Part shown: positions 1 to 64,000 of the stretch, one piece after another | Numbering within the stretch: position 1 is the first letter of the stretch | Layout: every line of letters begins with the position of its first letter | NCBI GenBank assembly: GCA_009829735.1 | Contig: CM020620.1 | Location: forward strand, 10,175,794 to 10,239,793 | Reading direction: 5' to 3' | Source of the DNA: Pyropia yezoensis | Taxonomy: Eukaryota > Rhodophyta > Bangiophyceae > Bangiales > Bangiaceae | DNA: 64,000 nucleotides | The notes under the pieces: model-generated | Databases searched by the model: none | What the model was told of the DNA's origin: nothing | What the model saw: the letters and a program-made list of their open reading frames with translations, nothing else | Translations under genes and position numbers: made by a program

Positions 1-1244
1 GCCCGCCGTGCGTGGGCAGGCAGCCCGCCGTGTGTGGGCAGGTAGCCCGCCGTGCTTGGGCAGGCAGGCCGCTGGGCTTCTGCGGGCCGGCGCACCACGC
101 CGTGCATTGCAAGCGGCGAAACCGCCGCTCGCTTGCCGCTGTCGGCTCGCAAGTTCGGCGTGTCAGCGAGAGCCCTTAAAATAATTGCGTCATATTGTGG
201 CGCGAAGCGATGGCGAGATGCCCTCTCCGACCGTATCTGACGTGGGTACGGAGGGTTGGATAGCCATTTATGGGTCGTCTGATGTGGGTCGGAGGCCTAA
301 CGTGGCAGAAACGTGTCCCCGACCCACGTCACCGACCCACATTTGACATGCCGAAGCTCTCTAATGGCAGCTTCTCATTAGCCGTCCAATCCGTTGTTAC
401 GTAGCAGCGGACCCCGAACCCACCCTGCGCGCGCGCTGGTTCTTCTCTGTCAGTCATTGTGAAGCGTCCCCCCTGCGACCACCTTGGTCCCCTTTCCCCC
501 CGCCCTCCCCGTTCCCTCCGTCTTCCCGGCCTCCCCCGCTCTGACATCCTCTACCTCGCCTCCCTCGCTGGCTCTCCGCCGCCGGCGCGCTCGCAGCGGG
601 CACCACACCCCGCGTAGCGCCAAGGGGACAACCCCGCCTCGGGCTGCCGGCGTGCGGCACCCCTCCTCCTTCTCTGCCCCTCCCCCCCGCCCCCCTATCT
701 CTCCTCCCTGTGCTTTCCTTCGCCCTTCTTTGCCCTATCAGCCCCCCTCCGCCGCCTCTTCCTTTTCCGACGGTCCGCTGCGACTGCGCCCGTCCCTGGG
801 AATATCCAGCGGCACCAACCGTTGCGGTGCGTGGCGGCCCCTGTAGCGGCGGCAGTGGCGGCAGTGGCGGCAGCGGCCACGGTGGTGGCGGTGGTGTTGG
901 CGGTGGCGGCCCTGTCAAAGGTGGTGGTGGCGGCGGGGCAGCGGTGGCGGCGGCAGGATGGTCACTCCCCCCCCCCCCCCCCCCCCCCCCCCGCGCGGCC
1001 CGCGCCCACCTGGGCCGAGTCGTGGCTCTCGTTCTTCCTCGCCCCGCCGCGACGGTCGCGTCGGGCGCTACCGCCGCCGCAGACGCGGCGCGCCGGTCGG
1101 CAGCGCCGCCCACCACGCCGCTGTCCACCCCTCTCCACGGGACCCGTGTCGGGGTTGGGCGTCGGGGGGGGCTGGGGGCGGGGAGCGCGGCCGGCGGTGT
1201 GTCGCCGGCGGAGCCGGCGCGGCAGGGGCGGCGCGGGGGGCTTG

Positions 1245-1282
<38 letters not shown>

Positions 1283-1854
1283 GGCGGCGGCGGCGGCTTT
1301 GGCGGCCCGCCGTCGCCCTCGGAGCCGCTGCCCGCGCCCGGGGCACCTGGTGATGTCCCCTGCGAGCTTGCGGAGGAGGTGCTGTCGCTGCTGCCCGACG
1401 CCCTTGGCGGCGCCGACGCGGACGAGTGTGGGCGGGCGCCGAGGCGGTGTTGCCGGCCTTTTGGTCGCGCTCTGGCATCGCGTCGGGGGGGCGGCTGGCG
1501 GGGGCGCTTGGCGCTGCGGCCGCCGCCGCGCCGCCCGGCGTGGACGCCTATGCCGACGGGGCGGTGGCGCTGGCGGCGCTGGCGCTCCTCCACCGGCTGC
1601 TGCTGGGGGAGGGGGGGGGGGGGAGGGCACCGCCGCCTGGGTGGGGGTGCCGCTTGCTGAGATTGGGGGGGTGTGGGCGGCGGTCGCGGCGGGCCTGCCG
1701 CCCCACCGGGGGGAGGGAGGGGGAGGGCGGGGGCGGGGGGGCACCGCCTGGTCGCCGCTGCCGCTGCTGCCACGAGCGTGAGGGGGGTGATGGCGGCGCG
1801 GGTGGTGGCGCGAGTGGTGGTGGTGGTGGTGGCGGTGGCGGCGGTGGCGGCGGC

Positions 1855-1899
<45 letters not shown>

Positions 1900-2626
1900 G
1901 GGGGGAGGGCGGGGGGGGCGGTGTGCCCTACCGGGCGACGGGCAGCGGCCGCCCCGGCTTCCCGGCGTAGACCGCTACTACGTGACCGCCGTGGGCGCCT
2001 ACGCCGCGATGCTGACTGCCAAGGTGGACCTCCTCACCGCCGCGCCCGCCCTTGAGGGCAACTACTCGCTCGGCCGCTGGGCGCGGGGGTGCGGCTGCAG
2101 GCGGCCGCAACGGCCGAGGTGGCAGCTACCGCCCGCCGCCGTCACCGCTTCAGACGGTGCCTCTTCCCCTCCCCCCTCCCCCCGCCCGCGGCCGCCGTTG
2201 ACCTTCCCGCGGCTCTCTCAGGGACGGTGATGTCGAGGGTTTCACTCCCGCTGCCGCCCCCCCACCCCCTACGTCTCCTCCTCCTCCTCCCCCCCACCGC
2301 CGTCGACATCGCCGCCGCCGCCACCCCAACCTCGTCGCTCGCCGACGTGCCACCCGTCTGACGCGGCTGGCGGAAGCAGCGACAGCCGCGACCGCCGCCA
2401 TCTTGGTGCCCGACGCGCCGCCGCGGCGGACGTGGCGGCACTGCCGCTGGCCCATGGAGGCGGCGGCGCTGGGCCACGCCGCCGGCGCTGTAGGCCGTCG
2501 TCTGGGCGTGGAAGAGAGCGGCGGCGGTCGTGGCGGTGGCGGGGACACCCCTATCGACGGGGCTCCGCCTCTTGGGGGGGGGACGCGGACAACCCGCCCG
2601 TGCCGCGGGAGGTGGCGTCGGCGGGG
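1..2626 (+). repeat. Near-identical duplicate of 7431-10095
   Basis: The whole stretch aligns with 7431-10095, starting in the same 22-bp minisatellite and ending at the same point inside the ANTH-like gene, where 500 Ns begin. The copies differ mainly by one-base insertions and deletions, many in homopolymers, and this copy is 39 bp shorter overall. Examples are GTATCTGAC here against GGTATCTGAC there, and CCGCCTCGG against CCGCCCTCGG. The second copy keeps one long reading frame and this one does not. The error style and the adjoining gap suggest an unpolished allelic contig end placed beside its own locus rather than a true tandem duplication. A recent segmental duplication remains possible. 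Confidence 0.93.
1353..2626 (+). pseudogene. Broken, truncated copy of the ANTH-like gene at 8802-10514
   Basis: This is the counterpart of 8802-10095. The ATG at 1353 corresponds to 8802, but the frame is lost within a few codons through one-base deletions (for example CTGCGAGCTT here against CTGCGGAGCTT). Further shifts follow in the G and C runs. The recognisable blocks (the leucine-rich LLHRLLLGEG helix and the YYVTAVGAYAAMLTAKVD block) are scattered over different frames, and the 3' end is cut by the N gap. It is either a pseudogene or, more likely, the product of sequencing errors in a poorly polished contig end. Confidence 0.7.
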
Positions 2627-3126
2627 NNNNNNNNNNNNNNNNNNNNNNNNNNNNNNNNNNNNNNNNNNNNNNNNNNNNNNNNNNNNNNNNNNNNNNNNNN
2701 NNNNNNNNNNNNNNNNNNNNNNNNNNNNNNNNNNNNNNNNNNNNNNNNNNNNNNNNNNNNNNNNNNNNNNNNNNNNNNNNNNNNNNNNNNNNNNNNNNNN
2801 NNNNNNNNNNNNNNNNNNNNNNNNNNNNNNNNNNNNNNNNNNNNNNNNNNNNNNNNNNNNNNNNNNNNNNNNNNNNNNNNNNNNNNNNNNNNNNNNNNNN
2901 NNNNNNNNNNNNNNNNNNNNNNNNNNNNNNNNNNNNNNNNNNNNNNNNNNNNNNNNNNNNNNNNNNNNNNNNNNNNNNNNNNNNNNNNNNNNNNNNNNNN
3001 NNNNNNNNNNNNNNNNNNNNNNNNNNNNNNNNNNNNNNNNNNNNNNNNNNNNNNNNNNNNNNNNNNNNNNNNNNNNNNNNNNNNNNNNNNNNNNNNNNNN
3101 NNNNNNNNNNNNNNNNNNNNNNNNNN
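2627..3126. other. Assembly gap of 500 N
   Basis: Exactly 500 unknown bases. The round number marks a scaffold gap of arbitrary size, so the physical distance between its flanks is unknown. Apparent open frames across it are meaningless. Confidence 0.99.
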
Positions 3127-4399
3127 CTGGCCACTGCGTACTGCGAGACGCGCCCTCTAGCTCTTCTGGAACGTCCATCTTGTCCCTACTGGTCGTGTGG
3201 GTGGCCGGTGGTAATCTCCCCTGGTCCCTCGCGTGTCCCTCTTCTCGGTCCGCTGACGCATTGTACCAACTGGCCGGCGGGACGCTTGGCCCTAGTGAGG
3301 GGTTCATGTGGCGTTCTGGCCTTTGGGGACAGGCGGGCCCTCGGTGAGGTGACTTGGGACCCGGTCGGTAGTGCTACGTGGAGCCCTATGTTGGCCGGGG
3401 ATCCTTGGCCAGGTGGCCGGCGTTGTAGAGAAACACCCGGAGCCCTGATTGGCCCCACCCGACTGGAGGACTTGCCTGGGTTGTGGGCGTGTTGACCCCC
3501 TTTATCATTTGCTTGACTTTCGTATTTGTTTTCCTTGCGTGATTTCGTGTCTTTCCCCTCTTTCCCACTTGGTCTTTTCGGGGGATTGACATTTGTGTGT
3601 GGGGGGATTTTCGCTTGCTTTTTTGTTAGACGGCCCGGTGAGTGGCCGGTGCCATGCTGGCACCTGGCCCGCTGGGGGCGCCCTCTGGGGGCCCCACTCT
3701 GGGCCCCTGGAGGGGCCAGGGGGGAGGATCTTGAGGGTAGCTCCGGGGCCTCCCCGGGGCCATCTTGCAAAATCAACAGTGCTTGGGGTTCTTGCTCCCT
3801 CAGGCTTTTGTCCTTGTTACCTTTACCTCTGACGGGGTGGCAAGTGGATTACGCTTGGGCTCTTACCTGTTCCTTCCTGGCCTGTCTGTGGCTTCCTGTG
3901 TGTGTGTGGTTGTGGGGTCTGTCAGGGCCAATAACGGTACACACAGAACGCCCGGCTTGCCGGGGTGGAGAACGACAGGTCGGGGCACCGTAGTCCATGG
4001 ACCGCCCAGCATGGCCGACGCGACTGTTGGAGTCGTGATGGCCAGTGAATGAGGAGCGGTGATGTTCAAGTGGGATCTGTGTTGCAGTGAAATGCATGAA
4101 GATGTGTCGTCATACAGGTCGTGACATTTATTGCGGTGGTGTTCTCTTTTTAGGAGTGGACGGTCTTCGCGTGAGTTGCAGTACATTGCAGTGGAAAACC
4201 GTGAAATACAACGCCATGCAGTGTGTATACATTGAGTTGCTTGTGGTTCCGGTCGCCGACGATTACGCAGGTGGATTTGAGGAAGGGACTGCTGTCCTCA
4301 AATTCAAGGACCCGCGGGCCGAGACGATCGCCGGCCGGCTGACCGGAAGCGAAGGCTGCCAGGCGTGACATACGTGCTAAGCTTGCGTGCGGTGCCACC
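3127..4399. other. Non-coding stretch, no gene recognised
   Basis: Moderately GC-rich sequence between the gap and the copia-like relic. Open frames on both strands (for example 3526-3993 + and 3186-3776 -) have no recognisable domain, and their composition follows the local base bias. It may hold the decayed remainder of the element whose gag/protease begins at 4400, but no reverse transcriptase or integrase motif could be read. Confidence 0.5.
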
Positions 4400-4499
4400 G
4401 TGAGAGATGGGGATGACGCAGTGACTCTGCGCCAGTGACGTTCTCTGGTCCCCAAAGCGGAAGTTTACCGAGGCAGGGCCGTCGTGATGGCCGCTTGGA

Positions 4500-4660
4500 G
4501 CGACGGGTCGAGGTGAGAAAAGTCGTCAGGCAGCCAGTCAGCACCTGTGACCGTGGCGGTGGCGCCAGGGTCCACGATTGCTTCTCCGACCGTACCAACA
4601 GATGCCGAGAGCACAGGCGTACTGGCGGACGCGTGGCACACCAGAACAGGATAGCCTTCT
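4500..4660 (-). pseudogene. Retropepsin-like block with altered active-site triplet
   Basis: In the same frame as the zinc knuckle, after two stops, the minus strand reads VGEAIVDPGATATVTGADW. This resembles the flap-proximal start of retrotransposon aspartic proteases, whose catalytic triplet is D-[ST]-G followed by A. Here the middle residue is proline (D-P-G), which would be expected to destroy activity. Together with the in-frame stops it marks the element as decayed. Identification rests on this short block plus its position downstream of gag. Confidence 0.6.
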
Positions 4661-4710
4661 TACTGCTGCTCCTGCTCAGCCGGCGCTTCCACGGCGTCGG
4701 CAAGCATGTC

Positions 4711-5097
4711 TCATCGCGGTGCCGGCGCCGCACCCGCAACGCCTGGGGCACCTGCAGCAGCGCCCGGCACTGGCACGAGAGCGGCAGGAGGACGTGCAGG
4801 AGCCCGCGCAGCGGCTGACGCCGCTTGCGCCGGGAACCCTTGTGGTGGAGCGGCGCCCCCGACCGGACGCGGTCGCTGAGGGCAGTTGTAACGGATGTGA
4901 CCCGGCTTGCGGCATGGCCAGCAGACAAACATGCCGCCAGAACGAGCGCGTTGCGCCCCCGCATCCAAGAGGGCGGCGTGCTCAGCTGTCGTGAGGGTGA
5001 TACTTGGCAATTGGTGCGGCCCCGTGGAGGCGAAGACGTGGCCGTGCACGCAAGTCAACGAAGCAGCGATGTCGGCCAGAGAATTGTTGGTCGGCAC
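4711..5097 (-). pseudogene. Gag fragment with CCHC zinc knuckle
   Basis: The frame contains CWPCRKPGHIRYNC, a canonical retroviral-type zinc knuckle (Cys-X2-Cys-X4-His-X4-Cys) that in gag binds the element's RNA. It is preceded by a segment ending the UBN2 gag (SLADIAASL) and followed by a Pro/Ala-rich tail and a stop at 4711. It is a fragment because upstream gag sequence continues in another frame (5118-5441). The same frame resumes after the stop and leads to the protease block. Confidence 0.8.
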
Positions 5098-6826
5098 GAC
5101 GGCGGACGCAGCGGCAGTTACCAGTACGACGACTCTCTGCCATGAGACAGGCCGGCATTACGTATCAGCTGTCCCCCAATACACTGGTTGGGAAGAGTAG
5201 CCCCAGCAGAGGCGCAGCGAGAAGCAGCCGTGCGGAGCTTGACAATGTATGCCGCCATGCTACCGCTGCCGCGAGTGCACGTGTGCCGCGCCTCCGGGGC
5301 CCGGTTAAGCTTCACCGACGATGGGGCTTCAAAGGTGAGGCGCAGGTGCTCCAGAAAATTCATGGCCGCGACAGGAGAGAGCAAACTCGGCTCCGGCAGC
5401 TGCTGGGCACTTTCAGCTGCCAGCCCTGTCAGCGACAGCAAAAGTGCACCACGTTGTTGTTGGATGGGGGGCAGATTTCACGTGTGGAGCCACACGCGCG
5501 CCCGCCGTTGGTATGCAGGGAAGACGTGCGGGCCGCCCGACGCAGGCGCGGAGACGGACGAAGGGACAATAACGTGGCCGCCAGGTCGGGGGCTGGGCGA
5601 TGCATGGCGAGGCCATACACCCCACCGCCACGGCCCCCCGGTCGCCCGATGCCATGCCCAGATCTGCCCCCTATATCGCCACGTCCACCACCGCAGCCCC
5701 AGGTCCACTGCCCAATGAGCCACCTCCAGGTGGTCCGCCGCCCATTCCAGAGCCCCAACGGCCCCAGCGAGGACCGCCACTCCACGGAGGTCCACCACCG
5801 GCGCTGGTTCCCCACGACTGGCCTCCACCTTAAACGCCGCTCGCCCATGGAGGCAGTCCTCCAGCACCGCCGCCGCCACAAGGGGCGCCGCCACCCCAAC
5901 CGCCACGGTGATTTTCAGGTGGGATGGGATGCGTCGTTGGAAGGCCCGCAGGCCCAGGTGGAGATTTTGTACCAACGTGTGGATCGGCTTGCCGGAGCGC
6001 CCCAGACGATGCCCGTCTGATCCGTTGGGTGAGACGAGAGAATGATGCTTTGCAGGTCAGCCCCTCCCGTCCAAACGCGCCCGGGTGGACCGGGCGGGCC
6101 ACCGCCGAGTGGGTCCCCGCCCCGTTGATGAGCACCCCGACCCAGTCCGTCGGTTTCACCACCGAGGGGGTGGGGGGAGGTAGGCGCAGAGGGCAGAGCA
6201 GCACCTGCCAGCCCAGGCTCGGACTCCCAGAGTCCACCCACGCCATAAGTGGGGGGAACACAGGCGTAACAAAGATCTCGAGCCGGCGGGCACAACCGAA
6301 GGAACAGACGCAGGGGACAAGGGAGCCTGGACGAAAAGAGGGACAAGACGGCTACCGTCGGGAACGGAGCATCATGATCCCCGTTGTCGTCGCTGAGAGG
6401 ATGCGGCGGCAGGGCGGCAGCGTCCGCGGCCTCAGACCGCGCCGCCGCCGCGGCGGCCGAGCGAGGAGACGCGGGGGCGAAGCCAAGAGACAGCACGTGA
6501 GCAATGTGTTGATGGTTAACGTCATTAGCACCGATGGGCCAGTAGTGGCTCCAGGGAAGTGCCCACTCAGGGACCGGCACCCGGCGCGTCGCCGTGCCGC
6601 CCGCGTCAGCCGACGACAGGCTCGAGTGTCCGGCTCCGTCACAGCTGCAATAGATCTGTTGTAGGCGAGTGATTTCGGCGTGCAGACCAGCCGCCCGGCG
6701 CGCCTCTGCGCCGGCGGCGAGGTTGACGCCCAGATCATGGTCCGCGGCGACGTTCAGCTTCGTCTCGGCCTGGAGCACATCTGCCACTGGGAAGATAGTC
6801 CGAGAAACCGTGGGCACACCATCCAC

Positions 6827-7410
6827 GGCAGGCAGGGCGTCCTCCTGGATACTAGAGGAAGAAATCGTGGCCGAGACAGGAGGAGGGGGGGGGGGGGGGG
6901 GGGGGACGGGGAGGAGGGGAAAAGAGAGGAACGTGGTTCCGACAGGAAATGTCCGCCACGCACAGGGTGCCTAGAGCAGTGGGTCCGCCGAGCACCAAGC
7001 CCGGCCACGGCACCCCAGGGCGCCAATACGGACTGCGCCAAGCAGACCGCCCGAGGAAGACAGGGCAACGAGAGTGAGAGAGCTATCATGTGAGAAGCGG
7101 TGCTCTATCCTCCTACCGATCCCCACCGACCCACCAATCCGGGCAGATCCCTTCCCAATATACCGCCACCAGCCGGCGACCGTGGGCCATGACAGTCCTA
7201 ATTCACAAAGGCGCAGGGGGAGGGCAAGTAGGCATGGTGTCGATCCCGTGGGCGTTGAACAGCACGGACGACCCGGCGCAGCGTGCGGGGCAGCCGAAGC
7301 TGGCGGCAGAAGCAAGGGCGAACGGGACACACGCCGCGTGTCGGCACGCAGCCGGTCACCCCGCGCGTTGGCATGCAGGCGTGCAGACATGCCGTACTTC
7401 AACAAGCAGA
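6827..7410. other. Flank of the relic, no gene recognised
   Basis: Contains a long G run (about 6888-6905) and the sequence upstream of the minus-strand gag frame, where a 5' LTR would be expected. No TG...CA-bounded repeat or primer-binding site was recognised. Confidence 0.5.
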
Positions 7411-7497
7411 CCGCCGAGCGTGGGCAGGCAGCCCGCCGTGCGTGGGCAGGCAGCCCGCCGTGTGTGGGCAGGTAGCCCGCCGTGCTTGGGCAGGCAG
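7411..7497 (+). repeat. 22-bp minisatellite
   Basis: Four tandem units of about 22 bp with consensus CCCGCCGTGCGTGGGCAGG plus CAG, degenerating at both ends. Positions 1-66 hold the matching end of the array in the duplicate copy. Confidence 0.9.
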
Positions 7498-8691
7498 GCC
7501 GCTGGGCTTCTGCGGGCCGGCGCACACGCCGTGCATTTGCAAGCGGCGAAACCGCCGCTCGCTTGCCGCTGTCGGCTCGCAAGTATCGGCGTGTCAGCGA
7601 GAGCCCTTAAAATAATTGCGTCATATTGTGGCGCGAAGCGATGGCGAGATGCCCTCTCCGACCGGTATCTGACGTGGGTACGGAGGGTTGGATAGCCATT
7701 TATGGGTCGTCTGATGTGGGTCGGAGGCCTAACGTGGCAGAAACGTGTCCCCGACCCACGTCACCGACCCACATTTGACATGCCGAAGCTCTCTAATGGC
7801 AGCTTCTCATTAGCCGTCCAATCCGTTGTTACGTAGCAGCGGACCCGAACCCACCCTGCGCGCGCGCTGGTTCTTCTCTGTCAGTCATTGTGAAGCGTCC
7901 CCCCCTGCGACCACCTTGGTCCCCTTTCCCCCCGCCCTCCCCGTTCCCTCCGTCTTCCCGGCCTCCCCCGCTCTGACATCCTCTACCTCGCCTCCCTCGC
8001 TGGCTCTCCGCCGCCGGCGCGCTCGCAGCGGGCACCACACCCCGCGTAGCGCCAAGGGGACAACCCCGCCCTCGGGCTGCCGGCGTGCGGCACCCCTCCT
8101 CCTTCTCTGCCCCTCCCCCCCGCCCCCCTATCTCTCCTCCCTGTGCTTTCCTTCGCCCTTCTTTGCCCCTATCAGCCCCCCTCCGCCGCCTCTTCCTTTT
8201 CCGACGGTCCGCTGCGACTGCGCCCGTCCCTGGGAATATCCAGCGGCACCAACCGTTGCGGTGCGTGGCGGCCCCTGTAGCGGCGGCAGTGGCGGCAGTG
8301 GCGGCAGCGGCCACGGTGGTGGCGGTGGTGTTGGCGGTGGCGGCCCTGTCAAAGGTGGTGGTGGCGGCGGGGCAGCGGTGGCGGCGGCAGGATGGTCACT
8401 CCCCCCCCCCCCCCCCCCGGCGCCCCCCCCCACCGCGGCCCGCGCCCACCTGGGCCGAGTCGTGGCTCTCGTTCTTCCTCGCCCCCGCCGCGACGGTCGC
8501 GTCGGGCGCTACCGCCGCCGCAGACGCGGCGCGCCGGTCGGCAGCGCCGCCCACCACGCCGCTGTCCACCCCCTCTCCACGGGACCCGTGGTCGGGGTTG
8601 GGCGTCGGGGGGGGGCTGGGGGCGGGGAGCGCGGCCGGCGGTGGTGTCGCCGGCGGAGCCGGCGCCGGCAGGGGCGGCGCGGGGGGGCTTG

Positions 8692-8729
<38 letters not shown>

Positions 8730-8801
8730 GGCGGCGGCGGCGGCTTTGGCGGCCCGCCGTCGCCCTCGGAGCCGCTGCCCGCGCCCGGGGTGCACCTGGT
8801 G

Positions 8802-9302
8802 ATGTCCCCTGCGGAGCTTGCGGAGGAGGTGCTGTCGCTGCTGCCCGACGCCCTTGGCGGCGCCGACGCGGACGAGTGTGGGCGGGCGGCCGAGGCGGTG
8901 TTGCCGGCCTTTTGGTCGCGCTCTGGCATCGCGTCGGGGGGGCGGCTGGCGGGGGCGCTTGGCGCCGCTGCGGCCGCCGCCGCGCCGCCCGGCGTGGACG
9001 CCTATGCCGACGGGGCGGTGGCGCTGGCGGCGCTGGCGCTCCTCCACCGGCTGCTGCTGGGGGAGGGGGGGGGGGGGGAGGGCACCGCCGCCTGGGTGGG
9101 GGTGCCGCTTGCTGAGATTGGGGGGGTGTGGGCGGCGGTCGCGGCGGGCCTGCCCGCCCCACCGGGGGGGAGGGAGGGGGAGGGCGGGGGCGGGGGGGGG
9201 CACCGCCTGGTCGCCGCTGCCGCTGCTGCCACCGAGCGTGAGGGGGGTGATGGCGGCGCGGGTGGTGGCGCGAGTGGTGGTGGTGGTGGTGGCGGTGGCG
9301 GC

Positions 9303-9360
<58 letters not shown>

Positions 9361-10514
9361 GGGGGGAGGGCGGGGGGGGCGGTGTGCCCTACCCGGGCGA
9401 CGGGCAGCGGCCGCCCCGGCTTCCCGGCGTAGACCGCTACTACGTGACCGCCGTGGGCGCCTACGCCGCGATGCTGACTGCCAAGGTGGACCTCCTCACC
9501 GCCGCGCCCGCCCTTGAGGGCAACTACTCGCTCGGCCGCTGGGCGCGGCGGGTGCGGCTGCAGGCGGCCGCAACGGCCGAGGTGGCAGCTACCGCCGCCG
9601 CCGTCACCGCTTCAGACGGTGCCTCTTCCCCTCCCCCCTCCCCCCCGCCCGCGGCCGCCGTTGACCTTCCCGCGGGCTCTCTCAGGGACGGTGATGTCGA
9701 GGGTTTCACTCCCGCTGCCGCCCCCCCACCCCCTACGTTCTCCTCCTCCTCCTCCCCCCCCACCGCCGTCGACATCGCCGCCGCCGCCACCCCAACCTCG
9801 TCGCTCGCCGACGTGGCCACCCGTCTGACGCGGCTGGCGGAAGCAGCGACAGCCGCGACCGCCGCCATCTTGGTGCCCGACGCGCCCGCCGCGGCGGACG
9901 TGGCGGCACTGCCGCTGGCCATGGAGGCGGCGGCGCTGGGCCACGCCGCCGGCGCTGTAGGCCGTCGTCTGGGCGTGGAAGAGAGCGGCGGCGGTCGTGG
10001 CGGTGGCGGGGACACCCCTATCGACGGGGCTCCGCCTCTTGGGGGGGGGGACGCGGACAACCCGCCCGTGCCGCGGGAGGTGGCGTCGGCGGGGGCGGCT
10101 GCCGTGGCGGCCGCCGCGGCGTTTGCCGCCGCCCTGTCCGTCGCACCCGCGACGGGGGGGGGCGACGCGGCCAAGCCGCCAGACGCAGCGGCAAAAGCAG
10201 CGACGGCCGCCGCCGCCGCCGCCGCCGACACAGCCGACGGCAACGCACGGGCGTCCGCGGCGGTGGCAGCCGCGCCACCGCGGTCGCCGCCGCGGTCGCC
10301 GCCGTTGCCGTCGCCACCGGCGGGGCCGGCGGCGGCGGCCGCCCCCCCTCTGGGTGGCCCGCCCTTCCCCACCCCCGCCGACCCGCCGCTCTTTCCCCCG
10401 TCCAACGACACGGGCGGCCTGCGGGTGGCCTTCCCGTCGTTTGCGGCGCTGCACCGGGCGCTTGCGCCTGGGGGGGGAGGGGGGGGGGCGCCGCCGGTGG
10501 GCGCGCGGCCGTGA
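8802..10514 (+). CDS. ANTH-domain-like protein (AP180/HIP1-Sla2 type), low-complexity rich
   Basis: The open frame runs from 8085, but its first ATG is at 8802 (570 codons). Upstream codons are open yet compositionally biased, so an upstream start or exon cannot be excluded. Two blocks suggest an ANTH fold, the domain that binds phosphoinositides in clathrin adaptors. A leucine-rich helix reading VALAALALLHRLLLGEG resembles the family's VALKALIVLHKLLREG. A later block, YYVTAVGAYAAMLTAKVD followed by EGNYSL, resembles the segment after it in Sla2/HIP1 proteins. A long poly-Gly run separates them and the C-terminal half is Ala/Pro-rich with no recognised domain. If correct, the role is endocytic coat assembly at the plasma membrane. 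The similarity was judged by eye, and frame errors in homopolymers are possible. A broken duplicate lies at 1353-2626. Confidence 0.55.
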
Positions 10515-11129
10515 CAACGCCTCCCCGCTGTGCCGGCGCCACTGGAGGGGGTAAGGGGGGTGGGGTTGAGGGGTGGGGGTGGGGGAGGATGGATGGGCCG
10601 AAGCGGGGCGGGACGGGGCGGGCAGAGCGAGGGGGGGGGGCGGGGGGAGGGGTTGTCCGACGGGGTCACACAGGCTGGACGACTGGCCAGAGGGGGGCGA
10701 AGCTCATGTTTTTTTCGAGGGAGGGTGGAGGGGGGTCGCGCCGCCGCCGCCGCCGCCCCTGCCGGCGGGCGCGCCCATATATATATGCACACACGTTACA
10801 AGCAACCGGCAGGGGCAGGCAGCACGGGGACTCCGCCTCACGAACAGGGCAGGCCAGGGGGGGGCTGGGGGAGGCGGAGGGGGGCGGAGCGGGGGGAGAA
10901 ATGGCGGATGTTCCGCCGACAGCGACCGCGGAGGGCGTGCGGCAACACCTCCCCCCGCAGGCTACGGGGCGCCCCCACCGGCGGGCGGGAGCGGCAGCCA
11001 CTGGCAGGGGCAGAGGAGGGGGCGTGGCGGTCGACACGGCGGGGTGAGACCGGGGACTGCCCGGTGGGGGTCCGGGCGTAGAGGGAAGCACGGCCGCGCC
11101 CTGCGCGCCGCACAGTCGGTGACCGTCCA
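10515..11129. other. Convergent intergenic region
   Basis: Space between the 3' ends of the ANTH-like gene (+) and the SET-domain gene (-). It is G-rich with an isolated TATATATATG run near 10776. No gene was recognised. Confidence 0.6.
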
Positions 11130-13169
11130 TCACTGGGCCGCCTCGCTAGTGGCCTCGCCGGCCCCCCCGTCAGTCGCAGCGCTGGCCGTGTCGGCGGCGC
11201 CGGCCGCGTCGGTCGCGCCTGCGGCATCGGCTGAGGCGTCCCCCCCCTCCTCCCCGTCCAACGCAACCGACGCCGCTAACTCCACGGTGGCCGCCAGCGG
11301 CGGCACGCCGTCGACCCCCCCTGCCAGCGCCACCTCGTCGAGACGGACGGCGGCGTCCGCGTACATGCGACGCTCCAGCGAGAGCATCTCGCCCACGAGG
11401 CGCGCCGCCGTGCCGCCACCACCGCTCGCATCTGCCCCCTCCCCAGCCGCCGCCGCCGGAAGTGGATCCTCGTACCGCTCGATCGCGTTACGAAGGGCGG
11501 CGCGGAGGAGCGCCACCGCGCGGGCCTCGTTGGCGTCCGCCACCGCGGCGCCGCGCTCCCAGTCGGCGCCCGCGCGCAGAGCAGCGGCCAGGCCCAGCCG
11601 GTCGAGCGCCACCGCCCGCGCCGCCCGCACGGCGGGCGCGGTGAGGGTGCCGCCAACATGCACGTCGCCGCCGGCGCCCGCGGGGCCGGCGCCCCCCAGC
11701 AGGCGGAGCTTGAGCGGCAGCGCGGGGTCTTCGGCGCGGCGCGGCAGCGGCACGTCAAGGGGCACTGCTGATGCGGGCGGCAGGGGCGCCGACGCGACAA
11801 AGCCCGAGTGGAGGAAAAAGTCCGCCGCGGGGCGGTGGCCGTAAAAGATGGTCACCTCGTCGCCCGCGGCAAAGGTGGTCATGGCGCTGCACTCGACCGC
11901 CGCGCCGCACGGCCGCCGCAGCACGTAGGCGGTGGTGGCGGGGCCGGGGGCGTGGTTGCACATATCCCACCCGGGGATGAGCGTCATGGCCGTGGGCGCT
12001 CCGTCGTCGTTGTCGTCGCCCGAAGGGGGCCGCGGCGGCGGCGGGTGGCGGTGCCCACCGCCGGCGCCGGCGCCGCCGTCCGGCGCCGCCGTTGGCAGCG
12101 CGTTTTGGCGCGTAAACGCAACGGAGACCGCCCAGCAAAAGGCGGGCCACGTGACACGGCTGAGCGGCAGTGCCGCCGCGGCGTCGGCCGGCACGGGCGC
12201 CGCCGGGTGTGTCAGCAGCGTCAGCAGGTAGAGAAAGTGCTTGGCAAGCGTCCGCAGGTGCCGCAGCAGCGTTGGCAGCAGCGGCGACGGCGCGAGTCGC
12301 GCCAGCACAGCCGGCGGGAAGAAGAGGGGAAGCGGGATGGCCGACGGGAGGGCGCGGATGTAGGGCGCGTAGGCGGTGCGGTCGCCCGCCAGCTCCAACG
12401 CCAGCACGTAGACGGCAAGTGCCATGGACGGCTGCGCTGAAAGCACCGGGTCGGTTTGGATCCACTCCCGCACGGCGGGGAGGGTATCGCCCGGGGCGGG
12501 GGGGGGGGGCGGAGCTTTCTCTGCCGGTGGGGCGCCAGTCCCGTCGGCAACGCCGTTGGTGGCCCTGTCCCCATTGCCATCGCCAGGCACGCCGCTTCGG
12601 CCGACGGGCGATGAGCCCGCAGGGTCGTGTTGGCCGCCGCCCCCCCCCCCCTCCCCCACTGCTCCCACCGGTGCGTCCTCCCCCTCACTGTCCTCCCCAT
12701 CAGGCGCGACCATCAGGTCCACAACGCTCAGGACCAGCGTGTGGGGCACGCGGATGACCAGTTCCCCCTCCGCGAGCCCCCGGGCGGCCACCAGCTTGCC
12801 GCCCTCCACGTCATCGTCGTGGCTGTCCGCCACCAGGGACCACACCTCCCCCGCGCCCGCCACGCCGCCGGCGGTCAGCCAGGCGGTGAGGCCGTCGAGG
12901 TCGGCCTGGCACCGCGGACGGCGCGCCCACGCGGGGCCCTGTACCGCGGCCAGCGCGGCGAGCGCGTCGGTCATGTCGGCGACAGCAGCGAGGCCGTCGG
13001 CCGCCCACGCCGACGCATCGTCCACGGCGGCCGAGGCGGCGGTCAGGGCGGCCGCCACGGCAGGGGGGGGCGGGGGGGCGCCCTTGGGCTTGGGGGGAGG
13101 GGGGGGGGGGGGGGCGGGCTTCTTCGCGGCCGCCCGCGCTTTCGTCGAGGGGGGGCGTCGGCGGCCCAT
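11130..13169 (-). CDS. SETD3: SET-domain protein methyltransferase, SETD3-like
   Basis: 679 codons from the ATG at 13169 (context CTACCATGG). The open frame continues upstream to 13403 but without a convincing start. After a Pro/Lys-rich N-terminus, residues about 120-150 hold the split start of a SET domain (KLVAARGLAEGELVIRVP). A helical insert spans about 245-350. The catalytic core is at about 398-460 with PGWDMCNH (S-adenosylmethionine-binding N-H pair) and IFYGHRP followed by FFLHSGF. The C-terminal half (about 470-620) resembles the Rubisco-LSMT substrate-binding helical domain. The spacing DMCNH...TTAY...FAAGDEVTIFYG matches SETD3, which methylates a histidine of actin; plant LSMT and SETD6 are relatives. 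The human enzyme is near 600 residues, so the excess here is low-complexity insertions. It is divergent from the EAPP gene across about 700 bp. Confidence 0.85.
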   Translation of the reverse strand: MGRRRPPSTKARAAAKKPAPPPPPPPKPKGAPPPPPAVAAALTAASAAVDDASAWAADGLAAVADMTDALAALAAVQGPAWARRPRCQADLDGLTAWLTAGGVAGAGEVWSLVADSHDDDVEGGKLVAARGLAEGELVIRVPHTLVLSVVDLMVAPDGEDSEGEDAPVGAVGEGGGGGGQHDPAGSSPVGRSGVPGDGNGDRATNGVADGTGAPPAEKAPPPPPAPGDTLPAVREWIQTDPVLSAQPSMALAVYVLALELAGDRTAYAPYIRALPSAIPLPLFFPPAVLARLAPSPLLPTLLRHLRTLAKHFLYLLTLLTHPAAPVPADAAAALPLSRVTWPAFCWAVSVAFTRQNALPTAAPDGGAGAGGGHRHPPPPRPPSGDDNDDGAPTAMTLIPGWDMCNHAPGPATTAYVLRRPCGAAVECSAMTTFAAGDEVTIFYGHRPAADFFLHSGFVASAPLPPASAVPLDVPLPRRAEDPALPLKLRLLGGAGPAGAGGDVHVGGTLTAPAVRAARAVALDRLGLAAALRAGADWERGAAVADANEARAVALLRAALRNAIERYEDPLPAAAAGEGADASGGGGTAARLVGEMLSLERRMYADAAVRLDEVALAGGVDGVPPLAATVELAASVALDGEEGGDASADAAGATDAAGAADTASAATDGGAGEATSEAAQ

Positions 13170-13877
13170 GGTAGGCGGGGGGAGGGGGGGGGAAAGTGGG
13201 GGAAGAAGGGTCGGCCGGGGATGAGGGTGCGAAGGTTGGCGGGGGGTGCAGGGGAGAAGGGAAGACGGCTGAGGACCCACAACGTTGACGACGATGGTGA
13301 TACCACAACCAGCCAACGCCTGGACCAGAGATAGCTGACGACAGCGGAGGCGAGCCAAAGCGAGGAGAGACGACCGAGATGGCGACAGTGGCAGCGACGG
13401 CACACCTGACGGGGGCGGCGTTCACGCACGACGTCGGCGAGGGTGGAGAAGGGGCGGAAGGGTCGACCGGGCACAGACGGATCGCCCTGTGCGGGATACC
13501 GCCAGTGCACGATCTCACACGTGGCATTTCGCCTGCCGACACTGGCGCGGCACGCCCAACCCACGGATTTGCGGGGCTACTGTACGGTCCTGTATTGTCT
13601 GTACAGGACACAACTGTTCATTGGCGGTTGCTCTGACGGTCGGGTAGTTGATCCCAAAAATTCAAAGGCGAAGCGGACATACTTGTTAAAGGCTGGTAGC
13701 CTTTACGCCTTGGCCGTGGAACGCTGTTCGGCCAACGACGAGGTGCTCGCGCGTTCACGTGTGCGACCACTGTCCGTCTGCCGCGCGGTGGCGCGCCCTC
13801 CCCCTCCCCCGCGTCTGGCCTTTTTGGTGCCACCCCGCCGTGCCGCGTCCATGCGGCCGCACCGGCGGTAGGGACGG
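13170..13877. promoter_or_regulatory. Shared upstream region of the SETD3-like and EAPP genes
   Basis: 708 bp separate the two divergent start codons. It contains a perfect hairpin (GTCCTGTA at 13587-13594 and TACAGGAC at 13602-13609, 7-base loop) and just beyond it an inverted CCAAT box (ATTGG, 13620-13624), about 255 bp before the EAPP start. No TATA box was seen. A bidirectional promoter is inferred from the geometry only. Confidence 0.5.
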
Positions 13878-14693
13878 ATGGCGTCCTCGGGTGGTTCCTC
13901 CACCAGCATCGTCGACGGTGGAGGCGGTGGCGGCGTCGGTGGAGGCGGCCACCGCTCGGCCGACGACGCCAGCAGCAGCCGCGGGGACGCAGCGAGCAGC
14001 GGCGTCGACGGCACCCACGGGTCTGCCCGCAGGACCGCCGGCGCGGCGACGTCCGCCGACACGGCCAACCGCAACGGGCGGGCCGCGCCTGACCGCGACA
14101 GCGCGTCGGGCGGCGGCGGCGGCGGCAACGGCACCGCAGCGGCGGCGGCGGCGGCGGCGGCTGCGGCCGCCCAGGCCGACGCCGACGCGGCAGCGCTGTA
14201 TGACCCCCACGCGGACAGTGACGACGAGCGGTGGGCGGCGGTGCACCTGGCGGTGCCGTCTGTGGGTGGCCGTGCCGCTGCTGGCGGCCGTCGCCGCCAC
14301 CGTCCGTCCTTCCCCTCAGCCGCCTTCGGCACCACCGACGCCGCCGCCGCCACCGCCGCCACCACTGCTGGCGACGACGACGGCGCGACGGCGCTGGACG
14401 AGGCGGCCGCCGCCGCCGCCGCCGCGGCGGCCGACTCGCCCCGCCTCAGCTGCCCCTGCTGCTTTACCCTGCTGTGCGTGGCGGCGCAGCGCCACGAGGC
14501 CTACACCGGCCAGTACCGGGCGGTGTACGTGCGCAACGTGGTGCCCCTGGACGGCGTGCCCGTGCGGGTGAGTGGGGCGGACGCGGTAGCGGGGGACGTG
14601 TTTGGGGCGGTGGGCTGTGGGGTGTGTGACACGCCAGTTGGGGTGCTCGACGCGGAGGAGGTGTACCACTTTTGTCACGTGGTGTGTGCGTGA
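13878..14693 (+). CDS. EAPP: EAPP family protein (E2F-associated phosphoprotein)
   Basis: 271 codons with an ATG in the context GACGGATGG. The N-terminal 100 residues are Gly/Ser/Ala low complexity. YDPHADSDDERW (about 108-119) matches the conserved acidic motif of EAPP homologues. The C-terminal domain starts at about 189 with LSCPCCFTLLC, QRHEAYTGQYRAVYVRN follows, and the protein ends with CGVC and DAEEVYHFCHVV. This order (CxxC, QRHE.Y..QYRA, second CxxC, EVFHF) is the Eapp_C signature. The two Cys pairs (192/195 and 247/250) could bind a metal. In animals EAPP is nuclear and modulates E2F-dependent transcription; the role in algae is unknown. The gene is intact and intronless. Confidence 0.85.
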   Translation: MASSGGSSTSIVDGGGGGGVGGGGHRSADDASSSRGDAASSGVDGTHGSARRTAGAATSADTANRNGRAAPDRDSASGGGGGGNGTAAAAAAAAAAAAQADADAAALYDPHADSDDERWAAVHLAVPSVGGRAAAGGRRRHRPSFPSAAFGTTDAAAATAATTAGDDDGATALDEAAAAAAAAAADSPRLSCPCCFTLLCVAAQRHEAYTGQYRAVYVRNVVPLDGVPVRVSGADAVAGDVFGAVGCGVCDTPVGVLDAEEVYHFCHVVCA

Positions 14694-15127
14694 GGGGGGG
14701 GGAGGGTGGGCGGAAGGGTTGGCGGGGAGGGGGTGGGGGGGGGCGGAGGTGGAGAGGGGCGGCGAATGGGGTGTGCATTGGTGGCGGCGTTGCGGTCGGG
14801 GGGCCGGGGTTGAACTCGAGGAGGCCCCCTATACGTGGATGTGCGCTGCAGAGAGCGGGAGGCCCCGTCGCCGGCAGCCCGTCGCGGGTGGCCATGCCCC
14901 AGACGACATAGATTTCCCGTCGGAGGGCCCCCGCGGGGCGGCGGACGCCACCGCCACCACCAGCGCCTTCGCGCCCAACGGCAGGTGGTCGGCGGCGGCG
15001 CTCTGCGGGGGCGTCATGGTTCATACCAGCCAATGGTGCCTCGCAGCTGACGCTCCAGGTAGAGGGTGTCATCGGCAGGAGAGTACCCGTAGACGGTAGA
15101 CGAGGTCCCCCTCGGCGCGGCCGCCCT
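14694..15127. other. Intergenic, no gene recognised
   Basis: GC-rich sequence downstream of the EAPP gene with G runs. No domain was recognised on either strand. Confidence 0.5.
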
Positions 15128-15353
15128 CCCCACACGGGGCACGGTCAGCGGGTGGCGGGGCTGGAGGTGGTGGCACGGCATGCGCTGACGAGTTTTTGTT
15201 TGTTTTGACTCTCTTTTTTTTTACAGACCGCGCCGCGTGGCGGTCCCCACACGGGGCACGGTCAGCGGATGGCGGGGCTGGAGGTGGTGGCACGGCATGC
15301 ACTGACTAGTTTTTGTTTTGACTCTTTTTTTTTACAGACCGCGCCGCGTGGCG
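15128..15353 (+). repeat. Tandem duplication of a ~110-117-bp unit with acceptor-like ends
   Basis: Two direct copies start at CCCCACACGGGGCACGG (15128 and 15245). Each contains GGCTGGAGGTGGTGGCACG and ends in a T-rich tract, TTTACAG, then ACCGCGCCGCG. The polypyrimidine tract plus CAG looks like a 3' splice site on the + strand, so the repeat carries two acceptor-like sequences. No exon could be assigned to them. Confidence 0.85.
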
Positions 15354-15420
15354 TCGCGACGGAATGAAGCAGGCACGCTCAGCGACCGCCCCCCCTCCTC
15401 CCCCCCAACCACACCAGCCA

Positions 15421-15480
15421 CCCCACCCCGCCCCACCCCGCCCCACCCCGCCCCACCCCGCCCCACCCCGCCCCACCCCC
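15421..15480 (+). repeat. (CCCCACCCCG)6 simple repeat
   Basis: Six tandem copies of a 10-bp C-rich unit. The complementary strand is G-rich and could form G-quadruplexes. It lies just 3' of the MYB-like gene. Confidence 0.9.
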
Positions 15481-15538
15481 CCCCCCCGCAACCCCATCCC
15501 ACCGCTCAACCCCCCCCGCCACGTGGGGGTGGGGCGCC

Positions 15539-17287
15539 TTACAATCTCCGTGGGCGCCCCCCCCCCCCAAACGGGCGGTCCGGCTCCTCGGCGCCGTCGC
15601 GGCCGACGCGGCGGAGGTCGCTCTCGCTCATGCTGCGCTTGCGTGTGCCCGCCAGCGGGAGCTCTCGGTTCTCCCGCTGCAGCCGCAGCGTGTACTTTTG
15701 CGAGTGCGTCCGCACCTGCGTCGCGTTGCGGCTGCCCACGTACGCGGCGATCGCGCGCACGTCCTTTGGGCCAAACCGCTCCATCGCGTCGAGGAAGCGC
15801 TGGTGCTCTTCGGGCGTCCAGTAGCGGCTCTGGCCTTTGGGAGCGGGGGTACCGGGGGGGGGGGGGGCTGCGGGGGGGGGCGCCCCCGTACCGCCGACGC
15901 CGCCGACGCCAGCCACGCCCATGCCGCCCATGCCACCGCCGCCGCCGCCGCCGCCGACACCGCCGCCCACGGCCGACCCGTCGGCTGCTTTTTCCTCCGC
16001 CTGAAGGTTGCCACCCCCCCCTGAGGCAGCCCCGTGCGACGCCGCCGCCGCCGCCGCTGCCAGGCGGTCACGCTCGAAGTCGTTTAGCCGGCCGACGAGG
16101 CGGTCAATCTCCCCCCGCGCGTGCAGCAGCTGGTCCTGCAGAGACGTCACCACCCGCTCGTGCTCATTGAGCGACACCACCGCCGGGCCCGACGCGTAGT
16201 GGACGGCGCTCAGGTTGGAGGGGTGTGGCGGGGGGGCGTGGCCGCCGGCCACGTGGCCGCCCAGCCCGCCCGGCACCCCCCCCCCGCCCCCCATATGGGC
16301 GCCGGGCAGGCCGCCGCCCAAGGATGGCGGGCCCACGCCGACCTGCGAGGGTGGCCCGTAGTAGAGCCCCCCCGGAAGCCCCACGCCGGCGGCGCCCGTG
16401 GCGGCGACCAGCCCGTGGCCACCGCCACCGGCGGCGCCCATCTCGTGGCCGCCACCACCGGCGGCGCCGATCAGGCCAACACCGCCGCCGCCACCGCCGC
16501 CGCCACCGCCGACGCCGCTGCCGCTGCCGCCGACGCCGCCGCCACCGCCACCGCCGCCGCCACCGCCCGTCAGCGGCGGGATCCCCCCCGTGTAGAGCCG
16601 CGGGAGAGGCGCCAGCGATGCCAGACCCGGCAGGAGGGGCGCGCCCATGGCGCCCACCCCCGGCCGCGTCAGTGGTGGCAACGTGGCGCTGCTGCCAACG
16701 CCGCCAACATCCACGGCTCCAACGCCACCGACGCTGCCGGGCGGCGGTCCTGCCAGGCTTACCGGCAGCATGGGGTGACCCCCGGGGGTCCCGGCCGACG
16801 CGGCGGCGCCAGCGGCGGCGGTGGTAGAGGCGGCGCCGCCCACATCCCCCCCACGGGCAACCGACAGGAGCGGCCCCACCGGCGGCAGCCGCCGGGGTGG
16901 CGGCTGCCCCCCAGACGGGCCCAGCGGCGCAGACAAGGGCGGCGGCTGCGGCGGCGGCGCGTAGCAGCCGTCGCCGAGTGGGTGGTGGCCACCCCCCGCG
17001 GGCGGCAGCGGCCCCACCCCGCGCGCCGACAGCACGGACCCCAGGCGGGGGAGGGTGGCTTCGGCGGGTGTTCCCCCCAGCCCTCCCCCCCCGCCCAGTA
17101 TCCCCCCAACTCCCCCCCCTCCTCCTCTACCCCTGCCCACGCCCACCGACGACAGCAGCGGTGCGACGGGCGGCAGGCGGACGGGGAGGGGGGGGGGCTT
17201 GGCGCCGCCGCCGCCGGGCGGTGGCCCCACTCCCCCCGCCGGACCGTCCGCAGACGATCGCTTATCCCGGTCCAGGTCCACCTCCAT
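15539..17287 (-). CDS. MYB-like transcription factor, SHAQKYF-type (THSQKY variant)
   Basis: 582 codons from the ATG at 17287 (CCCATGGAGG). The frame is open further upstream but begins with GTG. Most of the protein is Gly/Pro/Ala low complexity. A predicted coiled coil (about 372-409, VTSLQDQLLHARGEIDRL) precedes a single MYB/SANT repeat near the C-terminus (about 484-535). That repeat reads RYWTPEEHQRFLDAMERFG, then a second helix, then TQVRTHSQKYTLRL in the third helix. The single-repeat class with SHAQKYF in helix 3 comprises plant and algal transcription factors of circadian, light and stress responses; here the signature is THSQKYT. Nuclear DNA binding is inferred from the family. The coiled coil suggests dimerisation. 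No target can be deduced. Confidence 0.88.
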   Translation of the reverse strand: MEVDLDRDKRSSADGPAGGVGPPPGGGGAKPPPLPVRLPPVAPLLSSVGVGRGRGGGGGVGGILGGGGGLGGTPAEATLPRLGSVLSARGVGPLPPAGGGHHPLGDGCYAPPPQPPPLSAPLGPSGGQPPPRRLPPVGPLLSVARGGDVGGAASTTAAAGAAASAGTPGGHPMLPVSLAGPPPGSVGGVGAVDVGGVGSSATLPPLTRPGVGAMGAPLLPGLASLAPLPRLYTGGIPPLTGGGGGGGGGGGVGGSGSGVGGGGGGGGGGVGLIGAAGGGGHEMGAAGGGGHGLVAATGAAGVGLPGGLYYGPPSQVGVGPPSLGGGLPGAHMGGGGGVPGGLGGHVAGGHAPPPHPSNLSAVHYASGPAVVSLNEHERVVTSLQDQLLHARGEIDRLVGRLNDFERDRLAAAAAAASHGAASGGGGNLQAEEKAADGSAVGGGVGGGGGGGGMGGMGVAGVGGVGGTGAPPPAAPPPPGTPAPKGQSRYWTPEEHQRFLDAMERFGPKDVRAIAAYVGSRNATQVRTHSQKYTLRLQRENRELPLAGTRKRSMSESDLRRVGRDGAEEPDRPFGGGGRPRRL

Positions 17288-20180
17288 GGGCCGCGGCACG
17301 CGGGCGGCCGCCACCGTGCCACCGCCCGCCACCCCGGCGCTCCCCGCTGCCCGTCACGCACACGACGCAACGCCGACGCCGCCGCCGCCGCCGACGCCTG
17401 CCCACGGCGCCACCCACCCCCACCTCCACCCCCACCCACACACCCCCGCCCCAAGCTCCCACGGCCGTCGCGGCGCCGGCGACGCGACGCTGGCCAGGTG
17501 CGAATACCCAAGGACGGGCGGATCGTGGCACACACCCGTGGACGGGGGGAGGGTACGGGGAGCGGAGAGGGGGGATGGGGGGCAAAGGCCGGAGGGGTCA
17601 CAGGAGGGAAAGGGTCAGAGAAGAGGTGGAGAGGATGAGGGGGGAAAAGGGGGAAAGCGGGAGGCCCGGGGGGGGGGGCGGGGCATCGGTACAGCGGTGA
17701 CGGCCGACCGAATGGCGGGCGGGCCGCCCCAGCACCGGCGCACAACCACGCTGTCCGCAGCGGCGCGGCGTGGGTCGACCGAACGCACAGCGTGTGTGCG
17801 CGGGGGGGGGGGGGGGGTAACGGCGGGGCAGCGAACGGGAACGACAAAAGGTAGCGAACAAAAAAAAAAAAAAAAAAAAAAAATCGCACCACGGGCGCGC
17901 GCTACCCCGAGCTCCCCCACACCCCCACCACACGACCCCGACCGCGGCGGGCCGACCGGCCGCGGCGGCGCGCACCCCCGGCGCTCGCGCACCCACACCT
18001 CCCTCGGGCGAGAAGAGGACGGCAGCCGTGGGAGACTGTCAGGCCAATCCCCCGGGCAAAGGGGGAGGTGCGGCGGGCGGGGGCGCGGGGACGAAGTGGC
18101 CGGTGGTGGGGGGGGGGGGGGGGGGTTGGGTGGCCAGACGGCGCGCCGCGCCGCGGATCGGTGGCGCGGCGGGGGCGGGGGTGGCAACGCGGCCGCGGCC
18201 GCCGCTCACCCCCCCGCTGCTTGACGCTGCAGTGTGCACCCCGCCAGCCGGGTCAGCGGCGCATGACGAGCCGGGGGCGGGCGTCGGGAAAAGGTCCTAC
18301 GGGGGGGGGGGAGGTTCTGGAGTCCAGAGGGGGGGGGTCGGGGGGGGTCGGGGGGGGTCGGAGGGGTCGGGGGGGGGTCGGGTGGGGGTCTCTCCCCCGA
18401 CCTGGTTCCCGAGCGCGGCCCTGTGGCCCCCCCGCTGCCCCTCCCTCACTGGGAAACTGGGAGGGGGCTGGAGAGCGCGCGCCAAAAAAAAAAAAACGCA
18501 ATCCGGATGGCTTCGGGAGTGGGGGGTCGTTGGGGGGCGCCTGCGGGGTTGGTCCCGGTGGAAAAAGAACAAAGAGCTTGGCGGGCACCCAACAACGCAG
18601 CCACGGAGGCCCACGCTGGCGCGGCGCGGCCAATCTGCAGATCCGGGGCCATCTGCAGATTGGGGGGGGGGTGGTGGTGCGCCCACGGCTGCACCCAGCA
18701 GCTGCTGCAGGGCCACGACTCCAAAACCCTGTGGCGTAGAAGCCTCAAAAGGACGACTGGAGCCTGGATGTTCGACCTGCCAACCAACTGAGGCGAGGGA
18801 TCAACATCCTCTGCCGTTCGACCAATAGAAAGCCTTGCTGTGATCTGCAAGAGGTGTCATCGTCGGTGTGTTCGGAACGCATCTTCCACTCTTACAAAAT
18901 ACCGCATGACAACTCAACTACACACATATCTATCCCAAAGTGCTCAGAGCTATGTAGGGCAAATACACATGCTTTCAGCAGACAGAAGCAGGAAGCCCCG
19001 AGGCTGCTCCGCTCGGTGGACCCACCCCACACCCCAGGTCCCGGCATGAGCACGCTCGTGCGTCCTACAGACGGAAAGGCACCCCCCTCTATTTTCGCTG
19101 CGCCCAACGCAGGGAGTAGGCGGGGCAGCCCGCGTGGCAGCAGGGGAGGGAGGGCAGCACTCGGCGCCCGCCCGCGGCGGCAGCAGACCGCAGTGACAAC
19201 GGGAGGGACCAGGGAAGTTGACGGAGACAATAAAGACGCTTGCAGCGGCAAATGGGGATTATTTCAGTCCGCGGTGGTCGGGAGACCCTAGCCGGTGGAT
19301 ACTTGCTGCGGCGGACGCCCTTATGGGGGCCAGCGTCAGGAGGCAAGGGAGCAACTGGCAGACGCTGGTGGAGGCGACAGCCCGCGTCGGCGGATAGCGA
19401 GCGACGGCAATATCAGCGGCAGGAGGTAGGGCGGCAGACAGCCGAGGGTGGAACGGGCAGGCAGTGGCATGTGGGATAGCAGCCACCAGCTCGAACAACA
19501 TTAGCAACGTACCCTCACAGCTCACCACCGGGAGTTGTACGAGAAAAGTCTTTATGAACTATGCTATTATCCCGTTAAATTAGTAATTTTGACATTAATA
19601 ACCTGCTTAGTTCTCTGGCGATTGTGGCAAATCGGTCCGAGAAGCTCTTCAGTCACTCAAATTTAGTGCTTCGCTGTCAGCATGCAAGTGCATGGGGCCG
19701 CGATGTGTTCATGTGCCTCATGGGGGGCTACATCAGCGGATTTATCTGTCGACGCTGACTGTAATAGCACTACTTGTGTGTGATGTCGTTGTAATGCTCA
19801 ATTACTTTCATACAACTAGTAGTGAATTGTCAGTGGTGCCCAAAATTCGATGATCCCTTCCCTCAGCTGTTGTTGCTGTCCAAGAACGGCAATACATACC
19901 CCGACAGACAGCCATGCAGGAGGCGCGCCAGTCAACATCAACGTGACCGCCGATGTGCTGGCTGGAGGTGCCCTCGCATCGGTACATCCGCCCCCCCGGC
20001 CATCATCCCGTCCGCCCGCCGAGTCCCACCTCGCGTTGCCTTGGGTGCGTAGAGCTCTTCCACGGCTAGTTTTGCCTGCCCCTTGCTGCTGCTACGTTCT
20101 CTTTTCGGCCCGCTTCCCCTGCCCGTGTCGTTTTCTGTGTTCGCACTGTCGCTTCCTTCCCCCTTTGCCGCCTTTCCACG
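17288..20180. other. Long intergenic region between MYB-like and UBP6 genes
   Basis: No gene was recognised. Landmarks are a run of 24 A at 17860-17883, G-rich GGGGGGGTCG repeats at about 18330-18390, and a 13-A run near 18484. There is a perfect inverted repeat, CCAATCTGCAGAT (18630-18642) with its complement at 18651-18663, separated by 8 bp, which presents CCAAT boxes facing outward. An unusually AT-rich stretch lies at about 19540-19850. The promoter of the UBP6 gene should lie at the right end, but no TATA box was seen there. Confidence 0.55.
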
Positions 20181-21995
20181 ATGGCCACTTCTGTCTTGAC
20201 TGTGACGGTGAAATGGCGCAAGCAGGCCTTTCCGGATGTGGCGCTGGACACGGCTCTCCCCGCCGAGGTCTTTCTGTCCCAGCTTTACACGCTGACGGGC
20301 GTGCCGCCCGCGCGGCAGACCATCCTGGGCCTGCGGGGTGGCAAGAAAATCACGGCCGATGCGGACCTCTCCAAGCTGGGAATCAAGGATCGTCAGACCT
20401 TGATGCTGCTTGGCTCCCCTGAGGCTGACACCCCCGCCGCGGTGCCCGCCACGGCGGGCTCGGCGGCCACGCACGTGGCCGACGACCTGGACTTGGATGC
20501 GCCCAAGGAAGATGCTGCCGCCCTGTCTGCGGCGGTGACGACGCCTGCCATCGCCGTCCCGCCGGGGCTAGTCAACATGGGCAACACCTGCTACATGAAC
20601 TCGGTGGTCCAGGTGCTGAACCGCGTGCCTGAGCTTCGCTCCGCCCTTGGCAACTACCGGGGTGGTGCCGGAGAGGGGGTACTGAACCCGTCTGCCCGCC
20701 TCACTGCCTCGTTGCGGGACTTACTGTCGCGTCTCAACGTGCGTGGGGTGGCGGCCATCAACCCGAGTGGGTTCATTGGTGCCCTCCGGACGGCCAACCC
20801 TCAGTTTGCTGAGCGCGCGGGGCCTGCGGGGATGTTTGCTCAACAGGATGCGGAGGAGTGCTGGGGAGAGATCCTTACCCGCCTCTCCTCCACCCTGCCT
20901 GCGCCCGCGGTCGCAGGGGACGCGGCTGCGGCGGCGGATTCAGGAACGGTGTCGGCGGCGACAGCTGGGGATGCCTCTGCTGCCGCCTCCAACGGCAGTG
21001 GGGCAGGTGCAGCTGGCGTCAACGCGGTGGACAGCCTTTTTGGCATCACCACGGTGGCGGTGGATACGTGCACGGAGGAGGGCTCTTCTGAGACCGTTGC
21101 ACGTCGGGATACGGTGCGGACGCTCAAGTGTCATATTGTGCAGTCAGTCAACCACTTGGCTGATGGTCTATCTGCCGCCCTCTCCGAGACGATTGACATG
21201 GTGTCGGAGTCGCTGGGGCGGTCTGCCCGCTGGGCGCGCGTCTCCCGGTTGGACACGCTGCCCCCATACCTGGCCGTCCAGTTTGTCCGCTTTGCGTGGA
21301 AGCCCGTTGAGCGGGTGCGCGCCAAGATCCTCCGGAATGTGAGCTTTCCACTCACCCTGGACGTGTACGACTTTTGCACCGACGAGTCGCGGGCACGGAT
21401 GACCGGCGCGCGGGAGCGCGCGCGGCGCGCGGCGGACGAGGCTGCCGCGCGGGCGGCGACAGACCTCGAGGCCGCCAACGCCTCGGTAGACGCGGGTGAC
21501 TCGACGACCGCCGCGCCGGCCGGGGCAGACGTGGCTGCGGCGACCGGCGCCGCGGGTGGAGCCGCCGACAGGACTGCTCAGGAGTCGGCGCCCGCTGCCA
21601 ATGGTGGGGACACGGCGATGGATACGTCTGCGCCGGCCGACACCAACGGCTCCTCGGCGACAGCGGTGGCTTCGGCGAGCGGCCCTGGGGAGGTCACTGG
21701 TGTCTACGAGCTGATTGCGGTGCTGACCCACCAGGGCCGCGCCGCGGACGGTGGCCACTATGTGGCGTGGGTCAAGGCAGACCCGCCGGCGGTGGACGCA
21801 ACCGCCCCCGCCCCGGCCACGGGCCCCGCTCGGAGGGCCGGCGCGTCGGCCGCGTCGGCCGCGTCCGCAGCGCCCTGGATTAAGCTGGATGACAACAAGG
21901 TGAGCCTGACCACCGCGGAGGAGGTGCTCAAGCTGAGTGGGGGGGGGGACTGGCACACGGCCTACATGCTGCTCTACCGAGCTAAGCGGGCTTGA
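20181..21995 (+). CDS. UBP6: Ubiquitin carboxyl-terminal hydrolase, UBP6/USP14 type
   Basis: 604 codons, ATG in CCACGATGG. An N-terminal ubiquitin-like domain (about 4-78, with LRGGKKITADADLSKLGIKDRQTLMLLG) is followed by a linker. The peptidase C19 core begins with the Cys box GLVNMGNTCYMNSVVQVL (catalytic Cys137), then QQDAEECW. The His box GRAADGGHYVAWVK and then WIKLDDNKVS lie near the C-terminus. The domain order is that of USP14/Ubp6, which docks on the proteasome base through the ubiquitin-like domain and trims ubiquitin from substrates. Family members are near 500 residues. The extra length is two Ala/Thr-rich insertions inside the catalytic domain (about 235-275 and 410-510). All catalytic motifs are intact and there is no intron. 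Confidence 0.95.
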   Translation: MATSVLTVTVKWRKQAFPDVALDTALPAEVFLSQLYTLTGVPPARQTILGLRGGKKITADADLSKLGIKDRQTLMLLGSPEADTPAAVPATAGSAATHVADDLDLDAPKEDAAALSAAVTTPAIAVPPGLVNMGNTCYMNSVVQVLNRVPELRSALGNYRGGAGEGVLNPSARLTASLRDLLSRLNVRGVAAINPSGFIGALRTANPQFAERAGPAGMFAQQDAEECWGEILTRLSSTLPAPAVAGDAAAAADSGTVSAATAGDASAAASNGSGAGAAGVNAVDSLFGITTVAVDTCTEEGSSETVARRDTVRTLKCHIVQSVNHLADGLSAALSETIDMVSESLGRSARWARVSRLDTLPPYLAVQFVRFAWKPVERVRAKILRNVSFPLTLDVYDFCTDESRARMTGARERARRAADEAAARAATDLEAANASVDAGDSTTAAPAGADVAAATGAAGGAADRTAQESAPAANGGDTAMDTSAPADTNGSSATAVASASGPGEVTGVYELIAVLTHQGRAADGGHYVAWVKADPPAVDATAPAPATGPARRAGASAASAASAAPWIKLDDNKVSLTTAEEVLKLSGGGDWHTAYMLLYRAKRA

Positions 21996-22527
21996 GGTCT
22001 TCGCGCTCAAGTGGTGGTGGTGCAGGTGGTGGGCCCCCGCTGAGGGTGCCGCCCGCCCACACGCGCGGTGACGTAAGATGTGTGTGGATGACCCGCGGCA
22101 GCTCTTGGCAGGTGCAGACAGGGCACGCAGCTGCGCCCGTGATGGTCCCGCTCGCGTAAGGCTTCAATGAGGTTGCCTGTGCGTATGCGTCTGGTGTGCG
22201 CGAGAGCCTCTTTTGGACAGCTTAAAGAAGAAACGAAAGCAGCTGGTGCACCGGGTACGCGAACAAGTGGAGGACCAGATACAGGTAGGGGGGACACAAC
22301 AAAATACAACGCGCGTCTGAGCGCCAACAGGCGGGCGCCATCCGGACGAGAAAGACATGACATTTTAGGAACAACGACCACCCCCAGAGCACAGGCACCA
22401 CGGAAAAGTCCAGTAGAGACGAAGCACGCGCCGCTCAGACAGAGAAGAAAGAGAAAAAGCAACACGAGGAGACGGCCCCGCCTCTCCACCCCCCCCCCCC
22501 CCATTCAACCCCCTCTCCACGACGCGT
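21996..22527. other. Convergent intergenic region
   Basis: Lies between the 3' ends of UBP6 (+) and the GST gene (-). It includes a C run at 22490-22502. No gene was recognised. Confidence 0.6.
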
Positions 22528-23211
22528 TCACGCGGTTGGCGGGGTGTAGAGCTTTTTGTAGCTGGGCCGGCTGCTGGCGCTTTCAAACCAGGCAGCCACC
22601 CGCGGGCACGTCCCAAATACACCCTCGACGCCGGTAAACGACATGGTCATCATGTCGTACGACATGACCACGTCCGCGACGCTGTAGTCGTCGCCGAGCA
22701 GCCACGGCCGACCGTCGGCCAGCTCCTTCTCCAGCACCTTGATGGGGCCCCTCAGCCAGTCCTTCTTCACGTCCTCAATGAGCTTGGCGTCCCGTTTGTC
22801 TGGGTCCACCCCAAAGGTCGCCATGAACATCTTGACCGCCAGCGGGTAGGCCGTGGCGGGCCCATAGTGCAGCCACTGGAGCGCCTTGGAACGTCCCGGG
22901 TGGCCCGGCGGGGGTGCCAGCCGCGCCGCCCCGTCGTGGCGCTCAAGAAGCAGCGCGCAGAGGGCGCCCGACTCGAGCACCGTCTGGCCATCCGTGTCGA
23001 GCATGAAGGGGAGCTTCCCTTGCGGGTTGAGGGCGGCGAGCTCAGGCGACGACTTGAGCGTCTCGTCCGTAATGGTCTTGACCACCACCTGCCGGGACGA
23101 CAGGCCCAACTCCTCAATCAGGTGGACCACCCTGGAGGAAGACCAAAACTGGATGTGGTAGATGACGGGGATGGGGGGGGGGGCGCCCCCCACCACGGGC
23201 ACCGCCGCCAT
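22528..23211 (-). CDS. Glutathione S-transferase family protein
   Basis: 227 codons, close to the usual 200-230 for cytosolic GSTs; the ATG at 23211 is the first in frame. The thioredoxin-like N-terminal domain (about 14-90) starts YHIQFWSSSRVVHLIEELGL. It contains NPQGKLPFM (the cis-proline loop) and ESGALCALLLER, where Glu-Ser normally holds the gamma-glutamyl group of glutathione. The serine cluster before RVVHL may supply the catalytic hydroxyl. The all-helical C-terminal domain includes WLLGDDYSVADVVMSYDM, the capping-box region shared by GSTs, and ends PRVAAWFESASSRPSYKK. Likely role: cytosolic conjugation or peroxide metabolism. The class cannot be set from sequence alone. A TIR element begins about 610 bp upstream of the start. 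Confidence 0.92.
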   Translation of the reverse strand: MAAVPVVGGAPPPIPVIYHIQFWSSSRVVHLIEELGLSSRQVVVKTITDETLKSSPELAALNPQGKLPFMLDTDGQTVLESGALCALLLERHDGAARLAPPPGHPGRSKALQWLHYGPATAYPLAVKMFMATFGVDPDKRDAKLIEDVKKDWLRGPIKVLEKELADGRPWLLGDDYSVADVVMSYDMMTMSFTGVEGVFGTCPRVAAWFESASSRPSYKKLYTPPTA

Positions 23212-23823
23212 CCTGGGGCCGGGGGTGGGGGTCCGCTGGACTGTGTGGGGCGGGGAGAGGGGCCTACAGTACCGTCGCTACCGCCGCCGCCAGTGCTGCT
23301 GCTGCGGCTGCTGCGGCCTGCTGCTACCGCTGCCGCCGCCTGGCAGCGGCCGTCGGGGACAGCGGGCGGGCAGGTAGGCGACAAAAGCAGCGGCGGTGTG
23401 GGGGGGGCGGGGGGGTCCGCGCGGGCCGCGCCGGATCAGACTGACCGAATGCCGTGCGTCGAACTGCATGGAACGAGGCAGGGGGCCCAAGCAGAAGAAA
23501 AAAACGGGCGCTGCTTCCAGAAGGGGGAGCTGAGGGGGGGGTTGGGGACAGGGGGTGGCCGTGCAGAGGCCACATGGAGACGTGGGCGCTGCGTCGCGTG
23601 TCGTCGCCGCCTCCGCTGGTGGCGCCATTTGCGGGCATGAGGCCAGTGTTTTTCTCCCCTCCAAATGTGTTTTGGTCACGACAAAATGTTGGTGACCGAC
23701 GTGCAGATATTTATGTATTGTACCATTCCACTTCCGGTAATCCAAGTGTTCTAATTAAATAGAATACAACGCAAAGCTAGTAAGCGTGACGGAGGGTTTC
23801 ACCTGGTTAGACCTCGGTATGAA

Positions 23824-24280
23824 TATTGCAGTTCTCCCAATTTTGGCCGATCCGGACAAGAACAAGAACAACAGTCCACTGACCAATGACATGCCTCACA
23901 GGATGCCTCTCTGACCAATGAGAGCTCCGAATCAGCCTCCATTGTTGTGCAAACAGTAAGATCCGCGACTTTCCGAGCACATGGAGGGGAGAACCCAAGT
24001 GAAACATACACAAAGACAAGCTGGACAACTGTTCCGGAGAGGAACGAGCCGATGTGGGGGGAATCTTCGGCGATCTCAGCCAAGAGAACAACAGTGTTTA
24101 GACCAATCAGCCATTGGTAAGAGGCCCAATGTGGCTGCAGCCAATCATCTGCTCAGCCCTATCGGGCCCCTAGAGCACACGATTGGCTCGCCCTCACCTG
24201 CCAGCACGCGATTGGCTCACACAGTTGTTCATGCAGTGTTGTTCTTGTCAGGATCGGCCAAAATTGGGAGAACAGCAATA
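23824..24280. mobile_element. 457-bp TIR element, CCAAT-rich (family 1, copy A)
   Basis: Terminal inverted repeats of about 45-50 bp. The left begins TATTGCAGTTCTCCCAATTT and continues TGGCCGATCCGGACAAGAAC; the right (ending at 24280) is its reverse complement with few changes. The interior has no ORF. It carries eight CCAAT/ATTGG pentamers (23883, 23915, 24103, 24113, 24126, 24141, 24182, 24211), about one expected by chance. A related element of the same length is at 43541-43997. No target-site duplication was recognised. It is best described as a non-autonomous MITE-like element, upstream of the GST gene. Confidence 0.8.
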
Positions 24281-25685
24281 GTGCTTGTCACTCCCTCCGT
24301 GCGCAATTCTGGACAGCCGCACAAGACGCGCTCCGACAGGTCCTGGTCAGCCGCAAGACGCACCGACGGCTCATCTCGGAGTCCCCTGAGCACGACAGGG
24401 TGCGCAGCTTGCGGAGTAGAAGGAGTGCTCCAGGTGCACTGTGCCGAGCCCAAAGCTTGATATCACTCTCGCACACTGAGAGGAACAGCTTCAGCTGGCC
24501 AGGGAAATGAGGGGGTTGAAGAACAACCCTCCCTCGGTCGTTTGCCCTCTGTTCTACGTGTTGAGCTTAGCTTGGTGCGTTCTTGACCGTCCGTTCATTC
24601 TCGGCCAGTGCCTACAGCACGCACCTCTACAAGGAAACCAACACCCGGTCGCCTACGCACTTGCGGAGAGGCCTGCCCTGCTTGCGTCTTTGCCCGCCTT
24701 GCGCACTCGACAAGATCACATGGCTGGCGGCGAAGGGGAACCGCGCCCGGATCCGGTCGACTTGTCTCTGCGCTCCGGACCCCATCCACACTGGTCGGCC
24801 AGCAAGGAGGAACACTGAGTACAGGGGTTGGCACGGGGGGGGTGAGGTAGGCGGAAAGGAGCAAACGGTCCCGCTCTGGGAAGATGGCACGTGCCAGTGG
24901 GGCATCGCTGGACCCCTCTCTTGTGAACCGGGTTTTGCTGGGACGGTTCGTCGCGGAGTCTCGCTGGCGACCCCTTTCACCGGCGTGCGACGTCCATCCT
25001 GAAGGAATTGCAATTCGACTGGGACACAAGGCCCATAATTCGCTTCCCAAAAAAATAGGGACACGAAAGCGCCGCCAGGTCAGCTGCGGTCGTGTGTGAG
25101 GTCCACAGTCCAATGGCGGCGCGGCCAGCGGCAGGCGCGCGCCCCCCCCGCCGTCGGCCAAGATCGGAGGCTGAAGCACCCTTGAGAGGTGTTTTTGGCC
25201 AGTGGCTCGCTGTAAGGACTGTCTCGCGGCGCCGTGCCAGTGTTTTCACATTGCGTTGGCCGTCCCCCACGTGGGCACGCAGGGTTGACTGTAAGACTGG
25301 CAATGTCACCGCCGGTGTCCCCTCGAACGAGGGCTGTCTAAGGGGGGGGCCGGTTCAGAGGAACGCCACCAACCCTCGGCCCTTGACGTCGTTTGCCCAC
25401 ATCCACCCCACAGCCGGCCGCCGCGCGGGGGGGTGGCGTTCTGGCGGACAGGCGGAGTGGCCATTTGGCTGCGCGCGCCACGGGGGCTTGTTCATCACAG
25501 GTTGGCAGCCCCGTTGCGTGCGCTGCACGTCGTGACCCGTTTTGTCCACTGCCCGGTCACCACGCCCTCCCCGCCGTTGCGTTTGCCACTCATCCCGCCT
25601 GCGCCACATCTCTCAACAGCTGCAGCACGTCTCAGCGCGCTCCCGTGTCGTTCGTGTGCAGCCATAGGGCCGCCAAGGTCTCCCC
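24281..25685. other. Upstream region of the gene at 25686, nothing recognised
   Basis: About 1.4 kb of mixed composition. Open frames on both strands show no domain or consistent coding bias. The 5' end of the following gene must lie here, but no TATA box was found. Confidence 0.5.
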
Positions 25686-27566
25686 ATGACGGAAGGCAGC
25701 GGGGCCGGAGGAGACGAGGCGGCTGCCGCCGCCGGTGGTGGTGGTGGCAGCGGCTCAACCAAGTCGGCGTCCATGCCGGCTGTGGTAGGGGCGGCGGCTA
25801 TGTCCCCCTTTGGGCGACATAGCGCAGCCGCCGGTGCGAGCGGTAGCACCATCATCAGCTTGGCCGGCAAGGCCGCTCACGGGATCGACATCCCCCCCAG
25901 CGCACCGACGCTGTACGATGGGGACGATGACGACGAGGACTTTGAGAGCGATTGGGATGAGGAGGAGGACGGCGATGCTATTGGCACCGGCGCCCTTGAT
26001 CGAGACGTTGTAATGATGTCGGTGAACCGCAAGGCCGGCGCCGCGACGGCGGCGTCTCTCAAGGACACGACTTCTCCCCAGTCTGTGACCATTTCGCCAC
26101 CCACCCTGGCCACTCCGTCTGTGTCGCTGGTGACCCCGTCGGTGGCACTGGCGCCCCCCCCCCCTTTGACGGTACGGATGGCGGACGACAACGATGACGA
26201 CGATCAGGTGGAGGTGCCGGCAATGGCAGACAGTGTGGATTCACTAGTCGGTGGAGACGTGTCTTTGGAGGACTCCTTTGGGGCGGAGCCCAGCACCCCT
26301 CAAGTGCCGTCGGCACCCGAGCGGGATGTGCAGATGGTTGTTGTCCGCTCTGCGTCGTCGTTGACGCTTTCCCCGCCCCCGTCGTCTACGCCTGGCGCCA
26401 ACATCATTGCCGCCGCCCGGGCCGCTCGGGCCGCCAGCGTCGCCCCCGTCACCTTGTCGGCCGACAATGCGTCGAGCGACCGACAGTCGGGAGATGCGAC
26501 CAGCAGCACCAGCAGCGGAACCGGTGCCGACGGGATGTCAGCTGCCGTCGCGGCGACGACTACGACCATCGCGGGGCGTACATTCCTCGCGGGGGAGCAC
26601 GTTACCATCTGGAACCGGCTTGAACGGCGGAAGATTGCAGGCAACGCTGCACCGCTCGGGAAGAACGTCACCAAGTACCTCAGCAACCACCCTAACTGCG
26701 AAGTGTACGTCGATCAAGACGAGGCGGAGCGGCCGGGAGCTAGCGCACGCCGAGCGGCCGCGTCCGCGCGGAAGAGGGCGCGCCTGGCCGCTGCCGCCGC
26801 CGCCGAGGCCGAATCGTCCGAGCTAGCCCGCCGAGCGGCGGCCAACTCTATCCCCCTTCAGCGGCTACTCGCTGCTGCTGCCGACGATGACGATGCAGAC
26901 GATCATATGGACCGCCCGCATGTTCATCTTGACCATAATGGCATGGCGCTGTCGGGGCTCCCTGCCCAGAGCGGCGGTCTTTCCAACAGCATACACGGCG
27001 ATGTTGCGGCTGCGCCCGAGACGCCCCATCTCACCATGCCCGACGGGGAACACGTGACGATTTGGAACCGGCTGGAGGGGCGGAAAATTGCTGGTTCGGC
27101 CGCCCCTCGCAAGGCCAACTTGGCGGCTTACCTGACGCGGAACCCCCACTGTGAGGCATATGACGCGCGCAAGCATCCGCCTACGTCGTCTTCGGCGGCA
27201 GCCGCTGCAGCTGCGGTGGCGGCTGTTCGCCGACGGGTACACGGCGTGAGTGCTGAGGAGCTGGCGCAGCAACTATCTCTTGACCCGTGGCTGGTGGGTC
27301 TGGACAACCTGCCGCCAGTGGTCGACGCGGCAGGCGTGGCTGGCCTGGCTGACCTCGACAGCGCACCAACGGCACCCGATGACGGCTCTACCAACCTCGA
27401 GGCACTTTTGAGCTTGGCAGTGAGCAGCGGACCGCAAGCAAATAACTCGTCTCCATTTGCGCTTGACGTGGCCGATGACTGCGGGGTGGCGGCGTTGCCG
27501 AGCACAGGACTCGACTTCGAGGCGGGCACGTCCCCAAGCGGTTGCCTCATGGCGCTCCTCAGCTGA
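25686..27566 (+). CDS. Unrecognised protein with two ~39-residue WNRLE...GNAAP repeats
   Basis: 626 codons, ATG in CCCCATGACG, intronless. The N-terminal third is low complexity with a strongly acidic stretch (about 77-98, DGDDDDEDFESDWDEEEDGD). The notable feature is a duplicated motif at about 304-342 and 454-492. It reads GEHVTIWNRLE, RKIAG and AAP, then a basic spacer, then YL..HP.CE.Y. Between them lies an Ala/Arg-rich, probably helical and basic segment (ARRAAASARKRARLAAA) that could serve nuclear targeting. The acidic, basic and repeated modules recall transcriptional or chromatin regulators, but that is speculation. I do not recognise a named domain. The repeats are more conserved than their surroundings, which supports the gene being real. 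Confidence 0.75.
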   Translation: MTEGSGAGGDEAAAAAGGGGGSGSTKSASMPAVVGAAAMSPFGRHSAAAGASGSTIISLAGKAAHGIDIPPSAPTLYDGDDDDEDFESDWDEEEDGDAIGTGALDRDVVMMSVNRKAGAATAASLKDTTSPQSVTISPPTLATPSVSLVTPSVALAPPPPLTVRMADDNDDDDQVEVPAMADSVDSLVGGDVSLEDSFGAEPSTPQVPSAPERDVQMVVVRSASSLTLSPPPSSTPGANIIAAARAARAASVAPVTLSADNASSDRQSGDATSSTSSGTGADGMSAAVAATTTTIAGRTFLAGEHVTIWNRLERRKIAGNAAPLGKNVTKYLSNHPNCEVYVDQDEAERPGASARRAAASARKRARLAAAAAAEAESSELARRAAANSIPLQRLLAAAADDDDADDHMDRPHVHLDHNGMALSGLPAQSGGLSNSIHGDVAAAPETPHLTMPDGEHVTIWNRLEGRKIAGSAAPRKANLAAYLTRNPHCEAYDARKHPPTSSSAAAAAAAVAAVRRRVHGVSAEELAQQLSLDPWLVGLDNLPPVVDAAGVAGLADLDSAPTAPDDGSTNLEALLSLAVSSGPQANNSSPFALDVADDCGVAALPSTGLDFEAGTSPSGCLMALLS

Positions 27567-28600
27567 ACCGAACCGGAACCGCGGCGGACGTGCCGCTGTC
27601 GCGATTGCACATGTTGAAACCGGTTCACTAGACTGCCATATCTGGTACTGATGTTTTTTTCTCTGCCGCCCTATGTGTGGCCCTTCCCCGTCCGCTCGCC
27701 CCCTTATCCCCCATCCACCGAGCCCCTCCCTGTTTCCACACACGCTTCATGTGTGTCGTGTTCTGCCCGCGCTGCCGTTGAGTATCTTCCGTCTTGTTCT
27801 CGTAGCCCTGTTGCTGTTGCGTAGGTCGTCTCGAAGCTATCGCTTGTTTCCTGTTTGCTCTGGACCACTGAGGTGGATGCCGTCTAAGCGGCCTGCCTGC
27901 CTGGCATCCGCTCAATAGTTTTTTCTCCCGCTTGGCGTGCTCACTCAGTGGCCATTGCCCCAGCTGTTTTATTTTGCTTCTTTCTCCGCGATCGATCTGC
28001 CGTCCTTGAGAAGGACGTAGGTCACCCGCAGCCGTCCTCGACAGGACGTACGTTTGTTCATAATATGTTATGTATCGCGCAGGCAGCAGTGTCCCTAACC
28101 ACTACCACGACTGAGTGCCACGTACCGGGCCTGACGACATCGCCTGACTCGTTGCGTCACTGGCGATGCCCCGCAACGCATCTACGCTTGTGGCGGTCGC
28201 ATGTGCGTGTGGCCGCCGTGGGGCTGGCGTCGGCCGGCGTCGGCGTATCAGACGAAATCTGTGTTTGCTGTCCGCGGATCTGGACCCCCCACACTGTCAC
28301 TCCAGAGATCCACCAGCTGTCGAGGTCAGAGGTCTGTGGCCACACGGGCGACCAATGGAGTTTGCCCAACGTCGTCCCGTTTTTTTTTTCTTGTGGCACG
28401 CCCGGCGGCCGCGGCTCGGCCTCGCAGCTCGCGCTGGCAGAGAGGACGGGGAAGGCGTGCGCCACCCGCGGCCGCAGCTCGTGATCGACGCTCGTCCACC
28501 CCCCCTTCCTCACCTCCAACGTTCTAACGTTTGCCTTTCCTACCTCGGTTCCGTACGGGGAGCCGCCGTAGTCTGAGGGGGAGCGCGGTGTTCTCCCGGA
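27567..28600. other. Intergenic, no gene recognised
   Basis: Downstream of the WNRLE-repeat gene. Several open frames (for example 28166-28576 +) lack recognisable features. Confidence 0.5.
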
Positions 28601-28750
28601 ACGAGGGCAGGCGGGCGGGCGGGTGGGCGGGCGGGCGGGCGAGGGCAGGTGGTAGTGGGAGGGGGTGAGGGGGGGTGGGAGAGGGTGTAGAAGTGGGAGG
28701 TGGCGGAGAGGGTGCAGAAGTGGGAGGAGGCGGGGGCAGTGGGTGCATGG
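28601..28750 (+). repeat. G-rich low-complexity tract
   Basis: A GGGC-type run (about 28606-28645) is followed by repeated GTGGGAGG and AGAAGTGGGAGG units. Many closely spaced G runs make G-quadruplex formation plausible on this strand. Confidence 0.8.
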
Positions 28751-29117
28751 GAAGAGTGGGAGGAGGGGCGGCAGGGTCTCGGCCCGGGTCGGCCGGCGGG
28801 GCTTCGCCCGCAGGCTATCGGGCCTGCTGACCGTAGGTAGCTAGCTATATGGATTGATACAGCGACGGCGACGGCGTTCGCGACAGGGCATCGTCGCCGC
28901 CAGACGCAGCCCGCCTCCTGCCGCCTTCCTGAGGGGGCTTGCTGCGCTCGTCCGCCTAAGAAAAGCCTTAGGATGCGCAAGATCCACAAGGCTGCCTCGC
29001 TCCAACAGCGTCTCAGGGAATACCCACCCACGTGGACTAACGGGGAGACTAAAACGAGGCCATATATTGGTTTTTGGTATTTAAGTTCTACTTACATTTC
29101 GTCACAACTTGAAAATA

Positions 29118-29340
29118 ACTTCAGCCAATCAGACGCGCGTATCACCACGCGCCCGATAGTCTGTTGACTATCGGTGTGACCAAAACTCGCTGCTTTGGTC
29201 ACTCCGATAGTCCACGGACCAACGGAGGTCTCCCTGGGCTTGATCTGATTGGCTGTCGCTTCATTACAAGAACAAGCGATTTCGCTCCGTAACGTTACAT
29301 TATAGTCCATTGTCCGATAGTCACGTTGGTGGGTACGCCC
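29118..29340. repeat. Nested inverted-repeat cluster with CCAAT boxes
   Basis: An outer inverted repeat CAGCCAATCAGA (29122-29133) with its complement at 29244-29255 encloses two adjacent perfect hairpins. One is CCGATAGTC around TGTT (about 29152-29173). The other is GTGACCAAA with TTTGGTCAC (about 29175-29201). CCGATAGTC recurs at about 29206 and 29306. Further ATTGG pentamers follow at about 29343 and 29373. It resembles the other foldback elements but without clear termini. Confidence 0.65.
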
Positions 29341-29847
29341 TCATTGGCCAGATCACGGACTCTACGCCTACCATTGGCCCATACTGTGCCCCAGCTTTTT
29401 GCGCCTATGTATGGGAGTCGCCTTTTGACACCGTGACAGTCATAGAGGAATTCGGCGATGGGCTTGTCCGGCAATGTGACGGGGAGTGGTGTAAGTCACC
29501 GTCGATGCGCAGGTGGGAGAATGCGTCATCGTGCCGGCGACTAACAGAGGCCCTCCACAACCCCTTGGGCCAGTGTTAGTCTGGAAGCCCCCCCCCCTCT
29601 CCTCTGCCCGCTGATGCAGGCGGTGACTCATGCTCGCGGCAGCGCGTCCGACTGCGCCTCAGCAGCTAACTGGAGAAGGTCTTTGCTCCCATCACGCCAC
29701 CGGCGCAAACGCCACCGGCGCGCTTGACCTGTGCCCCGCTCGCCTGCCGGCAACGTCGGGCGCTGCTCTGCCGCGGAGCGTACGTGACCCACTGTTCAGG
29801 CTACGAAGGCGGCGGGGCAGTCTAGCAGGTGGGACGCTGCGGCCATC
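29341..29847. other. Upstream region of the CobW gene
   Basis: About 0.5 kb with no recognised gene or TATA box. ATTGG at 29373 is within 500 bp of the start codon. Confidence 0.5.
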
Positions 29848-31743
29848 ATGGCAGAGCCGCCGGAGAAGCGCCAGCGGGTGGGTGAGGGCGTCAACGATGG
29901 AGCCGCTCCCGCCGCTGCCGTTCCGCAGCAGCCGTTGAAGCCAGCCGTTGCGGCGGCTGGGGGGGCGGCTGGTGAGGTCTCTCGTGGGACTGATGCGCCA
30001 GAGGGGGATGCGCCAGCCATGTCGGGTGCTGCGGCAGGCTCTTCAGTGACCGCCAAGGCGGTGAGTGGCGGTCGCGTGCAGGATGTGGGGGCGTTTCTAG
30101 GCAGCGGCAGTGGTCGGCTGGAGCTGGATCCCAGCGCCCCCTCCATGGCCGCACCCACGGCGGTGGCGGCCGGTGGGCCCTCTGCGGGTGCGGGTCCTGC
30201 CCCCACCGACCGGGTCGTGTACACGTCGGGCTCTTGGGAAGTGGCTGAGGCTATTACCCGCAAGATGCCCAAGCACGCCGTTCCTTTCACCCTCCTGACT
30301 GGCTTTCTCGGCGCCGGCAAGAGTACCGTGCTCAACTACATCCTCCGTCAGCCTCACGGCCTTCGCATTGCGGTTCTCATCAACGAGCTGGGCGAGATTG
30401 ACATTGACAACCAGCTGGTGTCGGCGGCCGACGTGGGCGAAGAGGACGACGTTATGGAGCTGAACAATGGGTGTATCTGCTGCACTATCAGCAACTCGTT
30501 TATTGACGCGGTGCAGCGCATCCTGGCGCGCTTCAAGGACTCGCCCCCCGACTACCTCATCGTCGAGACCACCGGCGTGGCCGACCCCGAGCCCATCATG
30601 AACGCGGTTCAGGCGACGGAGCTGGCGGAGGAGCTCTACTGGGACCAGGTGCTGACCGTTGTCGATGCCTCCCAGTTTGACGACGCCCACTATGGATCAG
30701 ACACAGCTCGGAAGCAGGTGGACAAGGCGGATACCGTGCTATTGTCCAAGACTGACCTGATGGAGCCCGAGGCGGTGGAGGCAGCTGTCCAGCGGATCAT
30801 CAAGATGAAGCCCAGTGCGCGCATCCTGCGCTCTCAGCGGGGGCACGTGCCGGTGGCGGCGCTGTTTGACCTGGGCATGAGCCTTCGCCGGGGACCTCCC
30901 GAGCGTACCCCCGCCGGTGCTGCCAATGGGGCCGCGCTGGCTGTCGGCGATGCTGCCAAAACGGCGCCTGCTGCGAATGGCGTCGCGCCGGCAACTGCGG
31001 GAGGTGCGCATGCGCACGGACCTGATTACACATGCAAGGACAGCGCGGGTGGCCACGACCACAGCCATGACCACAGCCACGACCATAGCCACAGCCACGA
31101 CCACAACCACAGCCACGACCACAACCACAGCCACAGCCACACGGGCGATGCGGCGCCCACCCACTTGGAACGTGAAGGCTTCACCTCGATCTCCTTCTCC
31201 GCCAACAAGCCCTTCAAGCTGTCGACGTTTCGGGACAAGTTTGTGGATACCCTTCCATCTGGTGTCTTCCGTTCCAAGGGGCTCCTCTGGTTCCGCCACT
31301 ACCCCAGCCGCTTCCTGCTGCAGGTGTCGGGCAAGCGCTTTCAGATGGACCAGGACATGTGGCCCCGCGGGACGGCACCGTCCAACCAGTTGGTGGTGAT
31401 TGGGCGCGACCTCGACCGCGACGCAATCGTGCGGTCGCTGGAGGCGTGCCTCGTTGAGCCCGTGGCGGATAGCGACGACGACATGACGTCTGACGATGAG
31501 ATGGGGATGCTCGGCGATGACCCCGGGGTCCCGCCTGATGGGAATGGTGGTTTTGGCGACCTGCCTGAAGATGAATATGGTGAAGGAGTGGGCGGCTATC
31601 CGTACTATCAGCCAAACGGCCAAGGCGTAGGCGGCGGCGGTGGCAGTGGTGGCGTTGTTGGCGGTGATCCTGGGGCCCCAGGGAAGACTGCGGACGCGGG
31701 TGTTGCCCAGGGGATTGGGGACGTGAAGGGGGCTCATTTCTGA
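29848..31743 (+). CDS. CobW/COG0523 GTPase, ZNG1-like zinc metallochaperone
   Basis: 631 codons; ATG in CCATCATGG. A low-complexity N-terminus (about 1-140) precedes the G3E GTPase domain. Its landmarks are Walker A GFLGAGKST (152-160), the metal-binding GCICC (208-212), ETTGVADP (240-247, switch/Walker B region) and SKTDL (300-304, guanine specificity). A His/Asp-rich loop of about 30 residues with 14 or more histidines (about 403-431) probably collects zinc. A CobW C-terminal domain follows (about 440-540, with GFTSISFSANKPF and SKGLLWFRHYP), then an acidic and Gly-rich tail. Family members use GTP hydrolysis to load zinc or other metals into client enzymes, notably methionine aminopeptidase for ZNG1. 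All GTPase motifs are intact. The His-rich loop sits between the GTPase and C-terminal domains, as in many bacterial members. Location is probably cytosolic. Confidence 0.93.
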   Translation: MAEPPEKRQRVGEGVNDGAAPAAAVPQQPLKPAVAAAGGAAGEVSRGTDAPEGDAPAMSGAAAGSSVTAKAVSGGRVQDVGAFLGSGSGRLELDPSAPSMAAPTAVAAGGPSAGAGPAPTDRVVYTSGSWEVAEAITRKMPKHAVPFTLLTGFLGAGKSTVLNYILRQPHGLRIAVLINELGEIDIDNQLVSAADVGEEDDVMELNNGCICCTISNSFIDAVQRILARFKDSPPDYLIVETTGVADPEPIMNAVQATELAEELYWDQVLTVVDASQFDDAHYGSDTARKQVDKADTVLLSKTDLMEPEAVEAAVQRIIKMKPSARILRSQRGHVPVAALFDLGMSLRRGPPERTPAGAANGAALAVGDAAKTAPAANGVAPATAGGAHAHGPDYTCKDSAGGHDHSHDHSHDHSHSHDHNHSHDHNHSHSHTGDAAPTHLEREGFTSISFSANKPFKLSTFRDKFVDTLPSGVFRSKGLLWFRHYPSRFLLQVSGKRFQMDQDMWPRGTAPSNQLVVIGRDLDRDAIVRSLEACLVEPVADSDDDMTSDDEMGMLGDDPGVPPDGNGGFGDLPEDEYGEGVGGYPYYQPNGQGVGGGGGSGGVVGGDPGAPGKTADAGVAQGIGDVKGAHF

Positions 31744-32171
31744 GCCGTGTGCGTTGGCGATGTGGTGGGTGGGCCTACCACACTCGTTTTTTTGTTTTTG
31801 TGTTGTGTGCGCGGTGCCTTGTCTTCAAACTCGGTGTCTTCGAGTCTGTTAGATAGTGTTGTTGAGACTGAGACTGAGACCTTCGTATCATTGTGCGCCA
31901 CGCTGTTCTCCACGTGTGGCTGTCCGGACAGGCAATACACTGGTTCGCACGTGGAGGACGTGTGGTCGTGGAGACCACGCCCAGCGGTGTGACCGCGTCT
32001 TGACCAGACCAATTATCGCAACCCGGCTTTACCCATCAGCCATCAGGGGCGTGCCCTCCCGCCCGCACGGGTCTCGAAATTGGGCGCCCTCCTGGCCGGA
32101 CGCAGCGCACACCCCCAACCCTCAGATTAAAAAGGCGCGGAGCGCAACACACAGCCTCGGTCATCGGCGGC
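31744..32171. other. Intergenic downstream of the CobW gene
   Basis: No gene was recognised. A GAGACT repeat at about 31864-31881 is minor. Confidence 0.5.
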
Positions 32172-32552
32172 TTTTTGGCCATGGTTGCAGCGACGAAGGG
32201 CTGCCATTGTTCGCCACCGACAATGAAAGCACCTGTGAAAGAGCACACACACCACCATGTTTTGGCCATGGTTACGGCGTCGCGGGGCCCTCTGAATTCA
32301 TTGTGTCGAAAACAGAACCCGCTCGAGCGTCCCTACCCGCGCAGTGGCGCCACCGACGATGAAAGCACCTGTGAAAGAGCACACACCACTATGTTTTGGC
32401 ATGGTTGCAGCGACTGGGGGCCGACCAAACAGGAAAGATGCGACAAAAGCCGTGCAAAAAGCACACACCACCATGTTTTGGCCATGGTTACGGACTTGCG
32501 GGTCCCTCTGATTTCACTGTGTCGAAAACAGAACACGCTCGAGCGTCCCTAT
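32172..32552 (+). repeat. Cluster of partial tandem repeats containing a 92-bp unit
   Basis: Copies of a module beginning GCACACACCACCATGTTTTG and ending CTCGAGCGTCCCTA occur at 32242-32334 (diverged) and 32461-32552, with a partial copy near 32380. Between them are repeats of CATGGTTGCAGCGAC and of ATGAAAGCACCTGTGAAAG. The 92-bp copy at 32461-32552 is identical to 40946-41037. A further piece lies at about 32883-32912. Confidence 0.88.
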
Positions 32553-32553
32553 T

Positions 32554-32668
32554 GTGCGTCCCGTAAAAAGTGGACGTGCACGGGTCGTGCAGTGTGGGTT
32601 TGATTGGTCCAGTGTCCGATATTTGACATGAGCACGACACGAGCACGTCCACTTTTTACGGGACGCAC
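32554..32668. mobile_element. 115-bp foldback element, twin 1
   Basis: Perfect 26-bp arms begin GTGCGTCCCGTAAAAAGTGG (32554-32579 and 32643-32668), and the pairing continues inward with few mismatches. An ATTGG pentamer (32603-32607) sits near the apex. It abuts the end of the 92-bp repeat on the left and a second element of the same length and related termini on the right. Confidence 0.85.
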
Positions 32669-32672
32669 TATA

Positions 32673-32787
32673 GTGCTTTCTGTAAAAAATGGATGTTGAC
32701 GGTACGTGAAGGTGATGAAAATCGCTGTCTGAACCAATGGATCCCTCACCTCACGTCCCGTCAACATCCACCTTTTACAGGAAGCAC
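32673..32787. mobile_element. 115-bp foldback element, twin 2
   Basis: Arms of about 42 bp with a few mismatches begin GTGCTTTCTGTAAAAAATGG. They are related to twin 1 (shared GTGC..C.GTAAAAA.TGGA.GT). CCAAT (32733-32737) lies near the apex inside GCTGTCTGAACCAATGG, which resembles the apex of twin 1 in reverse complement. The same 115-bp length and a 4-bp TATA between the twins indicate one family inserted in tandem. Confidence 0.85.
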
Positions 32788-33023
32788 AGTATACATACCC
32801 GAGGGTGGCCCCACGATGCCCGGTGGCTGTTCGAAGAATTTGAACGAAGCAGGGCTGACTAAAGTTTAGTTCGAAAGCATGAAAGAGCACACACCACCAA
32901 GTTTTGGCCAGCCTGTCAAGTAACGCCGAGTACCTCGGCTGGATTCGACGCAGGAAGAAGAAAAGAAAAAAAAGAGAAATAAACTGCACGCCCCGCCCGC
33001 AACGCACGCAACAGGCCTGTATG

Positions 33024-34666
33024 TTATGTACATCCATTGTCCACGCAAACCAAGCCAACAACAGCCAAATAGGGCAGCTCTCCATAGGCAACCATGCACC
33101 GGCGGGGCCCACCGTCAACAGCCCCCGCGGCGGACGCCCAATGCCAGCGGGGTTTCCCACATGGGGCCACCCACGCCCACGCCCCCCCCCCCGGCGGCGG
33201 CGCCCAGGACGCCAATGACGGCGGCGAGGCCGTCGACAGCGGAGGCAGCCAAGTTGGCCACCCCCCCCCCCCTACGGCCATGTCGGGCGTCACCTTGAGC
33301 ACCGTCGCCACCCCAGACGCGCCCGCCACGGCCGAAAAGGTGGCCGCGTAGTGGACACCCTCCCATTCGCCAAGGAGGCGCTCCTTAGACACCCGCGCCA
33401 CGTCCACAATGGACAGGTGGAGAGGGAGGCAGTAGCCAGGGACAAAGGCGAGAGTGCCCAGCGAGGCCGGCGGCGATTGCGGGACGGCAGCGCCCGCTGC
33501 TGCCGCGGCCGCCTGCGTAGGCGCCCCGCCGCCGCTGCCGGCGGCGGGCGCCGCGGCCGCCAAACCCACCCCCCCTTGGGACCCGAACGGCGGTGGCTGC
33601 CATACGCACGCCGCCGCAAGGCGCAGGAGCGCAGCCGAAGACGGCGCCCCCGGTTCCACCGCCGACACGACATCCACGACGAGGCGGCCAGACACGCGGT
33701 GAGCGGGGGACCAGCCGTCCGCCGCCGCGGGCGCCACAACCGCCTCCGCAGCGGCGAGCGGCGTGCGGTGACCCTGTCGCAGCGATTGCAGAGCTCCCGC
33801 GCCAGACGCCGACGGGGAGGCCAGCACCAGCGTCAGCACGGTGGTGGCGCCGCCCGCGGTCGCGTCGGCCACCGTCACGTGCAGCCGCTCCTGCCGCCCC
33901 GCAGACGACCAACCAAGGACGGTCTTGGCGTGCAGGTGCGCGCGGTGCCAGGCGTGGCGCGGAAGCGTCGGCGGGCCCGTCGCGCCACGGCGGGGGGAGC
34001 CCGCGCCCAGGTGCGCGTACAGCTTGACCGTGTTGAGGGGCGAAGCCCCAATGCCCGCCACCACTGCGTGGGTGGCGGCGATGAGAAGAGCGGTTAGCGC
34101 CGGGGGAGTAGCGGGGGCGGCCAGCACCGACCACGCGGGCAGGGGGGTGGGCGCTTCCTCCTCGTCCACACACCACCCCGAAGCGCACAAACAGGACGAC
34201 AAGCACGGCCCGGCCGACAGCAGATTGTTGAGGGGCACAGACGGGCGACCAACGACGGCCCCGCCTCCTGCACCGACGCCGACGCCAACACCAACACTGA
34301 CGCCACCAACACTACCGCCACTCACACTGTCACCACAAATACTGCTGCTGGAGCTGGACGGCCGCCCCTGCCACAGCGCATGCGCGAGCAGCACGCTGAC
34401 AGGGCTGCCGGGGTCGGCGTCCAGACTAGACGGCGTGCCGCCACAGGCAGGGCGCGCCGGCGTCAGCGGCGGGGACGGGCGCTTGGCGGGGGTGCCCCGC
34501 ACGGGGGAGGGCGCCCCCTCTGCGGCCCGCATGGCCGACACAAACGCGCGCGCATACTCACCACCGGGTAACGGGTTGTGGTCATCCACAAAGGCCGGGC
34601 TGCTGCTGGCGCTGCCGCACCAGGTGCTGCTGTTGCTGCTGCAGCTGCCGCCGCCTCCACCACCAC

Positions 34667-34697
<31 letters not shown>

Positions 34698-36798
34698 GCC
34701 ATAGCCGCCAGCGTCAGAGCCCGCCACCGATGGTGGAGCCGAAAGCAGCGACGGGGCGGTCCCGCTCAGTGGGGGCGTCAGGCCAGCGGCCGAATCATCA
34801 CGGGCGCTCATCATCAGCCCCGGAGTGGCGACCTCCACCAGCCGCCCATCCACCAGCGAAAGCATGGGCGGCACGCCAGACGGGCCAGCCCAGGTGGGCC
34901 CGCCCACAGGCAGCCCCGCCAGCCGCGGCGACGATGCTGGCGACGGCGGCGGAGACGCCGCAAACGACGAGTCAGCCGCCACGGACGGGGGCCCAATCAG
35001 CACCCCCGCCTCGTCCTCGTCCGCGGTGACCGCCACGTCGGAAGCGGCCAGGGGAAGACCCGCCGCCGGCATCTCCGCGAGAGGCCCGCTGTCGACTTCG
35101 GTTGTCCCCACCGCCGCCTCCCAGCCTGGCCACGTGACGCCGTCGACGCCCACCAGCGCCACCTCAATAGCCGCTTGCCACGCGCTCGACGCGGCGTGGA
35201 CGGCGCCGCGGGCACCCGCCAGGAACACCTTGAGCCGCGCCTCGTCCACAAAGCCCCGCGCGCCCGTCGCGGCGCCAATCGCCCGCACCGTCGCGCCCGA
35301 CCGCCCAATGAGCGTCGACACGGGGATGCCCGGCGGCAGCTCCACTGACGTTCGCACGGGGGTAGGGGTGTGGGTGTGCGAGTGCCGCCGGGGCGACCGC
35401 CGCCGGGGGGTAGTGGCGGGCGACGCGGGCGGATGAAGAAGGGTGGACGAAGTAGACGTGGGCGTATTGGGGGGGGAACGCACGGCCGCCGGCTCTGCCA
35501 TCCGCACCGTACGGCGGGGCGTTGCCGGCGCCGCCGAGCGGCGGCTCCGGTTGACAGGGTTGGTGGGCGGAGGCGACGCCAGCGGCGGCGACGCCAGTGG
35601 AGGCGTGGGAGATGACGGTGGCCGCGGCGGCCGGGGGGAGGACGCCGCCACGGACGGTGAAACGGGCGGCGCAAGCCGACGAGGTGCCGGCGACGGTTGA
35701 GGCAACGCTGGCAAAGGCGCCTCCCGTGGCGGTGAGGGCAAGCGCCGCGGGGGGGAGGTCCCCACCACGCCGACCGACGCGGCCGCTGTCGAACTAGACG
35801 CGACCGTCGCGGGCACGCCTTTGGACGACGCGTCCGACGCGGATAAAAACGGCACCAGCAGCGCTTCTGGCGCCAGGGGCGCAGCCGAAACGGCCCCGAT
35901 CGGCGCACCCGTCAATGGTGGTGGCGCGGGCGGGAGCGGCCAGTCAGACAAGTCCGACCCCATCCCTGCCACCCCGTCTGCCGATGCCGTCGCAACCGCC
36001 GCCGTCGCTGGCCGCCGCCGTCGTGGGTGTCGTGACGGCCGACGTGACGGGTGCACAGCGGGCGCACAAGGGGGGACGGGCGGTGCTGCCACCGGCGGTG
36101 AGGCAGGCATCGTCGCCGCCGCCGCGCAGACGCCGCCTGGCGGTTCGACCGGCGGCGGCGTGCCGTGCGTCGTCTGGCCGCGTTGCGCCGCGCCGCCGCC
36201 GCGGGCGCGGCCGCCACACAGCGTCGTGCCGCCGACGCAGCCGCCGCCGCTGGCACCCTCGGCGGTGGGCGCAGACTCAGGTGCTCCGCCCGTCTCGGAC
36301 CGCCCGTGGCAGCGCCTCGCCGCCCGACGGGCGTGGCCAAGGACCACCGCCGCTGCCGTCGTCGCGGCCACTACCGCCGCCGCGGCGGCCGCCGCCACAC
36401 CTGGGGGCACCCCCAACCACCAGCCTTGCCCCCCGACCCCCCCCGCACACCCGAGCCGCCCACACGCCGGCGGCGGCGGTGGCGGCGGCGATACGGTGGG
36501 TGGAGGCGGCGCCTGTGGCTCGGTCGACAGCGGTAGCAGCAGCGCCGCCGCCCGCAGAGGGGGCGGTGGCCGCGGCAGCGGGCCGGGCGTTGCCGCCAGC
36601 GTCGCCGTCGCCACGGCCGTTGCGTGGGGTGGCGCGCCGCCGTCGGCGAGGCCGCCCCGGCCCAACCCCCACCACTGGCGGGCTGGCGGCGTGGCCCAGG
36701 CAAGGTCCTCCCCGCCGGCGCCCCCAAATAGCCCCCCCCACGCCCCTAGGCCGCCGCCGCCACTGCCACAGCCGCCGACACCGCAGCCCCCCCCACCA

Positions 36799-36830
<32 letters not shown>

Positions 36831-37088
36831 ACCGCCACCACCACCGCCACCACCGCCACCACCACCACCGCCACCGCCACCACCGCCACCGCCGTTGTCG
36901 CCGCCGCCACCGCCACCGCCACCGCCGAGGAGTCCCGCCGCCGTTGCCGCCGCCGTTGCCGCCGTCGCCGCCGCCACCCCCGCCCACCCACCGGGCAGGT
37001 GCGGGGCGACCGATGACCACCGCCGCGGCCGTCGACGGGCGGCAATGGCGGCGGGGAGGGGGCGGGGTGGGGGGGCGCCGCGCGCCAT
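33024..37088 (-). CDS. Large low-complexity protein with a KH RNA-binding domain
   Basis: 1354 codons with an ATG at 37088. The N-terminus is Ala-rich followed by a long poly-Gly run (about 59-103), then extended Ala/Pro/Ser/Thr-rich sequence. A single KH domain is visible at about 577-644. It reads VELPPGIPVSTLIGRSGATVRAIG (GxxG loop GRSG) and continues to ARLKVFLAGARGAVHAASSAWQAAI, the beta-strand and final helix of the fold. KH domains bind single-stranded RNA or DNA through the GxxG loop. The C-terminal 350 residues (HAWHRAHLHAKTVLGWSSAG through FVPGYCLPLHLSIVDVA) look more globular but I do not recognise them. The extreme C-terminus may be an artefact of a missed intron or shift. The many simple-sequence tracts make frame errors possible. 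Confidence 0.68.
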
Positions 37089-40000
37089 GACGATGCGGGC
37101 AGGAGGGGGGGTGGACGGGGGGGGCGTGGTAGGGGGGGGAAGGGCAGTCTGGTCAGGTCCTCAAACCCCGGCACGTTCCGCCCGGGGAGATGCAGCCTTG
37201 CCGCCGCCGGGAACAGCACGGGCCGACAGGGCGGGGCCGGAGGGGGGGGTGGGGAGGAATTCTGAGGAATGACGACCGAGCGCGCGGAGGAGAGGGGGTC
37301 GGGGGGGGGGGGGGTGGAGGGGGGGGGAGGGAGAGTGGCGACACCCAAGGCGCACGAGCCACGGCAGCAGCGGCGCGCCGTCTGGGCACGTCTGCGCAAT
37401 ACTGGTCGACCTCGACGCGGGCGGGCGGTCGGTCCCAGAGCTGGATGCGGCGGCCCACCCAAAAAGGACGAGCACGGGCAAGCGCCAGCGCCGCCGGCAC
37501 GCCCGCACGCCGCGGCCGTGGCGCCCACCAGCGGCGGGGCGGGCGTGGCCACCCCCCCCCCTCCCCCTCGACGGTGGCGGCGGGTGAGAAGTGTAGGCCG
37601 GCACAGGCAGGCAGGGAGGCAGGCACGCAACGGGGGCACACCAGTTCCCCCCCGCCCCACCCTCCCCACCCACACCCCCCCCCACGAGCAGAGTCACCCC
37701 CCCCGCCGCGGAACGCCCCGATACGTGAGAGCCCCACTCCCCAGCAGGTCAACGACGCCACGGGGGCGGACGGGGCCGGCCGCCTGCCCCTGCTCCTCCT
37801 CCTCCTCCCCACCGTGAGGGCAGCAGCACCTCGTCAACACGGGCAGCACGACGGGGAGTGGGGAGGGGGAGTGAGCGGCTGGTGGTGGTGGGCACCGCCG
37901 GCAAGGGGTGTCGGGAGGGGGGGGGGGAAGGAGTGCCAGCCGCTGCTCAGGGCGGCCCGCGCGCGCGGGAGCCGCGACCTCCGCGTGGGGTGTAGGGGCG
38001 AGACGGGGGGGGCGGGTGAAGGACGTGGAGCGGGAGGTGGCGGCAGCGTCACCGGGGAGAGACGGGAGGAGCAGGGCGGACGCGCCCCGCCACCACGACG
38101 GCGAGGGGAGGGGGCGGGGGGCGGACGGGGGGGAGAGGGGGGCGACCCTCTTTTGACGCACGCACCCCGCCAGTAGCCAGAGCGCGGGGGCGTGGGGTGG
38201 GGAGGGGGAGAGAGAGCGAGAGAGGGAGCCCCCGCCGCCAGCAGTCGGCCGCCGCCGGGGGGGGGGTCCGCCGCGCAGTCGCGGGGCCGCCGCCGCCGCC
38301 GCGCACGCCGCGGCAGCGGCCGCGCGCGTGTGCGTGCCGCCCAGCCCCGCCGGCGAAGGAGCGGCCCTGGGGGGGGGGGGGGGGGGCGGCGGCGGTGCCT
38401 GCGCGGCGGGGCGGCGCTCCCCCCACGCGCCTCTCTCCCCAGTGCGGGCTGGGTGGGGGGGGTGGGGGTGTGTGTGCCGCTGCGGCTGACGGCGCACCGT
38501 CAGAGGGGTGCACCGGGGGGGGGTCGGAGGGAGCGCCCCCCCCCCCCCCCCCACTAGCGGTCAGAGCCCTTTGAGGGGCGTTTGGGGAGGGACGGGGCGG
38601 CGCGGTGGCGGCCACGAGCTGCCGCGCCGCGCGCTACGAGGGCAGCCACCGGCTGCGCGGCCGCCCCACCCCCACCCCAAGCGCCGGTTTGGAGCGCGCC
38701 CACCCTCCTGTCCCCGCCCCCCCCTCCCGTCCTCCTTCCTCCTCCTCCTCCTCCTCCTCTCCCCGCCCCTCCTTTCCACCCCCCCCCCCCCTCTGTCCCA
38801 CCTGCCGTGCAATGGGCTGGCAGGCCAGGCCACGGCCTGTGCGCTGCTGGCGTGCTCGTTGGCGCCAGTTTGACTGCGGCGTTGCGGGGGTGTGGCAGGC
38901 CTTCACGCCGCCGCCCCTGCTCCAATGGCCCCGGCGGGGGGGGGGGGGGGAGCTTCGACTGGACCCCCCCGGTGGGGGGAGAGGGGGGGTGGGACGAGGG
39001 GCTGGCTCTCTCTGCCCCCCACCCCCTGCTCGAGGGGGCGCGCCCCTGTGCGTTGGATTTTTCGGGGAATGGCGTCGACGAAGGCGCCGCCGCCCCGCCA
39101 GGCAGGCGACGTGGAGCTACCCTTGCATCACCCAGCCCTCTCCCCTCTCTTCCTCGCAAACCCCCCCCCCTCCCCCACGAGGTTGGGAGACACGCCTGTT
39201 GACACGGCAATGCCCAAGGGGCAGCCCGGCGTGGCCAACCAGCGTCCAGAACGGGAGAAAACGTGGGGAACCATGGAGTGGCAGGGTCTTGGTGGGGGGA
39301 GGGGGGGTGGGGGACGTGACGGGGCACGCGCCCGCGCGGCTTGGTCAGTGGGCGCGCGGAGAGCCGGCGCCGCCCCCCCCCTCACACCCCCGGCCAGGCC
39401 GGCCTCCTCTCCACCCCAGCCGCCCCCCGTGATACTCGTCCTCTGCCGCGTGTATATACCCGATCGAGCTCTGCAGACACCCCTTACCCCCCCCAGGATA
39501 CGGGTGCATGACGGGGGGGAGCCACCGCCACCAAAAAGGAGCTCAGGGTTTTGCGGGGGAGGGGGGGGGTTGCCGAAGCGGATCATGCTGACAGAGTGGC
39601 CCCGCCTGGGCGGTTTTCGGTCACACGCGCCGACGCCCCCGATCGCACTGCAGGACGATGGGCCGCAGAGGCATTCAGGAGGGGCAAAGTGAGAGGTTGG
39701 GGGGCGTTGGGGGGGGGGGGGGGGAGGCCCCTGTGAGGTGAAGGTTTGAATGGATTTTTTCCGGGGTGAAACCCCCCCCCCCCCCCCCCCCCACGCCCCA
39801 ATCCCTTTTTCGCGAGCCCTCTGACATGAGGCAGCAGACTTCGCGTCACGCAGAAGGAGGGCCACCTGACGGCCGGTTAGGGGTGAGATCCAGCACGACG
39901 GGCTGTCCAGGCCCACCCTCTCACCACGAACGGACGTGCGCTGGCAATCCGAGGCTCTCTCGGACGACCAGTGGGGCCGCGGGCTGACCCCCCCGTGGGG

Positions 40001-40945
40001 GGCGGGTGAGGGGGCCCTTTAGGGGGTGTCCCTCAGCGCAATGCGCTGGCCGCCTTGGCAACTGGAAGGGAGGGTGGGGAGACCCCGACACAGAACCATT
40101 CCTACATATACATATTGTATGCGGGATAGGCCCAGCGAGACAGCATGGACCCCTCGAGACCAACCCGTGTCCCTGGTGTCGTACACATTTACACCATGGA
40201 GACATATCCGGCGGCTCCCTGCGAGCTTTGTCTTTGGTTGTTTGTCCCTGTGCGCGCCCTCCAGACTGTCAAGGCCGGGCCAGTCGCCCGTCCCGGGGTA
40301 GGCGGGGCTGTCCTTGCAACACCGGACTGCCTTTCGTCCGAGAGGAGTCACAGCAGGGTCTCTCTTTCCAGCACACGACACCTATGAAGTCGCTCATTGG
40401 CTGCAGGGTTGTGCCAGATGGCCACGTATGTACCCCGAGATCAGGTCGGTGGGCAAATCTATTGGGTTCGTGGCGAATGGAACCGTCCCACGTGTAGCTC
40501 CGAATCCGCGGGAAGCAAGGCTGCATGCCGAGATTCGGATGGTGTCTGCACGACGGAGCACACGATTCTTCTTGATCAGTCATGAGCGATGGTCACCCGG
40601 AGCGAAAAGAGTGGGATCGACGGCAAATTGAAGGGAGTCACTTCGATGAAGCCATCCTCCATCCTGCGACACGCCCAGTCAAGAGGGTCTGTTTGCGGTC
40701 ATCTGGCTTTGTGCTCCCGTGAAGCAGAGTGAAGCACCGACGAAAGAGACAAGAAAAAATGTGCATAAAAAAAAAGAGCTCATAGCGCATCTTATGGTGC
40801 TTGGCACGGGTATTTTTTTCCAGTCGGCCGGGCCTCAGGTGCCTGTTGTGTTTCTCTTGCGCGGCCTTCCGCGTTCTCTCTGGGTGTTCCCGAGGTTCTT
40901 CAACCAATGAGATGTGTGTATTTTCACCCAGGAGGGTTAGGGTTA
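37089..40945. other. Long GC-rich region with homopolymer runs, no gene recognised
   Basis: The strands offer several open frames above 200 codons between 37.1 and 39.9 kb, but all are Pro/Gly/Arg low complexity and overlap one another. TATATA occurs near 39459. From about 39.9 kb the composition becomes more balanced with no recognisable coding signal. GGGTTAGGGTTAG at 40934-40946 resembles two telomere-type units directly before the 92-bp repeat. Confidence 0.5.
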
Positions 40946-41037
40946 GCACACACCACCATGTTTTGGCCATGGTTACGGACTTGCGGGTCCCTCTGATTTC
41001 ACTGTGTCGAAAACAGAACACGCTCGAGCGTCCCTAT
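40946..41037 (+). repeat. 92-bp repeat, identical to 32461-32552
   Basis: All 92 bases match the copy at 32461, from GCACACACCACC to CGAGCGTCCCTAT, while the flanks are unrelated. Here the end runs into TATATAACTGGG, giving a good TATA-box sequence at 41035-41041. Confidence 0.95.
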
Positions 41038-42288
41038 ATAACTGGGCGAGGCGAGCAGAGGGGGTGAACTGACTTGGCGTTGGAAGTCCGTAAACATTGC
41101 CATCGAATTATAACTGTGTCGCCTCTCAGAACATCATTGAAGCGGAAGCGCCTGAGGCTCTCAGCAGAGCTATTCTGCGTCTCTGAAGCGCGCCGCCCCA
41201 CGACGACGCAAGATCTGCAAGGCACCCAACGCGTTCACCGTGGGCCTGAAGTGGAGGCACGCGCTCAATGGCCCTGCCGACTGTGTGGCCGCAACGGCCG
41301 CTGCACCGCCACGGTCGCAATCTCAACGTTTGTATCAAAAGCCCGCAAGCGGGCCTGGGCGGGGGCACCCTTCAACCTGGCAATGCGCCCGCCAACGGTC
41401 CCAGTCCGCCGCTTTCCCAGCGCTGCAACGGGCTCCGCGTGTGCTGGGCACTGGCAGCGTCCCTGAGTGACGTGGAGAGATGAGGGATGCATGTGTGGAC
41501 GGCGTGGGCAGTGGGCAGAATCACCCCCACCAATCGTCAATCCGCAGGTTCTTCCACTCTCTGCGGTCGGTCCCGGACCGTCTTCCGACCCTTAAGGCCA
41601 GTCGTCCCCCTCATGGAGCGAAGAGGTCTCGACTGGCCTGACAAACAGTTCAGAGGCGGGAGGTGGACGACAGCTGCCCTCTCCCAGTTGGACGCGCACC
41701 AGCCGTGCGCTGCTCCAACGCTGCACCCCCCCTCCCCCTCCCCCTCCCCCTCCCACTGGTCGGGCTGCGATCCACATTTCATTGCCGCCGTGGTCTTCTT
41801 TGGAGCCACCCAGCCTCGTGCGGACAGCCGGCAGCGGGACAGGACCGCTCAGGAGGGCGGCGGCAGGTGAAGAAAATGTCTCGGCTCGGTGGGGTATTGC
41901 AGGTCCTGCCCCTCTGACCACTACCTGGAGGTGTCACGAGGTCGAATTGAACGGGCGGGTTACTGTGCCTTTGGGTTGGCCGTCGAGTGCGGCTGACCGC
42001 GGAGCGCGCGGGAAAGCGCCGACACCCCAGCCCCCTCCCCCCCGCACCCCTCTGGTTGAGGGTAAGTGCTCCAGTCTTCGTGCGCTCTCATCGTCCCCGT
42101 CCGTAAAAGCCTCCGCAGTATCCTTCGGGGCTGGGCGCCCTTGTCCCCCTCATCCGTTGTGGCGCAAGGAGATCTTCACAGCGTGTGTTTTCAACCACAT
42201 GAATCGGCGCCGGTGGCCCTCAGTGTTGGAGGTCAGACAGTACAGCGCGAGGAAGAAATCCGGGGGAACGGGGGGGAAACGCGAGGGC
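41038..42288. other. No gene recognised; short CCCCCT repeat
   Basis: Open frames on both strands lack domains. A (CTCCCC)n run lies at about 41726-41754. The TATA-like start at 41035 could drive a transcript into this stretch, but no convincing ORF follows. Confidence 0.45.
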
Positions 42289-42938
42289 AGCGCAGCACAG
42301 CTTATCGCCTGTCAAACTTTTCTTGCTTTTTTGGGAGATTCTCGAGCAAAAACCTGCATAAAACCTGCCTTGACCCCCCCTCAAGGCATCATAGACACCG
42401 CTTTTCCCCCCTCTTCTTGCTTTCTGCCTATAACAGCTCGGGCGATTGGTGGTCACCACCTCCCTTGGTATGACCGGAAGCACACGAGGCAGGAGAGCAC
42501 TCTCGTGAAGCGCAAAGAAGCGACCGACCATCGCTGCACCTGGGTGCAATGTTTATACAATCGCGTTTAAAAACCGCGCAATCTCTCGCACTGGTTAAGC
42601 AAAAACCTGCGCGACGACAGCTTTCAAGGGTCTGCTTGGAAGAATCTCTCCACCTTGTTCGACATCTACGACGTCAATTCTGACCAATGGAACGCTCTAT
42701 CCAGCAAACAGCAGCGCCACCGCTGTTGTCATTGGTTGACAGAACACCGACAGCGGCCGTCGTGTCGGTCATCCTGGGGGAGATTCTTTGGCCTCAGCCC
42801 AGCCCCTCGATCAGAAAAGAAAAATCGTTCTCGAGCTGATCATTTTCGTGCTCGAGCAGGGCAAGAATTTGCACAACGAAGCAAGAGATCTGGCCAAAAT
42901 CGGGCTTGTATCTTGACAGGGGATAAGCAGTGCTGCGC
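42289..42938. mobile_element. 650-bp TIR element
   Basis: Ends are inverted repeats of about 25 bp. The left reads GCGCAGCACAGCTTATC then GCCTGTCAA (42289-42314); the right end at 42938 is its complement with two changes. The interior is non-coding and contains ATTGG/CCAAT at 42445, 42684 and 42731. The termini differ from the 457-bp family. Target-site duplications are not clear. Confidence 0.65.
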
Positions 42939-43280
42939 AGGGGGCGGGTGGACCTGCGCCTGTTCCTCGTGTGCGGTGAGGACCTCACAGGCTCGGGGAA
43001 GACGTGTGTAGCGTCATCGAGGGCCCGACAACAGGCACTTCAGCTTTTGCGGGGGAGCCGCCCCGAAGTCAATGAGTCAAGATGGATGCACAAAGAACAA
43101 TGCTGTGAAAGAACGAATCCGGTAGTGGGATCCTTTCTGTCTGACGAAATAATTGTCGGCGGGGGCGTGGCCGACGCGACCGCCGACGCGCAGTGGATCC
43201 GCCACCGGGTACCTTGTTTTCGGATAATGTCGGTGCGTGCACGTGCAAAAGCGTGTTGCAGACGACATCCCACCCTGCAC

Positions 43281-43425
43281 AGTGGGTCTCAGACCGAGTA
43301 CCTACATTTCCGTGCAAGATGGCCTTTACGGCCTCTGTGGGGGGGTCGGCTTCTGTAAGCAGGCCCTCACGACCCCCTGAGGGCCGTCTTGCACGGAAAT
43401 GTAGGTACTCGGTTTTAGACCCACT
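43281..43425. mobile_element. 145-bp foldback element with ~44-bp arms
   Basis: Arms beginning AGTGGGTCTCAGACCGAGTA (43281-43324) pair with 43381-43425 over about 44 positions with a few mismatches. The loop is about 55 bp, so the RNA or single strand would form a long hairpin. No ORF and no CCAAT core. Confidence 0.8.
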
Positions 43426-43540
43426 GCGCTGGTGAGGCCGGTCGAACAAAGGTCGAATTTGCGGCGGTGCACGTCGCCGGCAACGTGCAGCATCGCAAAA
43501 GTGCACCTTCATGTTCTTGAGACATACACGATGTACCGTG

Positions 43541-43997
43541 GTATTGCAGATTTCCGAACTTTGTCCCATGTGGACAAGAGCAAGAGCAAGTGTACAAGAG
43601 CAAGGGCCAATCGCAGGCTGGCAGCAGAGGGCTTACCAATGGAGTGCTGCAACACGTCTGTCGGAAGAATCTGATGATTGGCTATGGCCACAACTGCTCT
43701 CGCAACGAACGCTGGTTGGTAGAAACACTCTTGTTTTTTCATCGGATCTCGCCAGCTGGCCCTTTATCTCAGGTCATCTCTATCAAGAACAGGGCGAAGC
43801 GCTCAGCCAGTGCTTGGACTGCCCTCGAAGTGGTCAGAAATCCCGAGAGAATCCCCGATCACACTGTGTGTACAACAAAGGACCCTCATGCAGAGCAGTC
43901 ATTGGCCAGAGAGGCAGCATCTGGGTCATATCATTGGTCAAACACAGTTTGCTCTTGCTCTTGTCCACACGGGACAAAATTGAGAAAACTGCAATAC
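43541..43997. mobile_element. 457-bp TIR element, CCAAT-rich (family 1, copy B)
   Basis: The left end GTATTGCAGATTTCCGAACT then TTGTCCC.TGTGGACAAGAGC is mirrored at the right end (43948-43997). The termini align with the element at 23824 (shared TATTGCAGTT.TC.CAATTTTG and GGACAAGA.CAAGA.CAA). The length is the same within a base or two. Five CCAAT/ATTGG pentamers lie inside (43607, 43636, 43677, 43901, 43933). Internal sequences have diverged apart from these pentamers. Confidence 0.78.
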
Positions 43998-45164
43998 TGT
44001 ACACAATAGAGTGAGAACAGAAAGCGCGTTCACGAAAGTACCCTGGCCTCGCGTAGTGCGTTTGGATCGTGGCTCTTAATCGCGCTTGGTCACACTCTCG
44101 TACGCTGGTCAAGTTGATAGAAACTGTTGGAATGACACGCGCATGGGTTCTAACGTGGCAAGACCAAGAAAGTTCCGCAACCGCGCGCGACGGGAGGGAG
44201 GAGGAATGCTAGGGGCTAGAAAACGGCAATGTGACGGCCTTCCCAATGTATGGATAATTTCAAATGGTTGACGAGGGAGCATTGGACTGCATGCGAGGGA
44301 CGTAAGGGACACAGACGAAGGGACCGACTGCTGTGGCCGTCTGCTACAGGAGCCTCGCATCAGTGGTCGTCAAGAGGGAAGGGTCGTCGGTCCTGAAGAA
44401 TTCCACGCCACACACCTCTGCACACGTACAGTACCTACCCAATGTTACTCGTCCACTTTGACACGCCCGGTTCGACGTGTGACCAAATCGGAAAAACGAT
44501 CTCTGCGGTGCCGATTTGTGGTCATCTGTCGACTTCGTCGCTGAGCGGCTGCGTGGCGCGCTACAGAAAAATGCTCACAGCTTTGCCGTTGAGGCGAGTA
44601 TAGTCTCACAGGCGCCAAGGGGAGAAATGTCAGAACCCCTCTGAGCCCCCAGCAGGTGGGAGCCATGCACGAGATGGTCGCAACCGGGAAGTTATATGGC
44701 GCCATCGCCTTCTTCTTGACCCTAAAGCAGAGAACGGTTGCCTACGTGACGGTACGGGCCGGGTGCCCCAATACTGGGCCTCACAAGGAGACCAGAGGGT
44801 TTCCGAAGGTTATTAGCCCTCAAGAGCTCCAAGACCTCAACGGATGGAGAACGACAACCCTTTCGCGGCAATGACCGAACCAGCGGAAAAGCTCAATAGG
44901 GTGCGAACCAAGCCTCTGGCGGGGTCCTCCCTCCCTCCAGTGCCCCTTTACACCGGACAAAGGACCGTGAAGGTGTTGGCGTTGTCGTCCCATACCCCCG
45001 CCAGGACATGGCTCGCGGCGTGCGCGCGGTGGTGGCGGCCAGAAGGGCATGCACTAAGTCTTTCTAGGTGTACTGCACCGTGAAGAACGGTTCCAAGCAG
45101 GATCAAAAATATTCTCAGGATTGGCCGTCTTGGGTGGAGAAAAAATATTGGGTAGGTACTGTAC
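43998..45164. other. No gene recognised
   Basis: About 1.2 kb of balanced composition without a long ORF or recognised repeat. Confidence 0.5.
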
Positions 45165-45474
45165 CTAACAGAAAACGGTAGGACGACGTCGGAAAGCAAG
45201 CTGTGAGAATGAGACGAGGCTCCCGCCCGCAGATAAAGATGCTGTTTTTCTCCACAAACTACTATGGTTTGGTTGCAACACGGCGTAAGCAAACATGAAA
45301 GAGACTACACTGTGACAGCGCACCACTACAACATCTGCACGGTACCGCCAAGACGAGCGACTGGCCCGACCGGCTGCCATGACTCTCTCCTCCCCGCAAG
45401 ACTCAGACGATTCCGGCTTTTGAGAGTCCAGGGCGAGACAAATACGGCAAGCCACTGTCGTCTTTGGCAGGCGT

Positions 45475-46199
45475 CTAGTCGGCAGGCTGGGCCGCAACCA
45501 ACTGCTCCACTTTTGAAGCCAATTGCAGCACCACGCGGGACATACCAAGAACCCAATCATTGGCGTAATACGTGAAAACCTTGCTTGTCGTCGACTCGAC
45601 GGTAGGGTCGTACGCCTCGCCCGAGGGTGCCATGCCACTAACGGGTCGGTACCTGGCGCCAACGCGAATGATCCAGCCCCTATGCACAACTTGCGGGGCA
45701 AAGAGAGCAGGTCGCACATCACCCAGGCGTACAGGGATGCCCTTGCGCCGTGATCGAAGAGTAAAAAAGTCCGTGGTGCCACCGTCAATGGCCCCCAACG
45801 GAAAGCGACCATGCCACAGGGAGAGAGCCCCTCGATCTCGCCTCGGTAGTAGTTGAGCAAGGGCACATACGGCAGCACACTGGGTGCGCGCGGCGCCACC
45901 ACGCACTGCACGTTGTGGTTCCGCATACCAAGGTGCGCCGTGGCCGACACATCAAACCGCGTCACGCACCCATACGCAAACGGGGGACCCGCCAACGTCA
46001 CCATGAATCCAAGGGGAGGGATGATGACGTACATGATACGCTGCCCATGAGCGCGCGCGTGGTTGACGTACACGGGGTACGTCATGTTGTTGGGGGCACG
46101 GTCGCTAACGTCGGTCGTGCCGTCAATGACGAGGCCGCCAAAAGGGAACTTCCAGGGATGGATGATGACGATCGTCGCGACAGGCATCAAAGCCGCCAT
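45475..46199 (-). CDS. Unrecognised protein-like sequence split by a frame change
   Basis: From the ATG at 46199 (AAGATGGCGG) the minus strand reads about 130 residues of protein-like, non-repetitive sequence (IIHPWKFPFGGLVIDG ... YVIIPPLGFMVTLAGPPFAYG ... LNYYRGEIEGLSPCGMVAFRW). After about 45790-45830 the sensible sequence continues in the -1 frame (DFFTLRSRRKGIPVRLGDVR ... GWIIRVGARYRPVSG ... TYYANDWVLGM) to a stop at 45475. The first frame stays open to 45165 with poor composition. The hydrophobic-strand pattern suggests a beta-rich fold. I recognise no family. The shift may be a sequencing error in a GGGGG run, a pseudogene lesion, an intron, or programmed frameshifting. Moderate GC and balanced amino-acid use set it apart from the host genes nearby. 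Confidence 0.5.
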
Positions 46200-47756
46200 C
46201 TTGTTGGTCTTGTCCAAGTTGACGGGGGACGGTGGTGTGCCAATGGTGAGGGCGGGGTAAGAGGAGGAGTTTCACAGCCGACCCACTTGCAGGCGGGGAA
46301 GCGCGGCCGTTGCCCGTGAAACGAAGCAACGAGGACCACCAGCGATAAACTGAAGGGGCCACGGCAGATCTAGGAACAGTCAAGGCGCCGAGCGCAAGAG
46401 GTGAGGGGGCCAGGTGTGAATAGAGAGGGAGGCTGAGGCGCCTAACCTGAGGTGGCGACAGAGGTGGGGTGCGACAAAGAGGGGGTGGAGGCGCGCGGCC
46501 GTGCAAGCGGGACGACACTGCCCTTGGTTTCCCGTGATGAAGTCAACAAGGCGCGGCACAGCAAGGAGAACGGAGCCATTGTAGAGCACGTTCCCTGTCG
46601 TGCAGTAGACGCCGCCACAACCGACAGGCGCACACGCCCCAAGCCGCTGCTTGCCTCCTAAAATGCAGCTGGAAGGCACGCCCGAGCAAACAAGGCGCGG
46701 ACCCTTGAAAGGGCGGCGTGGTGCCGTTGCCTGCTCATCTGCCCCAGGAAGCGCTTCTGCCTGCGTCTGGAGGCGCTGTCGCGCCTTGCCTCCTCATCGC
46801 AGACAGCCCACGAGACCATCCACCAAGTGTAACTTGCCAGCCCGCACCAGGGACCACGCTGGCTTGCCCCAACACCGAAGGCGCATGCAAGAGAAGCACA
46901 TACATGTGCGAAAGGTCGCACAATCAACGGACCCAGGCGACGAGCCACCGATGCCAGGCCAGCGTGGGTGCCTGTGAGGAGCCACTCACACTTGGGCAGC
47001 CCTCAACGTACTCGTGATGGTGTCAGAGAACCTTGCCAGCCAATAGGGCGACAGGGTGCCGGGAAGAGGATGGATGTGGTGACAATGGTTGGTTGGTCTG
47101 GGGAAGAGGACGGCGCGACGTCAGTGGTGATCGAGGGGGGCTCAAAGGGTGAAGGTCGCCTTTGTTCTGTGTCTGTGGTTGCCCATCCGGTCTCCCCCGG
47201 TGGCGCCGACACCCACACACTATGTACTCACGTCGGAGCACCCGAGATGCCCCAAAGCATGCATTTTCCCGTCGCGCCGCCGGTAGGCACATAACGGCCA
47301 AAAACAAAGCATGGCTCTCAAGACAAAGCATGGGCGGGGGTGCGCACTGACGGAGTGCAGCCCCAGTTTGCCGAAAATGAAGGGGTCCCGTGTGCGGCGC
47401 CTAGTGCGCCGCCCTAGCCGGCCCCAGACGCCAGTCGGTCCTCAGGTCCGAGAGGCGTGTAAGCACGGTTCGATCGAGTGGACCGAATCGGCCAGCCGGC
47501 TAGACAGTCACATCGCTGCAATGCTGCAGCGAGGACATTCTAATGGACTCGCCAGCTGTGGCAGATGTGGCTCGTCATGGGTGCTGACGGTGGCGCCTCT
47601 CCACAGGCCATGATGGGCTGTCGATGGCTGCTGTCGTGCGGCCGGCAGACACCGTGAGACAGCGGCTGACTCATCTTGAGCCTGGAGTGTACACCGCGTG
47701 ATGCTCCACCATACAAGGAACTGATCCATGTTGCCAGGAGTTGGTTCGGCAGGATC
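46200..47756. other. No gene recognised
   Basis: About 1.5 kb upstream of the split ORF and beside the chromovirus relic. Open frames are short and featureless. Confidence 0.5.
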
Positions 47757-47823
47757 TGTAAGGAGAGGTCCCAGATATTATCCCTTAGGAATTAGGCATG
47801 GGATGAGGGGGGAAACCCTTACA
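47757..47823 (-). repeat. Possible remnant LTR (67 bp, TGTAAGG...CCTTACA)
   Basis: Immediately after the chromodomain frame the minus strand has a polypurine tract (AAGGGGGGGGAGG), then TGTAAGGG, ending 67 bp later in CCTTACA. These inverted ends are typical LTR termini, but 67 bp is far too short for an intact LTR, so internal deletion is assumed. The same terminal pair occurs nearly fused at 49944-49964. Confidence 0.45.
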
Positions 47824-49205
47824 CCTCCCCCCCTTAGGACCTGCGTCGAAGGAAGCGTCGAGAACCTCAGGCGCGTTCGCGAGGTCTTGCTTGGTAAGCC
47901 AGGTGATCACACTGACATCGCAGCCTTTCCACTTGACCAGGTACTGCAGTCGTCCACGGCGTTTTCGTGACCGTGTAATGGATTCCACTTCGTACTCAAC
48001 CGAACCGTCCGAAAATGCTACCGGAGGTGGAGCGGGAGGAAGTCGATCATACGGATCAGCACTGTACGGCTTCAGTAGAATGGCGTGAAAGGCGTTGTGC
48101 ACCTTTCGATCGTGGACTGCTTGAGGAAGATCCAGGCGGAACGTAACATCGTAGATGCTTTCAGTGACACGGTATGGCCCCGAAAACTTGGGCATAAACT
48201 TGCGAGCGCCTTGGAAGGCGTCCGGCATAAGGTTCCTGGTGCTCAGGAGCACGCGCTCGTCGACAGCGATTGTACATGGTCGGCGTCGGCGGTTAGCGTA
48301 CGTCGAGCGAGTCTCATTGGCCTTCTTGATGGCGGTAATGGCAGTCTCCTGCCAGACAGCTTAGCCAATCTGAGACCGCTGGTGGTTTCGATTCCTTGCT
48401 GTCCAGGATGTCCACAGATACTGTCCTTGGTTCAAATCCATAGTTCAGGAAGAATGGGGAGTACGTCGTGACCGCATTGGGTGACCGGTTGCAAGGTACT
48501 TCTGCAGCAACAGGACAAGGTCCCAATCGCCCTGGGGATGGTTCACGAAGTTTCGCAGGATTTCTTCAATCTTCTTGTTCATGATCTCGGTTTGTCCGTC
48601 CGTCTGGGAACGATAGCCCGAAGATGCCTTGATCTTGACCTTGAGAATTGCGGTGAGCCACTGCCGGAAGTTGGAGAAGAAGATACGGTCTCGGTCGCTG
48701 ACGACGTCGGATGGTAGACCGTGTTTACGGTAGACGTGATCATGGTATAGTAGCGCTACGACTGGTGCAGTACAGTCGGGCTTCATTGGTGCTAGTCGAA
48801 TCATCTTCGACAGTCTGTCTACAATGAAGTAAATGCCACTGTGGCCCGTTGGGGTCATTGAAAGAGGGGTGATGAAGTCCATGAAGACACTTGCCCATCG
48901 TTGGCTCGGTGGATCTAGTGGTTTGAGGTGACCTAGAGGTCAATGGGTGCCAGCCTTGTTCGGCTGGCACAGATCACATGACTGTAAGCATCTTTGGATG
49001 TCCTTCCGCGTCGTCTTCCAGTAGTATTTGGAAGCAAAAGCGTTGGTAGTTTGCTTGACTCCCATTTGCCCTTGGCTTGGGATGTCGTGGTAGTCATGGA
49101 GTAGTCTTTTGCGTAGAGTACCAACGGGGATGCACGTACGGTCACGTCGTTTCAACAACCTCATGTGAAGCCGGTAGGGAGACACCGGGTCTTTGACTAG
49201 ATCGG
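47757..49205 (-). mobile_element. Truncated Ty3/gypsy chromovirus: integrase and chromodomain
   Basis: On the minus strand, from 49185 down, the order is as follows. An integrase HHCC zinc domain ends in CLQSCDLCQPNKAG. The rve catalytic core (48882-48445) contains DFITPL, VVSDRDRIFFSNF and QTDGQTEIMNK (the D, D, E residues). Next is FFLNYGFEPRTVS and then GPYRVTESIYDVTFRLDLP. A C-terminal chromodomain (YEVESITRSRKRRGRLQYLVKWKG, ITWLTKQDL) lies at about 47990-47850. The pieces are in different frames, so the copy is inactive. Reverse transcriptase, RNase H and gag are missing; the pol sequence stops abruptly at about 49205. Downstream is a purine tract followed by an LTR-like segment. Confidence 0.88.
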
Positions 49206-49510
49206 CAAACTCGGGTCACGGGCTCGATAGTCGATGGTCTGCCCCCCTCCTCTCTCTGCCCTCGCCCTCGGTCTCTCCGTACATATACCCTCAGGGGGTC
49301 TCTCAGAAGGCCCTCCGCGTAGTCCCTCCAAGGTCGGGCACCAGGTGCCCCGAAATCGGCGGGGGCGGTCACCCCCTCTCTCACAGGGCGTATTCAGAGG
49401 GATTCCATGGCCGTCCGAGGACCCGGCGTCGGCACGGGTGCTTGGCGTGGCGATGGGACCCTCTGGAACCACGGATGGCGGTCTCGGACTGATCCGGATC
49501 GCAGCCTCGG
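49206..49510. other. Junction sequence beside the relic
   Basis: The pol homology ends near 49205. The following 300 bp are GC-rich and unrecognised, and lead into a minisatellite. Confidence 0.5.
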
Positions 49511-49664
49511 ATGGAGGCCCCGAATGGAAGCCCCAAATGGAGGCCCCTGATGGAGGCCCCGGATGGAGGCCTCGGATGGAGGTCTCGGATGAGGGCCCCA
49601 AATGGAGGCCCCGGATGGAGGCCCCGGATGGAGGCCTCGGATGGAGGCCCCGGATGGAGGCCTC
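49511..49664 (+). repeat. 13-bp minisatellite
   Basis: About 12 tandem units of ATGGAGGCCCCGG with point variants. Because 3 x 13 = 39 nt, each frame encodes a 13-residue periodic peptide; these open frames are not considered genes. Confidence 0.92.
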
Positions 49665-50183
49665 TACGTTCGGTGTTAAGCCGCCTCGGTGTCGGCCGCA
49701 TTGACACGGCGCCTTGCTACGTTGTCATGTCCGCATACAGTGTTGGCCTCAACGTAGAGCCGCCAGCGTCATGGTGCAATGTCATCACAGGGACACGTGG
49801 AGCTCAACCTTGGATATTTAGGATCAAAGAAGGTCGCCGAAATCCGCTCGGCCACGGACAAATTCTGACAGCTGGGGTTGTCAGCTGAGATTCAATCCGC
49901 CAGTCCGTGGGAAATTCTGAGCGAGTCACAGGAGAAATTGCGCTGTAAGGATTTAGTCCTTACAACGACTTCCTCTTCGGCGGTACAGCTGCGGCGGTGG
50001 ACTGGTTTGAGAGCGCCCTGCGTCACGCTGTTGAGGCCGGCCCCACCAACTCAGGGGACATGACGATCACTGACCTACGCGTCCACACTACGATGGACGA
50101 CGACACGGGCTCCCTCATCATCACCATTGACCCAGATAAGAACCTACCCTCATTCGGCCTAGGGGGACCGCGACCCCCTCAAA
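49665..50183. other. Unrecognised stretch including a fused LTR-end-like hairpin
   Basis: Contains TGTAAGGA (49944-49951) and TCCTTACA (49957-49964) separated by 5 bp. These match the LTR-like ends at 47757-47823 and may be the other boundary of the chromovirus relic. A short open frame (49997-50224 +) has no recognised domain. Confidence 0.45.
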
Positions 50184-51063
50184 TTGCTTCTCTGGAGGGG
50201 GTCCCCCCGGTCCCCCCAGCTTAAGCGGTCCCCCCAGGATTTTGCTAAGGTTGGGAATATATATGATGAATATGGAGGCATGATTAAAGAAACCTCACGG
50301 TCTGCGCGCCCGCGGACCCGTCATTCCTCTTGGAGTGAACAAAGTACCCCGCCATCGACGCTGCAGGGTGGTGCGTCTCGCCTGACCGCCAGCCCGCAGA
50401 GGGCACCCCCCGCCCCCGTGTGGCTCCCTGATCTGGCTCCCCTCCCGACGCTGTCCGTACCCGCCGCCCACAACCGCACGCCCGCCCCCCGACTCCCTTC
50501 CTTCCCCCCCTGTTCCCCAACGCTGCCCACGGTGGACGGGTCCCCCTCCCCCCCCCCCCCACCTCCCGAACACCTCCTTTCCCCACCCCCGTCCCCCGAT
50601 TGCCTTCTGGGCGAGCCCTCTGGGGGGGAGCGACCCCGATGGTCGCCCCTGCCCCCCCCTTGGCGCCGCTGCCGTCAGTGGCGCGGCGGCGGCGGGGCTC
50701 CCCCCCCCCCCCCTTCCTCCGTCCCGCCGCTGCTGCGGAGCACACGGTGGCTGTACGCCCGCCCTGGCCGCCACCGTCGCAGGGGGGGGGCGGGCGCCAC
50801 CGCCGTGTCCTACGAGGCCGACGCGCTCGTCAATATGAGAGGGGGCGGGGGCGTGCGGCTGGCGACCGACTGGGGGGTGTGGGCGGCGGCGGTGAGAAAG
50901 GCGGACGGGGGGGTGGGCGACGCCGCCGGGGGGGAGGGGGGGGGGGGGGTGGCTCCGTGGGTGGCTACCTACTCCGCCGCCCTGGGTGCGTACGAGGGGG
51001 TGGTGGCCGCTTTTGGCGGCGGGCCAGCGTCGGCGGCCGACACGGAGTGCGCGGGGAAGTGGC
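50184..51063 (+). other. Coding-like GC-rich stretch, possible fragment related to the ANTH-like gene
   Basis: An open + frame with no credible start. Its last 90 codons (VRLATDWGVWAAAVRKAD ... APWVATYSAALGAYEGVV) recall the second block of the ANTH-like protein at 8802 (VWAAV ... YYVTAVGAYAAML). It may be a paralogous exon or pseudogene. Poly-C and poly-G runs make the frame unreliable. Confidence 0.25.
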
Positions 51064-51164
51064 GCCCACGAGAAAAAAACGAAGAGGCAAAACCACTCCC
51101 TCACCTGTCACCCTCACAGCGCCCGCGTCGAAGATCAAACAAAAAGGCACGCGCCCACACGAAC

Positions 51165-51274
51165 TCAGCGACCTCCCTCCGCGTCCAGCACCTCCTCCCA
51201 CACAACCACATGGCCGCCCCACCCACCCAGACACACCAAAAGATGCCCCATCTCACCAGCTCCAGTATACATAC
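51165..51274 (+). repeat. 110-bp direct repeat, copy 1
   Basis: From CTCAGCGACCTCCCTCCGCG to TATACATAC, about 95% identical to 51557-51667, 392 bp away. It is followed by a 12-A run. It could be the ends of a small LTR-like element or a local duplication. Confidence 0.85.
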
Positions 51275-51556
51275 GAAAAAAAAAAAACATCACCACCTCA
51301 GACCACTGGGGAGCAAGTTCCGTTTGCACAGGAAAATCAAGGTTGCAATTGACCGATAGGGGAGGGGGGCGGTGGACGCCTGCGACGATGATGGGCGCTC
51401 AAACCGGGTCAAACACAACCTGTCAGACATATCCCAGGCCAAGAGGCGACGGGGTGACCACAGAAGCTCTCCGAAAGGCGCACAAGCCTGGTCTTCTCGA
51501 CCCACCCTCCCAGCACCGCCGCCGCTGCGCGAAAAAATGACATGTCTCCCCCCCTA

Positions 51557-51667
51557 TTCAGCCACCTCCCCCCGCGTCCAGCACCTCCTCCCACACAACC
51601 ACATGGCCGCCCCACCCACCCAGACACACCAAAAGATGCCCCATCTGACCAGCTATAGTGTACATAC
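51557..51667 (+). repeat. 110-bp direct repeat, copy 2
   Basis: Direct copy of 51165-51274. Differences are mainly in the first 20 and last 20 bases. No ORF between the copies is recognised. Confidence 0.85.
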
Positions 51668-51934
51668 CAGAAGAAAGAAAATCATCTTCTCGAACTCTGC
51701 GCGGCCGATTTTGCTTTGCACCTGCAGAAGTTTTGAGGGACACATGAGTGGGATGGGGGAGGGTGGAGCAGTCGGCAGTTGCTCTTGAAGAAGGTACTCC
51801 AGATGCGGTCAGTATCTGCAGTATGTGGGATGGGGACCGCACGTTATCATATCAGAAGACGCATGTACCTCGCCGCCAACCGTTCTCTGCACATGGGTGG
51901 AGACTAACGCATATACTCTGACCAGAACGTACCT

Positions 51935-53239
51935 CTACCAAGACTCAGGACGCGTCATAGCGAACCGCTGTTCAGGTCTATTGCACAGCGCGCGGTACCG
52001 CATAAAAGAGGCAGGGTCGGTCCATCCTCCCTTCTCCATTATCCAGGATGGCGTCTGGTGCAGGGCCTCGTAGAGCTGCACACCCGAGCGCTTGGCGGAA
52101 TGTGTTGCCAGCTCCATAGCGTCTAGCACGCCGCACGGCTGGTAGAACTTGCGCATAAGAGCGACCAGGGCGTCCCCACTCATGGGCTCCTTCTCGTAGA
52201 ATCTGACGCGCCCCCCGACCTCCTTGACCAGGCAAAATATAAACCCGGGCGTTCTGCCTCGGAGTCGCATCCAGGTACAAAATGCAAGCAGTGGGTCAAG
52301 GCTGCGTGGAAAAAGAAAATATGGAGGGAGGAAACGTTCGTGGCTCCGTGGTAAGAAACAAAAAAGACGATCGCGTCAGAAAAACAATGAATGCAAGACA
52401 GGTCTGCGCTTCACAGCCTGTATCAGGACACAATCAGAAGCAGCTAGAGTGGCACAAGTGTCAGAATAAGCGCGCACACGTACCGAGGGTCCAGTTTGAC
52501 GGTCGTTGGCCAAGGCGTCAGGCTGTAGTACTTCTTCTGGAAGAAATTCGGTCCCAGTTGGTATGCTGAAGGTGAGGTTGACCTCGCCGCGCCCTAAATG
52601 ATCAGTATGGAGGGCTGCGAGCTCATTGAACCGAAGCATCAGGGACATGCCCATGAGAAGGGTCGCGTGAAGCATCACGCCGCACGGGTCACATGCACCC
52701 AAATCACGGCCAGAGAGGTACATGGAAAAAAAAGTGCGAATGTGGACCGGCTCAATCACGTCAACGGAGTCACTTGATGCATTTCCGGCCCGCACAAGCG
52801 CCTTTTTGTGGGCATCTCTCGCCTTCTTCATCATCGAGGAGTTCACAGGATTCCCAGATGTAGAGGTTGCGCCCCCAGTCGGAGCAACGACAGTCCACTC
52901 GCTCTCGCCACACGAGGTGTTTGAAGTGTAGTACTGCGCCACGGCCGCCAAAAGCTGGCTGGCCGTGGAGCCCATCAAAGTAAATGCATCCGTGCGATAA
53001 TACATATACTCAGCCACTCTCTTCGCGGCGTGCTCATCCAGCCCAGTGCTGCTACACCCCTGCGCCGCGGTCCACTCCAGCCACCCTCGCTTCCCAGTGG
53101 TATACCTGCTGTAGGCAACCTTGGTTGCGACTGCCTGCGATGCCTGGATCACGTCATCAGTGTTGATGCTCTCCGAGATGGAAGGCTTCTGCACCCGGCC
53201 GGAGTGAACGGACCCATGTCGGTGCTGCTTGCGACCCAT
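51935..53239 (-). CDS. Tyrosine recombinase, Crypton-like, one predicted intron
   Basis: Exon 1 runs from the ATG at 53239 to about 52484 (252 codons), ending at a good donor, GTACGT. Exon 2 resumes near 52262 and ends at the stop at 51935; the exact acceptor is uncertain, among AG dinucleotides at about 52257-52265. Exon 1 has a helical core-binding domain (SRYTTGKRGWLEWTAAQG ... AAVAQYYTSNT). It also has the first catalytic Arg in LMLRFNELAALHTDHLG. Exon 2 holds THSAKRSGVQLYE (the HxxR box, here HSAK then R) and GGWTDPASFMRYR, whose Tyr is the nucleophile. Tyrosine recombinases with an intron and no reverse transcriptase nearby are typical of Crypton DNA transposons, which move through a circular intermediate without terminal inverted repeats. 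DIRS elements or a domesticated gene are alternatives. The gene is divergent from the ORF at 53794. Confidence 0.8.
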
Positions 53240-53793
53240 CGTGGTCAAGGTGGGTGCGAGCACGTTGACACCAGGAGACGGGACGCAGGTCTGCCGTTGC
53301 ACACGGGGCCACCGCGATATCCAGGTAGAACAGCCACGTGACCGTAAGTGGCACAACAGTTACTGACCATAGCGTAACTCTTGCAGGTATTTACAAAAAC
53401 GTGTAACATGAGTTCAACAATATTTACATCTATGAGCCATATGTGGGTGAGCTCGCGACTTTGACAGCGAGCATCTGTTGCGCTCGCCATGGCTGCTGCA
53501 GCAGTGCCTCTGCACCATATGTCTGAGTGCAGTGCCGCTATGCTTAGAAAAGAGAGTTTCGTCAGATTTGTTCATTAATAAATGGAGTTGTTGCAGCGGA
53601 CAGGAACTTTCCAGGAACTGCTCGTACTCTGTGCGGTGGTGCTTCTCCCGAGCACATTACGTCACGGTCCTCTCGCCGTGTGCGGCCTTTTCCGTGAGTG
53701 TCGCAGTCAGTGCCGTTCCCAAGGCCCGCCTGCCCCGCCTGTATCGCAAGGGCAGCGGGCTGTCCTGTGGTTGAACCCATCTCGCAGGAGAAC

Positions 53794-54543
53794 ATGGCCT
53801 TCCGGTGGGAGGGCAGCCACTTGGACGATAAAGTGGCTGCCCGTTTGTACACACGCTCCCCCATTCCTGACGCAACACTACAGCTGTATCGCGGCATGTA
53901 CGAGGCTGGGGCCGATGCCTCCACGGACGAGTGGCTCAACGACTTTTCACTCGCTGTGTTTGAACCAGCGCCTGTCAACGCAGCAGCTCTCAACGCGCTT
54001 GTCCTGGACGGGGGTCATCCCGGCCGATCTCCACCGCCAACGGCATCATCTGCGCCCAACTTGACCTGCGGCACCGCATCGCGGCCGCCGCAGGCCGCTC
54101 TTGCCGAGAACGGCCACGTTTCCCCTGGGCCGGCCGGCCCGTCCCTCTCTGCGCCCGCTGTCATCCTGCAGAAGCAGAAGCTGCCGAAAGGCATGACTAC
54201 CGTTGACGCAGTGCTGACCGCATGGGAGGTCGGTATTGATGGGCTGCTGCCGATGTCCGTGTTTGTCGGTAACAAGCACCCTACATTCAAGCTGGGCCGT
54301 AACGAGCGGAAGCAGTTGGGCGACCACCTCCGTATTGCTGTGAAGGTTTTGGGGGGGGACGGTGTCGCGGGGGTGGGACGTGAGAAGTTTCGAGTTGACT
54401 ATGAGATGGATCCCTCGGGCAAACCCCGCACGCTGGAGGGAATCCGCGTCCTCTTGGAGAAAGAAGCAGCGGCCAAAATCGGGAAAATCTGGATGACCGT
54501 CCCAGGTGCCGGATCCAACAGCGCGCCACCAGCCAAGAAGTAG
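53794..54543 (+). CDS. Small gene head-to-head with the recombinase; GCR1_C-like C-terminus
   Basis: 249 codons from the ATG at 53794; upstream codons are open but start with GTG. The N-terminal half begins MAFRWEGSHLDDK and has a Pro/Ala-rich linker. The C-terminal half reads LPKGMTTVDAVLTAWEVGIDGLLP ... ERKQLGDHLRIAVKVLGG. Its TV..vl.AWE.GIDG pattern followed by a basic helix resembles the GCR1_C DNA-binding domain, which fungal Cryptons carry on the same polypeptide as the recombinase. A final segment, TLEGIRVLLEKEAAAKIGKIWMTV, is probably helical. The 554-bp divergent spacing with the recombinase start suggests shared promoter DNA and a common element. The domain call was made by eye and is tentative. 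Confidence 0.5.
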   Translation: MAFRWEGSHLDDKVAARLYTRSPIPDATLQLYRGMYEAGADASTDEWLNDFSLAVFEPAPVNAAALNALVLDGGHPGRSPPPTASSAPNLTCGTASRPPQAALAENGHVSPGPAGPSLSAPAVILQKQKLPKGMTTVDAVLTAWEVGIDGLLPMSVFVGNKHPTFKLGRNERKQLGDHLRIAVKVLGGDGVAGVGREKFRVDYEMDPSGKPRTLEGIRVLLEKEAAAKIGKIWMTVPGAGSNSAPPAKK

Positions 54544-57056
54544 CCCACCCGCCCGATCAACCTGGATCGTCTCCCGCCCCGGCGCGGCACGACTTCGGCG
54601 GCTCCATCTCTAGTCCATGGCGGCGCCACCGGCTCGGGCGCCGCAAAGTTTGGCGCCGCACTCGCACTTGACCCTCCGCTTGGCCCCGGCATAATACGCG
54701 CCGGGGAATGCGGGGGCCCCGCTGACCCACCGGGCTGCGCCGCCCCGAGTGCTCGCCGACCTGGTGGATGGGGTGACTGCTGCAGCCGCAACAGATCGCG
54801 AGCGGCCCCGGCCGACCTACCGGCGCGCGTGTCTCCGAGCGCCTGACGACTTGGTAGGGGAGGCGGCGGAGACGGTCGCGCCGGGTGAGAAGGAAGCGAA
54901 GTCGACCGACCGGTCGACGTCGCCCTGGACGGTCGAAGACTAGGTGGGGGAGGCGGCGGTAGAAGCCCACCGGGGTAATGCAAAGAAAAAAATGAAGACC
55001 GTATTCGCAAATGAGAGGCCAACTCAAGGACAGACGCGACCATGATCAATAGCATGCGCCTCGTCCTGGGTGCCCCAGGCCCGCATGACGCTTGATAACG
55101 TACCGCTCTTCGACCATGATCCGCGTCGCGGTGCGTGACGGCCGCGACCCGCCATGGATGCGGGCATAATGCGGTGCTGAGAATAGACAAAAGGGTGGAA
55201 GACGATAAGGACAAGGGGTGTGGTGTGAAGATGCGACGGAAGCCTCGGCGTGTGGGTATGTCGACGGGAATGGCGCGTTTAGCTGCGGGGGCAGGCACAA
55301 GCGGGTGCGACAACAGGGATCGGCGCTGTCATGGTCGCCAGGGGCGGGCACGTTCTCGGACGCCAACAGAAAAGAGGGCGACGCCGTGCACGCCGTGACC
55401 CAACGCGCCGACCGACACGAGCGCACGGCTCACACAGGGCGTCCGACAGCCTTCCATTCCCTTCCACGCTCCGCTGGGTGGGCGCGAGATAGAAGGGCTG
55501 CGATTGGCTCAGCCTGTCATATCGTAGATACGTGGTCTCAGCTTCATTCGGCATCACCAAATGTGTGGTCACAGACGAAGAAATAAGGAGATCGAACAGA
55601 GCACCGGGTACAGGCCAGGTACTGGATCTGAATCTACAACTTTGAACGCGAACATCACCTTCTCGACTCGTCCTGACACCAATCTAGACCTTGTGGCTCA
55701 GTTGCACCGCGCACGGTGTGCATCTCGAAGGATCTGGGTTCTAGACAGCAGCTTAATTGAGGTTGACCTCCCCGACTATTCGTCAAAGGCATCTCTTCGT
55801 ATGGGAAGAGCAGTTGTGCTCTCCGTCAGACATGTATTTTCGCTCCGCACTTGGCTGTGTTCGTGTAAGGTATTGCGCATGGGTCGAGCTGAAGCTCAAG
55901 TGCATGCAGTTACGTTCACAATCATAACCCTCCACGAAAGATCTGAAACGCTGGCTGAACTAATACAATCGGCCGATACAGTAAATCTGGCGTTGGCGCG
56001 AGTACGCAATGTACAGGGCAAACCGACCTGCGTCTCTTTTTTTATATTTGTTGTCCAGTAGTTGAAGTTTTGATGATCACTCATTCTCACGACTCTCAGA
56101 GCCCTTGGCTGCGCAGCGCGAGCTGCTGCGCCCCTCTGCGCAGGTGCGCGACAAGGAAACGTCACCTGCCGGCAGTAAACGCTGGCCTGCACTCTCAGGT
56201 TCACGGATCGTGCTCTGCGACGGGAGCAGGTGCCATGCATCCCTCTTCCTCACCGTGTCCATGGCCAAGCGGCCCGCCGCAGAAAATGATCCTTCCATGC
56301 GCGACGGCCTTCTCCTTGCGCAGCACTCGATGACAACTGGTGTACCGGTAACGAGCGACGCTCTCAGTGGAGAAAGCACACCGTCACAGTTGCCACCCAC
56401 ATCCAGCGTGAATTTGGCGGCCATCCATTCTCCCAACGGAGCAGTGAGATGAGTTAAGGGATGCCTCCCATGATCCCGCCACCCCTGGGTCCGATTCTGC
56501 TCCGGAAGAGTCTGACTGGGCAGAGGGCCCCGTCCTCAGAGCCGCAGGAATCTTAACATTGGGACCCGTATCTTCATCTGATACCAGTGTTTGACCCAAG
56601 CGCTGGTAGCACAGGCATCCAGCTTGAACGCTATGAGAGCGCTCGCGAACGCCGTAGCCTCGCCGACCACGGCTACGGCGGCGACCGCATGAAGGTGTCA
56701 GCGCGGTCAAAAAGCGCGTCCGGTGGCGGAAGCGATGAGGCCACAGACAAACCCCACTGTCCATTGCCAAGTGCCTGTGAGGCGCAGGGCTACAGCCTGT
56801 GGTATAAAACTCGATCCTCAGACACGTGTCAATATCCCTCGGGGGAAAGGAACAGGTAACACAGAAAGGGGAACTACGAGAGTGGTATGCCTGTTGCCAC
56901 ACGTGCCTGCTCGCAGAGCAAACAGATACGCACGGTAGTGCACACGGGGAAGAGGAAAGCAAACGCGCAGTTGCCTTTTTCCTCAGGGCGCGGGCCAAGG
57001 GCGCCTCGCGGTCCCTCTGAACGTGCATCAGGGGGAGCCTCGGTGTGGCAAAAACC
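54544..57056. other. No gene recognised; weak tRNA-like Pol III boxes
   Basis: About 2.5 kb. TGGCTCAGTTGC at about 55694 resembles an A box, and GGTTCTAGACA at about 55738 a degenerate B box, at roughly tRNA spacing. The stems do not fold into a cloverleaf, so at most a tRNA-derived SINE fragment is possible. Otherwise only short featureless frames. Confidence 0.4.
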
Positions 57057-57892
57057 ACTAGCACACACGGCACCCAAGTTGGGGCGGTGTGCTAGGGCTG
57101 CCTCCCGTGTCGGGGGAACCGGAAGAAGTGCAAGTCGCACACACTCTGTCCCTGTTGTGGGGCAAACCCCCCACGGACAAACAAGAGGATGGTGTGTGGT
57201 CCAACAGTTTCTTGGTCGGGACGGGGACGCAGGGCCAAGCCCCGCTGTCCCTCCCCTTATCCCCCCAGGGTCCACTCAGAATCTCGCCACTCAGAATCTC
57301 CCACCCCAGCACCTGCCCACCGGGCCACACGAAAATTCAAGACGATAAATGCAGAAAACCCTCAAATCCAAGTTGGATTTACTACTAAGCTAACTATCCC
57401 AAACTTAGGGAATATGGACCCAAATGCAGGGGGAGGAACGGATCAGGCTAGTGGCCTGCCGCCCCTTGCATGGCACGTGTTGCCCCCCTACCTGGGGGTC
57501 AATACTGCCACACTCCCCTCTCCTCAGTTCCGACCGACCCGGTCGGCCCTGTGAGGGGGTGCGTAAACGCACGTCTCGGCGTTGGGGGCGCGACTTGCTG
57601 TCCCCCATCGAGTACGTAACACGGATGTGGAGGCGGTCACGTTGACCGCCCCTCTCCTCAAGCTTGCCCACTCGGCAGCTTTCTCTCCTCAGTTCACACT
57701 TCACCATCACCACCACCTCCCCTTCACCTTCCACTGGGCCGCCCCACGCTGGGGAGGCCACCCGTATACCCACGATCCGAGTCCCCCTCAACTCGAGGCG
57801 GGTCTCGTGCTGCGATAGCCAGAGCGTCTCTCCCCAACTTGGGGAGAGCCATGGCGACTCCGTGAGTGGAGACGGACTCTCTTGACGAGCGC

Positions 57893-59794
57893 ATGGAGGA
57901 CACCTCCTACGGGGCAGCACCCGCCGGGACTTCCGGCGGGGGCTCCGCGATCGCTCCGGGGGACGGGACTCCCGCGTCACCCGGCTTTGGGTTGACGGCG
58001 GGGTCTCCCCCGGAGGCGGGACAAGTTGTCCCGCGTGAGGCCTTGGGGCGGTGGTTTTACCCCGCTTGGCCTCTCTATGAGGAGGGGCTGACTGTTCTTC
58101 GCTGTGGCCGACTTGGCGCAGCGATGGGCCGGGTATGGGACCGCCTACGGGAGAAGTATCCCCGTAGTGTCGGGTTCCCTGCCGGCTTCAGGACGGACCA
58201 GTTTGCCTTCCTGGACGATGAGGAGGTTGAGGACGTTCAGCGTGCCAAGGCCATGGTGGACCGCGGGGGAACTATCCCGGGTCCCGGCGACTTGCCGACC
58301 TTCACGTGGGACGCTGTGGCAACTCGCCCACCGTACCTCCACGAGGCCGATCCGCACACTCATCACTTTGATGTGCGGATGGAGAAAGATTTCCGGCGAG
58401 GTCCCTACTTGGTGACCTCGGCTCAACTTGAGTTTCCTCAACAGTCTGCTGCCAGTAAGGAGCAGTACTATCCGAAGAAGCCCGAGTGGTGGCCTCAAGT
58501 TGAGGTCCCCTACGGGTTCCCGGCGTTGTTGCCACGGTTGCTTGACCACTTCGGCTCCGTCATGTTGACGGCTGCCCCTGATCACCTGGTGTGGGCCATG
58601 TTGGCCACCCAGTGGCTCCTCGAGGTCATGTCGACCTGGGTGTCCTGTGTTCAGCGGCGGGGGATGCTCTGGCATCTCCCCCTCCGGCTCCTCCAAGGTT
58701 TGGAACAGCTCACCCCTCAGCTAGTTGCTGAGGGGTGCTCATCAGGACAACTCACTCTACTTGAGGAGATGCCCCGGCTCCATAAGTTTATCGAGTGGGA
58801 GAGCACTGAGCACAAGTTGCGCCGCCCCACTCGTGGGCCCAAGGACGATGGCGCACTTCGCCAGTTCGTGTGGATCGCTCGTGAACTTCACGACGGCCGT
58901 GTGGTCCTACGAGAGGGGTTGGGCATCGGGGACTACCCGTATGCCCCGGGGGTGGATCTCCACACTGCGCCACCCCCGGACAAGCCCATAGTTATGGCCG
59001 TGCCGTCCTATGATGACCATATGACTCAACCCACTGCGGGGGCCCCAAGTCGGGGTCGCAGTTACACCCGGGTACCGCCACCTCGGCGGGCCCCTCCGCT
59101 TCCTCCTGTTCCTTTCCAACCTCACGGGAACATCCCGATCAGAGTGGCCGTGGAGTCTTCCACCCCGGTGTCCCCCAACTTGGGGGCCACCCTCCTGACG
59201 GTATACCCCAAGTTGGTGTTGCCGCCCACGCCTCTAACCTCAGAGATGATGATCACCACGTTGGTGCGCACCATTTCCTGGGTGGCCGCGTCGACCGCAA
59301 CCCTACAGAGTTCCGAGACTCCTCAACTTGAGGAGCGCGTTCGTACTGCAGTGGCGACCGCGAGTTGCGAGTCGGTGGCGGAGTTTATGACAGCCGAGTT
59401 GGCTCGCATTGGGGCTATTATGCCCCAGCCAGCCCCACTTGGGCGTGGCAAACGTCGCGCGAGCCGGGCATACTCGCCTCCTCGCCGTCGTCGCCGACAC
59501 TCGCGGCGCTCTCCTTCCGTATCGGAAGACGAGTTGTCTTACTCCGTTTCGGAGTCCTCTACCCCGTCGGAGACGGAGTCTGTCCAGCGTCTGCGTCGAA
59601 AACTTGCGCGCAAGACCAGGCAGAAGAGTGGCCACGGTCGGCGCCACTTGCGCGATCGTGAGGGGCGCGACGGTTCCGACTTGGAGCCGCCGCCCCCTCC
59701 AACAAGTGGAGACCGTTATCGGCGTGGGTCTCGCCGCTCGCCTCCACGTGAGGGCGAGGGCCGTGGAGTGGGAGAGTCTAGCATGCGTGCCTAG
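57893..59794 (+). CDS. Long unknown ORF facing the chromovirus pol; possible antisense or gag-like protein
   Basis: 633 codons from the ATG at 57893. The frame is open from 57866, and a 4-codon ORF (57851-57865) precedes it in the same frame. The body is well mixed and protein-like. It includes WFYPAWPLYEEGLTVLRCG, FDVRMEKDFRRGPYLVTSAQ, WAMLATQWLLEVMSTW and a helical region around LTSEMMITTLVRTISWVAAST. The C-terminus is Arg/Ser-rich and acidic (SPPRRRRRHSRRSPS, SVSESSTPSETES), like nucleic-acid-binding gag tails. No zinc knuckle. Its stop is 112 bp from the chromodomain stop of the opposing pol. It shares the hairpin array, which suggests it belongs to the same element. Candidates are an extra antisense ORF, as some plant gypsy elements carry between pol and the 3' LTR, or gag of an inverted second copy. 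Confidence 0.6.
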   Translation: MEDTSYGAAPAGTSGGGSAIAPGDGTPASPGFGLTAGSPPEAGQVVPREALGRWFYPAWPLYEEGLTVLRCGRLGAAMGRVWDRLREKYPRSVGFPAGFRTDQFAFLDDEEVEDVQRAKAMVDRGGTIPGPGDLPTFTWDAVATRPPYLHEADPHTHHFDVRMEKDFRRGPYLVTSAQLEFPQQSAASKEQYYPKKPEWWPQVEVPYGFPALLPRLLDHFGSVMLTAAPDHLVWAMLATQWLLEVMSTWVSCVQRRGMLWHLPLRLLQGLEQLTPQLVAEGCSSGQLTLLEEMPRLHKFIEWESTEHKLRRPTRGPKDDGALRQFVWIARELHDGRVVLREGLGIGDYPYAPGVDLHTAPPPDKPIVMAVPSYDDHMTQPTAGAPSRGRSYTRVPPPRRAPPLPPVPFQPHGNIPIRVAVESSTPVSPNLGATLLTVYPKLVLPPTPLTSEMMITTLVRTISWVAASTATLQSSETPQLEERVRTAVATASCESVAEFMTAELARIGAIMPQPAPLGRGKRRASRAYSPPRRRRRHSRRSPSVSEDELSYSVSESSTPSETESVQRLRRKLARKTRQKSGHGRRHLRDREGRDGSDLEPPPPPTSGDRYRRGSRRSPPREGEGRGVGESSMRA

Positions 59795-59905
59795 TTGGTA
59801 GCTGCCTTTGTTGTGAGAGTGTGAGGGTTAGGGCTGTAGTTAAAAGCCACTCTGCGTACCACTTCGACTTGAAGCACTCTCTTGGCACTGTTGCTCGGCC
59901 TTCCC

Positions 59906-60148
59906 TCACGTTGAGGGAGGGCTGTTAGGGTCTATCTCATTCCGGGCACAGTACGCCCGGACCTTCTCAGCGGGAAGGTCCTCCACATACTCCCACGTAT
60001 CGTCCTTGGCTTTGTAGCCAAACCAACGCACCCTCAACATGAGGCGGTCAGTGTCTTCATCCCATCCGTGGTCGATGAACTTATCGAACACGTACTCCTG
60101 CGGGCCCTGTTTGGCCGCAGGCAGTGAGGGGAGGCGCCACGCTTCCAA
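59906..60148 (-). pseudogene. Chromodomain of the gypsy element, out of frame with integrase
   Basis: The frame reads ALEAWRLPSLP then EYVFDKFIDHGWDEDTDRL, VRWFGYKAKDDTWEYVEDLP, a complete chromodomain with its aromatic residues (Y, W, W/Y). It lies one base out of phase with the integrase frame, which instead terminates at 60034. Either a one-base indel or a sequencing error at about 60140-60150 separates them. Confidence 0.85.
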
Positions 60149-63100
60149 AGCACGCGCCCGGCTGGGTCGCCTGCAGGCGGTGGTGCAACTTTGACCACGT
60201 CCTGTCCGTTCACTGTGCGGACCCCATCGTCACTTTCGATGGTGAAGCGCCGCCCATCAGTACGAAGGACCTGGTACGGTCCCTTCGTCTGGAATACCAG
60301 CTTACCCCCAGTTGGGGTGTGCGAGTGTACCAGTACCCAGTCACCCTGCTCGGGGACATGTTTAGCATTGCGCACCTTTTTGTCAAAGGTACGCTTGTAG
60401 CGCTTTTGTGCTTTGTCCATCTCAGCCCTGACTTTAGGGATGAGGTTTTCAAGCCTAGCGGCGAACTCCGCCTTACTCTCAGTAGGAGTAGGCGTACTGC
60501 CACCATCCTCCCTAGTTGGGAGCGACCGCCGCACGGCAATAGACCGCACGCGACGGGGGGTCACAAAAGCGAGGGGTACTTCCCCTGTAGATGAGTGAAC
60601 CTGCGAATTGTAGGCAGTAGTAAGGATAGAAATGTATTGGTCCCACGTCTTCACGTGCTCACTCACATAGTGGCGCAGCTGCCTAACAATAGTTTTGTTG
60701 AAGCGCTCCACCTGCCCATTAGTTTGTGGGTGGTAGGGGGTGGCATAGTTTGCCTTAACCCCCAACATATCCAGCACTCCCTGAAACAGTACAGACGCAA
60801 ATTGCGGTCCATTGTCCGATAGTGTACTATCTGGGATGCCATACGCGGCAACCCAGTGATCTAGGAAGGCTGACACGACCGACATGGCCGTGATCTCTGC
60901 CAGTGGGATCGCTCGCGTAAGTCTCGTGAAGCGGTCACAGATGACCAGGAGGTACTGGTTGCCCTCCTCGGTCACGGGCAGTGGCCCAAGGATGTCCATC
61001 GCCAACGCGGCGAAGGGCTCCTTGGCCGGGAACAATAGCATAGCCGTACTAGGCCGCCGTTCCATCAGACGATTCTGTGCACAACTTGTGCAGGCAGCCA
61101 CCCAACTGTAGATGTCCACCACCATGGACGGCCAGTAGTACCTAGTCCTCAGGGTCTAGTACAGTTTACTAGACCCCAGGTGTCCACCCGTGGGAGCGTC
61201 GTGCTCCCTCTCAAGGATACTGTCCTTGAGGGATGCGGGGACGACAAGTTGTTCGGTCCCCTGGATTACCCCCCTCCTCATGAGGAGGCCATCGTCTCCC
61301 AGAAAGAAGCGCGTCTCTACCACTGTATCCAGTATATCCCTCTGCGACTTGCAGAAGGGATCCTCGGCCTGGGCCTTCACCACCTCGTCCAGGGACAGGG
61401 GCAAGTACTTCTTGTTCCCTGGCGCCTCGGGGTTCAACGCCTGACCCGAGCGCGTGACTACCCCCACGATGGGGATGTCCTCATCGACTGGGTTAGTGTC
61501 CAGCCCCTCGGTAGGTACCCGAGAGAGGCCGTCGGCAAGGGCATGTTGCCTGCCAGGTCGGTATTCAATGTCAAAGTTGAAGGGTGCCAGGCGCACCCTC
61601 CACCGGTTGAGACGAGTGTTCGTACAGTCCGTCTTAAAGATGAACTGCAACGCGCGGTGGTCACAGCGGATAAGGAACTTCTCACCCTCCAGGTAGTGAC
61701 GAAGTGACGTCACCGCCCACACCACTGCGAGTCCTTCCAACTCGGTGACTCCGTAGTTCTTCTCGGCCGAGCTCAGCCCCTTACTAAAGTATCCCACCGG
61801 CAAGTACTCCTTGTCCAGCTGCTGCTGAAGCAACACACAACCAAGTTGGTCGTAGCTAGCGTCCACATCCAGGATGTAGTGGCCTCCCAACCTGGGAATA
61901 GCCAAGATGGGGGGCTTCAGCAGAAGGTCCCGAAGAGTCTCAAAGGATTCCTGCTCCACCCGACTTGGGGGAGGCAGGTTCTTCGGTAGCGTTGAGCTCA
62001 CTAGCTCATTCAACGGCTTCGCCACCTTGGCGAAGCCCTTGGTGAAACGGCGGTACACGTTACACATCCCGAGGAAGCTCCTCATCTGGGTCTGGGTCCG
62101 GGGGTACTGAGCCTTACGAATGGCCCTCAAGTTCTTCTCGTTAACACTGAGACGCCCCGGATGGACAACATGTCCCAAGTACTCCACCTCTTGAGTAAAG
62201 AGGTGGCACTTACTCGCCTTCAGTGACACACCGGCGTCAGCAAGTAGCTTGAACACCTGGCCAAGATGGCCAATGTGTTCCTCCGGACTTCGGGAGAACA
62301 CAATGATATCGTCTAGGTACACAAGACAGATCTGCCACCGTACTCCGGCCAGAATCATGTCCATAGCGCGCTGGAAAGTTGCCGGCGCGTTACACAGACC
62401 AAACGGTAGACGCTTGCACTGGTAGGTACCACAGTGACAGGTAAAGGTAGTTTTATGCCTGTCCTCCGGGGCAATGGGAATTTGCCAGTACCCCGCGTTA
62501 CAGTCCAGGGTAGAGAACACGTTTGCCTCCCCCAGAGAGTCCAGACAGTCATCCATCCTAGGCAGGGGATAACTGTCCTTCACCGTGCTCTCGTTGAGCT
62601 TACGGTAGTCGATACAAAACCGTGGGGTCCCATCAACTTTGGGGACGATAACCACCGGACTCGCCCACTCGGCGTTGCTGGCCTCGATCACATCGAGGGC
62701 CTCCATGCGAGCAACTTGCTCCTTAACGAGGGCACTTGAACGAGGTCCTCCCCTATACGGTTGTTGGCGTATAGGGGGTGCACCGGGCTTCAACTCGATC
62801 CGGTGTTGGGTGGCTCTCATGAGTCCCAATTGACCATCCCACAACTTGTGATATTGGTCCAAGAGGCGTTCAACTTGAACCCTCAACCTGGGGGGGACAC
62901 CCTCCATGTTCACATGGGGTCGAGGAGAAGCGGCCGACTTGGCTTGGTGCTTCTCCTTTCCGGACTTCGGGTCGCTCCTTGCGCCAGCGTTGAGGGTGAC
63001 CGCTACTACCGGTCCCTCGTGTTGGTCGATATAGCAGAACTTGGCTCCCGACTTGAAGTACTTGGGCGTCGGACTCAGGTTCATCACCTGGATCCTCCAC

Positions 63101-63888
63101 GGGACTCCGGCATTGGAGTCCATCGTGCCAAGGGCAACATACACTTGGTGCTTGCGAGCAAGACGGGGGTTAGGGTGCACCAACCCGTTCCCCGAAAAAT
63201 CAGTTACAACATCAACGTGCGCCACCGAGTTGGGGGGCAACGTGACTTTACGGGCTAGACGCAGGGTAGCAGTAAACCCTTCCCTCACAGAGCAAACAGG
63301 CTTCGACTGTGAGACTGTCACAGGAGCTACAGACTTTCCCTTACCAAGGATGGGGATAGTCTCCCCATTCATCAACTTGACCCAGTACTCAGGGCCACAA
63401 ATCAAAGGCACTTGTGTAACAACATAAGGGGTACCCAGAAGCAGGGGTACCGATATATTCTCAACTACGCCATAGGTCACGTCGACCTCATGGGTCCCCA
63501 ACCTAGTTGGTAGGGTCACGGCACCAACGATGGGAAGTACCCCACCATTGATGTAAATCATATGGTCAGCTTTGGACCTCCAGCGTTGGAGCTTCATCTC
63601 CTTTGGTAATAGCGACTTGCGTATCAAGGAGGCTCCTGACCCGGTATCAAGCACGATACGGGCACAACAGGCGCGGCCGGGGGCAAGTTGCACCCGTCCA
63701 GCCACCTGGAAGTTCTCACCCGTCAGCACCGCGATGACCCGACGTGGGTTTACGTTCTTGGGGAGTCCTACCCGAGGTGGGCGGACTCCCTTAGGTCGCC
63801 GCAGTATCCGGCACGGTTGGTTCGTCCTCCTGGCCCACTTGGCCGAGGCTGCCGTTGTGAGCTTCGGACGACCAGCCCCAACGGTCAT
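59906..63888 (-). mobile_element. Ty3/gypsy chromovirus pol (protease, RT, RNase H, integrase, chromodomain)
   Basis: Starts at the ATG at 63888. Domains in order: aspartic protease (VLDTGSGASL, Asp at about 81), reverse transcriptase (FCIDYRKLNESTVKDSYPLP, FSTLDCNAGYWQIP, YLDDIIVFS at about 523) and RNase H (ILDVDASYDQLG, TELEGLAVVWAV). The integrase HHCC domain follows and is interrupted by one in-frame TAG (61156-61158). The integrase core has MDILGPL, LSDNGPQF and NGQVERFN (D, D, E). The frame then runs off near 60150; the chromodomain (EYVFDKFIDHGW ... RVRWFGYKAKDDTWEYVEDLP) continues in the -1 frame to a stop at 59906. Apart from one stop and one shift the pol looks intact, so it is young or under sequence error. 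It encodes reverse transcription and targeted integration; chromodomains steer insertion to modified histones. No LTR was found within the window. Confidence 0.93.
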
Positions 63889-64000
63889 TCGTTTCCCGCC
63901 GACTTGGCGTCCGAATCTGAGGGCGGGGAGGAAGACGACGAGTCCGAGGACGACGTGTCCGCCTCCTCCGCCGAGGGTGTGGCGACCGCAACGACCGGTC
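63885..64000 (-). CDS. 3' end of the gypsy gag ORF (partial, leaves the window)
   Basis: One frame upstream of pol reads an acidic, Ser-rich tail (SAEEADTSSSDSSSSPPSD) ending in a TGA that overlaps the pol ATG as ATGA (63888-63885). Pol may therefore be expressed by termination-reinitiation or by -1 frameshifting. The rest of gag lies beyond position 64000. Confidence 0.55.
   Translation of the reverse strand, partial: PVVAVATPSAEEADTSSSDSSSSSPPSDSDAKSAGNE

What the first reader, a model, noticed from the sequence alone, without database searches (positions are those of the whole stretch)
57057..63909. Retroelement saturated with hairpins that share an NA[C/G]TT pentaloop
Seen directly: about 30 perfect stem-loops, stems 3-11 bp, whose loop is nearly always NA[C/G]TT on the + strand or its reverse complement. 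The longest are at 58711 (11 bp), 61152 (10 bp), 57828 and 57920 (8 bp). A rough estimate: such pentamers occur about once per 128 bases and a 4-bp flanking match by chance is 1 in 256, so well under one site is expected in 6.8 kb. They run through two opposing ORFs and the spacer, so amino-acid constraint cannot explain them. I did not notice the pattern elsewhere in the window. Possibilities: structured genomic RNA, a binding site for an element-encoded protein, a mutational process that makes palindromes, or defence against silencing.
Basis: partly seen in the sequence, partly recalled or inferred. Interest (0 to 1): 0.86.

Follow-up and report, generated by a model that had tools for sequence, protein, structure and literature searches.

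The report
Hairpin-studded retrotransposons of nori seaweed
Two related families of jumping genes in the edible red seaweed nori carry dozens of tiny self-complementary hairpins, each with one of two matching three-letter words in its loop, that chance and protein coding do not explain and that seem to be kept by selection, so they look like an unknown structural code.

Summary
33 of the window's 34 NASTT-type hairpins (stem ≥4) lie in one Ty3/gypsy element, window 57044 to about 66419, in Pyropia yezoensis. The constant feature is an ACT or AGT triplet at the loop centre, with arbitrary complementary flanks. Codon-preserving shuffles give about an eighth or less of the NASTT-type count.

A second family in the same genome (60% identical Pol) has the same array with looser loops. 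Pieces of three other Ty3 elements show at most a faint trace (11 of 206 triplets, 4.1 expected), a Copia element and the rest of the window none.

Among 22-30 copies, variants shared by copies are depleted in stems and loop triplets (6 of 778 sites versus 195 of 7088), also at third codon positions. Arms diverge between families like the rest of Pol, so they do not look like copied replacements. Both strands fold equally and G·U is not clearly preferred. Most hairpin positions are not shared between families.

Best reading: a selected, turning-over array of hairpin recognition sites, probably multivalent binding sites for an element protein (Gag or the conserved antisense ORF1 product). Binder and function are inferred.

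The parts
57044..57512 (-). 3' LTR of the element (469 bp, 2 differences from the 5' LTR that lies beyond the window)
   Evidence: Self-comparison; ends TGTGGC...GCCACA. 5 hairpin centres in it.
57044..64000 (.). Part of the element inside the window, carrying the hairpin array (56 ACT/AGT-centred hairpins with >=4 of 5 pairs in 57001-64000; 5.4-10.7 per kb by segment, lowest in RT)
57851..59794 (+). Antisense ORF1 (642 aa from 57866; an upstream ATG at 57851 is followed by an in-frame stop in this copy). No Pfam or PDB match; homologues in family 2 and in Pyropia vietnamensis
   Evidence: shared variants by codon position 2, 4 and 29 of 648 sites each; 63 of 71 listed relatives in the genome without a stop in the matched part
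60034..61125 (-). Integrase part of pol (rve), Pfam
61156..63888 (-). Reverse transcriptase and RNase H part of pol, with an aspartic-protease-like start (weak Pfam match only); stop at 61156 in this copy, intact copies exist (1327 aa)
63885..64000 (-). End of gag (656 aa ORF with CCHC zinc knuckle, mostly beyond the window)
58711..58737 (.). Longest hairpin, 11-bp stem, loop TAGTT
61152..61176 (.). 10-bp stem, loop CAGTT; the base that makes it perfect is private to the window copy and also creates the pol stop
   Evidence: 0 of 30 other copies share it
57828..57848 (.). 8-bp stem, loop AACTT
57920..57940 (.). 8-bp stem, loop GACTT
57364..57380 (.). 6-bp stem, loop AAGTT, inside the LTR
62184..62206 (.). 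9-bp stem, loop GAGTA, in the RT region
61078..61092 (.). 5-bp stem, loop AACTT; family 2 has a hairpin at the same place with one pair changed on both sides

Best explanation
Shown: two related families of Ty3/gypsy retrotransposons in Pyropia yezoensis carry dozens of short hairpins spread over gag, pol and an antisense gene (in family 1 also the LTR); each presents the triplet ACT or AGT in the middle of a 5-8-base loop on a stem of arbitrary sequence; the array shows on both strands alike, is far stronger than anything seen in other elements sampled from the genome, and in family 1 its stems and triplets vary less than other sites among copies. Individual hairpins turn over, and their arms carry the ordinary point-change pattern of Pol. 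Inferred: stem and loop triplet together form a recognition unit, and the many units act as interchangeable, multivalent docking sites for a nucleic-acid-binding protein of the element, either the Gag zinc-knuckle nucleocapsid or the antisense ORF1 protein, in packaging, compacting or protecting the element's RNA or cDNA. Number and spread matter, not any single site. Because both strands show the signal equally, the bound form is more likely DNA (cDNA of either strand) or RNA of both senses than the sense genome RNA alone.
For: Triplet-specific pairing, specific to the element within the window. Codon shuffles, NASTT-type counts (family 1) 14 vs 0.48, 5 vs 0.63, 7 vs 0.25, 14 vs 0.47; ACT/AGT-centred counts (family 2) 11 vs 1.08, 21 vs 1.63, 11 vs 1.20; in no case did one of 500 shuffles reach the count. 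Second family with the same signature. Constraint in family 1: shared variants 6 of 778 hairpin sites vs 195 of 7088 others (odds 0.27, p 0.0003), vs 39 of 1568 in pseudo-hairpins found by the same rule at other centres (p 0.004), third codon positions 4 of 258 vs 125 of 2213 (p 0.003), shifted masks 0.00075. Loop triplet in hairpins 0 of 198 vs 12 of 528 for the same triplet outside hairpins (p 0.04), while outer loop bases (3 of 132) and mismatched positions (2 of 80) vary normally. Arms not replaced. Multivalent hairpin arrays with a shared loop motif are reported to drive assembly in RNA viruses (abstract beginnings seen).
Against: Strand symmetry is not what a sense-RNA packaging code predicts. 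Hairpin positions are mostly not conserved between families; double changes keep pairing no more often than at control sites (7 of 29 vs 20 of 60; 11 of 40 vs 76 of 200). The loop-triplet contrast is only p 0.04, and paired stem positions of hairpins do not differ significantly from chance-paired positions around the same triplet outside hairpins (6 of 580 vs 7 of 388, p 0.39). Singletons are also low (60 of 778 vs 769 of 7088, p 0.007), so the contrast is not confined to shared variants. Copies are related, so variants are not fully independent. Family 2 copies are too alike to repeat the test (1 of 319 vs 2 of 1882 shared). Three other Ty3 pieces have a faint excess (11 of 206, 4.1 expected, p 0.003), so the trait may not be confined to this clade. 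No binding partner was identified; the ORF1 model was useless (mean pLDDT 32).
Confidence: 0.42

Rival explanations
1. A copying process makes the palindromes: template switching during reverse transcription or host replication copies one arm onto the other, repairs mismatches and can invert the loop, so stems stay Watson-Crick perfect and loops appear in both orientations.
For: Explains Watson-Crick-only stems, strand symmetry, and depletion of stem-breaking variants if correction recurs each cycle. Such a process is published for RNA genes (PMC8794818, outline with abstract seen) and for yeast coding genes with spacer inversion (PMC8604942, abstract beginning). The window copy gained one base that completes a 10-bp stem.
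Against: Arms are about as conserved between families as other Pol sites (0.62 and 0.58 vs 0.59) with no left-right imbalance; none of 14 clustered private changes made such a palindrome by eye; does not explain why ACT/AGT centres stand out, nor why the loop triplet itself is spared (p 0.04). Single-base correction of mismatches would leave little trace and is not excluded.
Confidence: 0.22
2. Loop-loop kissing network: loops with AGU pair with loops with ACU, so the element's RNA condenses or dimerises through many weak kissing contacts; the loop set must then be closed under complement.
For: Explains why C or G but not A or T is favoured at the centre (the AAT/ATT class, 86 sites, shows no such excess) and why ACT and AGT are both used (perfect stems >=5: family 2, 26 and 26; family 1, 12 and 15); family-2 loops are mostly RASTY, complementary to one another.
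Against: An RNA role should tolerate G-U in stems, which is not clearly seen: with >=4 of 5 pairs 28 G-U vs 22 A-C of 107 mismatches (family 2 alone 21 vs 13, family 1 7 vs 9), with >=4 of 6 pairs 55 vs 71 of 275. With stems of 4 the two triplets are uneven in family 1 (AGT 33, ACT 18). Only 3 central bases are constant in family 1.
Confidence: 0.15
3. Both senses of RNA are selected to fold: the element is transcribed both ways (antisense ORF1), and self-folding hairpins on both transcripts limit sense-antisense duplexes and silencing.
For: Equal folding on both strands (mean z -1.3 to -2.0 sense, -1.4 to -2.3 antisense; controls -0.2 to 0), no clear G-U preference, a conserved antisense gene.
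Against: Does not require a constant loop triplet; antisense transcription of gag and pol is not shown.
Confidence: 0.12
4. Chance, composition or codon usage.
Against: Dinucleotide and codon shuffles, other triplet centres, the rest of the window and other elements do not give it.
Confidence: 0.01

Closest known systems
Multiple dispersed RNA packaging signals (picornaviruses, hepatitis B virus, STNV, MS2)
   Same: Many stem-loops across the genome and a short shared loop motif (e.g. RGAG for HBV core; abstract beginnings)
   Different: Those act on the packaged RNA (recalled); here both strands carry the signal equally, mean spacing is about 123 bases in family 1 and 77 in family 2 (looser rule for family 2), and the element is an LTR retrotransposon
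Genome-scale ordered RNA structure (GORS) of persistent RNA viruses
   Same: Unusually low folding energy along the element (abstract beginnings)
   Different: GORS, as far as I recall, has no constant loop triplet; here structure is equal on both strands
VANDAL/VANC sequence-specific anti-silencing in Arabidopsis
   Same: A mobile element with an accessory gene and (recalled) many repeats of a short motif (abstract beginnings)
   Different: VANC acts on noncoding regions (abstract beginning) and, as I recall, its motifs are not palindromes with variable complementary arms; no evidence here that ORF1 binds DNA
Antisense ORF between pol and 3' LTR of plant Tat-lineage Ty3 elements (recalled, from no call)
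   Same: Position and orientation of ORF1
   Different: ORF1's seven relatives come from unnamed sources or from Pyropia vietnamensis (candidate lists capped); no Pfam or PDB match
Template-switch (quasipalindrome) mutation
   Same: Gives perfect stems and inverted loops
   Different: No arm replacement or clustered events found here; needs an added ACT/AGT specificity

Membership tests
Ty3/gypsy LTR retrotransposon | LTRs, gag with CCHC knuckle, pol order RT-RNase H-integrase | tested here: met
Ty3/gypsy LTR retrotransposon | Aspartic protease before RT | tested here: inconclusive
   Asp_protease_2 at E 0.064, under the cut-off; the DTGSG motif is read from the translation
Chromovirus | C-terminal chromodomain in integrase | tested here: inconclusive
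   Pfam Chromo at E 0.00096, under the curated cut-off
Dispersed RNA packaging signals | Many stem-loops with a common loop motif | tested here: met
Dispersed RNA packaging signals | Signal on the packaged RNA sense only (feature recalled) | tested here: not met
   ACT and AGT both used, equal folding on both strands, no clear G-U preference
Dispersed RNA packaging signals | Bound by the coat or Gag protein | not testable with these tools
   Needs binding assays
Genome-scale ordered RNA structure | Folding energy lower than in shuffles along the genome | tested here: met
   (dinucleotide shuffles, 25 per 100-base window)
Template-switch palindrome mutation | Multi-base replacement of one arm in a single event | tested here: not met
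Element-encoded anti-silencing (VANC type) | Accessory protein binds the repeated motif and lifts silencing | not testable with these tools
   ORF1 model unusable, no domain hit
Known structured RNA families (Rfam) | Covariance-model match | tested here: not met
   0 matches at E <= 0.1 in 56000-64000

The most novel reading that the evidence does not exclude
A strand-symmetric hairpin code: a retrotransposon lineage has written dozens of interchangeable DNA-level (or both-sense RNA) hairpins with an ACT/AGT loop through all its genes, read by a dedicated protein, possibly the antisense-encoded ORF1, that binds hairpins on either strand to compact, package or shield the element. No described system of this kind came up in my paper searches.
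Probability: 0.3. Interest if true: 0.92.

Novelty: categorically new. Interest (0 to 1): 0.8.

Why it matters
If the hairpins are a selected recognition code, a retrotransposon has laid a structural signal over its whole sequence while keeping three reading frames in two coding directions. That would be a countable case of genome-wide cis structure in a cellular mobile element, with natural replicates (dozens of copies, two families) that make the question of how such elements choose, compact or hide their nucleic acid directly testable. If instead a copying process makes them, it would be an unusually specific palindrome-making activity. Either way it is not explained by what the searches returned.

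Tried and rejected
Rejected or weakened: chance and codon usage; a property of the whole window (25 of 809 triplets outside the element, 20.4 expected); RNA wobble signature on either strand, also when hairpins are split by AGT and ACT (in family 2 alone G-U is raised with >=4 of 5 pairs, 21 vs 13 A-C, but not with >=4 of 6, 37 vs 45); one-arm replacement; clustered one-step creation in single copies (judged by eye); regular spacing (CV 0.79 and 0.71) and codon phase (pol 8, 12, 8; ORF1 7, 2, 9; no clear rule). The controls outside the element (four other ORFs of the window, three with UCH, BRK or CobW matches, and the neighbouring Ty3) have 0 hairpins, but only 0.01-0.41 are expected there, so they say little alone. 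Led nowhere: relatives with DNA in viral contigs (none) and prokaryote genomes (two poor hits, no signal); ORF1 structure and domain searches; Rfam; target-site duplication not found. Compensatory change across families: two clear examples but no overall excess, so I do not claim covariation. Family-2 polymorphism: too little variation.
Full report
What is there. The window is C3:10175794-10239793 of a 107.5-Mb genome whose three large contigs of 29.39, 34.33 and 43.59 Mb match the three scaffolds of 29.4, 34.3 and 43.6 Mbp of Pyropia yezoensis (passages of PMC7423979). The feature is a Ty3/gypsy retrotransposon on the minus strand: two 469-bp LTRs with 2 differences, 57044-57512 and 65951-66419, gag with a zinc knuckle, pol with RT, RNase H, integrase and a weak chromodomain match, and between pol and the 3' LTR an antisense gene, ORF1. 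One search listed 50 matches to the window's Pol, its own included, at 97-100% identity; 45 have no stop in the matched part (a capped list, so a lower bound). The window copy has a stop in pol and an early stop near the start of ORF1; intact copies exist.

Check of the observation. All four named hairpins are exact. 33 of 34 NASTT-type hairpins with stem ≥4 in the window fall in the interval. Odd loops from 3 to 11 are enriched over dinucleotide shuffles at stem ≥6, even loops are not (loop 6 at stem ≥4 is an exception), because the structures are centred on one base. Asking every palindromic centre class, ACT/AGT alone shows clear pairing in the flanks: 0.47, 0.42, 0.50, 0.40 and 0.34 at distances 3-7, against mostly 0.2-0.3 for other classes and for even centres. 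The pair next to the triplet is barely raised (0.33), so the typical form is a 5-base loop NASTN on a stem of 4-11 bp. Synonymous codon shuffling never reached the observed count in any of seven reading frames (500 shuffles each). Density is 5.4-10.7 per kb in LTR, leader, ORF1, spacer and pol, lowest in the RT core.

A second family has it. A search with a relative (P0003) found another Ty3 family, 36 listed matches. Its Pol is 60% identical to family 1 (59% in DNA) and it has a homologous antisense ORF (30% identity over the aligned part). Its DNA (one copy, L055) shows the same signal at ACT/AGT centres, with loops of 5 to 8 bases mostly fitting RASTY. With ≥4 of 5 pairs they have 3 of 50, 4 of 71, 4 of 85 and 2 of 62 triplets, against 15 of 90 and 19 of 109 in 2.5-kb RT pieces of families 1 and 2. 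The three Ty3 pieces together exceed their own chance rate a little (11, 4.1 expected, p 0.003), so a faint trace outside the two families is possible; the strong form is so far limited to them. The rest of the window is at chance (25 of 809, 20.4 expected). Whether the other Ty3 families have an ORF1 was not tested.

Constraint. With hairpins defined on the real window copy and minor-allele counts over 22-30 copies per piece (the window's included), variants found in two or more copies hit 6 of 778 hairpin sites and 195 of 7088 other sites (odds 0.27, p 0.0003). Pseudo-hairpins chosen by the same rule at other centres are not protected (39 of 1568). At third codon positions the figures are 4 of 258 and 125 of 2213. 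The loop triplet is spared inside hairpins (0 of 198) but not outside (12 of 528, p 0.04); outer loop bases and mismatched stem positions vary as usual. Against this, paired stem positions in hairpins (6 of 580) do not differ significantly from chance-paired positions around the same triplet outside hairpins (7 of 388, p 0.39). Singletons, presumably mostly post-insertion, are lower too (60 of 778 vs 769 of 7088, p 0.007). On balance this is what selection on stem plus triplet in multiplying lineages predicts. Copies are related, so events are not fully independent; the shifted-mask test (0.00075) answers part of that. ORF1 itself is under coding constraint in its own frame (shared variants 2, 4 and 29 at codon positions 1, 2 and 3, of 648 sites each).

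Turnover, not conservation. Some hairpins sit at the same place in both families with a pair changed on both sides (gtatc...gatac against gtgtc...gacac; tgcac...gtgca against tgcgc...gcgca). Overall there is no excess of pairing-preserving double changes, so single hairpins come and go while the array stays. Arms of hairpins differ between families about as much as other sites, with the normal codon-position pattern and no left-right imbalance: this looks like step-by-step change, not copying of one arm from the other. No recent one-step palindrome was seen among 14 clustered changes (by eye).

Strand. The triplet is used as ACT and as AGT. Sense G-U mismatches are about as frequent as A-C (28 vs 22 of 107 with ≥4 of 5 pairs; 55 vs 71 of 275 with ≥4 of 6; sums of both families), with or without splitting by triplet; in family 2 alone the first count leans to G-U (21 vs 13), the second does not (37 vs 45). 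Folding energy is equally low on both strands and near chance in three controls. A code read only on sense RNA is therefore less likely; DNA or RNA of both senses fits better. One strand-asymmetric detail remains unexplained: in family 1 outside gag the outer loop base is kept at one end (18 vs 3), but not in gag (5 vs 7) (hairpins with perfect stems ≥4).

Explanation. The features shared by the evidence are: stem of any sequence, fixed short loop triplet, many units, interchangeable position, constraint. That is the anatomy of multivalent docking sites for a hairpin-binding protein. Candidates encoded by the element are Gag with its zinc knuckle and ORF1, which is conserved, antisense, without a Pfam or PDB match and in family 1 has a basic, RS-rich end (read from the translation). 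Which one, and for packaging, compaction or shielding, is inference; I put 0.42 on this class. The main rival is a copying process with an odd specificity (0.22), then a kissing-loop network (0.15) and two-sense folding (0.12).

Novelty. Searches of open full-text papers (listings with abstract beginnings only, plus the outline with abstract of PMC8794818 and passages of PMC7423979) returned nothing that describes such an array in a retrotransposon as far as the listings show; subscription papers are not covered.

Noticed in passing
window 61152-61176: The single base that turns an imperfect 10-bp stem into a perfect one in the window copy also creates the pol stop codon; none of 30 other copies has it.
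   Followed up: partly
L031:3671-6999: A different Ty3-like element on the + strand lies next to the 5' LTR; it lacks the strong array (4 of 85 triplets, 1.3 expected).
   Followed up: yes
L075, L076, L031:3721-7000: Three other Ty3 pieces together have 11 ACT/AGT-centred hairpins of 206 triplets, 4.1 expected: perhaps a faint, older form of the same array.
   Followed up: partly
window 57039-57043 and L031:3714-3718: No target-site duplication flanks the two LTRs, although the LTRs are 99.6% identical.
   Followed up: no
window 57851-59794: ORF1 is a constrained antisense gene between pol and the 3' LTR, with homologues named hypothetical proteins in Pyropia vietnamensis.
   Followed up: partly
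L055 family (G000): Family 2 copies are almost identical (3 shared and 31 single variants in 2201 bases over 17 copies), as after a very recent burst.
   Followed up: no
family 1, gag versus the rest: Loop end asymmetry (NASTT against AASTN on the + strand) is 18 to 3 outside gag but 5 to 7 in gag.
   Followed up: no
G000:C1:23419940, 23424950 and 23429960: Three Copia RT matches with the same score spaced exactly 5010 bases apart, as if in tandem.
   Followed up: no
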